Source: Allofustis seminis DSM 15817 (GTDB taxonomy: Bacteria > Bacillota > Bacilli > Lactobacillales > Carnobacteriaceae_A). From it: DNA of 64,000 bases. Both the position numbers and the translations under genes were made by a program. The stretch is from positions 1 to 64,000 of the forward strand of contig NZ_KB894079.1 in assembly GCF_000374325.1 (NCBI RefSeq), written 5' to 3'. Positions 1-64,000 of this stretch are shown here, piece after piece (the first letter of the stretch is position 1; each line of letters starts with the position of its first letter). The notes under the pieces are model-generated. The model searched no databases and was not told the origin of the DNA. It saw only the letters and a list, made by a program, of their open reading frames with translations.

Positions 1-579
1 GGTCGAGTCAAAGAAGAACAAACAGTAACCATTAATGAAAACTACATCTCTGGTGTTACATTCCGACTTCATAGTGATCCAATGGCACCAATTGTTAAAC
101 TACAATCTGCCACTGCAACAGTTATTGACCAAGATGGTACCGGACTAAAAGGTCAGACTGTAGAAGTTTATGATGCCGACGGCACTCATGTTGGAACAAT
201 TACAACAGATGAACGTGGACTAGGATATGTTCACAATCTACTTGTTGGCAAAGATTATACCTTTAAATTAATGCTTGGCGGTCAAGTCAAAGAAGAAAAA
301 ACAGTAACTATTAATGAAAACTATGTTTCTGGTGTTACATTCCGACTTCATAGTGAGCCGATGACACCTCTTGTGCCAGCAGAAGAAAAAGATGAAGGCA
401 AAGTTGAAGAAAATAGCAACGGAGAAAACCAAAAGGGCGACACTAAAGAAGGCAAAGAAAAAGAAGACAAAAACAAATTGCCTAAAGCAGGTGCAGCCGT
501 TGGTCTAGGTGCAGCTGTTGCCTATCTATTTTCTGGAATTGGTTTATATGGTGTAGCACATCGTAAAGAAGAACAATAA
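1..579 (+). CDS. Cell-wall-anchored repeat surface protein, C-terminal part
   Basis: The reading frame is open from the first base of the window, so only the C-terminal 192 residues are visible; the ATG at 82 is internal. The visible part holds one full repeat of 93 residues and the start of the next: the module beginning GRVKEEQTVTINENY at base 1 recurs as GQVKEEKTVTINENY at base 280. The module resembles the SpaA/CnaB prealbumin-like beta-sandwich domains of Gram-positive adhesins and pilins. A Glu/Lys/Asn-rich spacer (about 363-477) follows, then the sorting signal LPKAG at 478-492, a hydrophobic segment and a charged tail RKEEQ. This is a sortase substrate with Ala in place of the usual Thr. 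A terminator follows directly. The ligand is unknown; the family suggests adhesion. Anchoring is well supported, function only by family. Confidence 0.85.
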   Translation, partial: GRVKEEQTVTINENYISGVTFRLHSDPMAPIVKLQSATATVIDQDGTGLKGQTVEVYDADGTHVGTITTDERGLGYVHNLLVGKDYTFKLMLGGQVKEEKTVTINENYVSGVTFRLHSEPMTPLVPAEEKDEGKVEENSNGENQKGDTKEGKEKEDKNKLPKAGAAVGLGAAVAYLFSGIGLYGVAHRKEEQ

Positions 580-587
580 ATATTAAA

Positions 588-637
588 AAACGAAGCCTCT
601 ATAACTCTTGATAGGAGATTTAGTGGCTTCGTTTTCT
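588..637 (+). terminator. Intrinsic terminator after the surface protein gene
   Basis: The arms AAACGAAGCC (588-597) and GGCTTCGTTT (625-634) can pair across a loop of about 27 nt and run into a T-rich stretch. It lies 9 nt past the stop codon of the surface protein gene. Confidence 0.75.
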
Positions 638-655
638 TATGCTTTGATGACCTTT

Positions 656-745
656 TTATATTAATCGTAAAAGTATTGGTGCTAAAAGTGAAATCACTAA
701 TAAAAAGATAACTACTTTAGCAAAAATTGATTGTTTCTTTTTCAT
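656..745 (-). CDS. Small single-pass membrane peptide, 29 residues
   Basis: On the minus strand an ATG at 745 opens a 29-codon frame ending in TAA at 656-658. The peptide starts MKKKQSIFAKVVIFLL and goes on with a hydrophobic run to ILLRLI: a positively charged N-terminus followed by one likely membrane helix of about 19 residues. A good ribosome site, GAGGG, lies 6-7 nt upstream, which lifts it above a chance frame. The composition (KKK, then S-x-F-x-K, then a hydrophobic helix) recalls the very short Lactobacillales proteins grouped as DUF4044, but that match is from memory and not tested. It sits between the terminator of the surface protein gene and gnd, pointing away from gnd. No function is assigned; conservation of this frame in relatives would decide whether it is real. 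Confidence 0.5.
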   Translation of the reverse strand: MKKKQSIFAKVVIFLLVISLLAPILLRLI

Positions 746-898
746 ATCTATCCCTCGCTTCTTATCAATTGGATTTTATCGAGTTGTAGAACAAAAGTCA
801 AGAATGTCGTTCATGAATTAATGGTCATACCTTTAGCTTTTCATAAATTTTTGGTATGATATTTGCGTATATCAGCTTTGAAAAAAGGAGAGATCACC

Positions 899-2338
899 TT
901 GAGTAAGCAACAAATTGGTGTAATTGGTATGGCCGTCATGGGCAAAAACCTTGCGTTAAATATTGAAAGTAGAGGTTATTCTGTTTCGATCTACAATCGT
1001 ACAGCAAGTAAGACTGATGCAGTCATTCAAGAACATCCTGAGAAAAATTTACATGCACAATATTCGATCGAAGATTTTGTTCGCTCTTTAGAAAAGCCGC
1101 GACTTGTTTTTTTGATGGTTCAAGCGGGAGCAGGCACAGATGCAGTGATCGATCAAGTATTACCTTTTCTTGATGAAGGGGATGTTTTGATTGATGGGGG
1201 CAACACTTTTTATAAAGATACTGTAAGACGTAGCCAGTTACTTGAAGCATCAGGGATTAATTTTATAGGAACAGGAATTTCTGGTGGCGAAGAAGGGGCA
1301 CTTTATGGTCCGTCAATCATGCCCGGAGGACAAAAAGAAGCTTATAACTTAGTTGCGCCTATCTTAGAACAGATTTCTGCCAAAGCGCCAACAGATGGTG
1401 CACCATGTGTTGCATATATTGGTCTTGATGGTGCGGGGCACTATGTTAAGATGGTACATAATGGTATTGAATATGGCGATATGCAATTAATTGCTGAAGC
1501 ATATCATTTACTTCGCGTTTTTGTTGGACTTTCAAATGATGAAATTGCGGATATTTTTGAAGAGTGGAATCAAGGTGAATTAGCGAGCTATCTCATTGAA
1601 ATTACGGCAGCCATCCTGCGTGTTCAAGATCCTAAAACTAAGCAGTCGTTGGTAGAAATTATTTTGGATCGTGCAGGAAATAAGGGAACTGGCAAATGGA
1701 CCTCTCAAAGCGCACTTGATTTGGGAACACCGCTGCCTTTAATTACTGAAGCCGTTTTTTCACGCTTTATTTCTGCTTTAAAAGATGAACGCATAAAAGC
1801 AAGCCATCGATTACCACATCCTGAAACGGTAGATTTTTCTGGAAATAAAGAAGAATTCATTGAAGATTTAAGACGTGCACTTTATTTAAGCAAGATTATA
1901 AGCTATGCACAAGGATTTTCACAGCTTAAGATGGCTTCTTGCGAGTATCATTGGGCGCTGAATTTCGGCGAAATTGCACAAATTTGGCGTGCGGGCTGTA
2001 TTATACGAGCACGCTTTTTACAAAATATTACAGATGCTTATACGAATAATCCGCAACTTGCTAATTTGTTATTGGATGATTATTTTAAAGATATTGTAAG
2101 AAAATATCAAAATTCAGTGCGAAAAGTGGTCATTCAGGCAATTGGTGCAGGTATTCCAACGCCGGCTTTCTCATCTAGCATTAATTATTATGACTCTTAT
2201 CGCAGTGAAACATTGCCAGCCAATATCATCCAAGCACAACGGGATTATTTTGGTGCGCATACATATGAGCGAGTGGATGAGGAAGGAATATTCCATTACG
2301 ATTGGTATGGTCATACTGGCGAAGAAAAATGGTCCTAA
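899..2338 (+). CDS. gnd: 6-phosphogluconate dehydrogenase, decarboxylating
   Basis: Oxidises and decarboxylates 6-phosphogluconate to ribulose 5-phosphate with reduction of NADP+, in the oxidative pentose phosphate pathway (cytosol). The N-terminal Rossmann motif [20 protein letters not shown], the signature [19 protein letters not shown], and [16 protein letters not shown] (catalytic Lys in the preceding VKM) are all present, and the C-terminus has the usual substrate-binding tail. The TTG at 899 was chosen because AAGGAG lies 8 nt upstream and the product then starts [13 protein letters not shown], as in homologues; an ATG at 863 in the same frame has no ribosome site. Length 479 residues, slightly longer than the usual 468-474. 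It is monocistronic, with a likely -10 TATGAT at 855-860 and a strong terminator after it. Confidence 0.96.
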
Positions 2339-2341
2339 TCA

Positions 2342-2375
2342 AAAAAGAGCTCAAATTATTTTGAGCTCTTTTAAT
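2342..2375 (+). terminator. Intrinsic terminator after gnd
   Basis: Perfect stem AAAGAGCTCAA / TTGAGCTCTTT with a short loop, followed by a T-rich run, starting a few bases after the gnd stop. Confidence 0.9.
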
Positions 2376-2452
2376 TTTCTTTTCATTTTATGAAAAGCTA
2401 TGATAATATAAAAGTGATACGAAAAATGAGAAAGCTGTGAGGGAGGCCTTAC

Positions 2453-3142
2453 ATGAATATTTTAATTATTGAGGACGAAAAAAATTTAGCGCGCTTTGTT
2501 GAATTGGAATTACGACATGAAGGATTTCAGACGGAGGTAAGCTATAATGGGCGCGATGGTCTAGAGAAGGCAACGGCACCTAATGCGTCTTGGGATTTAA
2601 TTTTGTTGGATTTAATGCTGCCTGAACTTAATGGTTTAGAAGTGGCTAGACGTGTGCGCCAACAAAGTAATGTGCCTATTATTATGATGACTGCAAGAGA
2701 TTCTATAATTGATCGAGTTTCTGGTTTCGATCATGGTGCGGACGATTATATTGTCAAGCCTTTTGCAATTGAAGAGTTACTTGCGCGGGTTCGTGCACTG
2801 ATGCGTCGTATTGATATTGAGAAAAAAGAAACAACGGACTTGAAAAATATCCTTACCTATCGCGATCTTACAGTTGAAATCGATAATCAAATGGTTCGCC
2901 GTGGCGATGAGATTGTGGATCTAACCAAACGTGAATATGAACTTTTAATTAAGTTGATGGAAAATATTAATGTTGTAATGACTCGCGACAAACTTTTAGA
3001 AGATGTCTGGGGTCATGATTCTAAAATCGAAACGAATGTCGTGGATGTTTATGTGCGCTACTTAAGAAATAAATTAGACAAATCAGATGAGCCTAGCTAT
3101 ATCCAGACAGTACGTGGCACAGGATATGTGATGAGAGCATGA
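2453..3142 (+). CDS. OmpR-family response regulator, ArlR/CsrR-like
   Basis: DNA-binding response regulator of a two-component system. The N-terminal receiver domain carries the acidic pair E7/D8, the phosphoacceptor D53 in LILLDLMLPELNG, T80 and K102 (DDYIVKPF). The C-terminal winged helix (about 130-229) ends in the usual VRGTGYVMRA. At 229 residues it is the standard length. The stop overlaps the kinase start by 4 nt (ATGA), so the two are translated as a pair. Ribosome site GGAGG lies 8 nt before the ATG. Sequence and pairing fit the ArlRS/CsrRS(CovRS) group of Firmicutes that controls surface, virulence and autolysis genes; which orthologue it is cannot be settled here, so no symbol is given. 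The adjacent gnd has its own terminator and is not co-transcribed. Confidence 0.93.
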   Translation: MNILIIEDEKNLARFVELELRHEGFQTEVSYNGRDGLEKATAPNASWDLILLDLMLPELNGLEVARRVRQQSNVPIIMMTARDSIIDRVSGFDHGADDYIVKPFAIEELLARVRALMRRIDIEKKETTDLKNILTYRDLTVEIDNQMVRRGDEIVDLTKREYELLIKLMENINVVMTRDKLLEDVWGHDSKIETNVVDVYVRYLRNKLDKSDEPSYIQTVRGTGYVMRA

Positions 3143-4638
3143 AAATATTAAAAGAAAAAATTCGCGAATTAAAAACCAATCATTCCATACGCCTCACTTG
3201 GGGGTTGATTTCCGGTGGGGCGTTTTTTCTTATGTATTTATTTTTTACATTATTATTAATTTATAATTTCAAAAAATGGACATTGCATAATGAAAAAGAA
3301 GAGCTGGTTGAGTTACAAGTACAAATTGTAAATAATTTAAAGCAAGAAGGCCGTCAATTAGATACTCAAAATATCCAAAAATATATAAATGCTACTCCCG
3401 AGTTGGGGTCTGAAGAAAAAGCCACAGAGAATAATCATATGGACAAGGGACTTTCCTATCCATTGAAAAATATCTCTATGTATCGTCAAGGATATATTGT
3501 AAGTATTTATAATGTTGAAATGCAAGAAATTTTTTCGACGCAACCTCACCAATATGCAGTGGACCGTTATCGAACAGATGAAGTGCGCGAAGTGTATGAA
3601 AATCGAAAATTGACCGCCTTTAATGATCTGATGCCCGTCTATTCAATCTTTGATGAAAAAGAGTTGATAGGCTATGTTCAAGTTGTGAATACGCTAGATC
3701 GTTATGAAGAAATGATTACGCACATCCATCTTTTGGCCCTTATTCTTAGCACGATTGTATTGCTTGTGAGTTTTGGTGCAGGGTTGTTGCTATCTAATAG
3801 TTTTATGCGACCAATTAATCGCTTAATCTCAGCCATGAAAGAAATTCAACGAAATCCAGAATCTGATATTCGATTGTATGAAGGAAAACAAGCAAATGAA
3901 ATCGAAAAATTAGCCATGACATATAATGATATGGTTGATTTAATGCAGCGTAATATTGAAAATCAGCAGCAATTTGTAGAAGATGTCTCACATGAGTTAC
4001 GGACGCCTATTTCTGTTGTTGAAGGATACCTAAATATGCTTAACCGCTGGGGAAAAGAAGACCCGAATATTTTGGAAGAAAGTATTACAGTGAGTTTGCA
4101 AGAGATTCATCGGATTAAGAGCATGGTCCAGGAAATGTTGAGCCTCTCACGTGCAGAGCAGATGATGGGACGATTTACAAATGATACAACATCATTGATT
4201 GAAGTCGTAAGACAAACACATGCCAATTTTGAAATGCTTTATCCAGATTTTTTATTTACACTGGACATCGATGCAAAGGAACCTGTCATTGGTCAAATTT
4301 CTCAAGGACATTTTGAGCAAATATTAATCATTTTACTTGAAAATGCTGTGAAATATTCAAAAGATCGATTGGAGATTCATATTTCTTTATCTACTGAAAT
4401 ACATTATGCAACCTTAGTAATTCAAGACTTTGGGATTGGTATTGGGGAGAAAGATTTATTAAATATCTTTAATCGATTTTATCGAGTGGACAAGGCAAGA
4501 AGCCGAGCAAGCGGCGGAACCGGTCTAGGACTGCCTATTGCAAAACAACTTATCGAAGGATATGGCGGAACAATTCAAGTAGACAGTGTCGTGGATTATG
4601 GCACCATTTTCAGAATAAGAATACCATTAGCAAAATAA
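3139..4638 (+). CDS. Membrane sensor histidine kinase, ArlS/CsrS-like
   Basis: Partner kinase of the preceding regulator. Two membrane helices (about residues 20-43 and 195-222) bracket an extracytoplasmic sensing region of about 150 residues. A HAMP linker follows, then the phosphoacceptor His285 in VSHELRTPISVVEGY, the N box with Asn402 (LLENAVKYSKD), and the nucleotide-binding G boxes DFGIGIGEKD and GGTGLGLPIAKQL. It is predicted to autophosphorylate on His285 and pass the phosphate to D53 of the regulator. The 499-residue length is a little longer than S. aureus ArlS (451), mostly in the sensor region, which is Lys/Glu/Asn-rich at about 85-110. Its signal is unknown. A strong hairpin terminator begins at the stop codon, so the operon holds only these two genes. 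Confidence 0.93.
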   Translation: MKILKEKIRELKTNHSIRLTWGLISGGAFFLMYLFFTLLLIYNFKKWTLHNEKEELVELQVQIVNNLKQEGRQLDTQNIQKYINATPELGSEEKATENNHMDKGLSYPLKNISMYRQGYIVSIYNVEMQEIFSTQPHQYAVDRYRTDEVREVYENRKLTAFNDLMPVYSIFDEKELIGYVQVVNTLDRYEEMITHIHLLALILSTIVLLVSFGAGLLLSNSFMRPINRLISAMKEIQRNPESDIRLYEGKQANEIEKLAMTYNDMVDLMQRNIENQQQFVEDVSHELRTPISVVEGYLNMLNRWGKEDPNILEESITVSLQEIHRIKSMVQEMLSLSRAEQMMGRFTNDTTSLIEVVRQTHANFEMLYPDFLFTLDIDAKEPVIGQISQGHFEQILIILLENAVKYSKDRLEIHISLSTEIHYATLVIQDFGIGIGEKDLLNIFNRFYRVDKARSRASGGTGLGLPIAKQLIEGYGGTIQVDSVVDYGTIFRIRIPLAK

Positions 4639-4676
4639 AAAAGGTTTCTCATGATGAGAAACCTTTTTTTATTATG
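4632..4676 (+). terminator. Terminator of the two-component operon; left copy of a 45-nt duplicated element
   Basis: Stem AAAAAAGGTTTCTCAT / ATGAGAAACCTTTTTTT. The same 45 nt recur at 11391-11435 in the same orientation with two mismatches. The A-rich left arm makes it usable on either strand. Confidence 0.93.
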
Positions 4677-4978
4677 TTTTTTCTATCAAAAAGAGATTAA
4701 TAATAAATATTATTTGATTGAAAATTAGAAATTTAAATAATAAATCAAAAAAGTCCCGACAAAATCACTAATGGTTTTGTCGGGGTTTTTAGTTAATCAA
4801 ATATTCATAAGACATATAATTCTTACGTTCATTTAGCGCAACAATTAAGACATTATTATCATTTATTTAAAATGTAAAATAATTGTTGAAAGCACATACA
4901 AAAGATGGCTTCAATTGTTATTGTATTTAAAAAATGGGTCACCTACACTTTAATTAAAGTAAAGTGTTGGAGGTGTTT
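4677..4978 (+). promoter_or_regulatory. Leader region of the PTS island: possible catabolite site and ribosome-site-masking hairpin
   Basis: This 300-nt gap holds no credible gene. It carries an isolated terminator (4755-4790), described separately. TGAAAGCACATACA at 4887-4900 matches the CcpA cre consensus TGWAARCGYTWNCA at 12 of 14 positions but lacks the central CG. TTGAAAGC (4886-4893) and GCTTCAA (4908-4914) form an imperfect inverted repeat that could be an operator for the PRD regulator. Just before the IIA gene, ACACTTTA (4945-4952) pairs with TAAAGTGT (4960-4967), and CACCT (4940-4944) can pair with AGGTG (4971-4975), burying the ribosome site. No convincing sigma-A or sigma-54 promoter was found, in keeping with activator-dependent expression. 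The sites are predictions from sequence only. Confidence 0.5.
4755..4790 (+). terminator. Orphan intrinsic terminator ahead of the PTS operon
   Basis: Perfect 10-bp stem CCCGACAAAA / TTTTGTCGGG with a 10-nt loop and five T residues. No gene lies directly upstream: the previous operon already ended at 4670. It may be a relic of a lost gene, the end of a short RNA, or an attenuator of the PTS operon. Confidence 0.8.
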
Positions 4979-5446
4979 ATGATAGAAACGTGGATTAATA
5001 AAGAGTTTATTACATTAAATTTAGATGTAAAAACCCCTCGAGAAGCAATCGAAATGGCAAGTGAACCTTTGGTGGTGGCTGGAAGAATTGAATTGGAATA
5101 TATAAATGAAATGTTAATGAACTATAAAGAGGCAGGCCCTTATTTCGTATTGATGCCAAATGTAGCAATTCCTCATGCACAAGCTGAATCTTGGGTAAGA
5201 CAAAACTCTATTGCTATTTCAAGATTGAAAACTCCGGTATATTTTGGGAATAAGGCCAATGATCCAGTGAAATATGTTTTTATATTGGCCGCTGTTAAAG
5301 GAGAAGATCATTTAAAAGCTCTTTCTTTTTTATCTATTTTATTAGATGACAAAAAGTTTTTTGAGAAGCTTGAAGATGCTAAAAATCCTGACGAAATAAT
5401 TACATATATAGATTCAAAAAGAAAGGAAGCGTTAGAAAATGTATAA
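4979..5446 (+). CDS. PTS sugar transporter IIA component, fructose/mannitol (IIA-2) fold
   Basis: Cytosolic phosphocarrier that takes phosphate from HPr and passes it to the IIB protein of this operon. The active-site His66 lies in the signature VAIPHAQAES. The C-terminal half, with FGNKANDPVKYVFILAAVKGEDH and the closing helices, is typical of the IIA-2 family used by galactitol and ascorbate PTSs. The ATG at 4979 was chosen because GGAGGTG lies 4-10 nt upstream; an in-frame GTG at 4964 would overlap that site. It is 155 residues long and overlaps the IIB start by 8 nt. It is the first gene of the island operon. Family is clear, substrate is not. Confidence 0.9.
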   Translation: MIETWINKEFITLNLDVKTPREAIEMASEPLVVAGRIELEYINEMLMNYKEAGPYFVLMPNVAIPHAQAESWVRQNSIAISRLKTPVYFGNKANDPVKYVFILAAVKGEDHLKALSFLSILLDDKKFFEKLEDAKNPDEIITYIDSKRKEALENV

Positions 5447-5729
5447 AGCTTTAGTTGCATGTCGTGCTGGAATGGGGTCAAGTGTGTTACTAAAAGTTAA
5501 AGTTGACCAAGTGATAAAAGAAAATAATTTAGATATTTTTACAGAACATGGAAACTTAGATTCGCTTATTGGATTTAATGGAGACTTATTAATTACTATG
5601 GAAGATTTGGCAAATGAGCTAAGCGATAAAGTGGATTATGTAATTGGCATAAAAAATATTATTGATAAAGAAGAAATTGAGAGAAAATTAGAGGACTTTT
5701 TAAAGTTTAAAAATGAAAAAGATAAATAG
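5439..5729 (+). CDS. PTS IIB component, ascorbate/galactitol type
   Basis: Small cytosolic phosphocarrier (96 residues) that phosphorylates the sugar during import through IIC. The P-loop with the phosphocysteine is at the N-terminus: MYKALVACRAGMGSS, with Cys8. This short, free-standing IIB with C-x-x-G-x-G-S is typical of the SgaB/UlaB and GatB families. It overlaps the IIA gene by 8 nt and precedes IIC by 15 nt, so the three parts of one permease are expressed together. Confidence 0.9.
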   Translation: MYKALVACRAGMGSSVLLKVKVDQVIKENNLDIFTEHGNLDSLIGFNGDLLITMEDLANELSDKVDYVIGIKNIIDKEEIERKLEDFLKFKNEKDK

Positions 5730-5744
5730 GATAGGGGGATTATT

Positions 5745-7028
5745 ATGATAGATGCAATATTAGGACAAGTACGCAACACGGCGTTAATTGTAGGATTAAT
5801 TTCTTTTATCGGATTAGTTTTACAAGGAAAGAAATCTGACGAAGTGATCAGTGGTACGGTAAAAACAATTGCTGGATTTATGATATTTAACATTGGATCA
5901 AGTGCGATGTCATCTGTAGTTTCAAATTTTTCGGCATTATTTAATGCTGGTTTTGGAATTTCGGGTGTAACGACTCAAGTAGAAGTAGCGACCGCGTTAG
6001 CGCTAAATAAATTCGGAACTGAAGTTGCCCTACTTTTTGTTTTGGGGTTTGTCTTTAATTTAACTTTTGCTAAATTTACTAGATTTAAAGCTATTTTTCT
6101 GACTGGTCAACATTTTTTATATTTCGCATGTGTTTTGGCTCTTGTATTTATTTCTCATGGATTTCCAACTTGGGCAACTATTTTATTTGGCGGTATTATG
6201 TTAGGTTTTTGTGGAGCGGCTCTTCCAACTTTAGCACAGCCTTTTATGAATAAAATAACTGGATCAAATGATATTGCGATGGGTCATTTTAATTTAATCG
6301 GCTATACATTATCTGGTTATATTGGAAAACTTGTTGGGAAAGCGACTAATGATTCACATGATCAAGAAAAAGATATTAATTTGCCTGGCTTCTTAAAATT
6401 ATTTAGAGATTTTGTTTTTTCAGTTGCTGTCTTTATGGTGGTTTTATTCTATATTGCAGTAATCGCAGCTATGGTAAATGGACAAAGTGATCTGGTTGCC
6501 GAGATGTCTGGAAATGATATTTGGTTTATATGGCCACTTCTTCAAGGGCTACAATTTGCAGCAGGTATGTCAGTTTTAATTTATGGAGTAAGACAATTTA
6601 TTGCTGAAATTACAATGGCATTTGTTGCAATATCCGAAAAATATATTCCAGATTCAAAACCAGCAGTTGACTGTCCAGCGATCTTCCCATATGCACCACA
6701 TGCTGTTTTAATTGGTTTTGTAGGATCGCTATTGGGAGGATTTTTAGGAATGGCATTAATGGTGATGTTTAAGTCACCTGTTATATTAATTCCTGCTGCT
6801 GGTATTTGTTTCTTCTCTGGTGGAACGGCAGGAGTTTTTGGTCATGCTTATGGTGGATGGAAAGGTGCAGCTTTAGGTAGCTTTATTATAGGAATATTTT
6901 TAGTTGTACTTCCTTTAGCGCTATATCCGGCGTTCGCCCATTTAGGAATTGCAGAAGCTTCATTCCCTAATATTGACTATAACGTCATTGGTTCTTTACT
7001 CGATAAAATTTTGCAGTTATTCCAGTAA
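5745..7028 (+). CDS. PTS membrane transporter IIC component, ascorbate (SgaT/UlaA) family
   Basis: Polytopic membrane protein of 427 residues, with roughly ten hydrophobic segments, that forms the sugar channel of this PTS. The N-terminus (NTALIVGLISFIGLVLQGKK), the stretch GQHFLYFACVLALVF and the glycine-rich FFSGGTAGVFGHAYGGWKGA resemble the SgaT/UlaA permeases for L-ascorbate. That family also contains transporters of other or unknown substrates, and none of the classical ascorbate genes (UlaG lactonase, UlaD, UlaE, UlaF) is in this window, so ascorbate should not be assumed. It has ribosome site AGGGGG and is followed by a perfect palindrome before the regulator gene. Confidence 0.88.
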   Translation: MIDAILGQVRNTALIVGLISFIGLVLQGKKSDEVISGTVKTIAGFMIFNIGSSAMSSVVSNFSALFNAGFGISGVTTQVEVATALALNKFGTEVALLFVLGFVFNLTFAKFTRFKAIFLTGQHFLYFACVLALVFISHGFPTWATILFGGIMLGFCGAALPTLAQPFMNKITGSNDIAMGHFNLIGYTLSGYIGKLVGKATNDSHDQEKDINLPGFLKLFRDFVFSVAVFMVVLFYIAVIAAMVNGQSDLVAEMSGNDIWFIWPLLQGLQFAAGMSVLIYGVRQFIAEITMAFVAISEKYIPDSKPAVDCPAIFPYAPHAVLIGFVGSLLGGFLGMALMVMFKSPVILIPAAGICFFSGGTAGVFGHAYGGWKGAALGSFIIGIFLVVLPLALYPAFAHLGIAEASFPNIDYNVIGSLLDKILQLFQ

Positions 7029-7037
7029 AGAGTTGTT

Positions 7038-7061
7038 AGAGAGAATCCTAGGATTCTCTCT
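7038..7061 (+). repeat. Perfect 24-nt palindrome between IIC and the regulator gene
   Basis: The sequence runs AGAGAGAATCCT then AGGATTCTCTCT, an uninterrupted inverted repeat. It is followed by GATATTTTA rather than a T run, so it is not a strong terminator. It could act as an mRNA processing or stabilising hairpin that sets IIC and regulator levels apart, or as a dyad operator. Confidence 0.7.
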
Positions 7062-7090
7062 GATATTTTATAGAAGGAGGGTAAGTTGTA

Positions 7091-9166
7091 GTGGATAAAG
7101 AAGTACTCGAATTAATTCGAATTCTTTCTGTCCAACATATTTTACAAGTTAAAGATGTAGAAAGAATGACCCAAGCTTCTCGTCGTCAAATCGATTATAG
7201 AATTGAAAAAATAAATCAGCTGCTTATTGACTATCACTTACCACCAATTTATATTCAAAATCAAATGATCATTGCTGATCCTGTAGTGAAAGAATTTTTA
7301 TTGGAATATACGTTTAGTGATTTAAATCAATCTGAATATTATTTAAATCGTATAGAGCGACAACAGTATATTTTTATTTGGATGTATATAAATAGTGAAT
7401 ATTTATCTGTTCAGCATATTACGCAACAACTATCAGTTAGTAAAACAACTTTGATGAATGATATGAATGATCTCTCTGAATTATTAAAAAAAGAAGGGGT
7501 AGACATTCATTATAATCGTTCCTTAGGATACTATCTAAAAGGTTCTGAACATAAAAAACAAAAAATGATGGTTAAAATGGTTGCTAATATGGTAACTCAT
7601 GATAACACTTCTCAAGTATTGCCAATGATTTTAAATGACTTTGATTTTATGAATTTCAATCTCGTAAAGAAAGTGTTTAATAATTTAGCCAAAAAACAAA
7701 ATATTAATTTTGTTGAAACACGCTTAAAAGAATTTATATATATTTTTTTATTTGAATCTAAACGATTATCCAGTTCCACTCATAAATTAATTCAAAAACA
7801 ATCTGAACATATCAATTTAACTCATGATTTAAAAGAATATTATTTTATTAAGCAATTGATCTCTTATTATCATTTGGAAAATATTTTTGGGGAAGAAGAT
7901 ATTGAATATTTAGTCTATTGGATTTTAGGCGTTTCGATAGGCGATATAAATGAAGAAACAGCGGATCGTGAAATGATTTATGAATTAGTATGCGAAATTG
8001 TTGCTAATTTTGAACGATTAAGCGGTACAGCAATTGTTGATTCCACTAGCCTTATTGAGCATATATACTCTCATTTTAGACCAGCATTTTATAGAATCAC
8101 TAACGATATTCCAATCGATAATCCATTAACTATGAAAATTGTTAATAGATATGAAGGGTTGATTATGATTGTTAGGGAAATATTTAAATCTATACAACCT
8201 TTAAAACAATATCATGTTTCATTAGATGAGTTATCGCTTATGGCATTACATTTTTCGACAGTATTTTTACAAGATAACCAAATTAAGGATTTAAAGAAAA
8301 TTCGTGCATTAATTGTTTGTTTGAATGGAATTGGGAGTTCGGTGATTTTATATAATGAATTAAGAACAATGTTTAGCGAATTTGAGTTTTATCCACCAAT
8401 TTCAGCATATGACTTATCACAAATAAGTGGTGATTTTGATATTATTTTTACGACTAATATTGTTGAAGAAATGATTGATAGCGATAAGCCTGTTGTTAAA
8501 GTTTCTCCAGTAATGAGTGTATCTGAAAAGCGGTTTTTATATCGACAAGTTTATTCCGCATTAATTAATCATGAAATTTATAAAAAAGAAGACAATGTAC
8601 AATCCATTCTTAAAAAGAATCATATAGATGATGCTTTGACAGATAAATTAACTTATGAATTGACACAATATTTTACTCATAAAATTGAAGGTAAACTTGT
8701 ATTTGACTTTCCTGGCCAATTAAAACTAGAAGAGATGGTATATCCACATTATATTTTGCTTAAACTTGAAGCTAGTCATGATGAGGATGCAATTAAAAAA
8801 ATTGGTCAGGTTCTTTTAGATGATTGTGTAATTGATAGAGAATATATTGAAGCAATGATAAAACGCCAGAGATCGCATCCTAATTATTTTGTTATTGCAC
8901 TAGGCGTTGCTTTCCCTCATGCACAGCCTTTTCATGGAGTACATAAAGATGCTTTAGTAATTTGTACATTAGCTAAGCCCGTTACTTTTGGAGAAGAAAA
9001 AGTAAGCAAAATTTTTATGCTGGCAGCTACTAACAATAATTCTCATCTAAATGCTATGGGGGAATTGCTTGATTTAATTAATAATGAAGAATTTATGAGC
9101 ACGCTTGATGACACTGAAGATATTAGCGATATTTATCGTTTCATCATAAACAAGGAGGGTCATTGA
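7091..9166 (+). CDS. PRD-containing PTS transcription regulator, MtlR/LicR type
   Basis: A 691-residue regulator whose activity is set by PTS phosphorylation. Order of parts: N-terminal helix-turn-helix regions (about 1-170; RRQIDYRIEKIN and SVSKTTLMNDMNDLSELL), PRD1 (about 200-290), PRD2 (about 310-400, with the His-rich start IEHIYSHFRPAFYRI and ALHFSTVFL), a IIB-like domain with Cys410 in VCLNGIGSS, and a C-terminal IIA-2 domain with His610 in VAFPHAQP. There is no AAA+ domain, so it is not a sigma-54 activator, and no RNA-binding antiterminator domain at the start, so direct DNA binding is expected. GTG start at 7091 with AAGGAGGG upstream. It lies inside the operon it probably controls. 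By eye it is very AT-rich; the 60-nt line at 7681 has only 11 G or C. Confidence 0.88.
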   Translation: MDKEVLELIRILSVQHILQVKDVERMTQASRRQIDYRIEKINQLLIDYHLPPIYIQNQMIIADPVVKEFLLEYTFSDLNQSEYYLNRIERQQYIFIWMYINSEYLSVQHITQQLSVSKTTLMNDMNDLSELLKKEGVDIHYNRSLGYYLKGSEHKKQKMMVKMVANMVTHDNTSQVLPMILNDFDFMNFNLVKKVFNNLAKKQNINFVETRLKEFIYIFLFESKRLSSSTHKLIQKQSEHINLTHDLKEYYFIKQLISYYHLENIFGEEDIEYLVYWILGVSIGDINEETADREMIYELVCEIVANFERLSGTAIVDSTSLIEHIYSHFRPAFYRITNDIPIDNPLTMKIVNRYEGLIMIVREIFKSIQPLKQYHVSLDELSLMALHFSTVFLQDNQIKDLKKIRALIVCLNGIGSSVILYNELRTMFSEFEFYPPISAYDLSQISGDFDIIFTTNIVEEMIDSDKPVVKVSPVMSVSEKRFLYRQVYSALINHEIYKKEDNVQSILKKNHIDDALTDKLTYELTQYFTHKIEGKLVFDFPGQLKLEEMVYPHYILLKLEASHDEDAIKKIGQVLLDDCVIDREYIEAMIKRQRSHPNYFVIALGVAFPHAQPFHGVHKDALVICTLAKPVTFGEEKVSKIFMLAATNNNSHLNAMGELLDLINNEEFMSTLDDTEDISDIYRFIINKEGH

Positions 9167-10050
9167 TGTTTTCAGGAATTATTACACCTATATTGAGCTC
9201 ATTTCATCGTGATACAGAGAGAACCTTAAATTTAGATGCAATGGAGCCACTGATAGATTATTTGTTAGACAATGGTGTGCGTACGCTTTTTGCGCTCGGC
9301 AGCAATGGCGAATTTTTTACAATGAACGATCATGAAAAATTACAATTCGTAAAACATATATTAAATTATGTTGATGGAAGAGTTCCAATTATTGTAGGGA
9401 CTTCTTCTTGTCAGCGTAATGAGGTCTTAAAATTATCTAAAAAGGTTCAAGCATTAGGGGCCGCTGCTGTATCTATACTGCCACCATATTTTATAAGACC
9501 GACGGACGATGAGATTATTAGTTATTATATTGATATTGCTGATCAACTTGAAATACCGATCATTATGTATAATATTCCAAAGAATGTAGGTTATTCAATT
9601 AGTAATGAAGTCTTAGATGAATGCTTGAAACACAACAATATAATAGGTATTAAAGATAGTAGTGGCAATAGAGATGTTATTGTAGATTTCACAAAAATTT
9701 GTCATGAAAATCAAAAGTCATACTGGTGCGGAAGTGATGGAAACATATCTTTTTCGTATCAACATGGAGCCGTCGGAGCAATTTCAGGATTAAGCAATGT
9801 TATTCCTCAAACGATTGTTAGCTTATGGGATGCACTGGAAAAAGAAGATTTTGGCAGAGCAGAAGGATTACAGCAGATGATAGAAGAAATAAGAACAGTT
9901 AATCATTTGAATACTGTGCCATCTATTTTAAAAAGAGCGATTGAATTAGCAAATATCTCTAAATTAGGACCTGCTCGCCATCCTGTGGAAGACATCGCAG
10001 GAAAATATGATGATCGTATCATTAAAATGCTGAGATATTATAATTTATAG
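9166..10050 (+). CDS. DapA-family (class I) 2-keto acid aldolase/lyase
   Basis: Member of the dihydrodipicolinate synthase / N-acetylneuraminate lyase / KDG aldolase family, which makes or breaks a carbon-carbon bond next to pyruvate. The Schiff-base Lys163 (GIKDSSGN), Tyr135 (IMYNIPKN) and the loop LGSNGEFFTM (the GxxGE site that binds the pyruvyl carboxylate) are present, so it should be active. The context is sugar catabolism, not lysine synthesis, which favours a 2-keto-3-deoxy-sugar-acid or sialate-like substrate over dihydrodipicolinate. The ATG at 9166 is preferred: AAGGAGGG lies 6 nt before it and it overlaps the regulator's TGA by one base; an in-frame TTG one codon upstream is less likely. 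294 residues, normal for the family. Confidence 0.88.
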   Translation: MFSGIITPILSSFHRDTERTLNLDAMEPLIDYLLDNGVRTLFALGSNGEFFTMNDHEKLQFVKHILNYVDGRVPIIVGTSSCQRNEVLKLSKKVQALGAAAVSILPPYFIRPTDDEIISYYIDIADQLEIPIIMYNIPKNVGYSISNEVLDECLKHNNIIGIKDSSGNRDVIVDFTKICHENQKSYWCGSDGNISFSYQHGAVGAISGLSNVIPQTIVSLWDALEKEDFGRAEGLQQMIEEIRTVNHLNTVPSILKRAIELANISKLGPARHPVEDIAGKYDDRIIKMLRYYNL

Positions 10051-10063
10051 AAAGGGAAAAGAT

Positions 10064-10696
10064 ATGAAAAAGCATGAAATTTTTGACAAAATGCTATCGT
10101 ATAAAGCACTTGCTATTTTAAGAGTAGATTCTATAAAGAGAGCAGATGAGGTGGCTGATGCCTTAATACGTGCTGAATTACCCGTTTTGGAGATTAGTTA
10201 TACCAATTTGGATGCAGGTCAAAGTATTAATTATTTAAAATCAAAATATAAAAATAATATTATTTGCGGAGCAGGCACTGTATTAGATGAGCAAGCAGCT
10301 TTCGATGCGACTAAAAATGGAGCAGATTTTATTATAGCTCCAAATTATAATGAAAAAGTAGCTTTAGTTTGCAATCGGTATCAAATTCCTTATGGGCCTG
10401 GTTGTACGTCACTTTCAGAAGCTGTTGAAGCTTTAACATATGGTGCCTCTTTTATAAAAGCATTTCCAATCTCTAATTTTTATGGCGCGAAGCTAGTGCC
10501 GGTTTTTAAAACACCCTTTCCTAAGTTGTTGCTGATGGCTAGTGGTGGGATTAATTTAGATAATTTAGAACATTGGCTATCGGCTGGGGTGGATCTTGTT
10601 GCTTTCGGGAGTTTATTGTCTGAAGGATCGGGCGAAGATATTTACCAACATGCTAAAATGATTAAATCAATTATCCATAAAAACACAGAAGGATGA
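10064..10696 (+). CDS. KDPG/KHG aldolase family protein with altered substrate-binding loop
   Basis: A 210-residue class I aldolase of the Eda family, which cleaves 2-keto-3-deoxy-6-phosphosugar acids to pyruvate and a phosphorylated aldehyde. Schiff-base Lys132 (SFIKAFPIS) and catalytic Glu43 (PVLEISYTN) are present, as are GAGTVLDEQAA and the phosphate-site MASGGI. In classical KDPG aldolase the segment after the Glu reads like EVTLRT, with an Arg; here it is EISYTN, without it. The substrate may therefore differ in stereochemistry or in the group at the carboxyl end. It is 13 nt after the DapA-family gene and overlaps the next frame, so the two aldolases are co-expressed. Confidence 0.88.
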   Translation: MKKHEIFDKMLSYKALAILRVDSIKRADEVADALIRAELPVLEISYTNLDAGQSINYLKSKYKNNIICGAGTVLDEQAAFDATKNGADFIIAPNYNEKVALVCNRYQIPYGPGCTSLSEAVEALTYGASFIKAFPISNFYGAKLVPVFKTPFPKLLLMASGGINLDNLEHWLSAGVDLVAFGSLLSEGSGEDIYQHAKMIKSIIHKNTEG

Positions 10697-10701
10697 TCGA
10701 G

Positions 10702-11301
10702 ATGAGTTACAACGAGGAAATAAGAAAAGTTATTAGTATAGAAATCAATGGTTTACAAAATTTAGAAAAAAATATTAATGGTACTTATGGACAATTAGTC
10801 GAAATGATCTTAAATATGAAAGGGAAACTTATCATTACTGGCGTGGGAAAGTCGGGTTTAATTGCTAAGAAAATTTCGGCAACTTTTTCTTCTATTGGTA
10901 CGCCATGTTTTTATATGCATAGCACTGAAGGACTTCATGGGGATCTGGGAATGATCGAAAAAGGGGATATAGTTATCGCAATTTCAAATAGTGGGGAAAC
11001 ATCTGAAGTGTTAGCTTTAATGCCATCTATTCAAAAAATTGGAGCTTGTTTAGTGAGTATGACATCTAATTCACAATCAACACTCGCGAAGTTATCAGAA
11101 CTTGCATTAGTATATCAATATGATCAAGAGGCCGATCATTTGAATTTAGCACCTACAACAAGCGCAATCATTTGCTTAGCTATTGGAGATGCTGTGGCAT
11201 GTACTGTTAGTAAATGTCGCAACTTTACTGCTGAGGAATTTCATACATTTCATCCAGGGGGTAGTTTAGGCAACTTATTAGAACAAAATCTTTTAAAATA
11301 A
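10702..11301 (+). CDS. SIS-domain sugar-phosphate isomerase, KpsF/GutQ-like, without CBS domains
   Basis: A 199-residue protein made only of the SIS fold. It has the family motifs TGVGKSGLIAKKISATFSS, HGDLGMI, ISNSGETSEV, LAPTTSAIICLAIGDA and FHPGGSLGNLL. KpsF/GutQ/KdsD enzymes interconvert ribulose 5-phosphate and arabinose 5-phosphate and carry two CBS domains after the SIS domain; these are absent here. CBS-less forms act on various sugar phosphates. In this operon it is likely to isomerise the phosphorylated sugar delivered by the PTS or a later intermediate. The ATG at 10702 has GAAGG 9-10 nt upstream; another ATG at 10693 overlaps the aldolase stop but leaves no room for a ribosome site. 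Last gene of the island. Confidence 0.85.
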   Translation: MSYNEEIRKVISIEINGLQNLEKNINGTYGQLVEMILNMKGKLIITGVGKSGLIAKKISATFSSIGTPCFYMHSTEGLHGDLGMIEKGDIVIAISNSGETSEVLALMPSIQKIGACLVSMTSNSQSTLAKLSELALVYQYDQEADHLNLAPTTSAIICLAIGDAVACTVSKCRNFTAEEFHTFHPGGSLGNLLEQNLLK

Positions 11302-11390
11302 TTACTTATATCTGATAAAGTGTAAGAAAATTTCAATTTTATTAAATCTTTTGAATGATGAATTTAGTTATTAATGTTTAATGATTTGTG

Positions 11391-11435
11391 AAAATAAAAA
11401 AGGTTTCTCATCATGAGAAACCTTTTTTTATTTTG
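11391..11435. terminator. Bidirectional terminator between the island and uspA; right copy of the duplicated element
   Basis: Stem AAAAAAGGTTTCTCAT / ATGAGAAACCTTTTTTT, serving the SIS gene on the plus strand and uspA on the minus strand. It repeats 4632-4676 in direct orientation with two mismatches over 45 nt. Confidence 0.92.
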
Positions 11436-11946
11436 TGTCTTTTCCTTCTTCTGCTGAGTGTTTAAGATTTGATGATGATTTACGTACGATTAGTACATCG
11501 CAAATGGCATGTCGGATGACGCTTTCAGAGACAGAGCCGATAAATAATCGCTCGACTGCACTCAATCCAGTAGCTCCCATAATAATTAAATCAATGCCAT
11601 ATTCTTTTGGTAATTTTTTTGCGATAACTTTTTCAGGGTTACCATATTCTATTAAGATTTGGCAATCATAGATTCCATATTTCTCGGCCAACTTTTTATA
11701 TTCATTTAAAGTAATTTTTACGGCTTGCAGTGGATCTTCTTGTGCGCTTTTTGGCATCGAAATTTGATTGTCGTAGTGGGCATAGGAAGGGTCCGTATGT
11801 GTAAAGGAACGCTCATCAATGACGTGAGCAATAAAAAGTGTTCCGCGATTTTGAACGGTTAACAGGGCCGCTTTTTGAAAAGCAACACGCGAAGCCTTTG
11901 ATCCATCTACGGCGACTAGTATATTTTTATATTCTTCTCGTAACAT
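11428..11946 (-). CDS. Universal stress protein, UspA family
   Basis: A 172-residue cytosolic UspA-fold protein. The N-terminus ILVAVDGSKASRVAFQKA and the ATP-binding signature GATGLSAVERLFIGSVSESV (G-x2-G-x9-G-S) are intact, so it should belong to the ATP-binding branch. The physiological role of such proteins is usually stress survival; none can be named here. Ribosome site AAGGAG lies before the ATG at 11946. There is only about 40 nt between this gene and the terminator of the 6S RNA gene, and no separate promoter is evident, so it may depend on read-through from the 6S/rarA side. Confidence 0.9.
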   Translation of the reverse strand: MLREEYKNILVAVDGSKASRVAFQKAALLTVQNRGTLFIAHVIDERSFTHTDPSYAHYDNQISMPKSAQEDPLQAVKITLNEYKKLAEKYGIYDCQILIEYGNPEKVIAKKLPKEYGIDLIIMGATGLSAVERLFIGSVSESVIRHAICDVLIVRKSSSNLKHSAEEGKDTK

Positions 11947-11984
11947 TTGTATTCTCCTTAATAAACATGACCGGCATCACTTGC

Positions 11985-12021
11985 ACAAAATAAGACCACT
12001 TTACAAACAGCAAAGTGGTCC
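11985..12021 (-). terminator. Terminator of the 6S RNA gene
   Basis: Stem GACCACTTT (11994-12002) / AAAGTGGTC (12012-12020), reading on the minus strand into TTATTTT. It follows the 6S RNA 3' end by about 10 nt. Confidence 0.8.
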
Positions 12022-12027
12022 AAAGTA

Positions 12028-12217
12028 TGTAAAATCCGAGATGCCGTTTGTTTGCATGGTAAGGTTGAACCCGCTATAAGCAGGTGGGCTTCACTGCACT
12101 ATTTTTTGACTTCCAAATGAAAAGGCTTGTCAGCCAATAGCACTTTAGAATCCCGTTATTAAATTATTCGATCGGTCAACGCAGTAATATGCATCGCGTA
12201 CACCTCAGATATTTTCT
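12028..12217 (-). ncRNA. ssrS: 6S RNA
   Basis: Regulatory RNA that imitates an open promoter and binds the sigma-A RNA polymerase holoenzyme, mainly in stationary phase. On the minus strand the 5' part reads ATATCTGAGGTGTACGC and the 3' part ACGGCATCTCGGATTTT. These are the two pairing ends of the closing stem and match the conserved CTGAG-TGT and GGCATCTCGGA ends of known 6S RNAs. A long, mostly paired body with a central bulge fits between them. Length about 190 nt, as expected. A consensus promoter (12224-12252) starts it and a hairpin terminates it. The position directly downstream of rarA is a recurrent 6S RNA location in Firmicutes. Ends are estimated to within a few bases. Confidence 0.88.
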
Positions 12218-12223
12218 AATAAA

Positions 12224-12252
12224 ATAATATCAGATATTAAAAGCGGTGTCAA
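12224..12252 (-). promoter_or_regulatory. Sigma-A promoter of the 6S RNA gene
   Basis: On the minus strand TTGACA (12252-12247), 17-nt spacer, TATTAT (12229-12224). Predicted start near 12217. The -35 box lies 4 bp past the rarA stop codon. Confidence 0.85.
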
Positions 12253-12256
12253 AATT

Positions 12257-13531
12257 TTAGAGGGGATCTTGTGGTCGGAATTTGTTTAATTGTTGAGCCA
12301 GCGCTGTTTCAAACTTACTATTTAGCTTTGGTTGATAATATTTTTTCCCGATGAGCGGATCGGGTAAGTATTGTTGTTTGACCCATGCTTTTTCAAAATT
12401 GTGTGGATATTGATAATCGAGACCGCGCTTTAATTTTTTTGCGCCCGCATAATGTGCATCTTTTAAATGGGAAGGAATGTCACCATATCCTCCTTTTTTT
12501 ATATCCGCGATGGCTTGGTCAATGGCACGATAAGCGGTATTTGATTTTTCGGATAAACATAATTCAATAACAGCATTTGCTAGTGGAATTCTTGCTTCTG
12601 GAAATCCTAAGCGTTCAGCGGCTTGGATCGCAGCTGTAGCACGCGCAGCACCTGCGGGATTTGCAAGGCCAATATCTTCATAGGCTGTGACCATTAGACG
12701 TCTGGCAATAATTTTCAAATCGCCTGCAACGATTAATCGTCCTAAATAATGAAGGGCTGCATCAACATCACTTCCGCGAATTGATTTTTGAAGTGCGGAA
12801 ATGGTGTCATAGTGGGCATCGCCTCCCTTATCGTGGGTTAGGCTTTGGCGTTGTAAGCACTCCTCCGCAATGTTTAAGGTGATATGAATGGTACCTTCTT
12901 CATTTTTTTCGGTGGACATGACTGCAAGTTCCAATGCATTTAATGCACTACGAACATCGCCATTTGTCGCGCGTGTAAAATGTAACATGGCTTCTTTATC
13001 TATGTTGATGGAATATTGGCCGAGTCCATTTATTTTATCCTTTAAAGCGCGATTCAGTGCTTTTTCGATGGCTTGGGATGTGAGTGGCATAAGTTCAAAA
13101 ATTTGGCAACGGCTTCTAATAGCAGGATGAATTGAGAGATAAGGATTCTCTGTAGTTGCACCAATTAAAATAATTTGACCGCTTTCTAAATGTGGCAACA
13201 AAAAATCTTGTTTGGGCTGGTCAAGACGATGGATCTCATCTAAAAGCAGAATAACACTGCCGCTCATTTTGGCTTCTTCTGCAACAATTTGTAAATCCTT
13301 TTTAGTGTGAACAGCAGCATTTAAAGAGCGAAAAGCATATTGTGTAGATCCAGCAATTGCACTTGCAATGCTTGTCTTGCCAATTCCTGGAGGGCCATAT
13401 AAAACCATGGATGATAAGCGCTTGGCTTCAACCATTCGCCAAATAATTTTTCCATGACCGATTAAATGTTCTTGACCGACCACATCATCAATGGAAGTCG
13501 GACGCATTCGATAAGCTAATGGCTGATTCAT
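12257..13531 (-). CDS. rarA: Replication-associated recombination AAA+ ATPase RarA
   Basis: MgsA/RarA family ATPase that acts at stalled replication forks (cytosol, with SSB and the replisome). Visible: MNQPLAYRMRP start, GQEHLIG, Walker A GPPGIGKTS, Walker B ILLLDEIHRLD, sensor GATTENP, and the C-terminal tetramerisation region with DIKKGGYGDIPSHLKDAHY and YPHNF. The ATG at 13531 is preceded by AAGGAG; a longer in-frame start upstream adds residues not seen in the family. 424 residues, normal. A -10 TATAAT sits at 13559-13554 on the minus strand. It is divergent from gshF. Confidence 0.95.
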   Translation of the reverse strand: MNQPLAYRMRPTSIDDVVGQEHLIGHGKIIWRMVEAKRLSSMVLYGPPGIGKTSIASAIAGSTQYAFRSLNAAVHTKKDLQIVAEEAKMSGSVILLLDEIHRLDQPKQDFLLPHLESGQIILIGATTENPYLSIHPAIRSRCQIFELMPLTSQAIEKALNRALKDKINGLGQYSINIDKEAMLHFTRATNGDVRSALNALELAVMSTEKNEEGTIHITLNIAEECLQRQSLTHDKGGDAHYDTISALQKSIRGSDVDAALHYLGRLIVAGDLKIIARRLMVTAYEDIGLANPAGAARATAAIQAAERLGFPEARIPLANAVIELCLSEKSNTAYRAIDQAIADIKKGGYGDIPSHLKDAHYAGAKKLKRGLDYQYPHNFEKAWVKQQYLPDPLIGKKYYQPKLNSKFETALAQQLNKFRPQDPL

Positions 13532-13686
13532 AATAACTCCTTCTTTTTTATTTATTATAGCTAAAATCGACATGAAATTCATTGGGAGTGTTTATTAAGG
13601 AAATCGACGAAAGAAACGGAATTTTTAGGGAATTTCTATTCTTATGTTAAAATATGAATGAAAATATAAAAAGTAGGTGTCTAGAC

Positions 13687-16017
13687 ATGAATTTAGATAT
13701 ACGCCAATTGGTGACAGAACATTCGCTAACATATGAAATGCACCAAGGAAATTTCGGAATAGAAAAAGAAGGTTTACGTACTGAAAAAGATACCGACTAT
13801 CTAGCATTAACAGATCATCCGCATACTTTAGGCAGTCGTCAATATCATCCATACATTCAGACGGACTTCAGTGAAAGTCAGCCAGAAATTATTACACCAG
13901 CATTATCAAGTGTGGAAGAAGTCTATCATGCTTTATTAGCACTTCATGATGTCCTTAATCAATCGATGGCAGAAAATGAATATATTTGGCCATTTAGCAT
14001 GCCCAATCGATTACCTTCGGCAAATGATATTCCAATTATTCGTGTTGAAAATGAAGCGGATATAAAATATCGTGAATATTTAGCACAGAAATATGGTCGC
14101 AAATTACAGTTGATCAGTGGTATTCATTATAATTTTTCATTTGGGGAAGAGTGGTTTGAAAAGTTATTTGAAGTCCAAGCAATTTATGATTCAAAGCAAC
14201 AATTAAAAGATGCAATTTATTTAAAACTTGCACAAAATTTTTTACGTTATGAATGGTTGCTTCTTTATTTATATGGTGCTGCCCCATATGCGCTAGATGA
14301 TTTTTATGAGTCGGCTAATGGACCGCTTCCTATTCCAAAAAATTATTCTCGCAGTATTCGTAATGGAGAATATGGCTATCATAATGATCATCAATTAGTC
14401 GTTCGCTATGATAGTATTAAAGCATATATACAAGATATTTTAGCTGCAGTAGAAGCTGGAGAACTTTTTGAAGAGCGAGAATTTTATGGGAATGCACGAC
14501 TTCGTGGTGGACGCTCTCTGCAAGCACTCGCTGAAAGTGGCATTCAATATGTAGAATTTCGCTCATTTGATATTAATCCATATGCTGAAGTGGGGATAAC
14601 AAAAGAACAATTAGCATTTATTCATCTTTTCTTCCTAGCGATGGTTTGGATGGATAAGACGGCAGATCAAAAAGAAATTAAATTAGGCGAAATGATGCAG
14701 ATGGAAACGGCAAAAGAAGATCCTTTTGCACAAAGTCATTATATTGAAGAAGGCAGACAATTGCTAGACCTTATGCATGAAGTACTTGAGGTACTGAATT
14801 TGCCAGATGTCTATAAAAATGCTTGGAATGCAGCATATGAAGTTTTGCATCATCCAGAAGAAACAATTGCTGCTCGGATCGTTTCAGACATTAAAAAAAC
14901 AAGCTATCAAGCACTTGGCCACTCATTAGGCATGAAATACAATGCGAGCGCAACAGAAAAACCTTATCGCTTACGTGGCTTTGAACATTTTGAGTTATCG
15001 ACACAACTTCTAATCTTTGACAGCCTACAATTAGGATTAGAGTTAGAAGTCCTTGATGCATCCGATCAATTTATCAAATTAAATCATCAAGGGCATGCGG
15101 AATATGTAAGAAAAGGTAATATGACCTCTAAAGATTCCACAATTTCTCATTTTATTATGGAAAATAAGACAGTGACCAAAAAAGTATTAGCACACGCTGG
15201 ATTTCGCGTGCCATATGGGAAAGAATTTAACGGATTAGCAGAAGCGATGGAAGCATACGATGGCTTTAAAAATATGGCAGTAGTTGTCAAACCAAAATCG
15301 ACAAATTATGGATGGGGAATTTCAGTTTTTAAAAGTCCACCAACGAAAAAAGCCTATGAAGAAGCAGTAAAGATCGCTTTGGATTTCGATGACTCATTTT
15401 TAGTGGAAGAATATATTCCAGGTACAGAATATCGATTTTTCGTATTAAATGGGGAAACGAAAGCGGTTCTACTGCGTGTCCCTGCGAATGTAACTGGGGA
15501 TGGACATTCTACCATTGAAGAATTGATTGATATAAAAAATGAAGATCCGTTACGTGGAATAAACCATCAAACACCGATGGGACGACTCGAAAAAGGAAAA
15601 ATTGAAAGATTGATGCTTCATGAACAAGGACTGGATTTTCACTCAGTGCCACCAAAAGGTAAAAGAATATTTTTACGGGAAAATTCAAATATTTCAACGG
15701 GCGGCGATTCAATTGATATGACGGATCAAATGGATCCCTCATATAAAAAAGTTGCAGAAAATATTGCACAAGCAATTGATGTGAGTGTGACAGGTATTGA
15801 CTTAATTATTCCAGATTTTAAAATAAAAAGTACTAAAGAAAAACCAGGCTATGTTTGTTTAGAGGCAAATTTCAATCCTGCAATGAATATGCATGCTTTT
15901 GTGACAAAAGGAAAAGGGCATCGCTTGACGCGCAACATTTTAGAAATGCTTTTTCCAGAAGCGATGCAAGCGAAATATTGGCAACCTTATGAATTAGTAT
16001 TTGGAAAGAATGATTAA
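13687..16017 (+). CDS. gshF: Bifunctional glutamate-cysteine ligase / glutathione synthetase
   Basis: Fusion enzyme that makes glutathione from Glu, Cys and Gly in two ATP-dependent steps. The N-terminal 500 residues are a gamma-glutamylcysteine ligase (GNFGIEKEGLRT, PEIITPALSS, YVEFRSFDINP). The C-terminal 270 are an ATP-grasp domain (VVKPKSTNYGWGIS, LVEEYIPGTEYRFFVL, CLEANFNPAMNMHAF). The start at 13687 was chosen for the AGGTG 9 nt upstream and because homologues begin near here; the in-frame ATG at 13654 has no ribosome site. 776 residues, matching Listeria GshF. Such fusions are common in Listeria, streptococci and enterococci, and imply an ability to make glutathione for redox defence. 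The next gene starts 1 nt after its stop. Confidence 0.95.
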   Translation: MNLDIRQLVTEHSLTYEMHQGNFGIEKEGLRTEKDTDYLALTDHPHTLGSRQYHPYIQTDFSESQPEIITPALSSVEEVYHALLALHDVLNQSMAENEYIWPFSMPNRLPSANDIPIIRVENEADIKYREYLAQKYGRKLQLISGIHYNFSFGEEWFEKLFEVQAIYDSKQQLKDAIYLKLAQNFLRYEWLLLYLYGAAPYALDDFYESANGPLPIPKNYSRSIRNGEYGYHNDHQLVVRYDSIKAYIQDILAAVEAGELFEEREFYGNARLRGGRSLQALAESGIQYVEFRSFDINPYAEVGITKEQLAFIHLFFLAMVWMDKTADQKEIKLGEMMQMETAKEDPFAQSHYIEEGRQLLDLMHEVLEVLNLPDVYKNAWNAAYEVLHHPEETIAARIVSDIKKTSYQALGHSLGMKYNASATEKPYRLRGFEHFELSTQLLIFDSLQLGLELEVLDASDQFIKLNHQGHAEYVRKGNMTSKDSTISHFIMENKTVTKKVLAHAGFRVPYGKEFNGLAEAMEAYDGFKNMAVVVKPKSTNYGWGISVFKSPPTKKAYEEAVKIALDFDDSFLVEEYIPGTEYRFFVLNGETKAVLLRVPANVTGDGHSTIEELIDIKNEDPLRGINHQTPMGRLEKGKIERLMLHEQGLDFHSVPPKGKRIFLRENSNISTGGDSIDMTDQMDPSYKKVAENIAQAIDVSVTGIDLIIPDFKIKSTKEKPGYVCLEANFNPAMNMHAFVTKGKGHRLTRNILEMLFPEAMQAKYWQPYELVFGKND

Positions 16018-16018
16018 T

Positions 16019-17149
16019 ATGACTGCATCAATTTATTTAGATTATGCTGCCACTACCCCGATGGATATCTCAGTCATTGAAAAAATGACTGATACAATGA
16101 GAAATCATTATGGAAATGCCTCCAGTATCCATCAATATGGGCGTAATAGCAAAAAATTATTGGAACATGCACGAAAAACGGTAGCAGAATATATCAATGC
16201 ATTGCCCGAAGAAATTATTTTCACAAGTGGTGGCACTGAAAGTGATAATACTGCTATTTTAATGGGGGCACATGCTAGAAGCGATCGCGGCCGCCATATT
16301 ATAACAACAGCAGTCGAGCATGAAGCGGTGCTCAAACCACTAAAAAGGCTGGAAGCTGAAGGGTTTGAAGTAACTTATTTACCTGTTGGTATAACTGGGG
16401 AATTAGATTTTGAGCACTTTAAAGAAGCAGTGCGTCAAGATACCATTCTCGTATCGATTATGAGTGTAAATAATGAAGTAGGAACCATTTTTCCGATCGA
16501 AAAAATTGGCGCCTTTTTATCCGAACGTGATATTTTATTCCATACTGACGCGGTGCAGGCTTTCGGTCCTCTTAAAATTGACGTAAAAAAAGCTAAAATT
16601 GATTTATTATCTGCTTCGGCACATAAAATATATGGTCCAAAAGGGGTAGGATTTCTTTATAAACGAAAAAATATCGCAATCCCTTCATTTATGCTAGGGG
16701 GCAATCAAGAAAGAAAACAGCGTGCTGGAACAGAAAATTTACCAGCCATTGTAGGTTTTGAACAAGCAGTCTGCCATATGAAGGCTAATCGCGCCCAGTT
16801 CAATCAGCATGCAGTGAATTTAAGAGAGCAATTAATCTATGAATTGAATCATCAAGCGATTAATTTTCAAATTAATGGCAATTTATCGCAGCAAGTGCCA
16901 CATATTATTAACCTTTATTTCCCCAATAAATTGGCGGAACAACTTTTAATTCAGCTAGATTTAAAACAAATTGCGGTGTCTGCTGGATCTGCATGTACAG
17001 CGGGAAGCATTAAACCCAGTCATGTGTTACAATCTATGTATGGGGATCAATCAGATCGTCTGATGCACTCGATAAGAGTGAGCATGGGTGCATTTACAAC
17101 AGAGAAAGATATCAAAGATTTTGTGAAAGTTTTGAAAGAAATAGTGTGA
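16019..17149 (+). CDS. Cysteine desulfurase, NifS/IscS-like
   Basis: PLP enzyme that takes sulfur from cysteine as a protein-bound persulfide. Motifs: LDYAATTP at the start, GGTESDNTAI, HTDAVQAFG, the PLP lysine in SASAHKIYGPKG, and the active-site Cys in SAGSACTAGS. The ATG at 16019 was selected because GGAAAG lies about 10 nt before it; an ATG at 16010 is too close to that site. 376 residues. Position just before DUF1831 and mnmA points to sulfur supply for tRNA 2-thiouridine; it is inferred to serve MnmA rather than general Fe-S assembly. It follows gshF by 1 nt, so cysteine-using enzymes share a transcript. Confidence 0.93.
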   Translation: MTASIYLDYAATTPMDISVIEKMTDTMRNHYGNASSIHQYGRNSKKLLEHARKTVAEYINALPEEIIFTSGGTESDNTAILMGAHARSDRGRHIITTAVEHEAVLKPLKRLEAEGFEVTYLPVGITGELDFEHFKEAVRQDTILVSIMSVNNEVGTIFPIEKIGAFLSERDILFHTDAVQAFGPLKIDVKKAKIDLLSASAHKIYGPKGVGFLYKRKNIAIPSFMLGGNQERKQRAGTENLPAIVGFEQAVCHMKANRAQFNQHAVNLREQLIYELNHQAINFQINGNLSQQVPHIINLYFPNKLAEQLLIQLDLKQIAVSAGSACTAGSIKPSHVLQSMYGDQSDRLMHSIRVSMGAFTTEKDIKDFVKVLKEIV

Positions 17150-17162
17150 GAGGGGTCTGACA

Positions 17163-17510
17163 ATGAGTCAAACGGCAACATTTAGTATTTTAGGAAGCTC
17201 AAAAAAATTCCAACTGCATTCCAACATAAAACGTTATAGTTTAAGAGATCATGGATTTATGGAAACAAAAAATGGTAATTTTCAATATGAACGGCCACTT
17301 TCAACAGTTATAACTGATTCTAAAGCACCCGTTTTAAAAATGACAATTAGCAAAAATTTTGATCGTGTGCGCCTTTCTATCGTTGCAAGTGTAAATAGTG
17401 CCAAAAAGATAAATATTTATAAAAATGAACATATGGAAGATGCACGTGAGCTGTTGGAATTTATTTTAAAAGAGTTCATAGAAGCGGAAATTATTCAGGA
17501 AATGAACTAG
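17163..17510 (+). CDS. DUF1831 family protein
   Basis: A 115-residue cytosolic protein of unknown function. The mixed alpha/beta pattern and the position between a cysteine desulfurase and mnmA match the DUF1831 proteins of lactobacilli (for example Lp2179, of known structure). Conserved linkage suggests a role in sulfur transfer or tRNA thiolation, but no catalytic Cys is present (no Cys in the sequence), so it would not carry a persulfide itself. GAGGGG 8 nt upstream of the ATG. A strong terminator follows, so it closes the gshF operon. Confidence 0.8.
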   Translation: MSQTATFSILGSSKKFQLHSNIKRYSLRDHGFMETKNGNFQYERPLSTVITDSKAPVLKMTISKNFDRVRLSIVASVNSAKKINIYKNEHMEDARELLEFILKEFIEAEIIQEMN

Positions 17511-17512
17511 TT

Positions 17513-17540
17513 AAAAAAGACCTGCAAAGGTCTTTTTTAT
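17513..17540 (+). terminator. Intrinsic terminator after DUF1831
   Basis: Stem AAAAGACCT / AGGTCTTTT with a 4-nt loop and a run of T, starting 3 nt after the stop codon. Confidence 0.9.
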
Positions 17541-17554
17541 TGATGAAAAATAAT

Positions 17555-17583
17555 TTGCAAACATATAAATGAACTTCTATAAT
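17555..17583 (+). promoter_or_regulatory. Sigma-A promoter of mnmA
   Basis: TTGCAA (17555-17560), 17-nt spacer, TATAAT (17578-17583). It follows the DUF1831 terminator, so mnmA has its own transcript with a leader of about 60 nt. Confidence 0.75.
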
Positions 17584-17626
17584 GAATAGCTAGTATCTAA
17601 CGAACCTTCAATTCGGCTAGATTTAA

Positions 17627-18772
<1,146 letters not shown>

Positions 18773-18775
<3 letters not shown>

Positions 18776-18801
18776 AGAGCTGCTATCAGCTCTTTTTTTA
18801 T
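18773..18801 (+). terminator. Intrinsic terminator after mnmA
   Basis: Stem AAGAGCTG / CAGCTCTT with a 4-nt loop and a T run, overlapping the mnmA stop. Confidence 0.88.
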
Positions 18802-18861
18802 TGAACTTTGGTATTTTTATCGCTATGCTTAACAAAGTAAGCAAAAAAGGGAGGAAATGAG

Positions 18862-19698
18862 ATGACATTGAAGCTTATTTCATTGGATGTAGACGGTACG
18901 CTTCTTAATGATGACCGCCGCATTACTCCGAAAACATATGAAATATTGATGGCTTGTCAGCAAGAAGGAATAAAGATTGTTCTTTGCTCGGGTCGCCCAT
19001 TTCAAGGATTGCAAGCTCTAGCAGATCAATTACAACTGGATCATTTTGGAGGATATTTAGCAGGTTATAATGGAGGAAGAGTCTATGATATTAAGAATCA
19101 AAAGACACTTTTTAGTCAGACAATTTCTGCACCACTGGCTCGCAAAATTTATGATCATCTAGAACAGTTTGAGATACATCCATTTTTAGATGTTGATGCC
19201 TATATGTATGTTAATGATGCCTATGCCGATATCGGAATTCCCGTCTTTGATTTTCCAAGTGTTGTCGCATATGAAGCTCGAAATGGACATTTTAAAATAT
19301 GTGAAGTTGACCATATTGGGGAGAAAGTACCTAGCGAGGGTGTATACAAAATTTTGCTTGCTGGAAATCCAGACTATTTAAAAGAAAATTATCAAGAAAT
19401 GGCAGCTCCTTTTTTAAATGAAACGATTTCCAATTTTTCAGCTCCATTTTATTTTGAATTTACAGCACAAGGAATTGATAAAGCAAATAGTTTAGAAAAA
19501 GCATTCAAACCTCTTGGATTCCATCCAGATGATATTATTGCTTTTGGAGATAATGGCAACGATATAACAATGCTCCAATATGCGGGAGTAGGGGTTGCGA
19601 TGGGGAATGCGACTGATGAAGTAAAAGCGACTGCCGATATTGTGACTTCAGACAACAATCAAGACGGCATTGCAATGATTTTGGAAAATTATTTATAA
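18862..19698 (+). CDS. Cof-type HAD-superfamily phosphatase
   Basis: Cytosolic HAD phosphatase of the Cof/YidA (IIB cap) class, which hydrolyses sugar phosphates, pyridoxal phosphate or similar small phosphomonoesters. Motif I is LDVDGTLLND with the Asp nucleophile, motif II CSGRP, motif III Lys in GIDKANSLEKA, and motif IV AFGDNGNDITML. 278 residues. GGGAGGAA before the ATG. It lies 16 nt before recD2 and should share its transcript. The substrate cannot be told from sequence. Confidence 0.9.
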   Translation: MTLKLISLDVDGTLLNDDRRITPKTYEILMACQQEGIKIVLCSGRPFQGLQALADQLQLDHFGGYLAGYNGGRVYDIKNQKTLFSQTISAPLARKIYDHLEQFEIHPFLDVDAYMYVNDAYADIGIPVFDFPSVVAYEARNGHFKICEVDHIGEKVPSEGVYKILLAGNPDYLKENYQEMAAPFLNETISNFSAPFYFEFTAQGIDKANSLEKAFKPLGFHPDDIIAFGDNGNDITMLQYAGVGVAMGNATDEVKATADIVTSDNNQDGIAMILENYL

Positions 19699-19714
19699 AA
19701 AGGAGGAGAACTTA

Positions 19715-22096
19715 GTGGAAAAAGAATATATTATCGGAGAAGTGAAAGCGACCTTGTTCGAAAATTTCGAAAATTTTTACAAAGTTCTCCTTGTGACCGT
19801 CACAGATACGAATACTGATTATCTTGAGGAAGAGATTGTAATTACTGGATATTTTGGTGCAATTGCCAGCGGAGATTATTATCAATTTTATGGACAACTA
19901 GTTCATCATCCGCGCTATGGTGTACAATTTCAATCCAATCGTTATATGAAAGAACATCCTTCAAATGAGACCTCTTTAATTAATTATTTATCAGGACGTC
20001 AATTTAAAGGAATTGGAGAAGTAACTGCAAAACGTTTAATTGAATCATTGGGTACTAACCTATTACAAAAAATATCCGATGATGCAAAATGCCTAGATGA
20101 CTTGTCATTTTTAAATAAAAAGCAGCGAAAAGCATTACGCGAAGGGATCAAAGAATCCTTGGGAAGTCACCAAATTATCATTTTTTTAAATGAATTAGGA
20201 TTAGGTAATGATCGTGCTTATCGCGTTTATGATATTTTAAAAGAAGAAACGATTGAAAAAATTAAAGAAAATCCATATATTTTATGTGATATTTTGGAGA
20301 AATTTAGCTTTGAACGTGCCGATCAACTTGCACAAGAATTAGAAGTCCCTCCTGATGCAACTAGTCGGATAAAAGCAGGTATCTTATATACATTGGCATA
20401 TGAGATTGGAAAAGTTGGCGATACTTTCATGGCAGTGGAGCCTTTAATTTATCAAAGCGTTCAGCGCCTTGAGCGAACGCGCCCTTTTATGATTGAATCA
20501 GATTTAATTTATGATGCTGTCAGTGAATTAGTAAATGCTGAGAAGCTCATCATTGAAGATGGGCGAGCTTATTTACCGATCCTTTATCGCTGCGAATATG
20601 GCATCGCAAGAGATATTCATCGTCTGTTGAATAGTTCAATTGAAGAATTTTCAGAAGAAGAATTTGAACAAGCCTTGTCCTTTGCTGAAGAAGATACAGG
20701 AATTGTATATGATGACGATCAGAAAGAAGCAATTTTACTTGCAATGAAGTCTCCTCTTTTTATTATGACAGGGGGACCAGGGACAGGTAAGACGACTGTC
20801 ATTGATGGAATTATTCAAACCTATCGTCATCTTCATTCATTGGAGAATATTCATGAGGACAGTCCCTCACATCCTATCTTGCTTGCAGCACCTACAGGGA
20901 GAGCAGCGAAAAGAATGCAAGAAGCTACACAAATTCCAGCGCGAACGATTCATAGTTTGTTGCAATTAAAAATTGATGAAGCGGATGAAACATTTGAAGA
21001 AGGGGCAGTTACGCTTGAAGGGCAGCTTTTAATTGTGGATGAAATGTCCATGATCGATACATGGTTAATGAATCAGCTTTTGCGTGCAGTGCCTAAAGGA
21101 ATGAAAGTCATTTTAATTGGCGATCAAGACCAATTGCCACCAGTGGGTCCAGGTCAAGTCTTTCGTGATCTGATTGAAACACACTATATTCCTATGGTAT
21201 CGCTTAATAAAATTTATCGACAAGCACAGGGGTCCTCTATTATTGAATTAGCACACCAAATAAAGCAAGGAAAATTACCGCATGATTTCTTAGAACAGAC
21301 ACATGATCGAAATTTCTTTCGGGCTGGAACAGCTGAGGTTGTTCCTTTAGTTGAACATATTGTGACGCGTGCGATTGAAAAAGGCTACACTTCCGAAGAT
21401 ATTCAAGTGCTTGCTCCCATGTATAAAACAGCTGCGGGGATTGATCAATTGAATAAAAGTTTACAAAAATTATTTAACCCTGCCAATCCTGAAAAAGAAG
21501 AAATGGAATTTGGTAACATTGTATATCGCGTTGGGGATAAAATATTATTAACGAAAAATGATCCCGAACAAGGAGTCTACAATGGAGATATGGGAATTAT
21601 TGTTGGGTTTGTGGCTAAAGAATATACAGAGTCCAAGCGTGAAGAGATGTTGCTTAATTTCAATGGAATTGAAGTTCATTATCCGCGCAGTGAGTGGATA
21701 CATCTTTCGCTCGCTTATTGTTGTTCGATCCATAAGGCACAAGGCAGTGAATATCCTATTGTAATATTACCACTTGTTTATGCTTTCAAAGTGATGTTAA
21801 CAAAAGATCTGCTTTATACAGCTGTCACACGTGCTAGTCAATCATTGATTTTGTGCGGTGATCCGAATGCCTTTGTAACTTGTTTAACTACAACAAGTGC
21901 TACAAGAAAAACAACATTGAAAGAACGTCTAAATGAAAATTTAGATGTACAGCCGCTGAAAGACCTCATTTATGAAGAAGATGAGAATTACTCTGTTGAT
22001 GGGACATCATCATATCTTTTAACACCTGAAATAATTTTAAAAGCAGTAATTGATCCCTTAATTGGAATGGATGGATTATCACCTTATGATTTATAA
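19715..22096 (+). CDS. recD2: ATP-dependent DNA helicase RecD2
   Basis: SF1B 5'-3' helicase (YrrC in Bacillus) that acts in replication-fork and mismatch-linked repair without RecBC. The N-terminal OB-like part is followed by helix-hairpin-helix repeats (about 90-200; QFKGIGEVTAKRLIESLG), then Walker A MTGGPGTGKTTVI, motif II IVDEMSMIDTWL, IGDQDQLPPVGPGQVF, and the late motifs SIHKAQGSEYP and LYTAVTRASQSLIL. GTG start with AGGAGG 9 nt upstream. 793 residues, close to YrrC (798). Ends at a bidirectional terminator shared with the lipid kinase gene. Confidence 0.95.
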   Translation: MEKEYIIGEVKATLFENFENFYKVLLVTVTDTNTDYLEEEIVITGYFGAIASGDYYQFYGQLVHHPRYGVQFQSNRYMKEHPSNETSLINYLSGRQFKGIGEVTAKRLIESLGTNLLQKISDDAKCLDDLSFLNKKQRKALREGIKESLGSHQIIIFLNELGLGNDRAYRVYDILKEETIEKIKENPYILCDILEKFSFERADQLAQELEVPPDATSRIKAGILYTLAYEIGKVGDTFMAVEPLIYQSVQRLERTRPFMIESDLIYDAVSELVNAEKLIIEDGRAYLPILYRCEYGIARDIHRLLNSSIEEFSEEEFEQALSFAEEDTGIVYDDDQKEAILLAMKSPLFIMTGGPGTGKTTVIDGIIQTYRHLHSLENIHEDSPSHPILLAAPTGRAAKRMQEATQIPARTIHSLLQLKIDEADETFEEGAVTLEGQLLIVDEMSMIDTWLMNQLLRAVPKGMKVILIGDQDQLPPVGPGQVFRDLIETHYIPMVSLNKIYRQAQGSSIIELAHQIKQGKLPHDFLEQTHDRNFFRAGTAEVVPLVEHIVTRAIEKGYTSEDIQVLAPMYKTAAGIDQLNKSLQKLFNPANPEKEEMEFGNIVYRVGDKILLTKNDPEQGVYNGDMGIIVGFVAKEYTESKREEMLLNFNGIEVHYPRSEWIHLSLAYCCSIHKAQGSEYPIVILPLVYAFKVMLTKDLLYTAVTRASQSLILCGDPNAFVTCLTTTSATRKTTLKERLNENLDVQPLKDLIYEEDENYSVDGTSSYLLTPEIILKAVIDPLIGMDGLSPYDL

Positions 22097-22149
22097 AAAA
22101 GACTTTAAAACATTTCTTCACAAAAGATTGTTTTAAAGTCTTTTTTTAT
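22095..22149. terminator. Bidirectional terminator between recD2 and the lipid kinase gene
   Basis: Long stem AAAAAGACTTTAAAACA / TTGTTTTAAAGTCTTTTT with A and T runs at both ends, between convergent genes. Confidence 0.9.
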
Positions 22150-22151
22150 AT

Positions 22152-23051
22152 CTAATAATTTTGTTTTAAGATATTAACGTCCCATTTTTGACCAGGATAG
22201 ACAATGAAAGGCTCACCATCATATTGACCATATTGCATAGCGGTTGTCTCAAATGAAAGTGTTGAAGCAGATGCTTTCCATAACTTATCATCAGTAGGTA
22301 ATGCATTATGTAAGAGCATTCTTCTAAGAATTGATAGCAGTTGGATAAATGTCACCTCATGTCCTACAACTACATCTAGGTGTCCATCTTTTGCATCTGC
22401 ATCTGCAAAAAATGGAATTCCACCACCAAAATATTTATTAATTCCAAATGAAAAAAGTTGAGCATGTTCAAAATGCTTTGTGTGTTTCGGATAGTGCAGC
22501 GTTACACCAAATTTATTTTGTTTCAAAAAACTTGAAATAATCGCATTAGAATAAGATTTTGCATGAATTTTTCGATAGTGACGATTTCGATTCAAATAAT
22601 ATGTAATGCGGCCATCTAGTCCTATGCCAGCACTATTAACTGCGAAGTAATGAGCGTCAGGCCCGATAATTTCTAAAAGGTCATGTTCCACATGCTGTGC
22701 TTTTGTCAATAAATATTCGATCGCTTGATCGGTATCTAATGGAATATAATTAGATCGTGCAAAGTCATTACCTGTCCCAGCGGGGATGCAGCCAATTGGA
22801 TTTTTTATGTTGAATTGTCGCACATGCGTAATAATCTGATTCATCGTACCATCGCCCCCAACTGCTACAATAACATCTTGCGGTGCGAGTTCTTTTTTGA
22901 ATCGCCAAAATAATTGATTGAGTTGTGGAAGATTTTCCGTATGATATATTTTATAATGAGAAGTATATTGGGGAACGACTTGTAGCAAGTGTTTTGCTTG
23001 AAGGCGACTACTCATACTTAAAATAAAATGAAAACATATTTCTTTTGGCAC
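22152..23051 (-). CDS. Diacylglycerol/lipid kinase family protein, YegS/DagK-like
   Basis: Soluble lipid kinase of the DAGK catalytic-domain family, which phosphorylates diacylglycerol or a related lipid at the membrane surface. Nucleotide-binding motif AVGGDGTMNQI and the following PAGTGNDFARS are intact; the C-terminal beta domain includes GGGIPFFADADAKDGHLDV. 299 residues. GTG start at 23051 with AGGTG 6 nt upstream. The YegS, BmrU and DgkB subgroups cannot be told apart here. It stands alone on the minus strand. Confidence 0.9.
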   Translation of the reverse strand: MPKEICFHFILSMSSRLQAKHLLQVVPQYTSHYKIYHTENLPQLNQLFWRFKKELAPQDVIVAVGGDGTMNQIITHVRQFNIKNPIGCIPAGTGNDFARSNYIPLDTDQAIEYLLTKAQHVEHDLLEIIGPDAHYFAVNSAGIGLDGRITYYLNRNRHYRKIHAKSYSNAIISSFLKQNKFGVTLHYPKHTKHFEHAQLFSFGINKYFGGGIPFFADADAKDGHLDVVVGHEVTFIQLLSILRRMLLHNALPTDDKLWKASASTLSFETTAMQYGQYDGEPFIVYPGQKWDVNILKQNY

Positions 23052-23169
23052 ATTCTCACCTCTTTTGAATTTTTATTATACATGAATGTTATAAAAAAGA
23101 CTAAGTAATAGACCATTTTTAAGAGATATCATGAATAATTAAAAAACATGAAAAAATTCATGAAAACTA

Positions 23170-23198
23170 TTGACAATCCCCAAAAATAAGGGTATATT
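23170..23198 (+). promoter_or_regulatory. Promoter of tRNA-Arg
   Basis: Consensus TTGACA (23170-23175), exactly 17 nt, then TATATT (23193-23198). The tRNA starts 18 nt later, which suits a stable-RNA promoter. Confidence 0.88.
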
Positions 23199-23216
23199 AT
23201 TATTAATAAGTCTTGA

Positions 23217-23290
23217 GCGCCCTTAGCTCAACTGGATAGAGTACCTGACTACGAATCAGGCGGTTAGAGGTTCGACTCCTCTAGGGCGCG
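23217..23290 (+). tRNA. tRNA-Arg (anticodon ACG)
   Basis: Full cloverleaf of 74 nt: acceptor GCGCCCT / AGGGCGC with discriminator G; D arm GCTC...GAGT; anticodon stem CCTGA/TCAGG with loop CTACGAA, anticodon ACG; T arm AGAGG-TTCGACT-CCTCT. CCA is not encoded. A34 would be converted to inosine to read CGU, CGC and CGA. It is a single tRNA gene with its own promoter and terminator. Confidence 0.97.
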
Positions 23291-23295
23291 CTTCA

Positions 23296-23329
23296 AAAAG
23301 CTGTGGAATATTCCACAGCTTTTTTGTTA
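23296..23329 (+). terminator. Terminator of tRNA-Arg
   Basis: AAGCTGTGGAA / TTCCACAGCTT stem followed by a T run, 6 nt after the tRNA. Confidence 0.92.
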
Positions 23330-23377
23330 ATCATGGCATGTTTCGGTAATATATAGGATAAAGCGAAAGAGTGATAT

Positions 23378-24061
23378 ATGATGCCATCTTTTTTGAGAGA
23401 GCTGCCTATAGAGAGTAGGCCGCGTGAGCGGCTGCGCAAGTTTGGCAGCCGATCCTTAGCTGATCATGAATTATTGGCGATTATTTTGCGAACTGGGACA
23501 CAAAAACAACATGTACTTGAGGTTTCTTTGGAAATATTGAATCATTTTAAAAATTTACATCAACTGCGAAATGTTACATATGAAGAATTACTTGAATTGC
23601 CTGGTATCGGTCCAACAAAGGCTGTTGAATTATTAGCCATAATTGAATTTGGACAGCGCTTAAATGATGCTTATCAAGTAAAAGAAGGGACAGTAGCTTC
23701 AAGTTCATGGGTCGGGAATTTTTTAATCCAGAAAATGAGAGATTTGCAGCAGGAACATGTTGTGGCACTTTATTTAAATACTAAAAATGAAATCATAAAA
23801 AAAGAAACGATATTTATTGGCTCGATTAATTCATCGGTTGCTCATCCGCGCGAAATTTTTAAAGGAGCGATTCGCTGTAGTGCAGCACGAATAATTATCG
23901 CTCATAATCATCCTTCTGGTAATCCGCAACCGTCACAGACTGATTTAGATTTTACAAAAAAACTTGCCCAGGCAGGAAAATTGATTGGAATTGAATTGTT
24001 AGATCATTTTGTAATTGGAGAATCGCGTTATATCAGCTTAAAAGAAGAAGGATATTTATAG
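23378..24061 (+). CDS. radC: RadC family protein (JAB1/MPN metalloprotease fold)
   Basis: 227 residues. N-terminal UPF0758 part with helix-hairpin-helix ELPGIGPTKAVELL, then the metal-binding JAMM motif in IIIAHNHPSGNPQPSQTD. The name is historical; the true role is unsettled and a DNA-repair function was withdrawn for E. coli. Directly before a cold-shock gene and mreBCD, as in many Firmicutes (radC-mreB). Two adjacent ATG codons (23378 and 23381) can both serve. Confidence 0.93.
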   Translation: MMPSFLRELPIESRPRERLRKFGSRSLADHELLAIILRTGTQKQHVLEVSLEILNHFKNLHQLRNVTYEELLELPGIGPTKAVELLAIIEFGQRLNDAYQVKEGTVASSSWVGNFLIQKMRDLQQEHVVALYLNTKNEIIKKETIFIGSINSSVAHPREIFKGAIRCSAARIIIAHNHPSGNPQPSQTDLDFTKKLAQAGKLIGIELLDHFVIGESRYISLKEEGYL

Positions 24062-24085
24062 TTTTAAGCGATGAGTTTGTTTTGT

Positions 24086-24114
24086 TTGCTAATCCTATAA
24101 ACAAGTGGTATGCT
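24086..24114 (+). promoter_or_regulatory. Promoter and long leader of the cold-shock gene
   Basis: TTGCTA (24086-24091), 17-nt spacer, extended -10 TGGTATGCT (24106-24114). Transcription would start near 24121, giving a leader of about 104 nt before the ATG. Long structured leaders of this kind control translation of cold-shock genes with temperature. Confidence 0.7.
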
Positions 24115-24224
24115 AACCCTAGCATTTTGTTAAGGAAAGAAAAAAGTGTTTTAGCACTCCATTCGTACCTTAGGCTAGAATGTGAATTTATATGTGTCAA
24201 AAGGCACGAGGAGGAAATTTTATA

Positions 24225-24428
24225 ATGGAAACAGGAACAGTTAAATGGTTTAACGCAGAAAAAGGATTCGGATTCATCGAACGTGAAGGCGCAGACGATG
24301 TATTCGTACATTTCTCAGCAATTGATGAAGAAGGTTACAAAACACTTGAAGAAGGTCAAGAAGTAACATTCGATATCGAAGAAGGCGACCGCGGACCACA
24401 AGCTGCAAACGTAAAAAAAGTTAACTAA
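24225..24428 (+). CDS. Cold-shock protein, CspA family
   Basis: 67-residue single-strand nucleic-acid-binding beta barrel that melts RNA structure. RNP1 KGFGFI and RNP2 VFVHF are intact; N-terminus [14 protein letters not shown] is canonical. The ATG at 24225 has AGGAGGAA 7-8 nt upstream; a longer in-frame start at 24192 adds residues not present in the family. It has its own promoter, long leader and terminator. Confidence 0.96.
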
Positions 24429-24443
24429 TTTCATTAAAAACTT

Positions 24444-24478
24444 TACCGGAGAGAGCATATTCTCTCCGGTTTTTTGTT
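24444..24478 (+). terminator. Intrinsic terminator after the cold-shock gene
   Basis: Stem ACCGGAGAGA / TCTCTCCGGT and a T run. Confidence 0.93.
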
Positions 24479-24601
24479 TTATTCGACCTTTCGCTTAAAA
24501 ACTAGTGCAAAATGATCGAAAAAAAGTTATAATTAGTAAGCATGTACAATTATTTGAATTAAAAATCAAAATGATTAAATTGAAAGAAAGAAGGTACTGG
24601 T

Positions 24602-25609
24602 GTGTGCTTATTTAGTAAAAAAAGAATTGGCATTGATTTAGGAACGGCAAATACGAAAGTTTACGTTGATGGTGAAGGAATTGTTATTGGAGAACCTTCT
24701 GTTGTCGCTACGAACCTTAAGACAGGCGAAATAGTTGCTGTAGGTGGCGATGCACAAAAGATGATTGGTCGTACACCCGGAAGTATCGTGGCAAGTCGTC
24801 CAATGAAAAATGGTGTGATTGCTGATTTTGATACGACAAGTGCGATGCTTGAATATTTTATGAACAAATTAAGTGGACGCTTTTCAAAACCTTCTGTATT
24901 AATTTGCGTTCCAGGAAAAGGTACCGAAGTCGAAAAGCGTGCAGTAATCGATGCAGCTCGAATGGCGGGTGCTCGTGAAGCTTATTTGATTGAAGAACCT
25001 TTTGCGGCAGCGATTGGTGCTGATCTGCCTGTCAACGAACCTACTGGAAGTATGGTCATTGACTTAGGGGGCGGAACCACAGACGTAGCGGTGATCTCTT
25101 TAGGTGGAATTGTGGCAAGTCGAACCATTCATGCAGCGGGAGATGCTATGGACGAAGCGATCATTGCCTATATTCGTAATGAACATAATTTACTCATCGG
25201 CGAACGAACGGCTGAAAGCATCAAGATGGAATTAGGATCTGCTTGTCCAAAAGCAGCAGAAGAGCTTGGTAGCTCAGAAATACGCGGTCGTGACTTGCTA
25301 ACAGGGCTTCCAAAAACGATTGAAATTTCTGCTGTTGAGCTTTCAAAAGCGATCGCTGAAGTTGTCAATGATATTATTAATGCAGTAAAAGGTACACTAG
25401 AAGATACACCGCCCGAGATTGCGGCAGATGTGATCGACCGCGGAATCGTCTTAACAGGGGGCGGCGCTTTATTACGTAATTTAGACGATGTGATCTCAGA
25501 TGCTACGGATGTTCCCGTTTTTGTAGCAAATCAACCGCTAGATTGTGTCGCTTTAGGGACAGGTAAAGCGCTTGAGAATATGGAGCTTTTCCGTAAACAA
25601 CAATTGTAA
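24602..25609 (+). CDS. mreB: Rod-shape protein MreB (bacterial actin)
   Basis: 335-codon actin homologue that polymerises on the inner membrane face and directs the elongation machinery. Phosphate-1 motif [41 protein letters not shown], phosphate-2 [15 protein letters not shown] and the adenosine motif [12 protein letters not shown] are present. GTG start at 24602; AGAAGG lies about 6-7 nt before. The upstream TATAAT (24528-24533) is a likely -10. It heads the mreBCD-minCD cluster and points to a rod-shaped cell; coccoid Lactobacillales often lack mreB. Confidence 0.95.
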
Positions 25610-25638
25610 TTTAAATTGAGTGATTGGAGTTTTATAGA

Positions 25639-26529
25639 ATGAAGAAATTCTTTAGTAATAAAAAGTTAATAGGGCTATTGATTACAGTAATTCTTTTTAT
25701 TACCGTCTTGTCCTTGTCATTTAATCGCATGGGCAATATTCCTTTTTTTCAAACTATAACGAATGATGTAACAGGAGTTTTCGGACGCTTATTTGAGGCG
25801 CCAATTCGTGCAGTTGATGGGCTTTTTAGCAAGGTAAACAATTTACAAGATACTTATATTGAAAATCAACGTCTAAAAAAAGAAATTGATCGAATTGGAG
25901 AAGTGCAGGCCGAAAACCAAGCCATTCGCCAAGAAAATGAGAAATTGAAAGAAGAATTGGAGCTTCAAGCCACACTAACAGAATATGAAAAAATTACCGC
26001 AACGGTCATTGCACGTAATCCAGATAAGTGGCTAGATATTGTGGTAATTGATCGAGGAAGTACTGATGGACTTAAAGTTGGGATGTCTGTTCTTGGAGGC
26101 AAGGGACTTATTGGACGCATAACAGAAGTTAATCCTACCAGTTCAAAAGTTATGTTGCTAACGCATGCAGAGCAACAAGCTGTTCAAACATCTGCTGAAG
26201 TTACGACAGAAGATGGTGAAACGATTTATGGCGTGATTACCCATTATGATCCACAGCGCAAACAACTCATTATGGACCGCATTACAAGTGATGCAACGAT
26301 TGAGGAGGGCACGAGCGTGGTGAGTAGTGGTCTAGGTGGCGTAGTGCCGCGTGGATTATTAATTGGCGAAGTTGCCGAAGTGTCAATGGATGAACATGGA
26401 CTGAGTCAACAAATTTATGTGACTCCTACAGAAGATTTTGATCAGATACGTTTCGTGACAGTGATTAGCCGCAATGCACGAACTGTCAATGAGAATGAGT
26501 TCAGTAAAGAAGAGGAGCCGAATGAATAA
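25639..26529 (+). CDS. mreC: Rod-shape-determining protein MreC
   Basis: Membrane-anchored scaffold of the elongasome (296 residues). One N-terminal helix (about 8-28; LIGLLITVILFITVLSLSF), a coiled coil (about 70-115, ENQRLKKEIDRIGEVQAENQ), then the beta-barrel domain with ARNPDKWLDIVVIDRGSTDG and GGKGLIGRITEV. The ATG at 25639 has TTGGAG 9 nt upstream; an in-frame TTG at 25624 is part of that site. The stop shares one base with mreD. Confidence 0.94.
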   Translation: MKKFFSNKKLIGLLITVILFITVLSLSFNRMGNIPFFQTITNDVTGVFGRLFEAPIRAVDGLFSKVNNLQDTYIENQRLKKEIDRIGEVQAENQAIRQENEKLKEELELQATLTEYEKITATVIARNPDKWLDIVVIDRGSTDGLKVGMSVLGGKGLIGRITEVNPTSSKVMLLTHAEQQAVQTSAEVTTEDGETIYGVITHYDPQRKQLIMDRITSDATIEEGTSVVSSGLGGVVPRGLLIGEVAEVSMDEHGLSQQIYVTPTEDFDQIRFVTVISRNARTVNENEFSKEEEPNE

Positions 26530-27059
26530 TGGCACAATGGAAAAAGGTTATTTTGTCCGTCTTTCTTATCGCACTCGCTCTTTTTATTGATGGTAGCGTT
26601 GTATTAAATGCTCCACAACTTTTAAATACGCGACTGGGACAAATTGTCCCCCACTTAACGACTATAATGCTCATTACATTGAGCTATTATTTTGACGAGA
26701 CATATATGCAATTATTCGCTTTAGTCGTTGGCTTTATTAAAGATTCATACTATGTTGGTTTTTTAGGAATTTACATGGTAGGATTCTTTGCGATGATTTA
26801 TATTATTCGTCAAGTTCAAAGCTTCTTTAATGAGCAATTTATTGTCTATGTATTACTTGGCATTTTAGGAATTTTCTTAATTGAGAATTTTGCATATTTT
26901 ATTTATAACATGCTTTCCATTACACAAATGGACTGGGCAACATTTTATATCAAACGTCTAGGCATCACATTATTTGTAAATAGCGCCTTGACAGTTATCG
27001 TTACATTTCTGATTGATAAATTATTCTTACATTTAAAAGCAACCGAATTTAAATTATAA
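26529..27059 (+). CDS. mreD: Rod-shape-determining membrane protein MreD
   Basis: 176-residue integral membrane protein with about five helices. The sequence is variable as in the family, but it contains the typical F-I-K-D-S stretch (GFIKDSYYVGFLGIYMVGF). Its start overlaps the mreC stop by one base and it precedes minC by 13 nt. Works with MreC in peptidoglycan elongation. Confidence 0.92.
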   Translation: MAQWKKVILSVFLIALALFIDGSVVLNAPQLLNTRLGQIVPHLTTIMLITLSYYFDETYMQLFALVVGFIKDSYYVGFLGIYMVGFFAMIYIIRQVQSFFNEQFIVYVLLGILGIFLIENFAYFIYNMLSITQMDWATFYIKRLGITLFVNSALTVIVTFLIDKLFLHLKATEFKL

Positions 27060-27072
27060 GTAGGTGGATGAA

Positions 27073-27771
27073 TTGCAAAAAGCTGTTACATTGAAAGGCA
27101 CAAATGATGGTTGGCGATTAATAGTAAATGATCAGTCAAGCTATCAGGAAATTGATGAAGCGTTAGCATCATTGATAGAAAATATCCATGAAGAATCTTC
27201 TCAAAAATCAGATTACTTACTTAGAATTTCAACGGGTAATCGTCTGATTGATGAAAAACAATTAGCAAAAATGAAAAAAACAATTGAAAATGAAACGAAA
27301 TTTCAAATTGAACGTGTAGAGAGCAACGTCCTGCCGAAAGATGTCGCACAAGATTTTGCGAATCAATCTGGTATGGAATTTGTTGTTCGTAACGTCCGTA
27401 ATGGGCAAATCTTAGAATCTGAAAAAGACTTGTTGCTCGTTGGGAAAGTCTTCCCAGGAGGAGTTGTTCGTTCTGCTGGTCACATTATTGTCATTGGCGA
27501 AATGAATGGAACAATTCAAGCGGGTTTCAGAGGAAATGAAGAAGCGGTGATTATTAATAACTTTATGTGTGATGCACAAGTTAGAATCGCAGATCATGTT
27601 GAAGTCATCGAAGGCGACAAAGAATCTGATGAAATAAAAGATTATGGCGTATTACTTGTAAATGATATGTATGTCATGGAAAAAATTTCGCCGCGTCTTT
27701 TAAAAGAGCGCCGACCAGATATCACGAAAGAAACAGGGGGATTGGAAGAATGGCTCGAACGATTGTCGTAA
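27073..27771 (+). CDS. minC: Septum-site-determining protein MinC
   Basis: FtsZ assembly inhibitor (232 residues). N-terminal domain about 1-105; the C-terminal beta-helix has LVGKVFPGGVVRSAGHIIVI and GEMNGTIQAGFRGNE, which binds MinD. The TTG at 27073 has AGGTGG 5 nt before it and was preferred to an in-frame GTG at 27064 that lies inside that site. It overlaps minD by 22 nt, so their translation is coupled. Confidence 0.92.
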   Translation: MQKAVTLKGTNDGWRLIVNDQSSYQEIDEALASLIENIHEESSQKSDYLLRISTGNRLIDEKQLAKMKKTIENETKFQIERVESNVLPKDVAQDFANQSGMEFVVRNVRNGQILESEKDLLLVGKVFPGGVVRSAGHIIVIGEMNGTIQAGFRGNEEAVIINNFMCDAQVRIADHVEVIEGDKESDEIKDYGVLLVNDMYVMEKISPRLLKERRPDITKETGGLEEWLERLS

Positions 27772-28553
27772 CATCAGGTAAAGGAGGCGTTGGTAAAACA
27801 ACGACTTCTGCAAATATTGGGACAGCACTTGCTCTTCAAGATAAAAAAGTCTGCTTAATGGATATGGATATCGGTTTACGAAATCTAGATGTTATTTTAG
27901 GATTGGAAAATCGTATCATTTACGACATTGTAGATGTAGCAGAAGGACGGGTCAAATTACATCAAGCGTTAATTAAAGACAAACGCTTTAATGATCATCT
28001 CTTTTTAATTCCAGCAGCACAACATGCAGACAAAGATGCAGTGAGTGAAGAGCAGATGCTTGAAATTGTGAAAGAATTAGATCCTCTTTTTGACTTCATT
28101 ATCATTGATTGTCCCGCAGGAATTGAGCAAGGATTTAAAAATGCAGTTGTAGCAGCAGATGAAGCTATTATAGTAACGACACCCGAAAATTCTGCTATTC
28201 GCGATGCGGACCGTATTGTGGGCTTGCTTGAGCAAAATGAATTAGCTGCACCACAATTGATCATTAATCGTGTAAAACCACAAATGATGCTCAATGGGGA
28301 TATTATGGATGTAGAAGAGATTACACAACATCTAGGAATTCCTTTGTTAGGAATTGTCTTTGACGATGAAGAAGTTACCTTACAATCAAATGCAGGAGTG
28401 CCAGTAGTGATGAATCCTGATCTACCTTCAGCAAAAGGTTATCGTAATATTGCTAGACGTATTTTAGGGGATGCGGTGCCGCTGATGTCATTAGACCAGC
28501 AAGAGCAACCTTCACTGTGGCAAAAAATAAAAAGAATTTTTACAATGCAATAA
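27750..28553 (+). CDS. minD: Septum-site-determining ATPase MinD
   Basis: Deviant-Walker ATPase (267 residues) that recruits MinC to the membrane. Walker A is SGKGGVGKTTTSANIG; the others are MDMDIGLRNLDVILGLENR and IIDCPAGIEQGF. The C-terminal amphipathic helix LWQKIKRIFTM is the membrane-targeting sequence. No minE follows; placement of the division site presumably uses DivIVA, as in other Firmicutes. Confidence 0.96.
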   Translation: MARTIVVTSGKGGVGKTTTSANIGTALALQDKKVCLMDMDIGLRNLDVILGLENRIIYDIVDVAEGRVKLHQALIKDKRFNDHLFLIPAAQHADKDAVSEEQMLEIVKELDPLFDFIIIDCPAGIEQGFKNAVVAADEAIIVTTPENSAIRDADRIVGLLEQNELAAPQLIINRVKPQMMLNGDIMDVEEITQHLGIPLLGIVFDDEEVTLQSNAGVPVVMNPDLPSAKGYRNIARRILGDAVPLMSLDQQEQPSLWQKIKRIFTMQ

Positions 28554-28558
28554 AGCAA

Positions 28559-28592
28559 TCAAGGAGAATATAAATTCTCCTTTTTATTTTTG
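28559..28592 (+). terminator. Terminator of the mre-min cluster
   Basis: AAGGAGAAT / ATTCTCCTT stem with a short loop and a T-rich run. Confidence 0.88.
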
Positions 28593-28655
28593 TCTGAAGG
28601 GATTTAATGGTAAAATAAGTTCATAATTAAATAAATTGTTAAAGGAGTGAATGAT

Positions 28656-29204
28656 ATGGAAGTCATAGGAATACTCATTATTATTGTTGCCGCTATTGCG
28701 CTATGGGGCGTTCGAATTTACAATGAATTGGTTGGTATTCGTGAAAATGTTTTTAATGCAAAAAGTCAGATTGCAGTACAAATTGAATCGCGATGGGATG
28801 CATTGAAAAGTATCATTGATGCAACGAAACAATATTCGCGTCATGAAGCTGAAACATTAGAAAAAGTTACAGCGCAAAGAACAAGTGTTAGCCAAGCATC
28901 GTCCGTTGAAGCAATGGAAAAAAGTGAAGAACAATTTGCAGGTGTATTAAGTCGATTAATTGCTGTAGCAGAAGCATATCCTGAATTAAAAGCAAGTGAA
29001 CTTTATCAAAATGCGATGCGAAGCGTGGAAGAATTTGAAAATAAAGTACGTCAGTCACGTATGATTTATAATGACAGCGTGACAAAATTAAATCGCGCAG
29101 TTCAAGAGTTCCCATCTTCAGTTATTGCAGGTATGTTCAATTTTACTAAGGAACCTTACTTTGAAGAAACTGAAGAAAAACGCGAAATGCCAAGCTGGGA
29201 ATAA
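28656..29204 (+). CDS. LemA family protein
   Basis: 182-residue membrane protein: one N-terminal helix (VIGILIIIVAAIALWGVRIY) and a long helical bundle outside (NELVGIRENVFNAKSQI, then ESRWDALKSI). The function of LemA proteins is not firmly known. The ATG at 28656 has AAGGAG 8 nt upstream. It is followed after a few bases by a DUF2207 membrane protein, a pairing seen in many Firmicutes, so the two probably act together at the envelope. Confidence 0.9.
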   Translation: MEVIGILIIIVAAIALWGVRIYNELVGIRENVFNAKSQIAVQIESRWDALKSIIDATKQYSRHEAETLEKVTAQRTSVSQASSVEAMEKSEEQFAGVLSRLIAVAEAYPELKASELYQNAMRSVEEFENKVRQSRMIYNDSVTKLNRAVQEFPSSVIAGMFNFTKEPYFEETEEKREMPSWE

Positions 29205-29223
29205 ATAGATGGACAGTGATTGT

Positions 29224-30951
29224 ATGAATAAGATTTTGAAAAATATTTTTGCTCCACTAATTTTCGTAGCTTTACTCTTTTTAGGTGCTGGGTCTCAATC
29301 TGTCATTGCTTCAGAAAATATCATTCATTCCATTAATATGGAGGTTATGCTGAATGAAGATGGTTCAGCAACGATTAAGGCCCTTTGGGATATGTCGCAA
29401 TATGAAGGCACTGAAATTTATATTCCGATGGGAAGCAATAAAGTTTCACAAGTGATTGATTTTACTGTAAGCGAAGAGGGAAAAGTTTACGAAAACTTAG
29501 GCAATGATTGGGACACTGATGGCTCATTAGAAGAAAAAAGATTTAAAAATGGTATCAATGAATCAAGTGATCAGCAAGAATTGTGCTGGGGAATTGGCTC
29601 ATATGGGAAGCATCTTTATCAATTAGAATATACTATCACCAATTTTGTGCGAAAAACATCAGATGGCAAATATATGATATTCTGGAAATTTTTTAATGAT
29701 TCGATGAATATTCCAATCGACAAAATGACAGTTCATATAAACGCTTTTTCAAAGATGCCAGCAGCTGATCTGCGTGTTTGGGGATTCGGTTTTGAAGGGG
29801 AGACGGAAATCTTAGATGAAGGTACTATTTTTGCACAAAGTCATGGTAAAATAAACTATTTTACAGTGCTATCCATTCTTCCTGATGGATTATTTCAAAC
29901 TGAAGTAGAAATGGATGAATCTTCTGAAGATATTATCGATAAAGCAAAAGATGGTTCTGATTATGCAGAAGTTGATGGAGATGGCTTTAGTTTGTCCGAC
30001 TTGTTAGCATTTTTGGCAATAATTCCTCCATTCATTGCTGTTGCTACGGCTATTGCCACCATAATTTCATCAGGTAATACGTCGCACTCATATCGTAGTG
30101 AGCTAAGAATTAAAGATTATGACGGTCAATATTGGCGTGATGTTCCATTAGAAGGTGATATTCATATTGCAATATTACCACTTGATGGTCTGCATTTTGG
30201 TGATGAAGATTCAATTATGACAGCTTACTTCTTGAAATGGATCAAAGAAGGTTATTTAGTAGTCGTTGATGATAAAAAAGTGCGTGGATTCTTTAATAAA
30301 AAATCTAAAAAGAACAAAAAAGCACTCCAAATAGATGCTGATAAATTTCATAAAGAAAATAAAATGGCAAGCGATATTGAGCTGGACCTTTTCAGTATGA
30401 TAGAAGAAGCGAGTGTCGATGGAATATTGGAAGCAAAAGAATTTACGGAGTGGGCGACAGATGAGTACGACCGCCTTGAAGAATGGCAGGATGACATTTA
30501 TGCTAGTTCTGAGAGTGTGTTATGTGAAGAAGGTTATTATCGCTATAACAAAAAACGCTCATGGCTTAAGTTGAATCAGTTAGAACCTACAAGTAAAGGC
30601 AAACTCTTAGAAGAAAATATCATTAAATTCCGCAACTATTTATTAGACTTCTCATTATTGAATGAACGAGGAGCTATTAATGTTCATTTATGGGATGATT
30701 TGCTTATTTGGGCAGCGATGCTTGGAATTGCTGATGAGGTATATGAAGAATTTAGCAAGCTTTATCCAGAATATATCGTTCAAACAAATATGACACCAGA
30801 AGCAATTTATTGGTCGCATTATTATCCTTCCCATGCTATTAGCGCTGCATCGAACGCTTCGGCATCCAGCTCCAGTGGCTACGGAGGAAGTACCAGCTTT
30901 ACTGGTGGTGGCAGTAGCTTTGGTGGCGGCAGCGGCGGCGGATTTAGATAA
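29224..30951 (+). CDS. DUF2207 membrane protein with Gly/Ser-rich tail
   Basis: About 575 residues. Signal peptide or anchor at the start (FAPLIFVALLFLGAGSQSVIA), an extracellular beta-rich DUF2207 domain (about 35-245), a membrane segment (LAFLAIIPPFIAVATAIATII), then a cytoplasmic-type region with charged helices, and a C-terminal tail of Gly/Ser repeats ending GGGSGGGFR. Function unknown; pairing with LemA is recurrent. The start is uncertain: an ATG at 29209 and one at 29224 both lack a strong ribosome site; the later one gives a better signal peptide. Confidence 0.82.
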   Translation: MNKILKNIFAPLIFVALLFLGAGSQSVIASENIIHSINMEVMLNEDGSATIKALWDMSQYEGTEIYIPMGSNKVSQVIDFTVSEEGKVYENLGNDWDTDGSLEEKRFKNGINESSDQQELCWGIGSYGKHLYQLEYTITNFVRKTSDGKYMIFWKFFNDSMNIPIDKMTVHINAFSKMPAADLRVWGFGFEGETEILDEGTIFAQSHGKINYFTVLSILPDGLFQTEVEMDESSEDIIDKAKDGSDYAEVDGDGFSLSDLLAFLAIIPPFIAVATAIATIISSGNTSHSYRSELRIKDYDGQYWRDVPLEGDIHIAILPLDGLHFGDEDSIMTAYFLKWIKEGYLVVVDDKKVRGFFNKKSKKNKKALQIDADKFHKENKMASDIELDLFSMIEEASVDGILEAKEFTEWATDEYDRLEEWQDDIYASSESVLCEEGYYRYNKKRSWLKLNQLEPTSKGKLLEENIIKFRNYLLDFSLLNERGAINVHLWDDLLIWAAMLGIADEVYEEFSKLYPEYIVQTNMTPEAIYWSHYYPSHAISAASNASASSSSGYGGSTSFTGGGSSFGGGSGGGFR

Positions 30952-30963
30952 TATAATGTAATG

Positions 30964-31003
30964 TAGCACTGGGACAGTTTGAAATTGACCCAGTGCTTTT
31001 TTA
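30964..31003 (+). terminator. Intrinsic terminator after the DUF2207 gene
   Basis: GCACTGGG / CCCAGTGC stem (30966-30973 and 30989-30996) and six T residues. Confidence 0.88.
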
Positions 31004-31011
31004 TGATGATA

Positions 31012-31041
31012 TTGGAAAAATGAGCAAAAATAGGGTAAAAT
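31012..31041 (+). promoter_or_regulatory. Promoter of the M20 peptidase gene
   Basis: TTGGAA (31012-31017), 18-nt spacer, TAAAAT (31036-31041), about 34 nt before the ATG. Confidence 0.6.
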
Positions 31042-31074
31042 TTCACTGGATAATAAAGAAAGAGGGCTTTTATA

Positions 31075-32178
31075 ATGGATGATTTTAGAAAGTTACGTCA
31101 TGAACTTCGTGCTCATCCAGAGATTTCAGAGCATGAACAAAATACACGAAAAAGATTGATGAGCTTTTTGAATAAACGGTTAGAGAATACAGAAATCATT
31201 GATTGTGGTCGCTATTTTTATGCTGTGAAAAGAGAAGAAGATGCTACAGAAACCATTGCATTTCGAGCAGATCATGATGCAATTTTGAATGAAGAAGGAC
31301 AACCTTTTCATGGTTGTGGACATGATGGGCACTCGACAATGCTGGCAGGAGCGGCAGTTACGTTAGATAAGAAAACAATCGGCAAAAATATTGTTTATAT
31401 TTTTCAACATGCTGAAGAAAATGGTGTAGGTGCCAAAGAATGTGTTGAAATTTTAGAAAAAGAACATGTTGATCGCGTGTATGGCCTTCATAATTGGCCT
31501 GGGTTTTCAATAGGGGAATGTGTAACAAGAAAAGGAACATTCTATTGTGCATCAAGAGGATTGACCATTCGCCTTAAGGGGAAACAATCTCACGCATCCA
31601 TGCCTGAAGAAGGACTAAATCCTGTCTACACCTTTGCTAAAATTTGTAAAATATTGGAACCTTTAGCTCAATTTAAAGGATTTGTCCCAACGCCATTTTT
31701 AAATGAAGTGTTTTCTGGACTTGTATTATGTACAGTCGTTCATTTGAATGTGGGCGAAGCCGATGCATTTGGCGTGAATCCAGGAGTAGGTGAGCTATCT
31801 TTAACAATTCGTGCTGAAAAATTAGAAGATTTGGATCGCTTACAAGAGATGATCTTACATCTTATCAAAGAAGAAGCGACTGGAATGGCAATGACATATG
31901 CAATTCATGATGATTTTCCAGATACTACTAACCCAGAATATCTAGTAGAAACCCTACGTGAAAAAATGGCAAATCAAGGCATAACATTAAAAGAGTTGTC
32001 AGACCCAATTCGTTCCAGTGAAGATTTTGGTTGGTACCTCAAACATCGTCCGGGTTGTTTTTTTATTTTGGGTGCTGGAGAAGAACATGTGCCTGTCCAT
32101 CATCCTGATTATGAATTCCCAGATGCACTTATTGAGCTAGGAATAAAATTTTGGACTTGGCTGGCATTTAATGGCTAA
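31075..32178 (+). CDS. M20-family metallo-amidohydrolase
   Basis: 367-residue enzyme of the M20D group (N-acyl-amino-acid or hippurate-type hydrolases, IAA-amino-acid hydrolases). Metal-binding motifs GCGHDGHSTMLAGA and FQHAEENGVGAKE, the start RHELRAHPEISEHEQNTR, YGLHNWPGFSIG and the dimerisation domain with KGKQSHASMPEEGLNP are all seen. Likely cytosolic, as no signal peptide is present. It is transcribed alone. The precise acyl-amino acid or peptide substrate is not predictable. Confidence 0.9.
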   Translation: MDDFRKLRHELRAHPEISEHEQNTRKRLMSFLNKRLENTEIIDCGRYFYAVKREEDATETIAFRADHDAILNEEGQPFHGCGHDGHSTMLAGAAVTLDKKTIGKNIVYIFQHAEENGVGAKECVEILEKEHVDRVYGLHNWPGFSIGECVTRKGTFYCASRGLTIRLKGKQSHASMPEEGLNPVYTFAKICKILEPLAQFKGFVPTPFLNEVFSGLVLCTVVHLNVGEADAFGVNPGVGELSLTIRAEKLEDLDRLQEMILHLIKEEATGMAMTYAIHDDFPDTTNPEYLVETLREKMANQGITLKELSDPIRSSEDFGWYLKHRPGCFFILGAGEEHVPVHHPDYEFPDALIELGIKFWTWLAFNG

Positions 32179-32295
32179 GCGAAATCGCTAGCATTATGGT
32201 CGAACATTGTTTTATTTAATCTTTTTGTGTATTATAAAAGATAGCAATTTTTTAAATGTTATTAAATGAAAGAATCAACTGAAAGGAGCAGCAAA

Positions 32296-32658
32296 ATGTC
32301 CGTAAAAATTAATAACTCATATGGAACAGTTGAGATTACTAGTGATGTTATTGCAACGGTAGTGGGTGGCGCTGCAACAGAAGTTTTTGGAATTGTTGGG
32401 ATGGCGAGTCGTCATCAAGTGCGCGATGGCATTAGTGAAATTTTAAATAGAGAAAATTATTCACGCGGTGTTATTGTCCGCCAAGAAAATGATGAGGTTA
32501 TTATTGATGTATATATTATTACACAATATGGAATTAAGATTTCAGAAGTGTCGAAAAATGTACAAGAACGGGTAAGCTATCAGCTCAAATCCACGTTTAA
32601 TCTAGAGCCTAAATCAGTGAATGTTTTTGTGCAAAGTGTACGAGTTCCCGCTGAATAA
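32296..32658 (+). CDS. yloU: Asp23/Gls24 family protein, YloU-like
   Basis: 120-residue Asp23-family protein of unclear function, often envelope-stress related. Motifs GTVEITSDVIATVVGGAATEV and GIVGMASR. The ATG at 32296 has AAAGGAG 8-9 nt upstream; upstream in-frame starts are ruled out by this. It stands directly before fakA, the conserved yloU-yloV order. Confidence 0.9.
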   Translation: MSVKINNSYGTVEITSDVIATVVGGAATEVFGIVGMASRHQVRDGISEILNRENYSRGVIVRQENDEVIIDVYIITQYGIKISEVSKNVQERVSYQLKSTFNLEPKSVNVFVQSVRVPAE

Positions 32659-32691
32659 GGCGTGACTTGTGATGAATGAGGAGTTGACAAA

Positions 32692-34350
32692 TTGAGATTA
32701 GAAATTTTAAATGGCGATGACTTTAAACAAATGATCGTTGCAGGTCAGAAAAACTTAGAGAAAAACCATGAGTATGTTAATGAGTTAAACGTCTTCCCTG
32801 TTCCAGATGGCGATACGGGCACCAATATGAATCTGACATTTACAAGCGGGAAGGATGCCGTTTTAGAGTGTGAGACGGATCATGTTGGAGAAATTGGTCG
32901 AATTTTAGCCAAAGGGCTCTTGATGGGAGCACGCGGAAACTCAGGTGTTATTTTATCCCAGTTATTTAGAGGATTCTCTAAAAAAATAGAAAAATATGAG
33001 TCGCTTGATGCGAAAAAATTTGCGACCGCCTTTCAAGGAGGTGTCGATGCAGCATATAAAGCGATTATGAAACCAGTTGAAGGAACGATTTTAACAGTAG
33101 CTCGTGAAGCTGCAAAAGCGGGCGAGCAAGCCGCTTTAGAAAATGCGGATATCATTGGTGTAATGGCCGCAGTAAAAGATGCTGCACAGACAGCACTGGA
33201 CCATACACCTGAACAACTGCCAGTTCTTAAAGAAGTGGGATTTGTTGACAGTGGGGGTCAGGGACTAGTCTTCATCTATGAAGGTTTCTTATCCATATTG
33301 ACTGGAGAAGCACCAAAAGCAGTGCTGCCATTAAAAAAAGCTGAAATATTTGAAGAAGTTGTTGAACATGAGGTTCATCATGAAGTAGCACATCCAGCGG
33401 ATATTGTATATGGTTATTGTACTGAAATTATGGTGCGCTTAGGTGAAGGAGAAACGGTCGATTCCACCTTTGACTATGATGAGTTCAGAAACTACTTAAA
33501 TGAATTAGGTGACTCACTTTTAGTCGTTGCAGATGATGAGATTGTAAAAGTCCATGTTCATACTGAAAAACCAGGCGAAGTTATGAATTATGGTCAAAAA
33601 TTCGGCTCACTCATTAAGATTAAAGTTGACAATATGCGTGAACAAAATGCCGCACTAGTTAACAAAGAAAATCAAATAGCAAAAGCTCCTGAAAAAGATC
33701 TTGCAATTATTACAGTTGCTGCAGGAGAGGGTGTTAGTGAAATGTTCCGCTCAATGGGTGTCGATTATGTTTTAAAAGGCGGCCAAACGATGAATCCATC
33801 GACGCATGATTTTGTTGAAGCAATGGAAAAAGTCCCTGCTAAAAATTATTTGCTTTTACCAAATAATAGCAACATTTTCTTAGCTGCTAAGCAAGCAGCA
33901 GAAATTCATGAAGGTAATGCTGCGGTAGTCGAAACACGAACGATACAGCAAGGACTTACTGCGATGCTAGCGTTCCATCCTGACGGCGGTCTGGAAGAAA
34001 ATTTAAAATCAATGGCTGAGGAAATGACAATGGTCACATCAGGTCAAATTACTTTTGCAGTTCGCGATACAGAAATAAATGGCTTGCATATTAAAAAAGA
34101 CCATTATATTGGACTCATTGATGGTGAGATCAAAGTAACAGATGCTGAATTAAATAAAATTGTCTTACAAACAATTACTGAAATGATTGATGAGGACAGT
34201 GAAATGATTACATTAATTTTTGGAGAAGATGTGTCGGAACAAGAAGCTGAATTGTTACAAGCAGAAATTGAAGAAGCGTTTGATGATCTGGATGTTGAAA
34301 TTTATGAAGGGAATCAACCCGTTTATCCTTATTTAATTTCAGTTGAATAA
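32692..34350 (+). CDS. fakA: Fatty acid kinase catalytic subunit FakA (DAK domain, YloV)
   Basis: 552-residue ATP-dependent kinase that phosphorylates exogenous fatty acids held by FakB, feeding acyl-phosphate to PlsY. N-terminal DhaL/DAK domain with LNVFPVPDGDTGTNMNLT and LLMGARGNSGVILSQLFRGF; middle and C-terminal FakB-like parts. Length equals Bacillus YloV. TTG start at 32692 with GAGGAG upstream. No fakB lies in this window, though plsX and acpP follow recG, so acyl-phosphate genes cluster here. Terminator after it. Confidence 0.93.
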   Translation: MRLEILNGDDFKQMIVAGQKNLEKNHEYVNELNVFPVPDGDTGTNMNLTFTSGKDAVLECETDHVGEIGRILAKGLLMGARGNSGVILSQLFRGFSKKIEKYESLDAKKFATAFQGGVDAAYKAIMKPVEGTILTVAREAAKAGEQAALENADIIGVMAAVKDAAQTALDHTPEQLPVLKEVGFVDSGGQGLVFIYEGFLSILTGEAPKAVLPLKKAEIFEEVVEHEVHHEVAHPADIVYGYCTEIMVRLGEGETVDSTFDYDEFRNYLNELGDSLLVVADDEIVKVHVHTEKPGEVMNYGQKFGSLIKIKVDNMREQNAALVNKENQIAKAPEKDLAIITVAAGEGVSEMFRSMGVDYVLKGGQTMNPSTHDFVEAMEKVPAKNYLLLPNNSNIFLAAKQAAEIHEGNAAVVETRTIQQGLTAMLAFHPDGGLEENLKSMAEEMTMVTSGQITFAVRDTEINGLHIKKDHYIGLIDGEIKVTDAELNKIVLQTITEMIDEDSEMITLIFGEDVSEQEAELLQAEIEEAFDDLDVEIYEGNQPVYPYLISVE

Positions 34351-34357
34351 TTCTTAT

Positions 34358-34388
34358 AGGACAGACGGTCATTCGTTTGTCCTTTTTT
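34358..34388 (+). terminator. Intrinsic terminator after fakA
   Basis: AGGACAGACG / CGTTTGTCCT imperfect stem followed by six T. Confidence 0.8.
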
Positions 34389-34412
34389 AAAATTTAAGGA
34401 GGTGGTATAAGT

Positions 34413-36449
34413 ATGCAATCGGTACTGACTCAATCTGTCGGTCGATTGAAAGGCGTAGGTCAAAAAAGAAAAGAAGCATTGAATCATCTAGGAATCTATT
34501 CTATTTTGGACTTACTTTTATACTTTCCATTTCGCTATGAAGACCTCTCTGTGAAAGATCTTCATGAAATTCAGGATCGACAAAAAATTGTACTGGAGGG
34601 GCTCATATTGAACTCTCCTATCGTTCAATATTTCGGTCGAAATAAAAGTCGACTGCTGACACACATTACGGTTGAAGGCATTGTAATTCCTATTGTTTTT
34701 TTTAATCAACCTTATTTGAAAGACAAACTGGAAAAGGGCAACACTTTAAAAGTTTTTGGGACGTGGGATAGTGCACGTGCTCAATTAAGTGGCATTAAAA
34801 TAATCGGAAGTCATTCTAATGAAGAAAATTTTGAATCTATTTATCCTGCCTCAAAAGAAATAAAGTCGCAGACCATTGCGAAATTAATTAAGCAAGCATG
34901 GGATACGTATCATTTCGCTATTCCTGTTGTGTGGCCAGAGCATTTAAAGGTGGCATATCACCTACTCTCATTGAAAGAAATAATTGTAGGGATGCATTTT
35001 CCTAATCGCGATGAAGAATATGAATGGGCACGTCGAAGTTTTGCCTTTTTGGAACTTTTTGCCTATCAATTGAACATATTACAACTAAAGATGCGTCAAG
35101 AACAAGCTGGCCACGCTATTTTATATGATAATGAGGCATTAAAGCATTTTTTTGCGCAATTGCCATTTGAATTAACAGGTGCTCAAAAGCGTTGTGTAAA
35201 TGAAATATGTGCAGATTTAAGACGGCCTCACCAAATGTATCGACTTCTTCAAGGAGATGTAGGCAGCGGAAAAACAGTAGTGTCTGCTGCAGCAATGTTT
35301 GCGGCATATACCGCCGGATTACAATCGGCTTTAATGGTGCCGACTGAAATTTTGGCGCAACAGCATTTTGAAACATTGAAAAAGATGTTTGCATCCTATC
35401 CTATACGTATTGCACTGCTTACGGGAAATACACCATCTAAGGAAAGAAAAAAGTATCTTGAACAATTAGAAACTGGTAAAATTGATATAGTTGTAGGAAC
35501 TCATGCACTTATTCAAGAAGATGTTCATTTTTATCATCTAGGTTTTATTTTAATTGATGAACAGCATAGATTCGGTGTGGAACAACGGCGCGCTTTACGC
35601 AAAAAAGGCGACCATCCAGATATCTTATTTATGACAGCGACCCCTATTCCGAGAACATTATCAATTACAAGTTTTGGCGAAATGGATATTAGTTCGATTG
35701 ATGAATTGCCACCGCAACGTAAAGCTGTTCGCACACATTGGATAAAACCTAGACAATTAAGAAGTCTTATGGAATGGTTAAATCCCCAAATCGAACAAGG
35801 TGCACAAATATACGTTATCAGTCCTCTAATAGAAGAAAGCGAACATTTAGAAGCGGAAACGCTTGACTCACTTTTTTTAGAATATCGCAGTCATTTGAAA
35901 GACACAATAAGAATTGAATGCTTGCATGGGCAAATGTCTGCTGATGATAAGCAATTGATTATGGAGCGCTTTAAAAATCATGAAATTGATGTATTGATTT
36001 CTACGACTGTAATTGAAGTCGGAGTAGATGTACCAAATGCGATCGGCATGGTGATTCATAATGCGGATCGTTTCGGGCTATCCCAGTTGCATCAATTAAG
36101 AGGAAGAGTTGGCAGAGGTGATAAAGCATCGTTTTGCATCTTAATTGCTGAGCCAAGGACGGAAGAAGGACGCCAACGTCTGGAAATAATGGTGGCAACT
36201 AATGATGGATTTGTTCTAAGCCAAAAAGACTTGCAAATGCGAGGACCTGGCGATTGGTTTGGAAAAAGTCAGTCAGGCAATATAGAATTTAAAGTGGCAG
36301 ATTTAGTGAAAGATGCGGAAATAGTCGAAGTGACACGTCTTGAAGCTGAAAAAATCTACCAACAAAAAAATGAACAAGATTATAAGAAGTTAGAAGAATT
36401 TCTACAACTGATCAACAAACAGGAAAATAATTTGGACATATTGGATTAG
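34413..36449 (+). CDS. recG: ATP-dependent DNA helicase RecG
   Basis: 678-residue SF2 branch-migration helicase that remodels stalled forks and Holliday junctions. N-terminal wedge/OB domain (GRLKGVGQKRKEALNHLG), Walker A LLQGDVGSGKTVVSAAA, DEAH-type LIDEQHRFGVEQR, TATPIPRT, and the C-terminal QLRGRVGRGDKAS with TRG-like tail. Start with AAGGAGGTGG 7 nt before the ATG. Followed by plsX after 14 nt, the recG-plsX arrangement common in Firmicutes but without fapR, which Bacillus has between them. Confidence 0.96.
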   Translation: MQSVLTQSVGRLKGVGQKRKEALNHLGIYSILDLLLYFPFRYEDLSVKDLHEIQDRQKIVLEGLILNSPIVQYFGRNKSRLLTHITVEGIVIPIVFFNQPYLKDKLEKGNTLKVFGTWDSARAQLSGIKIIGSHSNEENFESIYPASKEIKSQTIAKLIKQAWDTYHFAIPVVWPEHLKVAYHLLSLKEIIVGMHFPNRDEEYEWARRSFAFLELFAYQLNILQLKMRQEQAGHAILYDNEALKHFFAQLPFELTGAQKRCVNEICADLRRPHQMYRLLQGDVGSGKTVVSAAAMFAAYTAGLQSALMVPTEILAQQHFETLKKMFASYPIRIALLTGNTPSKERKKYLEQLETGKIDIVVGTHALIQEDVHFYHLGFILIDEQHRFGVEQRRALRKKGDHPDILFMTATPIPRTLSITSFGEMDISSIDELPPQRKAVRTHWIKPRQLRSLMEWLNPQIEQGAQIYVISPLIEESEHLEAETLDSLFLEYRSHLKDTIRIECLHGQMSADDKQLIMERFKNHEIDVLISTTVIEVGVDVPNAIGMVIHNADRFGLSQLHQLRGRVGRGDKASFCILIAEPRTEEGRQRLEIMVATNDGFVLSQKDLQMRGPGDWFGKSQSGNIEFKVADLVKDAEIVEVTRLEAEKIYQQKNEQDYKKLEEFLQLINKQENNLDILD

Positions 36450-36463
36450 TAAAGGAGCATAAT

Positions 36464-37495
36464 ATGAAAATTGCAATAGACGCAATGGGAGGCGACCGAG
36501 CCCCACAGGTGATTGTTGAAGGAGCTCAGGCAGTAGCGGAAGAGTATTCAGATGTAATATTTACACTTTATGGTGATCCTAATGAGATCAAAAAATATCT
36601 CACACAAAAATTAGATAATATTCAAATTATTGAAACAACCGAAGTGATAACAGGAGAAGATGACCCTGTTCGCTCTATTCGCAGAAAAGTTGATTCATCT
36701 TTAGTAAGAGCTGCCCGCGATGTTAAGGAAGGGTTGCAAGATGGATTATTTTCAGCTGGTAATACGGGCGCATTGTTAAGTGCTGGAACGTTGATTGTTG
36801 GCCGAATTCCAGGTGTATTTCGACCAGCATTAATGGTCAGTTTGCCTAACTTTGGCGAGTTAAAACGTCCTACGATTTTTTTAGATCTAGGGGCTAATTC
36901 GGAAACTAAGCCAGAATTCATTTCACAATTTGGAGTATTAGGGTCATTCTTTGCCAAAGCACTTCATAACGCAGTACGACCTTCTGTTGCACTCTTAAAT
37001 AATGGAGCAGAAGAAGGAAAAGGAAATCAAATCACTAAAGAAGCTCATCAATTGTTAAAAGAAAATAAAGCCATTCATTTTGTGGGAAATATTGAAGCTC
37101 GTGATATGCTTCGTACTAATGTAGATGTTGTAGTGGCGGACGGTTTTGTGGGGAATGCAGTCTTAAAAGCGATGGAAGGCACTGCTTTAACGATGAGTTC
37201 TATTTTAAAAGAGGCCATTATCTCTTCAGGAATAAAAGGAAAAGTCGGCGGTCTTCTATTAAAAGACAGTTTGCGTTCTTTAAGGGATAGCACAGATTAT
37301 TCAAAATTGGGCGGTGCTATTTTAATAGGTGTCAATGCTCCTGTAATGAAAACACATGGTGCAACAAATGCGGAAGCTGTATCAGGAACATTGAAGCAGA
37401 TGATTACTATTTTGCATTCCAATATTATTAATGAATTAAAAGATTATTTTGTTAACGAAAGAAAAATTCAAGATGCTGAAAATGATAAAAAGTAG
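36464..37495 (+). CDS. plsX: Phosphate acyltransferase PlsX
   Basis: 343-residue peripheral membrane enzyme that converts acyl-ACP and phosphate to acyl-phosphate for phospholipid synthesis. MKIAIDAMGGDRAPQVIVEG start, SAGNTGALLSAGTLIVGRI, FLDLGANSETKPEF and LLNNGAEEGKGN are typical. GGAG 6 nt before the ATG. acpP follows after 85 nt; fabD and fabG, found here in Bacillus, are missing from this place. Confidence 0.96.
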   Translation: MKIAIDAMGGDRAPQVIVEGAQAVAEEYSDVIFTLYGDPNEIKKYLTQKLDNIQIIETTEVITGEDDPVRSIRRKVDSSLVRAARDVKEGLQDGLFSAGNTGALLSAGTLIVGRIPGVFRPALMVSLPNFGELKRPTIFLDLGANSETKPEFISQFGVLGSFFAKALHNAVRPSVALLNNGAEEGKGNQITKEAHQLLKENKAIHFVGNIEARDMLRTNVDVVVADGFVGNAVLKAMEGTALTMSSILKEAIISSGIKGKVGGLLLKDSLRSLRDSTDYSKLGGAILIGVNAPVMKTHGATNAEAVSGTLKQMITILHSNIINELKDYFVNERKIQDAENDKK

Positions 37496-37580
37496 CATAT
37501 ATTTTAAAAATACTATACTATTAAAGCAAGCTCTAGAATCATAGAGACAGTGTCATAGCTAGCATATAGGAGGATTTCGA

Positions 37581-37829
37581 ATGACAAATGAAGAAATATT
37601 TGAAAAAATTAAAGAAATACTCGTTGACCGCTTAGGGGTTGATGAAAGTCGAATTACTTTAGAAACGTCTTATACAGATGACTTAGGTGCTGATTCATTA
37701 GACTTGGTTGAACTTATTATGGAGTTGGAAGATGCTTTCGATAGTGAGATTTCAGATGAAGAAGCACAAAAGATTTCAACAATTGGAAAAACTGTAGAAT
37801 TTATTCAAGAAAAGTTTGGCCGTCAATAA
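37581..37829 (+). CDS. acpP: Acyl carrier protein
   Basis: 82-residue acidic four-helix protein carrying 4'-phosphopantetheine on Ser in [12 protein letters not shown]. Carries acyl chains in fatty acid synthesis and is a PlsX substrate. AGGAGG 8 nt before the ATG; possible -10 TATACT upstream near 37514, so it may be expressed apart from plsX. Confidence 0.95.
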
Positions 37830-37919
37830 AAAAATAGGAAATGATATAATTTTAAGCAAAAATGAGAGTTTAATTAGAAAAAGCTTGCAAAAAATAAAAA
37901 AAGCTTTAAAATGAACTAT

Positions 37920-37958
37920 AAACCACTACTCATTTTTAGTACAAGTAGTGGTCTTTAT
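37920..37958 (+). terminator. Intrinsic terminator downstream of acpP
   Basis: ACCACTACT (37922-37930) / AGTAGTGGT (37944-37952) with a 13-nt loop and a T-rich tail. Confidence 0.75.
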
Positions 37959-37999
37959 TTTAAATCTAATTCATAATAGTTAATGATTAGAAATAGTGA

Positions 38000-38023
38000 T
38001 GCATCCTAATAATGATGGATGCG
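38000..38023 (+). promoter_or_regulatory. Hairpin next to the opp operon ribosome site
   Basis: GCATCC (38001-38006) / GGATGC (38017-38022), ending 2 nt before TAGGAGG of oppD. It may tune translation or protect the 5' end of the mRNA; no protein ligand is known. Confidence 0.45.
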
Positions 38024-38038
38024 TAGGAGGTTTGAATA

Positions 38039-39046
38039 GTGGCGACCGATAACACTTTAATTGAAGTAAACAATCTAAATGTTGGTTTCCGCTTTGGAGA
38101 CGAGTACTACAATGCAGTTGAAGATGTTTCCATAAGTTTAGCTAAGAATGAAATATTAGCAATTGTGGGAGAATCTGGTTGTGGGAAGTCGACATTAGCA
38201 ACAGCAATTATTGGATTGCATGATCCACATAATACAAGAATTGAAGGCGAAATTTTATATAACGGTTTGGATTTAACGAAATTAAATGAAAAATTGTACA
38301 ATCGTCTTCGTGGAAATGATATTAGTATGATTTTCCAAGATCCACTAGGTTCATTGAACCCAGTAATGACGATTTATAAACAAATTGAAGAATCGCTGAT
38401 TTATCATACGAAGTTAAATGATAAAGAAAGATATGATCGGGTTTTAGAATTATTAAATCAGGTCGGTATTCCGAAACCAGAACGCGTTATGAAACAATAT
38501 CCGCATGAGTTATCGGGTGGTATGAGACAGCGAGTTGTCATCGCAATTGCCTTGGCAAACAAACCGCCTGTCATTATTGCAGACGAACCTACAACTGCTT
38601 TGGATGTTACCATCCAAGCACAAATTCTGGACTTGATGAAAGATATTCAAGAAGAAACAGAATCAGGAATTATTTTAATTACACATGACTTGGGAGTTGT
38701 TGCAGAGACAGCAGATAGAGTAGCGGTTATGTATGCCGGTCAAATCGTTGAAGAAGCTCCTGTTGATGTTTTATTTACAGATCCTAAGCATCCATATACG
38801 CGCTCCCTTTTGAACTCTATTCCTAACGAATTGCATGAAGATGGTGAAGAGTTACACGTTATTCAAGGAACGGTGCCATCATTGCAGAATCTTCCACGAA
38901 AAGGGGATCGTTTCCGCGATCGTATTCCATGGATTCCTGATGAAGCATTTGATGAAGATCCTATCCTTCATGAAATTGCACCAGGCCATAAAGTGCGCGG
39001 AAATAGTTGGAAATATTTCCACTTTGAAGGGGAGGAGATGGAATAA
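38039..39046 (+). CDS. oppD: Oligopeptide ABC transporter ATPase OppD
   Basis: 335-residue cytosolic ATPase. Walker A GESGCGKSTLATAI, signature LSGGMRQRVVIAIALA, Walker B VIIADEPTTALDV, switch His in ITHDLGVVAE, and the C-terminal oligopeptide/dipeptide extension (HPYTRSLLNSIP). GTG start with AGGAGG 8 nt before. It heads a five-gene operon for peptide uptake. Its stop shares a base with the oppF start. Confidence 0.95.
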   Translation: MATDNTLIEVNNLNVGFRFGDEYYNAVEDVSISLAKNEILAIVGESGCGKSTLATAIIGLHDPHNTRIEGEILYNGLDLTKLNEKLYNRLRGNDISMIFQDPLGSLNPVMTIYKQIEESLIYHTKLNDKERYDRVLELLNQVGIPKPERVMKQYPHELSGGMRQRVVIAIALANKPPVIIADEPTTALDVTIQAQILDLMKDIQEETESGIILITHDLGVVAETADRVAVMYAGQIVEEAPVDVLFTDPKHPYTRSLLNSIPNELHEDGEELHVIQGTVPSLQNLPRKGDRFRDRIPWIPDEAFDEDPILHEIAPGHKVRGNSWKYFHFEGEEME

Positions 39047-40023
39047 TGGAATTTTTAGAATTACAAAATATGAAAATCCATTTCCCAATTCGCGGTGGGA
39101 TTTTTAATACGATTCAAGACTATGTTTATGCGGTTGATGGTGTAAATATGGTAATTGGAACAGGTAAGACATATGGACTTGTTGGAGAGTCAGGTTCTGG
39201 TAAAACTACAATTGGTAAAGGAATTATCGGTTTGGAACATGTTACCGGCGGAAAAGTTCTTTACGAAGGTGTTGACGTTACGAATAAAGCGCGAAGTCGT
39301 GCACAAGCGTATCGTGATTACAATAAAGACATTCAAATGATTTTCCAAGATTCAACATCCTCTTTGAACCCTAAAAAAAGAATCAAAGATGTTATTGCTG
39401 AACCTATGCGCAATTATTTTAATTATACGAAAGAAGAAGAATTGAATCGTGTCATTGAATTACTTGAAATTGTTGGACTAAATGAAAATGCGATTTATCG
39501 CTATCCTCATGAATTCTCAGGTGGGCAACGTCAGCGTATCGGTGTAGCGCGCGCGGTAGCAAGTGATCCGAAACTGATCATTGCAGATGAGCCGACCAGT
39601 GCTTTAGACTTATCGGTTCAAGCACAAGTCTTAAACTTTATGCAACGCATTCAAAAAGAATATGGATTAAGCTATCTATTTATTTCACATGACTTATCAG
39701 TCGTTAAGCATATGGCAGATGATATTGCGATCATGCACCGCGGTCGTTTTGTTGAGCAAGGATCAAAAGAACAAATCTTTAATAATCCACAACATATTTA
39801 TACGAAGCGTCTATTATCTGCAATTCCTAAAATTGATCCGCTAAATCGAGAAGAACACATGGATGAACGTAGAAGAATTGAAGCAGCTTATCATGAACAT
39901 CAAAAAGATTATTATGATGAAAATGGTCGCGTTTATGATTTAATGAAATTGTCAGATGATCATTATGCTGCCTTAAATCCAAATATTAGCGCAGAGCAAT
40001 TAAATATAAAGGGGGATGCATAA
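39046..40023 (+). CDS. oppF: Oligopeptide ABC transporter ATPase OppF
   Basis: 325-residue partner ATPase of OppD. Walker A GESGSGKTTIGKGI, signature FSGGQRQRIGVARAVA, Walker B LIIADEPTSALDL, switch His ISHDLSVVKHM. Its C-terminal tail is longer than in many OppF and rich in charged and Tyr residues (HEHQKDYYDENGRVYDL). Confidence 0.94.
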   Translation: MEFLELQNMKIHFPIRGGIFNTIQDYVYAVDGVNMVIGTGKTYGLVGESGSGKTTIGKGIIGLEHVTGGKVLYEGVDVTNKARSRAQAYRDYNKDIQMIFQDSTSSLNPKKRIKDVIAEPMRNYFNYTKEEELNRVIELLEIVGLNENAIYRYPHEFSGGQRQRIGVARAVASDPKLIIADEPTSALDLSVQAQVLNFMQRIQKEYGLSYLFISHDLSVVKHMADDIAIMHRGRFVEQGSKEQIFNNPQHIYTKRLLSAIPKIDPLNREEHMDERRRIEAAYHEHQKDYYDENGRVYDLMKLSDDHYAALNPNISAEQLNIKGDA

Positions 40024-40024
40024 T

Positions 40025-40987
40025 ATGTGGAAAACAGTAGTTAGACGTTTAATCATCATGATTCCCCAGATTATTTTATTAAGTATGTTAGTGTTTACTG
40101 TGGCACATTTCATGCCGGGGGATCCGTTCACTGGGATTATTGACCCGAACGTTGATGCGGCCCGCTTGGAAGAACTACGAAGAGCAGCGGGATATTATGA
40201 TCCATTGCATGTTCAATACTTTAGATGGGTGGGAAATGCCCTTCAAGGAGACTTCGGAAGAAGTTTTGCACAAAAAGTTCCAGTTACGACGTTGATTGGA
40301 GCGCGTGCTATGAACTCTATTCGCTTAGGTATAGTGTCTACAGTCTTTACTTATGCTATTGCGCTTCCGTTCGGAATGCTTTCAGGACGTTATAACAATT
40401 CGTGGTTTGATCGTTTTGTTATGATTTACAACTATGTGAGCTATGCAATTCCAACATTTGTTTTAGCATTACTATTTATATATATATTTGGATACCAACT
40501 CCAGTGGTTCCCAACACGTGGTTCTGCAAGTCCTGTTATTCCTAAAGGCACAGCACCATATTATTGGGATATGTTCTACCGATTGTTACTTCCAGGATTT
40601 ACGGCTGGAATTTTAGGTACAGCAACCACGACACAAACACTACGGAACGAAGTTATTGATGCTAAGACTCAAGACTACGTACGTACCGCTAGATCTAAAG
40701 GAGTTCCTGAAAATGTAATTTATAACAAGCACATTTTCAGAAATGCATTCTTACCGATTGCATCTTCAATTGGATTTATATTTTCTGGATTATTAAACGG
40801 TTCGGTTTTTATTGAAAGAATTTTTGCTTTCAATGGGATGGGGGACTTATTTATTACCTCTATTACCTCCCGAGATTATTCTGTTGTTATTACGCTTGTC
40901 TTATTTTATGGCGTAATCTCGATTATCGGATCATTAGTTTCAGATATTGTATTAAGTCTCGTGGATCCTCGAATCCGTATTGAATAA
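40025..40987 (+). CDS. oppB: Oligopeptide ABC transporter permease OppB
   Basis: 320-residue permease with six membrane helices; N-terminal VRRLIIMIPQIILLSMLVF, periplasmic-side MPGDPFTG, and the EAA loop (RTARSKGVPENVIYNKHIFR) that contacts the ATPases. The ATG at 40025 is at proper distance from GGGGG; an in-frame ATG at 40016 is too close. Confidence 0.94.
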   Translation: MWKTVVRRLIIMIPQIILLSMLVFTVAHFMPGDPFTGIIDPNVDAARLEELRRAAGYYDPLHVQYFRWVGNALQGDFGRSFAQKVPVTTLIGARAMNSIRLGIVSTVFTYAIALPFGMLSGRYNNSWFDRFVMIYNYVSYAIPTFVLALLFIYIFGYQLQWFPTRGSASPVIPKGTAPYYWDMFYRLLLPGFTAGILGTATTTQTLRNEVIDAKTQDYVRTARSKGVPENVIYNKHIFRNAFLPIASSIGFIFSGLLNGSVFIERIFAFNGMGDLFITSITSRDYSVVITLVLFYGVISIIGSLVSDIVLSLVDPRIRIE

Positions 40988-40998
40988 CAAGGAAAAGG

Positions 40999-41967
40999 AT
41001 GAAAAGTATGGCTATAAATAAACAAGAAGTTGTCGAGACAGCAGTCGACAGCACGGAAGTTTCAGCTCCTCCTATGGGATTCAGCGTAATCGTTCGTGAA
41101 TTCAAAAAAGATAAAGTGGCATTAGGTGCTTTGATTATTCTTGTTGCAATTTTAGCGTTGTCTGCCATTTGGTCGATTCGTTTAGATTGGGAACGCGTTA
41201 TGGAAGTCGATATCCTCAGTCACTTTAGATCGCCTGAACCTTTTAGTTTTGACAAGCTCATTGCAGCGTGGAATGGCGAAAAAACCTATATCATGGGTGG
41301 AGACGAATTCGGACGCGATGTATTCTTACAAATCTTTATTGCGACAGGTGTTTCTGTTTTGATTGCTTTTGCTGTAACAACAATTATTGCAGCAATCGGA
41401 ATTACGCTAGGATTAATTTCAGGCTACTATGGCGGAAAAGTTGATAGTGCAATTATGCGCTTTAATGATTTTGTGATGACACTACCAGTAACAATGATTA
41501 TTATTGCATTTTTGGTAGTTGTAGCAGATCAGAGTGTGTGGACATTTATCTTTATTATGAGTATTTTCTCATGGACAGGTTATGCTCGAATTGTTCGTAG
41601 TAAAGCACTTAGCGAAGGACGTTTAGACTATATCAGTGCTTCAAAAACAATGAGTACACCAACATATAAAATTATATTAAATGAAATGTTACCAAACTTG
41701 TCTTCTTTAATTACAGTCCAATTGATTTTATCATATGCTGCAAATATTGGCTTAGAGACAGGGCTTACTTTCTTAGGGTTCGGACTTCCGGACGGCACTC
41801 CAAGTTTAGGACGTATGGTATCTGCAGCGAATACGCCATATAACTTGGAATTTAGACCTTGGGTTTGGCTGCCTGCATCAACCGTTATCCTCGTGTTGAT
41901 GTTGTGCATAAACTATGTCGGTCAAGCATTAAAACGCTCGATTGACGCAAAACAAAGATTAGGATAA
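40999..41967 (+). CDS. oppC: Oligopeptide ABC transporter permease OppC
   Basis: 322-residue permease. N-terminal cytosolic stretch, helix ALGALIILVAILALSAIW, GGDEFGRDVFLQIF and the EAA loop with GRLDYISASKTM. Two starts fit (40999 and 41008, each with a ribosome site); the longer is given. Works as a heterodimer with OppB. Confidence 0.93.
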   Translation: MKSMAINKQEVVETAVDSTEVSAPPMGFSVIVREFKKDKVALGALIILVAILALSAIWSIRLDWERVMEVDILSHFRSPEPFSFDKLIAAWNGEKTYIMGGDEFGRDVFLQIFIATGVSVLIAFAVTTIIAAIGITLGLISGYYGGKVDSAIMRFNDFVMTLPVTMIIIAFLVVVADQSVWTFIFIMSIFSWTGYARIVRSKALSEGRLDYISASKTMSTPTYKIILNEMLPNLSSLITVQLILSYAANIGLETGLTFLGFGLPDGTPSLGRMVSAANTPYNLEFRPWVWLPASTVILVLMLCINYVGQALKRSIDAKQRLG

Positions 41968-41990
41968 TTTTAGAAAAAGGGGGATTTCTT

Positions 41991-43799
41991 ATGTCATTTA
42001 AGAAGAAGTTTAGTTTAATTGCTACCGCAGCATCTGCAGCTTTGCTATTAGCGGCTTGTGGCGGTGGAGATTCTGACAAGAAAGGTTCAGGATCAAACGA
42101 TAAATTTGTAGAGTTTGTTGAGAATGAAGGGAAACCTATTGACGGAGAGAAAACACTTCGCATAGGTATGGTATCTGATGCAGCTTTCCCAGGAATTTTC
42201 AGTTGGGAATTGTATTCATTCCAACTTGACAACCAATTGATGGCTTATAATATGGGGAATATTTTTGCTGAAGACGAAAACTATCAATATAACCAAGAAT
42301 TTGTTGATGGTGCACTCGGTAAATTATCTTATGATAAAGACCGTAACGTTGCGACAGTTACACTTCAAAAAGGTGCGAAGTGGCAAGGAAACGATGAAGT
42401 TGAGCCAGAAGAAGTTACAGTAGATGATATTGTTTTTGCTTATGAAATCATCTGTGACCCAGAATATGATGGTGTACGTTATGGTGATAACTTTGAAAAA
42501 GTTAAAGGTGTAGAAGAATATCATAATGGTGAAGCAGATTCTATCTCAGGACTTGTTGCAGTGGATGATTACAACTTAGAAATTCACTTCAAAGAACCTG
42601 TAGGATTCCAAGTATATCAAGCTGGTGGACTTGTTTGGGGATATGCGGCACCTCGTCACTACTTAGGAGATATTCCAGTGACTGAATTGCAAGAACATGA
42701 AAGAGTTCGTGAACATCCAATTGGATTTGGTCCATTCCAAGTTAACAAAATGGTTCCTGGTGAATCTGTAGAGTATGTTGCGAACAAAGACTACTTTGGT
42801 GGTGCACCAAAAATTGACAAAATTGTTGTTGAACGTGTCCCAACCTCAGGTATCGTAGCAGCTCTTCAAGCAGGAGAATTTGATTTAACATTAAACTTCC
42901 CAAGTACCCAATATGAAGCAATTAAAGATGGTCTTGATGGTTATACTATTTTAGGAACAACTGAAGGCTCATATGAATATCTTGCTTTTAAATTAGGTAA
43001 ATGGAATGCTGAAACTGGTATGAACGAATATGATCCTAATTCAAAAATGGCTAACTTGAACTTGCGTCAAGCAATGGCCTATTCTTTAGATATTGATCAA
43101 GTGGGTGAACGTTTCTATCAAGGACTTCGTTTCCGTGCAACAAGCCATATTGTTCCAGTCTTTGGAGATTATATGAACAAAGAGCTTAAAGGTTATCCAT
43201 ATGATCCGGAAAAAGCTAAAGAATTACTTGATGAAGCAGGTTATAAAGATGTTGATGGTGACGGATTCCGTGAAGATCCAGATGGAAATGAATTAGTCAT
43301 CAACTACATGGCACGTGCAAACTCTGATGCAGCAGAACCTATTGCCAAATACTACCTACAAGCATGGGAAGCTGTAGGACTTAATGTTCAATTAGTAGAT
43401 GGACGCTTACATGAAGTAAACACATTCTATGACCGTGTTCAAGCGGACGATCCTAAGATTGATGTTCATGAAGGCGGCTGGGGTGTAGGAAGTGATCCAA
43501 CTCCTACAAACCTTTATGGAGAAAAAGCAGCATTTAACTTCTCACGTTTTGTTGATGAGAAAAACACTGAATTCTTCAAGAAAATGTCATCTGTAGAAGC
43601 ATTAGATGAAAAAACACGTTATGAAATCTTCCATGAATGGCAAGAATACTTCTTATATGATGTAGCACCTGTTATTCCAACAATTTGGAGAACAGAGTTA
43701 CAGCTTGTAAGCAACCGTGTATCTGCTTGGGCACATGATTCAAAAGCAGGAAAAGACTTACACAAATATGGTCTTCATGTCGTTGATATTGTAGAATAA
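41991..43799 (+). CDS. oppA: Oligopeptide-binding lipoprotein OppA
   Basis: 602-residue extracellular solute-binding protein, family 5. Lipoprotein signal with lipobox LLAAC and lipid-bearing Cys23, then a Gly/Ser/Asp linker (GGGDSDKKGSGS). It captures peptides and hands them to OppBC. The operon order D-F-B-C-A with the binding protein last is like that of lactococci. Its codon choice looks strongly biased, as in highly expressed genes. Terminator follows. Confidence 0.95.
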   Translation: MSFKKKFSLIATAASAALLLAACGGGDSDKKGSGSNDKFVEFVENEGKPIDGEKTLRIGMVSDAAFPGIFSWELYSFQLDNQLMAYNMGNIFAEDENYQYNQEFVDGALGKLSYDKDRNVATVTLQKGAKWQGNDEVEPEEVTVDDIVFAYEIICDPEYDGVRYGDNFEKVKGVEEYHNGEADSISGLVAVDDYNLEIHFKEPVGFQVYQAGGLVWGYAAPRHYLGDIPVTELQEHERVREHPIGFGPFQVNKMVPGESVEYVANKDYFGGAPKIDKIVVERVPTSGIVAALQAGEFDLTLNFPSTQYEAIKDGLDGYTILGTTEGSYEYLAFKLGKWNAETGMNEYDPNSKMANLNLRQAMAYSLDIDQVGERFYQGLRFRATSHIVPVFGDYMNKELKGYPYDPEKAKELLDEAGYKDVDGDGFREDPDGNELVINYMARANSDAAEPIAKYYLQAWEAVGLNVQLVDGRLHEVNTFYDRVQADDPKIDVHEGGWGVGSDPTPTNLYGEKAAFNFSRFVDEKNTEFFKKMSSVEALDEKTRYEIFHEWQEYFLYDVAPVIPTIWRTELQLVSNRVSAWAHDSKAGKDLHKYGLHVVDIVE

Positions 43800-43805
43800 T
43801 TTCAT

Positions 43806-43844
43806 GAAGAACCTAGACTTTTAAAAGTCTAGGTTCTTTTTTTG
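43806..43844 (+). terminator. Terminator of the opp operon
   Basis: AGAACCTAGACTTTT / AAAAGTCTAGGTTCT perfect stem with seven T. Confidence 0.95.
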
Positions 43845-43852
43845 TTTATTTT

Positions 43853-43897
43853 AAATACGAATAATAACTTGATTTATAAACAAAATGTTCGTATAAT
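43853..43897 (+). promoter_or_regulatory. xpt-pbuX promoter with paired PurBoxes
   Basis: TTGATT (43869-43874), 17 nt, TATAAT (43892-43897). AAATACGAATAAT (43853-43865) and, on the opposite strand, TTATACGAACATT (43896-43884) each match the PurBox AWWWCCGAACWWT at 11 of 13 positions. They face each other 18 nt apart and overlap the -10 and the region before the -35. Binding of PurR is inferred from the arrangement known in Bacillus and Lactococcus. No purine riboswitch is present in the 80-nt leader. Confidence 0.75.
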
Positions 43898-43925
43898 TCA
43901 TATATCTTATGAAAGGAATGATACT

Positions 43926-44510
43926 GTGAGTTATTTAAAAGAGCGAATTATCCAGGATGGTATAGTAATTAATGAGAATATATTGAAAGTCGATTCTTTT
44001 TTGAATCATCAAATTGATCCGAAAGTAATGCGCGAAGTGAGTAAACAATTTGTAGAATATTTTGGCAATAAAGGTGTCACAAAAATTTTGACCATTGAAG
44101 CAAGCGGTATCGCACCTGCGATTTGGGTGGCGAGTGATTTGGGAGTTCCAATGCTTTTTGCTAAAAAAACAGAACCTTCCACTTTGAAATCAGAAGATTT
44201 GTATGCAACAGAAGTTCATAGTTTTACGAAAAATAAAACAAGTCGCGTTATCGTATCCAAAAAATATCTAAAATCTGAGGATAAAGTTCTTATTATTGAT
44301 GATTTCCTAGCAAATGGCGAAGCATCATTGGGATTAATGGATCTAGTAAAACAATCCGGTGCTGAAGTTGTAGGTGTTGGCATTTGTATCGAAAAATCCT
44401 TTCAGTCTGGACGTGAAAAATTAGAACAGGCAGGTGCTGATATTTATTCGATTTGTCGTATTAAATCATTAGCTAATCAAACGGTAGAATTCGTGGAGGA
44501 TGAAGAATAA
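43926..44510 (+). CDS. xpt: Xanthine phosphoribosyltransferase
   Basis: 194-residue salvage enzyme making XMP from xanthine and PRPP. PRPP motif KVLIIDDFLANGEASLG; N-terminal KVDSFLNHQIDP; ILTIEASGIAPAIW. GTG at 43926 with AAAGGA 8 nt upstream gives exactly the family length; the longer open frame reaches into the terminator of opp. One operon with pbuX, whose start adjoins its stop. Confidence 0.95.
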   Translation: MSYLKERIIQDGIVINENILKVDSFLNHQIDPKVMREVSKQFVEYFGNKGVTKILTIEASGIAPAIWVASDLGVPMLFAKKTEPSTLKSEDLYATEVHSFTKNKTSRVIVSKKYLKSEDKVLIIDDFLANGEASLGLMDLVKQSGAEVVGVGICIEKSFQSGREKLEQAGADIYSICRIKSLANQTVEFVEDEE

Positions 44511-45791
44511 TTGAATAAACTTGCTTGGAATGAGATGAAAAAAGGTCAGAATATTGCGCTCAGTATTCAACATTTACTTGCTATGTATGCGGGTGCTGTA
44601 GTCGTTCCGATTATTATTGCAGATGCATGGGGATTGCCACCTGAAGCAACGGCTTATATGGTTGCCGCAGATATTGTAATTTGTGCAATTACGACTTTTT
44701 TACAAATTTATGATGGAAGATATGTGGGAATTGGTTTGCCTGTTGTGATGGCAAGTACTTTTACAGGAGTTGGACCACTGATAAAAATCGGATTAGAGCA
44801 TAATGTTGCGACAGCATTTGGTAGTGTCTTTGCTGCGGGAGTTATCATGTTAATATTGGCTCCAGTTTTTGCAAAGTTGAATCGATTATTTCCACCACTT
44901 GTAACGGGAATTGTTGTGATGTTAATCGGGATTACCTTAATGCCTGTCGCTATTAATAACTTAGCAGGTGGTGTAGGTTCTACTTCTTATGGTAGTTTGA
45001 AAGTTTTAGGAATTGGTTTTTTAACATTTTTAATTATTTTATTTATTTATAAATTTACACGTGGATTTGTTCAATCTGTTGCGACACTTATTGGATTGGT
45101 TATCGGTACAATTGTAGCATCGTTATTTGGTATGGTGGACTTGTCAGCTGTTTCCGGTGCACCTTTATTTCAAGTGCCAATGCCTCTGTCAGTGGCCGCG
45201 TTAGAATTTGATTTTGGCAGCATTTTGAGTTTGACAGTTGTTGGTATTGTGACATTTATTGAAGCGACAGGTAATTATTTTGGGTTATTGGAAGGCGATG
45301 AGAAATTATCAGAAGCTGATTTAAGAAAAGGGTATCGTTCTGCAAGTATCGGATATCTTCTAGCAGGAATCTTTAATACGACACCACAGACAGCTTTTTC
45401 ACAAAACTTAGGAGTGATAAAGGTTTCGGGCGTACGTAAACGTGAAGTCATTATGAATTTGATTATTTTAATGGCACTGATGGGCTTTATTCCGAAGTTG
45501 GGTGTATTTGCAACGGCTGTCCCAGCACCAGTATTAGGTGGAGCGATGATTTTTCTATTTGGAAATGTATTTGCATATGGCGTGAGTGTATTAGGTTCTA
45601 TGGGACTTTCTGGTGATGATATGACCATTATTGCATCAGCGATTACTGTTGGCTTGGGTGTAACCGTTGTACCCGAAGCTTTCTTACAATTACCTAGTGG
45701 ATTGTCATGGATTACAAGTAGTGGAATTGTTGCAGGAAGTATCACAGCCGTCTTATTGAATGTCTTTTTTAATGGAATACAAAATAAATAA
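44511..45791 (+). CDS. pbuX: Xanthine permease, NCS2 family
   Basis: 426-residue membrane transporter with about 12-14 helices, importing xanthine with protons. Motif region TPQTAFSQNLGVIKVSGV is the NAT/NCS2 signature; ALSIQHLLAMYAGAVVVPII at the start is also typical. TTG start right after the xpt stop, with GGAGG 12 nt upstream, a bit far. Confidence 0.94.
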   Translation: MNKLAWNEMKKGQNIALSIQHLLAMYAGAVVVPIIIADAWGLPPEATAYMVAADIVICAITTFLQIYDGRYVGIGLPVVMASTFTGVGPLIKIGLEHNVATAFGSVFAAGVIMLILAPVFAKLNRLFPPLVTGIVVMLIGITLMPVAINNLAGGVGSTSYGSLKVLGIGFLTFLIILFIYKFTRGFVQSVATLIGLVIGTIVASLFGMVDLSAVSGAPLFQVPMPLSVAALEFDFGSILSLTVVGIVTFIEATGNYFGLLEGDEKLSEADLRKGYRSASIGYLLAGIFNTTPQTAFSQNLGVIKVSGVRKREVIMNLIILMALMGFIPKLGVFATAVPAPVLGGAMIFLFGNVFAYGVSVLGSMGLSGDDMTIIASAITVGLGVTVVPEAFLQLPSGLSWITSSGIVAGSITAVLLNVFFNGIQNK

Positions 45792-45792
45792 A

Positions 45793-45835
45793 AATAAAAA
45801 CTTGCGGATTCAATTGAATCCGCAAGTTTTTTTAT
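45793..45835. terminator. Bidirectional terminator between pbuX and the HAD gene
   Basis: Perfect palindrome ACTTGCGGATTCAA / TTGAATCCGCAAGT with A run before and T run after; between convergent genes. Confidence 0.95.
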
Positions 45836-46647
45836 TATAAATTGAAATATTCTGCTAAATAACGCGCGACACCTTGTTCGGCATTGGTGAATGGGGTCTG
45901 GTCATCTGCGATTTTTTTGATTGGCATAATAGCATTGGCCATTGCGACACCATGTCCTGCATATTGAATCATTTCATAATCGTTATCTTCATCGCCGAAA
46001 GCTAAAATGTCTTGGCGTGGAATGCGATAATATTCGGCAATTCTTTCAACCCCCATTGCTTTTTGAACGCCCGCTTGAACAAGTTCCAAGCAAGGGGCAA
46101 ATCCCCCCCATGTTCTTACCTCGACTTTGTTGTCGACAAGGGATAGAATTCTATCTTTTATAAGATTGTGTGCATGATCATTATGCGTGAAGATACTAAC
46201 AGAAATTGGATCTTCATTTAAAGATTGTTCATCAAAGGGTTGGGCATTTTCATTTTGTGAATTAAAAAATTCTGGATAAGGAATGAAATCACGATCCATA
46301 TATACAGCATCAATTGTTTCTGCTGCAATCATTTTTACATGTTCAAATTCATTCATCTGCAACATACTGAGTGCAATATGCTTGTCTAATGTCTGCTTAT
46401 AGGATGCATCCCATTGATGATCATGGGGATGATGGCATAGTGCACCATTAAAATTTACCATAGGGGTATTGAGCTGGAGCTGGCGATAAAATCGCTGACT
46501 ATTACGATAAGAGCGTCCAGTTACAATACAAATGAGATGTCCTTTTTTAGCAACTTCCGTAAAAACTTCTTCTGTATACTTTCCGATTTCAGATTCATTA
46601 TTTAATGTTGTGCCGTCAAGATCGATAGCAATTAATTTTTTGTTCAT
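45835..46647 (-). CDS. Cof-type HAD-superfamily phosphatase
   Basis: 270-residue HAD phosphatase (IIB cap). Motif I AIDLDGTTLNNE, motif II VTGRSYRNS, motif III Lys in AGVQKAMGVE, motif IV AFGDEDNDYEMI. ATG at 46647 with AAAGGTG 6 nt upstream. It is a second Cof homologue in the window (compare 18862). Substrate unknown. Confidence 0.9.
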   Translation of the reverse strand: MNKKLIAIDLDGTTLNNESEIGKYTEEVFTEVAKKGHLICIVTGRSYRNSQRFYRQLQLNTPMVNFNGALCHHPHDHQWDASYKQTLDKHIALSMLQMNEFEHVKMIAAETIDAVYMDRDFIPYPEFFNSQNENAQPFDEQSLNEDPISVSIFTHNDHAHNLIKDRILSLVDNKVEVRTWGGFAPCLELVQAGVQKAMGVERIAEYYRIPRQDILAFGDEDNDYEMIQYAGHGVAMANAIMPIKKIADDQTPFTNAEQGVARYLAEYFNL

Positions 46648-46785
46648 ATGATGCACCTTTCTGTTTCGTCCTTTATATTATAGCAAATTGAAATGGAATG
46701 TTAAACAGGGAGAAAAATAGGCTGGGATTTAAAGTTTTTGAGTTTTTTAGTATGATAGTAGTAGAACACATAAGGGGAATATAAG

Positions 46786-47109
46786 ATGAGCGAAGTAGAA
46801 AATATAAGTTTAAAAGAGAAGGTTATGGGGGCACTAAAGGAAGTCATTGATCCCGAGTTGCACATTGACATTGTGAACTTGGGACTCGTTTATGACGTAG
46901 AAATTTCTGAAGAAAGAAAATGCACCATTACAGTGACATTAACGACTATTGGGTGTCCATTAGCTGATATAATTTTTGAAGAAATAAAAAAAACCATCAT
47001 GCCGATTGAAGGAATAGATGAAGTAGATGTAAAACTTGTGTGGTATCCACCGTGGGATCCTTCAAAGATGTCGCGCTATGCTCGTATTGCACTTGGAATT
47101 AGATGGTAA
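46786..47109 (+). CDS. MIP18-family (DUF59) iron-sulfur cluster assembly factor
   Basis: 107-residue SufT/PaaD-like protein. Visible: EVIDPELHIDIVNLGLVYDV, TTIGCPLADII with the conserved Cys, and the C-terminal WYPPWDPSKMS. These proteins help mature Fe-S proteins. It precedes dnaE by 13 nt, probably in one transcript; no functional link with DnaE is implied. Confidence 0.9.
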   Translation: MSEVENISLKEKVMGALKEVIDPELHIDIVNLGLVYDVEISEERKCTITVTLTTIGCPLADIIFEEIKKTIMPIEGIDEVDVKLVWYPPWDPSKMSRYARIALGIRW

Positions 47110-47122
47110 AGGAGGGTATGAG

Positions 47123-50100
47123 ATGGCATTTGTTCATATGCAAGCTTATAGTTATTATTCTTTATTGCGTAGTCCATTAGCTCCTGAAAAATTAGCAAAG
47201 CGTGCAAAAGAGTTAGGATATTCTGCACTTGCCTTAACTGATTTTCAGACGTTGACAGGTGCCATTGAATTTTATGAGGCATGTATCAAATATAATATTA
47301 TGCCAATTATTGGACTCACGCTGCGCCTTCCTTCGCCACTTCATGCACCATTTGATGAAGTAATTTTTATTGCTAAGACGAATCATGGCTACCAAAATCT
47401 TCTAGCAATAGCGACCATGCAATCTCTAAAACAAGAAAATTGCAACCTGACTGATTTAACAGATTATGAAAAAGATGTGGCCTGTATTGTTAAATTGACG
47501 GATGAGATAAAAAATAAAGCGCAAAATGAGTGGGAAAAATCAGCGCTTGATCACTGGATACATCATTATTCCGATCATTTTACCGATTTTTATATCGGAG
47601 TTGAGCCTAATTTTTTGCCTCATGTGCTTCGTCAACATTTTGAATCGGAGAATATTCCATTAATAGCAACACCACATGTAACATATACAACACGTCAAGA
47701 GCATTATACAAAAAATTTACTAGAAGTTATTCGCGGAGGCGACCGCTTTGGTAAAGTGACGATGGGAGACTTGAATCCGCTACCAGAAGACCATAGAGAA
47801 CAATTACTTTCTCCACAAGCACATGAAGCACAGTATCATAAATATGGGCTAAGTGCTGCTGCCGATAATACGGCTAATTTAGCAAAAAATATACATCTAT
47901 CACTTGAATTAGGACAGCCAACACTGCCAAAATTTCCTGACACTGGCAAGCGGTCGAGTGCGCAGTATCTATTTGATCTATGCCAAAAGCAATTACCTAA
48001 GCGAGTGGAGAATGTGACCGCTGAATATGAGAACCGTTTGAAATATGAATTACGTATTATTGAAGAAATGGGTTTTTCGGATTATTTTCTAATTGTATGG
48101 GATATTATTCGATTTGCACATCGTTCGCATATTTTCACTGGAAGCGGACGCGGGTCAAGTGCGGGATCGTTGGTTGCCTATGTTCTAGGCATTACTGATG
48201 TGGATCCTATCCAATATGATTTGTTATTTGAGAGATTTTTGAATAAAGAGCGCTATACAATGCCAGATATTGATTTAGATTTTCCAAGTGATCGCAGGGG
48301 CGAAATTCTAGATTATCTTGAAGAAAAATATACACAGCATCATGTTGCCCAAATTTGTACATTAGGAACATATCGAGCAAAATCGGCATTACGTGAGCTA
48401 GCGAGAGTTTTTGGATTAGATAAGAAAATGGCGGATCAGTGGTCAAACGCCGTTCCAAACCTTGGACTAAATACAACGCTAGATGAAGCGTATAAACAAT
48501 CAAAACCACTCCAACAATTAGTTCAACGAAATGAATATAATCGTCAATTTTTTGAAATTGCTAAGACATTACAAGGTATCCCGCAAAATTATTCAACACA
48601 TGCTGCGGGGGTTGTTCTATCGGAACGTCCCCTTGTAGAAGTTGTTCCTTTAATGAAGTCGAATATGTCGCTACTTTTGACCCAATTTACAATGAATGAT
48701 GTCGAAAAAGTAGGACTGCTGAAGCTTGATATTTTAGGATTGCAGAATTTAACGATTTTAGCAGATTGTTTAAAATTCAGTCAGTATGAGCAAAAACCAG
48801 GCCTTCACTCCGTTCGAGAAATTCCTGATAATGATCCTAAGACATTGGCCATTTTTCAATCAGGTATGACAAATGGCATCTTTCAATTTGAATCGGATGG
48901 AATCAAACATGTTCTTCAAAAATTGCATCCGACTAATTTTGAAGATATTGTAGCAGTCAATGCTTTATATCGACCGGGACCAATGCAACAGATTGATCAT
49001 TTTATCAAGCGAAAACATGGCGAAGAATCTGTGGATTATCCACATGAAGATCTAAAACCGATTCTTGAGGTTACTTACGGTATTATGGTATATCAGGAGC
49101 AGATCATGCGTGTTGCAACAAAGTTAGCGGGTTATTCATTAAATGAGTCTGATATGTTACGGCGTATGGTTTCGGCAAAAGATGTTCAAGCAATGAAACG
49201 TGGGCACCAGCAATTTGTAGCCCGTGCCGTAGAAAAAGGATATAGTGCACAAGTAGCAGATCAAGTGTATCAACTGATTGAGCGCTTTGCAGATTACGGC
49301 TTTAACCGCTCACATTCCGTTGCATATTCTAAAGTAGCATACCAACTCGCCTATTTTAAAGCACATTACCCAGCCAGTTTTTATGCAGCATTATTCCTAT
49401 CATCGCATTCACATACTAAAATGATGCAGCTTCTCAATGAAGCAAAATTATTAAATGTAACGCTTTATGCTCCGCATATTAATTATAGTTGGACGGATTT
49501 CACAGTGTACCATAAAGCGATTCGTTTTGGATTACGCCAAATTAAAGGATTACAGCGCCAATTTATTCACGATATATTAAGTGAGCGTCAAAATGGCGGT
49601 AAATTTAAAGACCTTCTAGATTTTATTCAGCGCATTCCATCGCGGTGGCGCGATAGTAAGCAGATTCTGCCTCTTATCTATGCTGGTGCTTTTGATGAGT
49701 TAGGAGGATATAATCGTAATGAAATGCTCACTTCTTTAGACACTGCCATCGAAAGTATTTCAATGAGTCATGGAAGTATTGAATTGCTGGAAGTATTTGA
49801 CCCTAAAATTGAAGCCAAAGAGGAATTAACAAAAGAAGAAAAAAGTGAGCAAGAATTTGAAGTGTTGGGGTATTATTTTTCAAATATGATCGACGCTGAT
49901 GTGATGAATATGCTGCCTCAATTCGGCGTACAAATTAATGAAGCAGTAAAGGATAAGGAAAGTACAAAGCAATTGGTAATGATACAGTCTATCAAAACAA
50001 TTCAGACGAAAAAAGGAATTCCAATGTCCTTTATTAAGTGTCGTACAACAACGGAGTCGTTAACGCTCGTTCTTTTCCCGAAACAGCACCACAAATATAT

Positions 50101-50491
50101 TAAACAAGTTGTTCCGCAGGATTATTTTATAGTATCTGGAACAGTGGAAATCGATCCGCACGAAAAAAAGATACTCGTTGATGATATGCAGCCACTCGAT
50201 AACATCATCGCCACAATAAAAGATCAGAAGATGGAACAGTATAGATTATGTGTCCGCATGAAAAATATGGAAAAACAGCAAGAAGTATTAGAAAAAGTTT
50301 TAGCGATATTCCAAGAATCATCAGGTACAATTCCAACGTGTATTTATGATGATACAACGGGGAAAATCTATGAATTGCGACCAAAATATGCAATACATTA
50401 CAATGAAAAATTATTGATGCGTTTAGAAGCTTTATTAGGAAAAAATCAATATACTTGGCTGTCACGTCAACCAAAAGATAAAACTGTATAA
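47123..50491 (+). CDS. dnaE: DNA polymerase III subunit alpha, DnaE type
   Basis: 1122-residue error-prone replicative polymerase which, in Firmicutes, extends RNA primers for PolC. N-terminal PHP domain (AYSYYSLLRSPLAPEKLAKR), catalytic Asp residues 382, 384 and perhaps 386 in MPDIDLDFPSDRR, GSGRGSSAGSLVAYVLGITD, THAAGVVLS, and a C-terminal OB region. No built-in exonuclease domain is present, as expected for DnaE. The ATG at 47123 has AAAGGAGGG 6 nt before; the frame is open further upstream into the preceding gene, but that is not coding. Confidence 0.96.
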   Translation: MAFVHMQAYSYYSLLRSPLAPEKLAKRAKELGYSALALTDFQTLTGAIEFYEACIKYNIMPIIGLTLRLPSPLHAPFDEVIFIAKTNHGYQNLLAIATMQSLKQENCNLTDLTDYEKDVACIVKLTDEIKNKAQNEWEKSALDHWIHHYSDHFTDFYIGVEPNFLPHVLRQHFESENIPLIATPHVTYTTRQEHYTKNLLEVIRGGDRFGKVTMGDLNPLPEDHREQLLSPQAHEAQYHKYGLSAAADNTANLAKNIHLSLELGQPTLPKFPDTGKRSSAQYLFDLCQKQLPKRVENVTAEYENRLKYELRIIEEMGFSDYFLIVWDIIRFAHRSHIFTGSGRGSSAGSLVAYVLGITDVDPIQYDLLFERFLNKERYTMPDIDLDFPSDRRGEILDYLEEKYTQHHVAQICTLGTYRAKSALRELARVFGLDKKMADQWSNAVPNLGLNTTLDEAYKQSKPLQQLVQRNEYNRQFFEIAKTLQGIPQNYSTHAAGVVLSERPLVEVVPLMKSNMSLLLTQFTMNDVEKVGLLKLDILGLQNLTILADCLKFSQYEQKPGLHSVREIPDNDPKTLAIFQSGMTNGIFQFESDGIKHVLQKLHPTNFEDIVAVNALYRPGPMQQIDHFIKRKHGEESVDYPHEDLKPILEVTYGIMVYQEQIMRVATKLAGYSLNESDMLRRMVSAKDVQAMKRGHQQFVARAVEKGYSAQVADQVYQLIERFADYGFNRSHSVAYSKVAYQLAYFKAHYPASFYAALFLSSHSHTKMMQLLNEAKLLNVTLYAPHINYSWTDFTVYHKAIRFGLRQIKGLQRQFIHDILSERQNGGKFKDLLDFIQRIPSRWRDSKQILPLIYAGAFDELGGYNRNEMLTSLDTAIESISMSHGSIELLEVFDPKIEAKEELTKEEKSEQEFEVLGYYFSNMIDADVMNMLPQFGVQINEAVKDKESTKQLVMIQSIKTIQTKKGIPMSFIKCRTTTESLTLVLFPKQHHKYIKQVVPQDYFIVSGTVEIDPHEKKILVDDMQPLDNIIATIKDQKMEQYRLCVRMKNMEKQQEVLEKVLAIFQESSGTIPTCIYDDTTGKIYELRPKYAIHYNEKLLMRLEALLGKNQYTWLSRQPKDKTV

Positions 50492-50576
50492 ATTTTCACA
50501 GATTTTCAAGACAACAGCATAAAAAAGTGTTAACATATGAATGATAATATAGATTGAGGTAAGAGGGTGATAATTA

Positions 50577-51539
50577 ATGAAAAGAATTGGTGTATTAACA
50601 AGTGGAGGAGATGCACCAGGGATGAACGCTGCCATTAGGGCAGTTGCTCGAAAGGCAATTCAAGATGGTATGGAAGTATATGGCATTCGCAACGGCTATG
50701 CGGGACTCGTGAATGGTGAGATATTTAAGATGTCCGCTAAAGATGTGAGTGGTAAGCTTCAATTTGGTGGAACTTTTCTATATAGCGCACGCTATCCTGA
50801 ATTTAAAGAAGAAGCTGGTCAACGTAAAGGAATTGAACAGCTAAAAAAATTTGGGATTGAAGGGCTAGTTGTTATTGGTGGGGATGGCTCATTTAGAGGT
50901 GCAGCTGCTCTAACTAAATTAGGCTATCCATGTATTGGGATCCCAGGAACGATCGATAATGACGTTCCAGGAACAGATTTTACGATTGGTTTTGATACAG
51001 CAATTAATACAGTGGTACAAGCGATTGATAATATTCGAGATACTGCTGGAAGCCACAAACGCGTTATGATTGTTGAAGTTATGGGACGCGATGCAGGAGA
51101 TATTGCATTGTGGACAGGACTTGCAAGCGGGGCGGAAGAAATTGTTATTCCAGAGCATGATTTTGATTATGAAGTACTCCAAGATCATATTATTCAAAAA
51201 TTTGAAAATGGAAAACGTCATGCAATTGTCGTATTAGCTGAAGGCGTAATGTCTGCTAATGAATTAATGCAACATATGACACGTTTAACAGAACAATATG
51301 ATACACGTTATGTCGTCTTAGGGCATATGCAACGTGGTGGAAAACCAACCGTTCGAGATCGTGTTTTAGCTGCAAGGTTTGGAGTTTTCGCAGTAGAATT
51401 ATTACAAAAAGGCATTGGTGGAAAATGTGTAGCGATTGTAAATGATCAAATTGTTACGCATCCATTTGAAGATATATTTTCTGGCTTAAAACATCAGCCA
51501 AAACTCGAACTTTATGATATTAATGCAATGATTCAATAA
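50577..51539 (+). CDS. pfkA: ATP-dependent 6-phosphofructokinase
   Basis: 320-residue glycolytic enzyme, fructose 6-phosphate to fructose 1,6-bisphosphate. ATP site [24 protein letters not shown], catalytic Asp in [20 protein letters not shown], and [18 protein letters not shown] before the ATG. With pyk 29 nt downstream this forms the standard pfkA-pyk operon, joining the first committed and last steps of glycolysis. Confidence 0.97.
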
Positions 51540-51568
51540 ATTGGAAAGAATGAAAGAGGTTAACTCAT

Positions 51569-53335
51569 ATGACAGTAACAAAAAGAACTAAAATTGTTTG
51601 TACCATTGGACCAGCAAGTGAATCAGTAGAGACACTTGAACAGATGATTGATGCCGGAATGAACGTCGCACGTTTGAATTTCTCACATGGCTCACATCCT
51701 GAACACTTACAAAAAATAAAAAATATCCGCCAAGCCGCTAAAAATAGAAATGCGACAATCGGAATTATGTTAGATACTAAAGGTCCTGAAATTCGTACAC
51801 ACCGCATGAAAGAAAAAATTGTTCAAATTCAAAAAGGTGACGTTGTGCGTGTGTCGATGAAAGAAGTAGCTGGTACACGCGAAAAAATTTCTGTTACATA
51901 TGACGGATTGATCAATGATGTGAACGTTGGCATGTCCATTTTATTAGATGACGGTGCCATTAACCTTCAAGTAAAAGAAATTGATGAACAAAATCAAGAA
52001 ATTGTAACAACTGCTTTAAATAGCGGTATTTTAAAAGATAATAAAGGTGTTAATGTTCCAGGAGCATCCATTCAATTACCTGGATTAACAGAAAAAGACC
52101 GCGATGATATTCGTTTTGGTCTTGAAAATAAAATTAATTTTATTGCAGCTTCTTTTGTTCGTAGCACTGCAGACGTGATGGAAATTAAAGAACTACTAGA
52201 TGAATATGATGCACATGATGTTCAAATTATCCCTAAAATTGAAAATCAAGAAGGAGTAGACAACCTTCAAGCGATTATCGATATTACAGATGGAATCATG
52301 GTAGCGCGTGGTGACTTGGGAGTAGAAGTCCCAGTTGAGGAAGTTCCTATTATTCAAAAAGAAATGATCCGCTTGTGTAACTTGGCAGGAAAACCTGTAA
52401 TCACTGCAACACATATGTTGGAATCTATGCAAGAGCATCCATTCCCTACACGTGCGGAAGCTAATGACGTTGCTAATGCTATTTTTGATGGTTCAGATGC
52501 TGTCATGCTTTCTGGAGAAAGTGCTGCAGGATTGTACCCAGTCAAAGCTGTTCAAACGATGGCGAACATTTGTGTTCGTACTGAGCTTGCTATGATTGAA
52601 ACAGATGCATATCAGTCAAGAAGACATGACAAATATGATACAACGGAAGCTATTGGTCAATCTGTACAACATACGGCTAAGAACCTCGGCATTAAAACAA
52701 TTGTGGCGGCAACAGAATCTGGTTATACTGCACGTATGATTTCAAAATATCGTCCAAAAGCAGATATTATTGCATTCACAAGTTCAGAGGAAGTCGCTTT
52801 AACTTTGACGCTTGCTTGGGGTGTTGTTCCAATGGTTGAACCTCGTCCAACTTCAACAGATGAAATGTTTGATATGGCAACCACTAAGACACTTGAAGCC
52901 GGATTTGCAAAAGAAGGCGATTTGATTATTATTACAGCAGGTGTACCTGTTGGCGAAGCTGGAACCACGAACATTATGAAAATTCAAATGATTGGTTCGA
53001 AAATTGTAAGTGGTCAAGGTGTTGGCAAAAGAACAGTCGTTGGTAGAGCTATCGTGGCACATTCAGCAGAAGAAGCAAATGAAAATATGATTGAAGGCCA
53101 TATCTTAGTAGCACCAACTACTGATAAAGATTACTTACCAGCCATTGAAAAAGCGAGTGCCATTATTACTGAACAAGGTGGCCTAACAAGTCATGCAGCA
53201 GTTGTAGGTATTGCAATGGGCATTCCAGTTATTGTAAATGCAAAAGGTGTAACGAAAGTAATCGAATCCAATGAACTTATTACAGTAGACAGCCGCCGTG
53301 GAAATGTCTATCAAGGCTCAACGACAACACTTTAA
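51569..53335 (+). CDS. pyk: Pyruvate kinase with C-terminal extension
   Basis: 588 residues; makes pyruvate and ATP from PEP. TKIVCTIGPASESVETL start, IPKIENQEGVDN with the catalytic Lys, MVARGDLGVEVP, and ITATHMLESM. The last 110 or so residues form the extra PEP-utilising-like domain (QGGLTSHAAVVGIAMGIPVI) found in Bacillus and lactobacilli and absent from E. coli enzymes. Strong codon bias suggests high expression. Confidence 0.97.
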   Translation: MTVTKRTKIVCTIGPASESVETLEQMIDAGMNVARLNFSHGSHPEHLQKIKNIRQAAKNRNATIGIMLDTKGPEIRTHRMKEKIVQIQKGDVVRVSMKEVAGTREKISVTYDGLINDVNVGMSILLDDGAINLQVKEIDEQNQEIVTTALNSGILKDNKGVNVPGASIQLPGLTEKDRDDIRFGLENKINFIAASFVRSTADVMEIKELLDEYDAHDVQIIPKIENQEGVDNLQAIIDITDGIMVARGDLGVEVPVEEVPIIQKEMIRLCNLAGKPVITATHMLESMQEHPFPTRAEANDVANAIFDGSDAVMLSGESAAGLYPVKAVQTMANICVRTELAMIETDAYQSRRHDKYDTTEAIGQSVQHTAKNLGIKTIVAATESGYTARMISKYRPKADIIAFTSSEEVALTLTLAWGVVPMVEPRPTSTDEMFDMATTKTLEAGFAKEGDLIIITAGVPVGEAGTTNIMKIQMIGSKIVSGQGVGKRTVVGRAIVAHSAEEANENMIEGHILVAPTTDKDYLPAIEKASAIITEQGGLTSHAAVVGIAMGIPVIVNAKGVTKVIESNELITVDSRRGNVYQGSTTTL

Positions 53336-53348
53336 TAAATTATCATCT

Positions 53349-53392
53349 GAAAAGACTAAGTACCGTCCAGGTGACTTAGTCTTTTTTTAAAA
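53349..53392 (+). terminator. Terminator of pfkA-pyk
   Basis: AAAGACTAAGT / ACTTAGTCTTT stem with a 12-nt loop and a T run. Confidence 0.92.
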
Positions 53393-53415
53393 TTAAAAAG
53401 GAAAGAAGAGATGTT

Positions 53416-54270
53416 ATGACTGTTTCAATGGGGTCTTTGATTACAGCTTTAATTATCGATAAAAATGAACAAGCACTTTATGCACAATATCAAGGAATAA
53501 CTTATCGTGTAATTACCAATGAGGAATCGCATTTAAATCTAGGCGATACAGTAGAAGGCCTAGTCTATGAAAATCAAAAAGAAGAAAAAGTATTAATTAC
53601 AAAAGTTCCAAAAGCTTTAAAAAATGAGTATGTAAGTGCACCAGTAATCGAAACTAAAAGAGGACTAGGAGCTTTTGTCGATGTTGGCTTACCAGAAAAA
53701 GATATACTAGTTTCAATGGATGATATGCCTTATCATCCTTCTTTGTGGCCACATCTAGGAGATTATTTATTTGTGAAAGGGTCTTTTGATGCTCAGGGCA
53801 GACTGTGGGGTAAAATGCCTAATCGAGATGAATGGATCCGCCGAACGAAGTTTGGGAATGAAAAAATGCACAATAATGATGTAGAAGGAACGGTTGTACT
53901 GCTACAAAAAGCTGGGACATTTATACTTCTTGACTCTGGCGAACTTGCTTTTATCCATCCTTCCGAGCGAATAGAAGAACCGCGACTGGGACAAAAAATT
54001 ACAGCACGCGTGATTGGCCTTCGCGATGATGGGGTATTATATGTATCGACGATGCCTAGAGCGTATGAAATCATTGAAGATGATGCTGCAATGATTTTTG
54101 AAACGATTAAACGAATGCCTGACCAAAAATTGCCACTCACAAATAAATCGACACCAGAAGAAATTGAACAACAATTTGCGATAAGTAAAGGACGATTCAA
54201 GCGTGCAATTGGTCATTTACTAAAAGAAAATTTAATTGCACAAGATGAATCCCATACCTACCTCATTTAA
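53416..54270 (+). CDS. cvfB: S1-domain RNA-binding protein CvfB
   Basis: 284-residue protein of the CvfB/YitL family: three S1-like domains and a C-terminal winged helix (FAISKGRFKRAIGHLLKENLI). In S. aureus it affects virulence gene expression; in general it binds RNA. ETKRGLGAFVDVGLPEKDIL is the second S1 domain. GGAAAGAAGAG lies before the ATG. xerD follows at 80 nt. Confidence 0.92.
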   Translation: MTVSMGSLITALIIDKNEQALYAQYQGITYRVITNEESHLNLGDTVEGLVYENQKEEKVLITKVPKALKNEYVSAPVIETKRGLGAFVDVGLPEKDILVSMDDMPYHPSLWPHLGDYLFVKGSFDAQGRLWGKMPNRDEWIRRTKFGNEKMHNNDVEGTVVLLQKAGTFILLDSGELAFIHPSERIEEPRLGQKITARVIGLRDDGVLYVSTMPRAYEIIEDDAAMIFETIKRMPDQKLPLTNKSTPEEIEQQFAISKGRFKRAIGHLLKENLIAQDESHTYLI

Positions 54271-54350
54271 TGACATGTATTTCACAATGTCTTGCGTAAT
54301 GCAAGCGATTACTTTATAATTAATAGAAAGCATCAAAAAAGAGGGATGGA

Positions 54351-55271
54351 ATGAGTGGGAGAATTTCGAAAGAAAATATCGAAGAGTATCTTGTCTTTTT
54401 AAAAGTTGAAAGAAATTTAGCCGAGAATACAATCAAAAGTTATGCACGAGATATTGAAAATTATTTCGCTTATTTGGAAAGTGAGAAAATTAAGAGTTGG
54501 TCGGAAGTGGATCGCTACGTGCTACTCTCTTTTTTAGAAAAATTACGGAAAGAAGGAAAGTCCGTTCCAACCATTGGCCGAATGACGAGTAGTTTACGTC
54601 AATTTCATCGCTTTTTGGTGCAGACGAAAGAGTCAACAGAAGATCCGATGCAATTCGTGGACTCACCCAAATTAGCACGCAAACTCCCTGATGTACTAAG
54701 TATATCTGAAATTGAACAATTATTTAGAGTGCCAGATATAAGTAAGCCACTGGGCATTCGTGATCGTGCTATTTTTGAAGTGCTTTATGCAACGGGACTG
54801 AGAATTTCTGAATTGACGCATTTAACTTTAGATGAGCTACATCTATCGATGGGCTTTATTCAAACTGTAGGAAAAGGGAATAAGGAAAGAATTGTGCCTA
54901 TAGGAGAGCTTGCGGATAAATGGTTGATGCAGTATTTAGAAAAGGTTCGTCCACTTCTTTTACAAAAAAATCCAAAAGATACGGATCTCATTTTTTTAAA
55001 TAACAGCGGCAAAGGACTTTCACGTCAAGCCATTTGGAAAAAGATAAAAGAATATACTAAAAAATCGGGGATTACGGCAAATGTTACCCCCCATACATTC
55101 CGGCATTCTTGTGCAACACATTTGCTCGAAAATGGTGCCGATTTGCGCATCGTTCAAGAATTACTGGGACATGCCGACATCTCAACGACACAATTTTATA
55201 CGCATATTTCGCAAAGTCATAATCGAAGAGTGTATAATGCTGCCCACCCGCGAGCAAAAAAGAAATCATAA
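54351..55271 (+). CDS. xerD: Tyrosine recombinase XerD
   Basis: 306-residue site-specific recombinase that resolves chromosome dimers at dif. Catalytic residues: Arg in LYATGLRISELTHL, Lys in GKGNKERIVPIGE, His-x-x-Arg in TPHTFRHSCATHLL, His in LLGHADISTTQ, Tyr in FYTHIS. The core-binding SAM-like domain covers about 1-95. A phage-type integrase is unlikely given housekeeping neighbours. Starts ATG 54351 with GAGGGATGG. Confidence 0.93.
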   Translation: MSGRISKENIEEYLVFLKVERNLAENTIKSYARDIENYFAYLESEKIKSWSEVDRYVLLSFLEKLRKEGKSVPTIGRMTSSLRQFHRFLVQTKESTEDPMQFVDSPKLARKLPDVLSISEIEQLFRVPDISKPLGIRDRAIFEVLYATGLRISELTHLTLDELHLSMGFIQTVGKGNKERIVPIGELADKWLMQYLEKVRPLLLQKNPKDTDLIFLNNSGKGLSRQAIWKKIKEYTKKSGITANVTPHTFRHSCATHLLENGADLRIVQELLGHADISTTQFYTHISQSHNRRVYNAAHPRAKKKS

Positions 55272-55340
55272 AAAATGCTTCAATTGAACTTTAAAATTTC
55301 ATTCATTGAAGCTAAAAAATATTGCAAAGGAGACATCATA

Positions 55341-56162
55341 ATGCAAGAAATTTTGAAACGTGTTGAAAACGCTGCTGATTTTATAAAAGATCAAGGCGTT
55401 GAGGACTTGGAAGTTGGTCTAATTTTAGGAAGTGGTTTAGGGAAAGTTGCTGAAATGATTGAAAATCCACTAATCATTTCATATACGGATATTCCAGACT
55501 TTCCGATCTCGACTGTTGCAGGTCATGCTGGTCAATTCGTCTATGGAACGTTAAATGGTAAAAAAGTATTAGCACAACAAGGACGCTTCCATTATTATGA
55601 AGGCTATTCTATGCAAGAAATCACCATTCCTGTTCGCATTCTGAAGGCGCTAGGTGCTCATTCTGTTATTATTACGAATGCTGCGGGTGGCGTAAATAAA
55701 GCATTTACACCAGGCGATTTGATGATGATTACCGACCAAATTAATTATACTGGCGATAATCCACTAATCGGTCGTAATGATGATGAAGTTGGTCCACGAT
55801 TCCCTGATATGAGCTATGCTTATGATGTAGACTATCAAGTACTCATGCGCAACATTGCCAAAGATTTAGGAATCAAAATTCAAGAAGGAGTCTACATGGG
55901 ATATTCAGGCCCAACTTATGAAACACCTGCCGAAATTCGTATGTCGCGTATTCTTGGAGCAGATGCAGTTGGCATGTCGACGGTTCCAGAAGTTATCGTA
56001 GCTCAACATGTTGGGTTGCGTGTTGCAGGAATTTCTTGCATTACGAATATGGCAGCAGGTGTTTTAGATCAGCCATTGAACCATCAAGAAGTTATTGAAG
56101 TGTCTGCTAGAGTGTATGATCATTTCAAACAATTAGTCTTAGAAATATTAAAACAAATGTAA
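55341..56162 (+). CDS. punA: Purine-nucleoside phosphorylase, trimeric type
   Basis: 273 residues; splits purine nucleosides to base and (deoxy)ribose 1-phosphate. GLILGSGLGKVAEMI, TVAGHAGQFVYG, QGRFHYYEGYS, ITNAAGGVN and GMSTVPEVIVAQH are diagnostic. ATG 55341 with AAAGGAG 9 nt before. Probably joins xpt-pbuX in purine salvage, though located elsewhere. Confidence 0.95.
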   Translation: MQEILKRVENAADFIKDQGVEDLEVGLILGSGLGKVAEMIENPLIISYTDIPDFPISTVAGHAGQFVYGTLNGKKVLAQQGRFHYYEGYSMQEITIPVRILKALGAHSVIITNAAGGVNKAFTPGDLMMITDQINYTGDNPLIGRNDDEVGPRFPDMSYAYDVDYQVLMRNIAKDLGIKIQEGVYMGYSGPTYETPAEIRMSRILGADAVGMSTVPEVIVAQHVGLRVAGISCITNMAAGVLDQPLNHQEVIEVSARVYDHFKQLVLEILKQM

Positions 56163-56165
56163 TCA

Positions 56166-56206
56166 CAAATAAATCTGCAAATAATATTTGCAGATTTATT
56201 TTTTTA
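56166..56206 (+). terminator. Terminator after punA
   Basis: AAATAAATCTGCAAAT / ATTTGCAGATTTATTT stem followed by T residues. Confidence 0.9.
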
Positions 56207-56272
56207 TTCGGCAAATCCATGCTATTATATAGGGTATGAAGAAATATTTACATGAACAAAAGGAGTGTAAAG

Positions 56273-56644
56273 ATGCTCTACCATTATAAAAAGGATTTCG
56301 AGAAAATCGCTATGGGACTAATGTCTTATGCTTCAGACTTGAATCAGACGGATCGATTGATGGAAGAGATGGATTTGTATCGTCAAGACTCTGATCGAAA
56401 ATTATTTTTATGGAAAAGTGAGGAGACCAGTGATTTTGTTGCAATTTTGGGTGTTGAAATTGAACAGAAAGTATTGCTCCTACGTCTGATTGCCTTAAGT
56501 CCTTCTTATCGAAATGAAGGACTATCTTATAAAATGCTTGATGCACTACAGGCGATGTACCAAGATTTGCCGATTATGGGAACGCTGGAGACGACACCGA
56601 TTATTCAGACATGGCAACAAGACCAATCTAGCGCTGAAGAATAA
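56273..56644 (+). CDS. ribT: RibT-like GNAT-fold protein
   Basis: 123-residue small acetyltransferase-fold protein, the same length as Bacillus RibT (about 124). The GNAT-type acetyl-CoA loop is seen in ALSPSYRNEGLSYKMLDAL. It heads ribT-scpA-scpB-rluB with ribU next, an order common in Lactobacillales. The substrate is unknown in all species; the riboflavin link is positional. ATG 56273 with AAAGGAG upstream. Confidence 0.8.
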   Translation: MLYHYKKDFEKIAMGLMSYASDLNQTDRLMEEMDLYRQDSDRKLFLWKSEETSDFVAILGVEIEQKVLLLRLIALSPSYRNEGLSYKMLDALQAMYQDLPIMGTLETTPIIQTWQQDQSSAEE

Positions 56645-56656
56645 GCAGGTGTGCAT

Positions 56657-57430
56657 ATGAAACAAGAACAGTCAGCATGGCATGAAAAAAAGTGGGAAGT
56701 CGATTTAGAAGTATTTGAAGGGCCACTTGATTTATTATTGCATTTAATTCGGACACTTGAAATTGATATTTATGACATTCCAATTGCTGAGATTACCGAT
56801 CAATATTTGAACTATTTGAACATGATGAAAGAGCTCCGATTGGATATTGCAGCGGATTATTTAGTGATGGCGGCAACGCTTATGCAAATAAAAAGTGAAA
56901 TGTTATTGCCGCGAAATGAAAATCAATCTGAAGAGTTAAATGATCTGGAAGATACTTCTGAAGATCCACGCCAACATTTAATTGAGATGCTATTGGAATA
57001 TAAAAAATTCAAAAAAATGAGTCGAGAATTGCAAGAAAAAGAAATCGTTCGATCAGGCTATTATACGAAATTACCATCGGACATATCGGAATATCAACAG
57101 AATATTCCGCTCGAAAAAGGTCAGTTAAGTGCGAATGACTTACTGGATGCAATGAAAAAAATACTTAGTGCGCAAGATCTAACAGCAGAAAAAAGTACAA
57201 CGATTCAAACCGATGAATTGACAGTATTTGATCAGATGGATTGGATTACTGATAGTATTTTGCAACAAAAAAAAAGAGAGCTGAATTTTTCGCAGCTTCT
57301 AAAAACAAAAACGAAATCAGAAATTGTTGTTACATTTCTTGCGATATTAGAGTTAATGAAGAAAAATAAAGTCTATGTAAAGCAACAAAATGCACATGAA
57401 GAAATTAAAATTGTGTTATCAGAAAAGTAG
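56657..57430 (+). CDS. scpA: Segregation and condensation protein A
   Basis: 257-residue kleisin subunit of the SMC-ScpAB condensin. VFEGPLDLLLHLIRTLEIDI at the N-terminus and a C-terminal winged-helix TFLAILELMKKNKV. ATG 56657, AGGTG 5 nt upstream. Followed by scpB after 7 nt. Confidence 0.95.
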   Translation: MKQEQSAWHEKKWEVDLEVFEGPLDLLLHLIRTLEIDIYDIPIAEITDQYLNYLNMMKELRLDIAADYLVMAATLMQIKSEMLLPRNENQSEELNDLEDTSEDPRQHLIEMLLEYKKFKKMSRELQEKEIVRSGYYTKLPSDISEYQQNIPLEKGQLSANDLLDAMKKILSAQDLTAEKSTTIQTDELTVFDQMDWITDSILQQKKRELNFSQLLKTKTKSEIVVTFLAILELMKKNKVYVKQQNAHEEIKIVLSEK

Positions 57431-57437
57431 GGAATTT

Positions 57438-58025
57438 ATGAAAAAGCAAAATGAATATATTCCTGCGTTAGAGGCATTACTTTTTATAAGTGGCGATGAG
57501 GGATTGAGTATTGACGAAATAAAGAATCTGTTGAATATACAAGCAGATCAAGCATGCGCGTTGATTGATTCATTAAAAAAATCTTATGAAGAAAATATGA
57601 TGTGTGGTTTGACACTAATCGAGACAGCTAAATGCTATAAACTAGCGACAAAGCAAGAGTTCGCGCCGCTAATCGAGAAATTTGCACAATCCTCTTATTC
57701 TAGACATCTGACATCAGCCATGTTAGAAACATTGACAATTATCGCATATAAACAGCCAATTACGCGGATGGAAATTGAAGAAATACGTGGCGTTCAAGTT
57801 TCCAATAACTTAAAAAAATTACGTATTCGCAATTTAATTGAAGAAGCTGGGCGATTGGAGCAACCAGGAAGACCTGTCCTATATCGCACAACGACTACTT
57901 TTTTAGATTATTTTGGATTAAATGATTTAAGTGAGCTCCCAGCTTTGGAAGATACACCATCGTCAGAACCTACAAGTTTGTTTTATGATCATTTTTACAA
58001 AGGTGACTCGCAGGAGGAGGCTTAA
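57438..58025 (+). CDS. scpB: Segregation and condensation protein B
   Basis: 195 residues, two winged-helix domains; dimer that binds ScpA. ALEALLFISGDEGLSIDEI and TIIAYKQPITRMEIEEIRGV are diagnostic, as is GRPVLYRTTTTFLDYFGL. ATG at 57438. It abuts rluB with no gap. Confidence 0.95.
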   Translation: MKKQNEYIPALEALLFISGDEGLSIDEIKNLLNIQADQACALIDSLKKSYEENMMCGLTLIETAKCYKLATKQEFAPLIEKFAQSSYSRHLTSAMLETLTIIAYKQPITRMEIEEIRGVQVSNNLKKLRIRNLIEEAGRLEQPGRPVLYRTTTTFLDYFGLNDLSELPALEDTPSSEPTSLFYDHFYKGDSQEEA

Positions 58026-58766
58026 ATGGAACGATTGCAAAAAGTAATGGCACATGCTGGAGTAGCTTCTCGAAGAAAATCAGAAGCACTAATTCTTGAT
58101 GGACGAGTTAAAGTCAATGGCGAAACGATTACAACGCTAGGCTATAAAGTGAGTGCTCACGACATTATTTCAGTGGATGATGTTCCAATTGTTAAGGAAC
58201 GGTTAGTGTACATTTTGTATAATAAGCCGCGCTATGAAATAAGCACCGTCAATGATCCACATGGGCGTGATACAGTAGTCGACAACATTGAAAAATGGGT
58301 AAAAGAGCGAATCTATCCAGTGGGCCGCTTGGATTGGGATACAACGGGAGCCCTACTTTTAACGAATGATGGGGAATTGACACATGTGTTAACCCATCCA
58401 AGTTTTGAATTTTCTAAGACATATGTTGCTAAAGTTAGTGGCAAACTTCTTGAAAAAGAAAGCAATCAGTTGCGCCGAGGAATTATGCTTGATGGCGTGA
58501 AAACTGCTCCAGCACAAGTTGAAATTATTGAGCGAAATGCAAAGAAAAATCAGACAACTGTTCGCATTACTCTTCATGAGGGAAGAAATCATCAAGTGAA
58601 AAATATGTTTGAACATATTGGTCATCCCGTTGAAACGCTAACACGTGAAAAATTTGGACCGTTAGATGTTCATGACTTACCAAATGGACAGTGGCGATAT
58701 TTAAAACCTTTTGAAATTCAACAATTGAAACAATTTGAACGTATCGAAAAAAGTGATACGCTATAA
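58026..58766 (+). CDS. rluB: 23S rRNA pseudouridine synthase RluB
   Basis: 246 residues; S4 domain (ERLQKVMAHAGVASRRKSEA) then the RsuA/RluB catalytic domain with the Asp in YPVGRLDWDTTGALLLTNDG. Makes a pseudouridine in 23S rRNA near the peptidyl transferase centre. AGGAGGAGG before the ATG. Last of ribT-scpA-scpB-rluB. Confidence 0.94.
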   Translation: MERLQKVMAHAGVASRRKSEALILDGRVKVNGETITTLGYKVSAHDIISVDDVPIVKERLVYILYNKPRYEISTVNDPHGRDTVVDNIEKWVKERIYPVGRLDWDTTGALLLTNDGELTHVLTHPSFEFSKTYVAKVSGKLLEKESNQLRRGIMLDGVKTAPAQVEIIERNAKKNQTTVRITLHEGRNHQVKNMFEHIGHPVETLTREKFGPLDVHDLPNGQWRYLKPFEIQQLKQFERIEKSDTL

Positions 58767-58767
58767 T
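58762..58767 (+). promoter_or_regulatory. -10 element of the ribU leader
   Basis: TATAAT at the rluB stop codon, 17-18 nt before the riboswitch begins. No good -35 at normal spacing (TTGAAC is 21 nt upstream). Confidence 0.5.
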
Positions 58768-58783
58768 AAAAATAATGAATGAT

Positions 58784-58893
58784 TCATCTTCAGGGCAGGG
58801 CGTGATTCCCGACCGGTGGTAAAGTCCACGAGCATATAGCTGACTTGGTGAGATTCCAAGACCGACCGTATAGTCTGGATGGAAGAAGATGAG
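58784..58893 (+). promoter_or_regulatory. FMN riboswitch (RFN element)
   Basis: Conserved RFN core: CATCTTCAGGGCAGGGCG, ATTCCCGACCGGTGGT, AAGTCCACGAGC, then GGTGAGATTCCAAGACCGAC, CGTATAGTCTGGATG and closing GAAGAAGATG. Binds FMN and shuts off the riboflavin transporter gene. Downstream, AATCCCC (58913-58919) can pair with GGGGATT (58942-58948), masking the ribosome site GGGGG of ribU, so control is likely translational. Confidence 0.95.
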
Positions 58894-58954
58894 GCTTTTT
58901 TGAGTTTGCCTTAATCCCCAATCCCTGAATTGAATCCAGATGGGGGATTTATAA

Positions 58955-59506
58955 ATGAAAAATAAAAAGATTGCTGCAATTGGAATATTTGGAAGCCTGG
59001 CATGGGTTATTTCTATTTTTTCTTTCCCATTAATTCCAGCATTTCCTTTTTTAAAAATTGATTTCAGTGATATTATCTTATTTTTAGTAACTGCAGGCTA
59101 TGGTTTTCATGTAGGAATTATTGCGACAGCAATTCGCTCAGGACTGTCTTATGCGATGAGCTTTGGTGAAATGGGTTATCCAATAGGAGATGTTACTGCC
59201 TTTATCGCTTCTTTGTGTGTGATACTTCCACTTGCTCATACTTTTAAGAAATATCCAGACAATATTAAAAAGCAACACTTCGCAGGAATGAGTGCAATTG
59301 TTCTTTTAACGATTATGATGACGATACTCAATATATGGGTGGTACTTCCACTTTATACAATGATTTTAGGTATTTCAGTTGGCCCAGTTCTGAATTATAT
59401 TTTAACAGGTGTCATTCCTTTTAATTTATTAAAAGGAATCATTTTATATGCACTTATTGCAATGGTATGGCCGAAGCTGGTTAAATTCATAAAGAAAATA
59501 AATTAA
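58955..59506 (+). CDS. ribU: Riboflavin ECF transporter S component RibU
   Basis: 183-residue membrane protein with six helices that binds riboflavin outside and works with a shared EcfAA'T module (not in this window). The sequence PLIPAFPFLKIDFSDIILFL is the RibU signature. It is controlled by the FMN riboswitch just upstream. GGGGGATT ribosome site 8 nt before ATG. Presence suggests uptake of riboflavin; no ribDEAH genes are seen here. Confidence 0.95.
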   Translation: MKNKKIAAIGIFGSLAWVISIFSFPLIPAFPFLKIDFSDIILFLVTAGYGFHVGIIATAIRSGLSYAMSFGEMGYPIGDVTAFIASLCVILPLAHTFKKYPDNIKKQHFAGMSAIVLLTIMMTILNIWVVLPLYTMILGISVGPVLNYILTGVIPFNLLKGIILYALIAMVWPKLVKFIKKIN

Positions 59507-59538
59507 TAAAAGCCACCGAATTGTCGGTGGCTTTTGTT
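59507..59538 (+). terminator. Terminator after ribU
   Basis: AAAAGCCACCGA / TCGGTGGCTTTT with a 4-nt loop. Confidence 0.92.
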
Positions 59539-59589
59539 GTGAATAACGTTAAATAGATATGATAATATAATAGCGAAGGAGGGGAGCAA

Positions 59590-60651
59590 ATGTCATATAG
59601 TGAAAAATATATCCTGAGTTTTTTTAATGAAAATGTGTTGAAGTCGAATCAACTCATTCATATCTTCCAAGGAAAACGAACCCCTTCCATTTTATATAGG
59701 GTAGAAATCCAACAGTTACATCCTTTATTCAATCTTTATCCACTGGTAAAAAAGGATGCATTAGATGGACTTTTTTTAAAATTTGAAAGAAAAAATTGGA
59801 TTGAACAACATGAAAAAGGCTACCGCTTGATGTCAGAAGGAACTCAAATAACGCATGCTTTTTGCAATCAGGAAAAAATTTACCATGTATCACATTTGCG
59901 TTGGAATTCTTATTGGCACCATTTTTTTGAATATTGGCAATTTCTAACGCAGATTTTTTCTGAAGCGAGTTTTGCAAATATACGTTATCGTCCTGTGGTG
60001 ACGAATCATTTTATTCAAGAGTGGGTGAAGCGATGGCTTCATCTTCAACAAGGGACAGTGCATGAGAACTCCCCGCAGTGGCAGGAAGAATTGCGGCACA
60101 TATTATCTCATTTGGAGGAAACGGAAGCCAATTTTATAAGTATGCATTTGTCGGGACATGAAAGAATAGGATGGATTCGTACGCAGATTATGCATGAACT
60201 AAATGAACCGCTTGATAAATATGCTATTTATTTAAATGCAACAGTCCAAAAAATGATGAACATTATTAATTATTCAACTGCACTGCCTTTACATAAAAAT
60301 TTCTTAGATAATTTGAAGTTACTTTATTATAATGGATTATCAAAAAGTACATGGGAAAGCCTCAAATATTTGCAACATAATCAGTCATTTTTTGAAGTGG
60401 CGAAAATACGTAGAATAAAAGTTGGCACAATTTATGAACATTTGTTAGAGGCTGCTTTGATCGATCCTGAATTTGAATTCGATTGCTATATAAGACCAGA
60501 AGTGAAATATAAGATTATACAAATATTACAAGAACGGCCGCTCCTTGGCTTTAAGAGCTTAAAAATGGAAGTACCTGAAGTGCTATTTATGGAATATCGG
60601 CTCGTACAGCTGGAACAATTGCGAAATAAAAGAAAGGGTATCAATTCATGA
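59590..60651 (+). CDS. YpbB-like helix-turn-helix protein
   Basis: 353-residue protein of unknown function, the size of Bacillus YpbB and in the same place, overlapping recS by 4 nt. The C-terminal part (about 265-350) has a helix-turn-helix-like stretch, FFEVAKIRRIKVGTIYEHLLE, of the HTH_29/40 type found in RecQ-associated proteins. The N-terminal 250 residues are all helical and rich in Trp, His and aromatic residues, with no recognised domain. The tight overlap with a RecQ helicase suggests a partner in DNA repair; this is inference from conserved order. GGAGGGG before the ATG. Confidence 0.8.
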   Translation: MSYSEKYILSFFNENVLKSNQLIHIFQGKRTPSILYRVEIQQLHPLFNLYPLVKKDALDGLFLKFERKNWIEQHEKGYRLMSEGTQITHAFCNQEKIYHVSHLRWNSYWHHFFEYWQFLTQIFSEASFANIRYRPVVTNHFIQEWVKRWLHLQQGTVHENSPQWQEELRHILSHLEETEANFISMHLSGHERIGWIRTQIMHELNEPLDKYAIYLNATVQKMMNIINYSTALPLHKNFLDNLKLLYYNGLSKSTWESLKYLQHNQSFFEVAKIRRIKVGTIYEHLLEAALIDPEFEFDCYIRPEVKYKIIQILQERPLLGFKSLKMEVPEVLFMEYRLVQLEQLRNKRKGINS

Positions 60652-62114
60652 GAAATATACTGAAGAAATACTTTGGATTTGAAAAGTTTCGCCCTGGGCA
60701 AGAAGAGGCAGTAACAGCTGCAGTCGAAAGAAAAAATTCCCTTGTGATGCTTCCTACTGGTACAGGAAAATCTCTTTGCTACCAACTGCCGAGCTATTTT
60801 TTAGAGGGGCTTACAATTGTTATTTCGCCATTATTATCTTTAATGTATGATCAGATTGAATCCATTAAAATGCGGGGGGAACATCATGTCGCAACACTCA
60901 ATAGTTTGATTTCAAATGAAGAACGTCGCTATGTATTACAACATCTTCATACCTTTAGATATTTATTTTTGTCACCAGAGATGCTGGTTCAACCACATAT
61001 TATAAATCAATTGAAGCAGCAGAAGATTAATTTATTTGTTGTGGACGAGGCACATTGTATCTCTCAGTGGGGTGTTGATTTTAGACCAGAATATTTACTT
61101 TTGGGTGACCGTATAAAAGAATTGAAGTCCCCACCTATAATGGCTCTAACTGCAACTGCAACGAAGAGAGTTCGGGAAGAAATTATAGAACAACTGCACT
61201 TAAGAAGTCGTTCATTTAAAGAAATTATTTATCCCATTGACCGTCCAGAAATTTTTTATCATGTCGAAAAATGTGCACAAGATAAACAACAGCGTTTGAT
61301 TCATTATTTGCAACGTATAGAAGGGCAGGGCATTATCTATTTTCGAAATAAAGAAACATGTGATTTTTTAGCGCTTATATTGGAAAAAGCATTAGGAAAA
61401 AGTGTGGCAAGCTACCATGGGGATATTGATGGAGTCGAGCGGATAAAAATTCAGCAGCAATTTTTGCATGGTGATATTGATATTATCTGTTCAACAAGTG
61501 CTTTTGGGATGGGCGTTGATAAGGAGAATATTCGTTTTGTTTTTCATTATCATTTGCCTGAAAGTCCTGAAATGTATCTGCAAGAAATAGGACGTGCATG
61601 CCGGGATCATTTACCTGGTTATGCTATCTTATTTTATGAGTCAGGTGATGAATCTGTTCATCACTACTTTCAAAATCAAGCGAAAATGGATGAGACGACA
61701 TTTTTGAATATTTATCAAAACTTTCAACATTTAAATATGCGAGATATGAAGCAACCATTGGAGCGTTTAATATATTTTCATGCAAAGAATAATTTTTCAA
61801 TGGCCCATACATGGGAAGTTATTCAAAATCATAGAATAAAAAAAGAAAATCAGTTACAATTTATGTTAAATTATGTGCAAGAACAAGGGTGTAAGCGCCA
61901 ATGTTTGTTGAATTATTTTGATGAAAACAAAAAAGTGTCTGATCGATGTTGTTCTCATTGTCAACCAGAAATTGTTCAAGGAATAGCTAATGCACCTTTG
62001 CAAAAAATTCCAAAAAGTGTTCGTAATGATTATCAATGGGAGAAAGTTCTTGACAAATTATTTAAAAATATTTCAAACACCTACCCTAACTATGATACAA
62101 TAGGGAAGAATTGA
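60648..62114 (+). CDS. recS: RecQ-family ATP-dependent DNA helicase, short RecS type
   Basis: 488-residue SF2 helicase, 3'-5'. Motif 0 FGFEKFRPGQEEAV, Walker A LPTGTGKSLCYQLP, DEAH box VVDEAHCISQWGVDFRPEY, LTATATKRV, and late motif LQEIGRACRDH. The C-terminal zinc region has Cys residues in GCKRQCLLNYF and RCCSHC. The HRDC domain of full RecQ is absent. ATG overlaps the ypbB stop. Confidence 0.93.
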   Translation: MRNILKKYFGFEKFRPGQEEAVTAAVERKNSLVMLPTGTGKSLCYQLPSYFLEGLTIVISPLLSLMYDQIESIKMRGEHHVATLNSLISNEERRYVLQHLHTFRYLFLSPEMLVQPHIINQLKQQKINLFVVDEAHCISQWGVDFRPEYLLLGDRIKELKSPPIMALTATATKRVREEIIEQLHLRSRSFKEIIYPIDRPEIFYHVEKCAQDKQQRLIHYLQRIEGQGIIYFRNKETCDFLALILEKALGKSVASYHGDIDGVERIKIQQQFLHGDIDIICSTSAFGMGVDKENIRFVFHYHLPESPEMYLQEIGRACRDHLPGYAILFYESGDESVHHYFQNQAKMDETTFLNIYQNFQHLNMRDMKQPLERLIYFHAKNNFSMAHTWEVIQNHRIKKENQLQFMLNYVQEQGCKRQCLLNYFDENKKVSDRCCSHCQPEIVQGIANAPLQKIPKSVRNDYQWEKVLDKLFKNISNTYPNYDTIGKN

Positions 62115-62134
62115 AGTTGAGAGGAAGATATCAG

Positions 62135-62767
62135 ATGAGTTCAGATCAAAATCGATCCAATCGACATAAATCAGAAGAGGAATTATGGTCGAGAAAATTT
62201 AGCGATTCTGCAAAAGATTCTACTACTGAAAGTCAGAATTCTCGTGTTGCACGTTCGCATAGCAAAAAAAATAAAGAAGGTATTTCACCATGGTTGACAG
62301 GTGCTGTATTATTATTGGCATTATTGTTTATTGCACCAATTACTTACACCATGTGGCTGCACAACCGCGATGCAGAAGAATTTAGCAAGAAGTCAGAACC
62401 TAATATTGAAGTAGTAGAGAAAAAAGATAAAGAGAAAAAAGACAAAGAAAAAGAAGAAGCAGAAAAAGAAGCAAAAGAAAAAGAAGAAAAAGAGAAAGCA
62501 GAGAAAGAAAAGGCAGAAAAAGAGAAAAAAGAAAATCAAGAAGAAAAACCAAACAATTCTCAGCAAGCAGAATCTGCACCTGCACCTGAATCGGAATCAA
62601 CACAAGAATCTGCACCTGCACAAACTGGTGGTTCCTATACGGTTCAGCCAGGGGATACTTTGTATAGAATCGCAGCAAATCATGGAACAACTGTCGATCA
62701 TTTAATGGCGATCAATGGACTTTCGAGTCCTGATATTGTTGTTGGGCAAGTTTTGACTGTTGAATAG
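62135..62767 (+). CDS. LysM-domain membrane protein, YpbE-like
   Basis: 210 residues: a hydrophilic cytosolic part (1-55), one membrane helix (WLTGAVLLLALLFIAPITYT), a Lys/Glu repeat spacer (about 100-145), a Ser/Ala/Pro/Gln spacer, and a C-terminal LysM (YTVQPGDTLYRIAANHG) that binds peptidoglycan. Same position as Bacillus YpbE after recS. ATG 62135 with AGAGGA 8-9 nt upstream; the in-frame TTG at 62111 lies within recS. Role likely structural or in the cell wall; no enzyme domain. Confidence 0.87.
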   Translation: MSSDQNRSNRHKSEEELWSRKFSDSAKDSTTESQNSRVARSHSKKNKEGISPWLTGAVLLLALLFIAPITYTMWLHNRDAEEFSKKSEPNIEVVEKKDKEKKDKEKEEAEKEAKEKEEKEKAEKEKAEKEKKENQEEKPNNSQQAESAPAPESESTQESAPAQTGGSYTVQPGDTLYRIAANHGTTVDHLMAINGLSSPDIVVGQVLTVE

Positions 62768-62780
62768 AGGAGTGCAAAAG

Positions 62781-63458
62781 TTGGAACAACTACAAATCGC
62801 AATTGATGGTCCGGCATCATCGGGAAAGAGCACAATTGCCCAGATGATCGCCAAAGAATTATCATTGGTCTACATTGATACTGGTGCGATGTATCGTGCA
62901 TTAACTTATGCTGCATTGGAACATGGTATAGATGTGGCAGATGAGAGCAAGCTATTAGAGCTTCTGTCACATATGACAATTTCATTTAAGCCTACAGCAG
63001 ACGGTCAAAAAGTATATGTCAATGATACTGATATCACAAAAGAAATCAGAGAAAATAAAGTATCGCAAAATGTTTCAGAAGTTTCTGCACATCCACATGT
63101 GCGCGAAGCGCTTGTAAAACTTCAAAAAGAATTAGCAGGGAAGCATTCTGTTATTATGGACGGTCGAGATATTGGTACGGTTGTACTTCCAGATGCGCCA
63201 GTCAAGATATTTTTAGTTGCAAGTGTTGACGTAAGAGCGCAGCGCCGGCATTTAGAAAATCAAAGTCGAGGGATTTCGTCCACATTTGAACAAATCAAAG
63301 CGGATCTCATCGAAAGAGATGCGTTAGATACTTCTAGAAAGCATTCCCCGTTAAAAAAAGCAATGGATGCCATTGAAGTTGATACAACGGCACTTACAAT
63401 TCATGAAGTCGTTGCAAAAATTCTAGAAATTATTAAGCAAAAAATGAATGAAGGGTAA
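62781..63458 (+). CDS. cmk: Cytidylate kinase
   Basis: 225-residue enzyme, (d)CMP to (d)CDP. Walker A IDGPASSGKSTIAQMIA, YIDTGAMYRALTYAAL, MDGRDIGTVVLPDAPVKIFL. TTG at 62781 has AGAGGAG 8 nt upstream; GTG at 62772 lies within that site. Paired with rpsA, as in most bacteria. Confidence 0.95.
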   Translation: MEQLQIAIDGPASSGKSTIAQMIAKELSLVYIDTGAMYRALTYAALEHGIDVADESKLLELLSHMTISFKPTADGQKVYVNDTDITKEIRENKVSQNVSEVSAHPHVREALVKLQKELAGKHSVIMDGRDIGTVVLPDAPVKIFLVASVDVRAQRRHLENQSRGISSTFEQIKADLIERDALDTSRKHSPLKKAMDAIEVDTTALTIHEVVAKILEIIKQKMNEG

Positions 63459-63508
63459 AGTTTTATCTTTTATAAGGGATATTTGTAGATTTTTAAAACC
63501 CTATCCTT

Positions 63509-63514
63509 TATAAT
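63509..63514 (+). promoter_or_regulatory. -10 element upstream of rpsA
   Basis: TATAAT 43 nt before the ATG. The best -35 at 17 nt (TAGATT) is weak. Confidence 0.5.
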
Positions 63515-63556
63515 GAACAAAGATGTAATTTTGATGTTAATGGAGGCACAATATAT

Positions 63557-64000
63557 ATGTCAGAAGAAAAAAAGGATTTAGAAATTACCGAGGAACACTC
63601 AATGTCTGAAGCACTTAGCGCTGCAGATGAAATTAAACCGGGTGACTTGGTTGAAGGTGAAGTTCTAGCAATTGACGAAGACAAAAACGTAGTTGTTGGA
63701 CTTAGCTCAGGTCAGGAAGGCATTATTCCATTACGTGAACTTTCAAGTAAACGTATTGATAATCCTGCTGATGAAGTAGAAATGGGCGAAACGGTTGAAG
63801 TTGTAGTCTTACGTGCAATCGCTGATAAAGAACAAGGAAGCTTTGTTCTTTCTAAAAAACGCATTGATCAACGTAAAGTATGGGATGAACTTGCTGAAAA
63901 ATTCCAAGCAGGGGATACCATTGAAGCAACCGTTAATCGCGTTGTAAAAGGTGGCGTTACTGTAGATGTTGGTGTTCGAGGATTTGTACCTGCATCACAA
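63557..64000 (+). CDS. rpsA: 30S ribosomal protein S1, N-terminal part
   Basis: Reading frame opens at ATG 63557 (GGAGG 10-14 nt upstream) and runs off the end of the window; 148 residues visible. The first S1 domain is GDLVEGEVLAIDEDKNVVVG with GQEGIIPLRELS; the second starts at GDTIEATVNRVVKGGVTVDV. In Firmicutes this is the YpfD/RpsA type, which may be less essential for translation than in E. coli. Downstream of cmk, as usual. Confidence 0.93.
   Translation, partial: MSEEKKDLEITEEHSMSEALSAADEIKPGDLVEGEVLAIDEDKNVVVGLSSGQEGIIPLRELSSKRIDNPADEVEMGETVEVVVLRAIADKEQGSFVLSKKRIDQRKVWDELAEKFQAGDTIEATVNRVVKGGVTVDVGVRGFVPASQ

Follow-up and report, generated by a model that had tools for sequence, protein, structure and literature searches.

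The seven-gene operon and its PTS

The locus described here raises the question of which substrate a bacterium would handle with a PTS, two aldolase-family enzymes, and a sugar isomerase that are encoded together without a kinase or dehydratase. We analyzed a 64,000-nucleotide stretch of the Allofustis seminis DSM 15817 genome (NZ_KB894079.1:1-64000), referred to below as the window. The initial annotation had placed seven co-oriented genes, for IIA, IIB, IIC, a PRD regulator, DapA, Eda, and SIS proteins, at positions 4979-11301; we confirmed these coordinates, the + strand, and the families assigned (PF00359, PF02302, PF03611, PRD/HTH/EIIA, PF00701, PF01081, and PF01380). Genes overlap or abut at IIA/IIB, PRD/DapA, and Eda/SIS.

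The EIIA (4979..5446, + strand; PF00359, E-value 9.8e-37) is of the mannitol/fructose type and UlaC-like, with 30% identity to E. coli UlaC, and has the phospho-His motif AIPHAQ. The EIIB (5439..5729, +; PF02302) has the phospho-Cys motif CRAGMGSS and is 75% identical to the EIIB of Dielma. The EIIC (5745..7028, +; NF006919, PF03611) belongs to the ascorbate/GAT superfamily and scored 418 bits against NF006919, for which the cut-off is 380; its identity to E. coli UlaA was only 28%, versus 73% to the Dielma EIIC. The regulator (7091..9166, +) had matches to the Pfam models PRD, HTH_11, Mga, and PTS_EIIA_2, giving an MtlR-like layout of HTH, PRD, EIIB-like, and EIIA domains.

We saw that the lack of a kinase or dehydratase, first remarked on for the cluster, extends across the 1.44-Mb genome (99.7% complete) for KDG kinase and ILVD/EDD dehydratase: the sole full-length PfkB protein was a ribokinase, and a genome-wide search for the ILVD/EDD dehydratase family gave no match. 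There was one Eda gene and one DapA-family gene in the genome, both of them in the cluster. With neither a KDG kinase nor an Edd-type enzyme to supply Eda, phosphorylation by the PTS is the simplest way for it to obtain substrate, which supports the earlier suggestion that the PTS does the phosphorylation in a PTS-fed sugar-acid pathway.

The two aldolase-family proteins

The DapA-family protein (9163..10050, +; PF00701) is a predicted class I lyase with Lys164 as the Schiff base residue, and Tyr136 is kept as well. Its relatives are labeled dapA by NCBI, and DHDPS entries lead a PDB profile search with this protein, so that an ordinary lysine-pathway DHDPS sitting by chance in a sugar operon had to be considered. 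We regard this as extremely unlikely: the protein scored 157.6 against the dapA model, under the cut-off of 206, and DapB was not found in the genome. Of the residues expected in DHDPS, namely T44/T45, Y107, Y133, R138, and K161, both K161 and Y133 are kept; however, T45 is replaced by N and Y107 by F or L in 39/39 cluster members, and R138 is kept in just two of the 39. Judged by these residues and scores the protein is not a DHDPS. It also scored far below the cut-off of the nanA equivalog TIGR00683 (81.9 versus 382 bits) and was under the cut-off for KdgD; its hits included YagE, a KDGal aldolase. Since the DapA family includes dehydratases and deaminases, the reaction is not fixed by sequence.

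The Eda-family aldolase (10064..10696, +; PF01081) keeps Lys132, Glu43, Arg20, Thr72, and the GG phosphate-binding motif by alignment. Across the cluster Eda proteins K132, E43, and G161 were found in 36/36 and G162 in 35/36, and the Lys, Glu, Arg20, and GG phosphate loop are each kept in at least 35 of the 36. The score against the eda subfamily model TIGR01182 (141.9 bits) fell short of its cut-off of 156.05, and for this reason we describe the protein as Eda-family and do not class it as a true KDPG aldolase. Its nearest solved natural protein was the KDPG aldolase of Thermotoga maritima. The initial annotation quoted the stretch E43-I-S-Y-T-N, with which the sequence agrees, and took its missing Arg as pointing to another substrate. 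That argument did not hold up: the T. maritima KDPG aldolase reads EITFT at this site, and Arg was absent from it in every one of 40 Eda proteins sampled at other Bacilli loci, where the position of the E. coli-type Arg49 (E-V-T-L-R motif), Thr in the A. seminis protein, is Thr or Ser in all 40. Absence of the Arg is thus not diagnostic. A residue that does set the clade apart is 45, which is Ser in 35 of the 36 cluster Eda proteins versus Thr or Ala in the 40 others, and there are further clade changes at 137 and 184.

A CBS-less isomerase related to arabinose-5-phosphate isomerases

The last gene (10702..11301, +) encodes an SIS isomerase of the KpsF/KdsD group which, as first described, is without CBS domains (199-202 residues). 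Its TIGR00393 score of 190.3 bits was below the cut-off of 203.7, with the model reaching into the CBS region that is absent here. Residues K50, H79, E102, E143, and H184, invariant in 36/36 cluster proteins, match at a constant offset of 9 those that we take to be the KdsD active-site residues (K59, H88, E111, E152, and H193). The protein is 46% identical to E. coli c3406 and the two group together; the best solved SIS match was 5UQI, a phosphosugar isomerase of 198 residues whose alignment to c3406 is identical. From this resemblance the SIS protein is probably an arabinose-5-phosphate (A5P) isomerase, and the action on a uronate that had been considered for it is probably not its role, as the presumed A5P-isomerase residues are all kept and it groups with c3406.

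The cluster SIS proteins fall into two deeply split subfamilies (type A, n=10; type B, n=26), which occupy differing positions in operons that are otherwise equal. It seems that a single necessary step has undergone non-orthologous replacement, and the use of two distant subfamilies in one role speaks for the isomerase reaction being indispensable.

Conservation of the operon

Matches to the DapA clade were identified in 34 of 395 genomes of the order and in 11 of 398 genomes of a phylum sample (own genome counted). In 30 of 50 examined loci, most of which were picked solely by the DapA protein profile, all seven families lay within 9 kb; this count is to be read with the caveats that the EIIA match in L079 is the regulator's domain, that the IIC of L081 is displaced, and that L035 has another PTS clade. 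DapA, Eda, and SIS occurred together in 34 of the 50. The recurrence of the seven families, which a neighborhood search had been proposed to reveal, indicates a real conserved operon and not a chance arrangement. The conserved loci range over Lactobacillales, Dielma, and a Clostridioides difficile plasmid, with carriers such as Lactobacillus laiwuensis and Dielma fastidiosa (the cluster of which has an additional HpaI-type aldolase) and further plasmid copies on an Enterococcus gilvus megaplasmid and an E. lactis plasmid. Distances among the IIC, IIB, DapA, and Eda proteins are correlated (Spearman 0.72-0.84 versus permutation maxima of 0.46-0.61), a correlation to which common descent contributes. 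An Eda profile search across Bacilli returned other Eda contexts only, none with the DapA-Eda-SIS triad.

Locus L146 has DapA and SIS without Eda, which hints that these two are the minimal pair. Its SIS gene adjoins LacI, ribokinase, RbsD, and a ribose-type ABC transporter, neighbors that are consistent with a pentose-5-phosphate substrate for the SIS protein. The association with ribose genes (L142 and L146), and likewise that with bgl operons (L027, L080, and L134), was too thin for naming the substrate. Twelve outgroup DapA loci (L149, L151-L155, L157-L160, L162, and L163) had other contexts and were set aside; in two of them the neighbors were genes for a DUF1537-like kinase and a PdxA2-like protein.

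Comparison with described systems

A literature search found no description of the seven-gene cluster and no match to a described operon, a match that would have spoken against a novel pathway, and none of the systems that we compared is the same system. The closest described logic is that of the Salmonella dga operon for D-glucosaminate (DgaABCD PTS, DgaE ammonia-lyase, and DgaF KDPG aldolase), where a sugar acid is taken up and phosphorylated by a PTS and the 2-keto-3-deoxy phosphate is cut by an Eda-family aldolase (PMC9529869). The Dga system differs in having a mannose-type PTS and a PLP ammonia-lyase, and in being without a DapA-family lyase or SIS protein; none of the seven A. seminis operon genes encodes a PLP enzyme such as DgaE. 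Also related is the E. coli CFT073 region c3405-c3410 (PAI-metV), which has the 46%-identical CBS-less SIS protein, a PTS EIIC, and a PRD regulator. Mosberg et al. 2011 reportedly identified c3406 as an A5P isomerase while the operon substrate was unknown. This region was ruled out as the same system by its lack of Eda and DapA; it has instead a 2-hydroxyacid dehydrogenase and a MalY/PatB protein, and its EIIC, annotated just as PTS EIIC, was unmatched by a search with the A. seminis EIIC family.

The E. coli ula system for L-ascorbate has EIIA and EIIC superfamilies in common with the operon (28-30% identity); however, its UlaD, UlaE, UlaF, and UlaG were not seen in the window or in four further stretches of the A. 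seminis genome (L043-L046). IIC scores above the NF006919 cut-off, so the NCBIfam name would be ascorbate transporter, but with so little identity to UlaA and with the enzymes present unsuited to the Ula route, we find Ula-type ascorbate utilization very unlikely. Finally, a sister cluster (L031, L123, L135, and L140) has a DapA protein of the same clade, with SIS and Eda in L031 and L123, but there mannose-type IIB/IIC/IID/IIA and a 2-hydroxyacid dehydrogenase replace the ascorbate-type PTS.

A proposed pathway and its alternatives

Beyond the established gene content, conservation, active-site residues, and absence of an alternative kinase and ILVD/EDD dehydratase, we infer the direction of the pathway, the class of its substrate, and which aldose phosphate is formed. 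The ascorbate-type PTS would import and phosphorylate a 3-deoxy-2-keto aldonic acid or something a single step removed from it; the DapA-family lyase, the Eda homolog, or both would act as class I aldolases and split the phosphorylated acid into an aldose phosphate and pyruvate; the SIS protein, acting as an A5P isomerase, would convert the aldose phosphate to ribulose-5-phosphate for entry into the pentose phosphate pathway; and the PRD protein would sense the PTS phosphorylation state and switch the operon. We give this scheme for an acidic sugar about an even chance of being correct. The Dga pathway speaks for it, as a precedent for uptake of a sugar acid by a PTS with Eda-type cleavage afterwards (PMC9529869). 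It is weakened by the retention of two aldolases together in almost all loci, of which a single-substrate scheme explains only one, and by our knowing of no PTS for Kdo or for any 2-keto-3-deoxy acid.

As the best single substrate candidate we hypothesize Kdo, mainly for reasons of parsimony. Cleavage of the phosphorylated C6, C7, and C9 acids yields glyceraldehyde-3-phosphate, erythrose-4-phosphate, and mannose-6-phosphate, respectively, for which no special isomerase is needed, whereas Kdo-8-phosphate minus pyruvate is A5P, which does need one; a dedicated A5P-type isomerase therefore favors a C8 acid such as Kdo. The PTS would then make Kdo-8-phosphate, the DapA-family enzyme or Eda would be the lyase giving pyruvate and A5P, and the SIS protein would form ribulose-5-phosphate. 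Taken as a whole this specific version is doubtful; our literature search found no Kdo-catabolic PTS. A six-carbon pathway is a tentative reading as well, in which the PTS would make KDPG or KDPGal from 2-keto-3-deoxygluconate or -galactonate, Eda would cleave these to pyruvate and glyceraldehyde-3-phosphate, and DapA and SIS would have a second substrate or branch. The kept phosphate-binding and catalytic residues of Eda, its proximity among solved structures to the T. maritima enzyme, the lack of KDG kinase in the genome, and the YagE match of DapA would all suit such a pathway, but it gives the near-universal SIS gene nothing to do, and neither the T45S change, absent from the 40 other Bacilli Eda proteins, nor the Eda-less L146 locus fits it well; we consider it rather unlikely. 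In a further reading, which has its precedent in the Dga pathway (PMC9529869), the PTS would import an amino aldonate and the DapA-family enzyme would deaminate or otherwise convert it to a keto-deoxy acid phosphate for cleavage by Eda; PLP enzymes do occur near relatives elsewhere (alanine racemase in L137 and MalY in CFT073). Still, the seven-gene unit is without a DgaE-like PLP lyase, deamination of a phosphorylated amino acid by a DapA-family enzyme would be novel, and the SIS protein is left unexplained, making this route improbable.

The seven-gene operon is conserved among dozens of bacteria of gut and food type yet apparently was never characterized, and the automatic labels "ascorbate PTS" and "dapA" on its genes are likely wrong. 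Its presence in ~30 loci (Lactobacillales and relatives, Dielma, and C. difficile and Enterococcus plasmids) suggests that the substrate is probably a common nutrient of gut or food niches. The pairing of pyruvate aldolases with an A5P-type isomerase in bacteria that have no LPS offers a possible explanation, open to experiment, for the presence of these isomerases in Gram-positives; were Kdo the substrate, this would be the first Kdo scavenging route of such kind and would give A5P isomerases a function in LPS-free organisms.

Operon signals

A GGAGG site precedes the ATG at 4979. Near-identical terminator hairpins lie 5' of the operon (4637..4669, +) and at its 3' end (11396..11428, +), and the gap between the IIC and regulator genes contains a T-tailed hairpin (7034..7065, +) with a 12+12 bp perfect palindrome (7038-7061) that is a candidate attenuator or operator. 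A cre-like site at 4886 was no better than chance. The gnd-response regulator-kinase block 5' of the operon is kept in relatives, in 24 of the 28 loci with hits.

The operon (window 4979-11301) was exactly bracketed by a pair of nearly identical 33-bp terminator hairpins (AAGGTTTCTCATNATGAGAAACCTT), one at 4637-4669 and the other at 11396-11428, and no further copies of this hairpin were found among the 420 kb of the A. seminis genome that we examined. The presence of the pair at the operon's two ends suggests that the operon was inserted or excised through recombination between the duplicated terminators.

Members of the operon's DapA clade also occurred with a mannose-type PTS and a D-2-hydroxyacid dehydrogenase in a sister cluster seen at L031:10975-16742, L123:7007-14353, and L135:10908-16901. 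In L031 and L123 this cluster also included SIS and Eda, and in L123 and L135 it had a PucR/CdaR-like regulator. The L135 dehydrogenase had 36% identity to that of the CFT073 c3406 operon. At another locus (L137:1547-8003) a mannose-type PTS was followed by alanine racemase, a YitT membrane protein, SIS, DapA, and Eda. The Dielma fastidiosa operon had a third aldolase, of the HpaI family (L028:8620-9375), between IIC and SIS. In L151 and L157, genes assigned by eye as a DUF1537-like four-carbon acid kinase, a PdxA2-like dehydrogenase, and an iron-type alcohol dehydrogenase accompanied a related DapA, possibly representing a threonate/erythronate-like pathway plus an extra aldolase.

Elsewhere in its genome A. 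seminis had a dense island of carbohydrate genes (L043; C2:10000-29000), with a second ascorbate-type PTS accompanied by ribulose-phosphate 3-epimerase and a split transketolase (assigned by eye); adjoining this group was a mannose-type PTS accompanied by two SIS proteins and by paired ribokinase and nucleoside hydrolase genes.

Follow-up and report, generated by a model that had tools for sequence, protein, structure and literature searches.

A canonical 6S RNA gene between rarA and uspA in Allofustis seminis, and a possible route of read-through into uspA

The rarA-6S-uspA locus

6S RNA is a bacterial RNA that holds back RNA polymerase through promoter mimicry. Here, its gene is found between rarA (also called mgsA), which encodes an AAA+ ATPase associated with replication and recombination, and uspA, which encodes a universal stress protein. 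In the window (the whole stretch of 64,000 nucleotides of Allofustis seminis DSM 15817 that was analysed), the three genes are carried on the same strand, with rarA upstream and uspA downstream of the 6S RNA gene (Table 1). No Usp-family gene other than uspA was found in the genome.

The organism groups with the Carnobacteriaceae. The named genomes with the nearest RarA proteins are those of Atopostipes (76% identity), itself a member of the Carnobacteriaceae, Marinilactibacillus and Desemzia.

Table 1. Coordinates of the features of the rarA-6S-uspA locus in the window
Feature	Position	Strand	Basis
rarA (mgsA), upstream neighbour	12257..13582, start codon approximate	-	Pfam MgsA_C 3.2e-63, AAA_assoc_2; 76% identity to Atopostipes suicloacalis RarA
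-35 box TTGACA of 6S promoter	12247..12252	-	promoter scan and sequence
Weak cre (CcpA) site candidate, overlapping the -35 box	12238..12251	-	one mismatch to consensus
-10 box TATTAT of 6S promoter, extended (TGn)	12224..12229	-	promoter scan
6S RNA gene (ssrS)	12029..12217	-	RF00013, 84.5 bits; covariation; start placed at about 12217 from the -10 box
Region where the product RNA (pRNA) is predicted to start, antisense to the 6S template	12170..12184	+	alignment to relatives and published hallmarks of lactic acid bacteria
Hairpin of the intrinsic 6S RNA terminator, tail TATTTTGT	11993..12021	-	terminator scan; -17.6 kcal/mol
uspA, universal stress protein, downstream neighbour	11428..11946	-	Pfam PF00582, 3.3e-31

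Identity of the 6S RNA gene

The initial annotation of this DNA had placed a 6S RNA gene in the gap between rarA and uspA, and had named a covariance-model search as one way to check it. That search, using Rfam, bears the claim out. The 6S RNA family RF00013 covers 12214-12029 with 84.5 bits (E 3.1e-15), well above its gathering score of 46.4, and positions 1-187 of the 187 in the model are aligned, making this a full-length match. A search of the whole genome (1,441,290 bases, in an assembly that is 99.69% complete) finds it to be the sole copy.

The fold tells the same story. For the RNA running from 12217 to 11993, the predicted fold beats all of 200 shuffles (z -4.24), and the sequence itself offers a closing stem, a 5' central bulge, an apical arm and a side hairpin. 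Covariation was examined in 24 6S sequences, chosen to span genera from the 54 then known (those of relatives together with own copies). Their MAFFT alignment was not fitted to structure, and the 48-pair consensus derived from that same alignment has 95.9% of alignment cells paired, with compensatory changes (both sides changed) at 30 of the 48 pairs. The covariation score is 0.378, compared with 0.138 in shuffles, of which none in 500 scored that high; sliding the partners brings the score to 0.106 at most. A rod with a closing stem, a large central bulge and an apical arm is therefore backed by covariation. It is almost certain that the locus holds the one 6S RNA gene, canonical in type, of a lactic acid bacterium of the Carnobacteriaceae type.

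Such a gene is the rule among relatives. All 27 family genomes carry one 6S match each, and at least 53 of 60 genomes in a wider set of relatives have a match, a number that is a lower bound because the 6S RNA of one of the 60 (G023) was missed under the stricter filters and later found at 51.5 bits. Six genomes (G034, G041, G042, G047, G054 and G055) gave no 6S match in the stricter-filter search of the 60. Two of these, G041 and G034, also have a RarA match interrupted by internal TAG stops, two in the first (L138) and one in the second (L139).

Gene order is similarly constant: rarA precedes 6S, and in 26 of the 27 family genomes uspA follows it. The locus L036 (genome G001) has a tandem pair of Usp-type matches behind 6S. 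According to the cited passages of Cataldo et al. (2021; PMC8414754), the 6S RNA of Lactobacillales is single-copy and usually lies between an upstream rarA and a downstream uspA, with a terminator at the end of the gene in most species. The arrangement here is the one already published. Because the 6S gene in the window matches that pattern, it is another example of a known arrangement, and as a finding it is ordinary. The likeness to the 6S RNA of lactic acid bacteria described in those passages (RF00013, of the Bacillus subtilis 6S-1 type) extends to the fold, the single copy, the flanking genes, the terminator, and the GG and AA of the pRNA discussed below. The window differs from them in that its rarA-uspA spacer is more compact than that of any other locus compared, that no uspA promoter is recognisable, and that two substitutions lie where the template would start its pRNA.

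This compactness is easily put into numbers. The gap between rarA and 6S is 42 nt, the shortest of the 27 family loci, and the spacer between rarA and uspA is 310 nt, the shortest among 95 loci, a set in which several genomes appear twice (L033 and L051, for example). Distances from rarA to 6S lie between 42 and 176 nt in 26 family loci, compared with 1,513 nt in Alloiococcus otitis (L039). There, a sequence almost the same as the 6S promoter is present both right after rarA and before 6S; because it occurs twice, an insertion between direct repeats seems to have occurred.

Promoter and terminator of the 6S RNA gene

The 6S promoter consists of TTGACA, a 17-nt spacer and TATTAT, with TGn before the -10 box, and four bases separate TTGACA from the end of the rarA stop codon. 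It ranks highest among the six promoter-like sites found in 10500-13500, with 11 of 12 matches compared with 9 in each of the others. As a class, promoter-like sites are not enriched in this interval (6 found, 9.8 expected).

Overlapping the -35 box is a sequence with one mismatch to the consensus for the cre site of CcpA. Matches of this quality are no commoner in the window than chance would provide (45 versus 47.8 expected), and a CcpA site was rejected as an established feature of the locus. The sequence was retained as a weak candidate because its position favours it; in the cited passages of PMC8414754, a cre site lies upstream of, or overlaps, the -35 region of the 6S gene in about a third of species of lactic acid bacteria.

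Behind the gene, the scan found a terminator-like hairpin of 12 pairs with the U-rich tail TATTTTGTGC, lying just outside the lower coordinate (12028) that the initial annotation had given. Its stability is ordinary for the family, in which 25 other loci range from -13.6 to -25.9 kcal/mol. In one further locus (L020, an uncultured Atopostipes), no good separate hairpin is found behind 6S, the best having only -5.1 kcal/mol; here a T-run directly follows the closing stem of the 6S RNA, and the closing stem might itself act as terminator.

The U-run of the terminator in the window is interrupted by an A. The same interrupted tail, TTATTTTG, is found in L050, a locus whose uspA does have TATAAT upstream. 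With this and the ordinary stability of the hairpin, a weakened 6S terminator was rejected as a special feature of the window.

The scans thus agree with the initial annotation that a promoter of this structure lies 4 bp past the rarA stop, and that a terminator follows the gene. Its further statement that uspA begins about 40 nt past the terminator holds when counting is done from the end of the U-run; measured from the hairpin, the ATG of uspA is 46 nt away.

Judging from what is known of the family, the RNA would mimic an open promoter, would bind the RNA polymerase holoenzyme carrying the housekeeping sigma factor, and would be released as the polymerase transcribes a pRNA from the central bulge. 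Sequence and family together suggest that the RNA would be made from its own promoter and that most transcripts would stop at 12021-11993. The downstream uspA would then be a separate cistron, or would receive a minor share of its transcripts by read-through.

An unusual predicted pRNA template site

The predicted pRNA template site lies in the 5' central bulge. When the pRNA is predicted by alignment to relatives to start at 12170 on the plus strand, it has GG at positions 5/6 and AA at positions 9/10, which the cited passages of PMC8414754 give as the hallmarks of the pRNA of lactic acid bacteria.

The template pentamer, however, sets the window apart. In 110 aligned loci, a set that counts some genomes twice, GAACA is found in 91, CTACA in 8, GACTA in 5 and GAACG in 1, while 4 did not match the search pattern; GATCG is found in the window alone. 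The template here deviates at positions 2 and -1 of the predicted pRNA start from nearly all relatives, and because two positions differ in this way, the start of the pRNA could be somewhat altered.

The region before uspA in the family and in the window

In most of the family, a -10 box precedes uspA. An exact TATAAT is found within 75 nt before the uspA start in 14 of 26 family loci, compared with a mean of 2.6 and a maximum of 9 in 1,000 trials with shuffled 6S-uspA gaps; a match of at least 5/6 is found in 23 of the 26, compared with a shuffle mean of 15.3 and a maximum of 22. These counts left out loci from outside the family, as well as the 27th family genome (L006/G016), whose contig ended before any uspA. 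The exact boxes have their ends 32-39 nt upstream of the uspA start codon. Taken one locus at a time, promoter scores are weak, with anywhere from 2 to 198 of 200 shuffles reaching the observed score. The signal is clear only as a positional count across loci.

The window lacks this signal. The 75 nt before its uspA hold neither an exact TATAAT nor a 5/6 match, and a promoter scan of the minus strand from 12214 to 11946 found no promoter-like site. In a scored search before uspA, the best site, TTTGCT-N16-TATTTT, did no better than 137 of 200 shuffles. The initial annotation had remarked that uspA has no clear promoter, and these results sustain that remark. Further, the 46 nt from hairpin to ATG, within which the Shine-Dalgarno sequence AAGGAG also sits, compare with 60-150 nt in the 14 loci that have an exact TATAAT. 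The uspA gene of the window thus seems, by its sequence, to have lost a promoter that most relatives kept.

A few other family loci show something similar. In Atopostipes suicloacalis (L033) and in L035, not even a 5/6 match to TATAAT is found before uspA, and in L020 and L028, both from Atopostipes, the 5/6 matches present do not resemble the common box. A single loss shared with Atopostipes is nevertheless unsupported, as the tree of RarA proteins puts the window outside a well supported Atopostipes clade, with L041 and L036 as weakly supported neighbours (80/54). Given this placement, a short gap with no recognisable promoter has probably evolved on more than one occasion.

What transcribes uspA?

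In E. coli, the cited passages of PMC2848244 and PMC7641849 report that 6S RNA is co-transcribed with ygfA, the gene downstream. This system shows that coupling between a 6S RNA and the gene behind it occurs. The E. coli locus resembles the window in having, directly behind 6S and on the same strand, a protein gene that read-through could reach. It differs from the window, where the downstream gene encodes a universal stress protein and an intrinsic terminator stands between; and co-transcription, shown in E. coli, is for the window a proposal with which the sequence is compatible. With the -10 box missing and the rarA-uspA spacer the shortest of 95, expression of uspA in the window may rely on polymerases leaking past the 6S terminator, in a manner comparable to the co-transcription of ygfA with 6S RNA. 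Here, the sequence favours read-through beyond the published general picture, since the uspA promoter that most of the family has kept cannot be recognised. The initial annotation had suggested that read-through from the 6S promoter could drive uspA in stationary phase; the sequence comparisons speak to the read-through part of that suggestion.

In its full form, this proposal holds that uspA lost its promoter and is expressed mainly past the 6S terminator, with the level of UspA following the activity of the 6S promoter. We regard this as possible, and hold it tentatively. The missing box, the short rarA-6S gap and rarA-uspA spacer, the little room between hairpin and ATG, and the A that breaks the U-run all point towards it. 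The terminator, however, is intact and ordinary for the family, its interrupted tail recurs in L050 in the presence of TATAAT, and the cited passages of PMC8414754 judge 6S genes of lactic acid bacteria to be monocistronic from RNA-seq and terminators. Nor need a promoter match a consensus. In another reading, uspA might have a weak or non-consensus promoter of its own that coincides in part with the 6S terminator or with the 3' end of the 6S gene, with read-through being negligible; the chances that this is correct appear evenly balanced. Both the retention of a -10 box in most family members and the intact 6S terminator argue for it, while the poor showing of TTTGCT-N16-TATTTT against shuffles, and the little space that remains between hairpin and Shine-Dalgarno sequence for a promoter and a start site, argue against it. 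Last, rarA, 6S RNA and uspA might form one longer operon, in which transcription of rarA also continues through 6S. The three genes do share a strand, and nothing resembling a terminator turned up in the stretch from rarA to the 6S promoter. This is nonetheless improbable, as 6S has a near-consensus promoter of its own, is treated as monocistronic in the cited passages of PMC8414754, and has a terminator that must be passed.

Should expression through the 6S terminator be the correct view of uspA, a larger evolutionary picture could be drawn. In this small-genome lineage of Carnobacteriaceae, and independently in some Atopostipes, the spacer would have shrunk and the uspA promoter would have been lost. 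Read-through of the terminator would then have placed the cell's only universal stress protein under the 6S promoter, so that the level of UspA would be tied to a global brake on RNA polymerase. As a whole, this picture is speculative and rather unlikely. Literature searches on 6S RNA with uspA and read-through, and on 6S RNA with Atopostipes, found no paper in the collection of literature searched.

The fold predicted for a hypothetical read-through RNA also pairs the uspA leader (GAUGCCG) with the 3' strand of 6S (CGGCAUC). This pairing was set aside as chance; shuffled leaders paired as well in 57 of 300 cases with the last 35 nt of 6S, and in 224 of 300 with the whole of 6S.

Whatever transcribes uspA, a clean 6S RNA annotation is gained for a genus that has a single genome in the collection compared. 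If the loss of the uspA promoter is real, close relatives with and without that promoter would constitute a natural experiment, in which functional coupling between 6S RNA and uspA might be distinguished from mere adjacency.

Other features of the window

A sugar-acid type gene cluster (5745-11301, plus strand) is convergent with uspA. It contains a PTS EIIC-GAT, a PRD/EIIA regulator, a DHDPS-family aldolase and a KDPG/KHG aldolase, together with a 202-aa SIS-domain protein that resembles the front part of arabinose-5-phosphate isomerases. Elsewhere, an FMN riboswitch (RF00050, 112.9 bits) is found at 58782-58894 on the plus strand.
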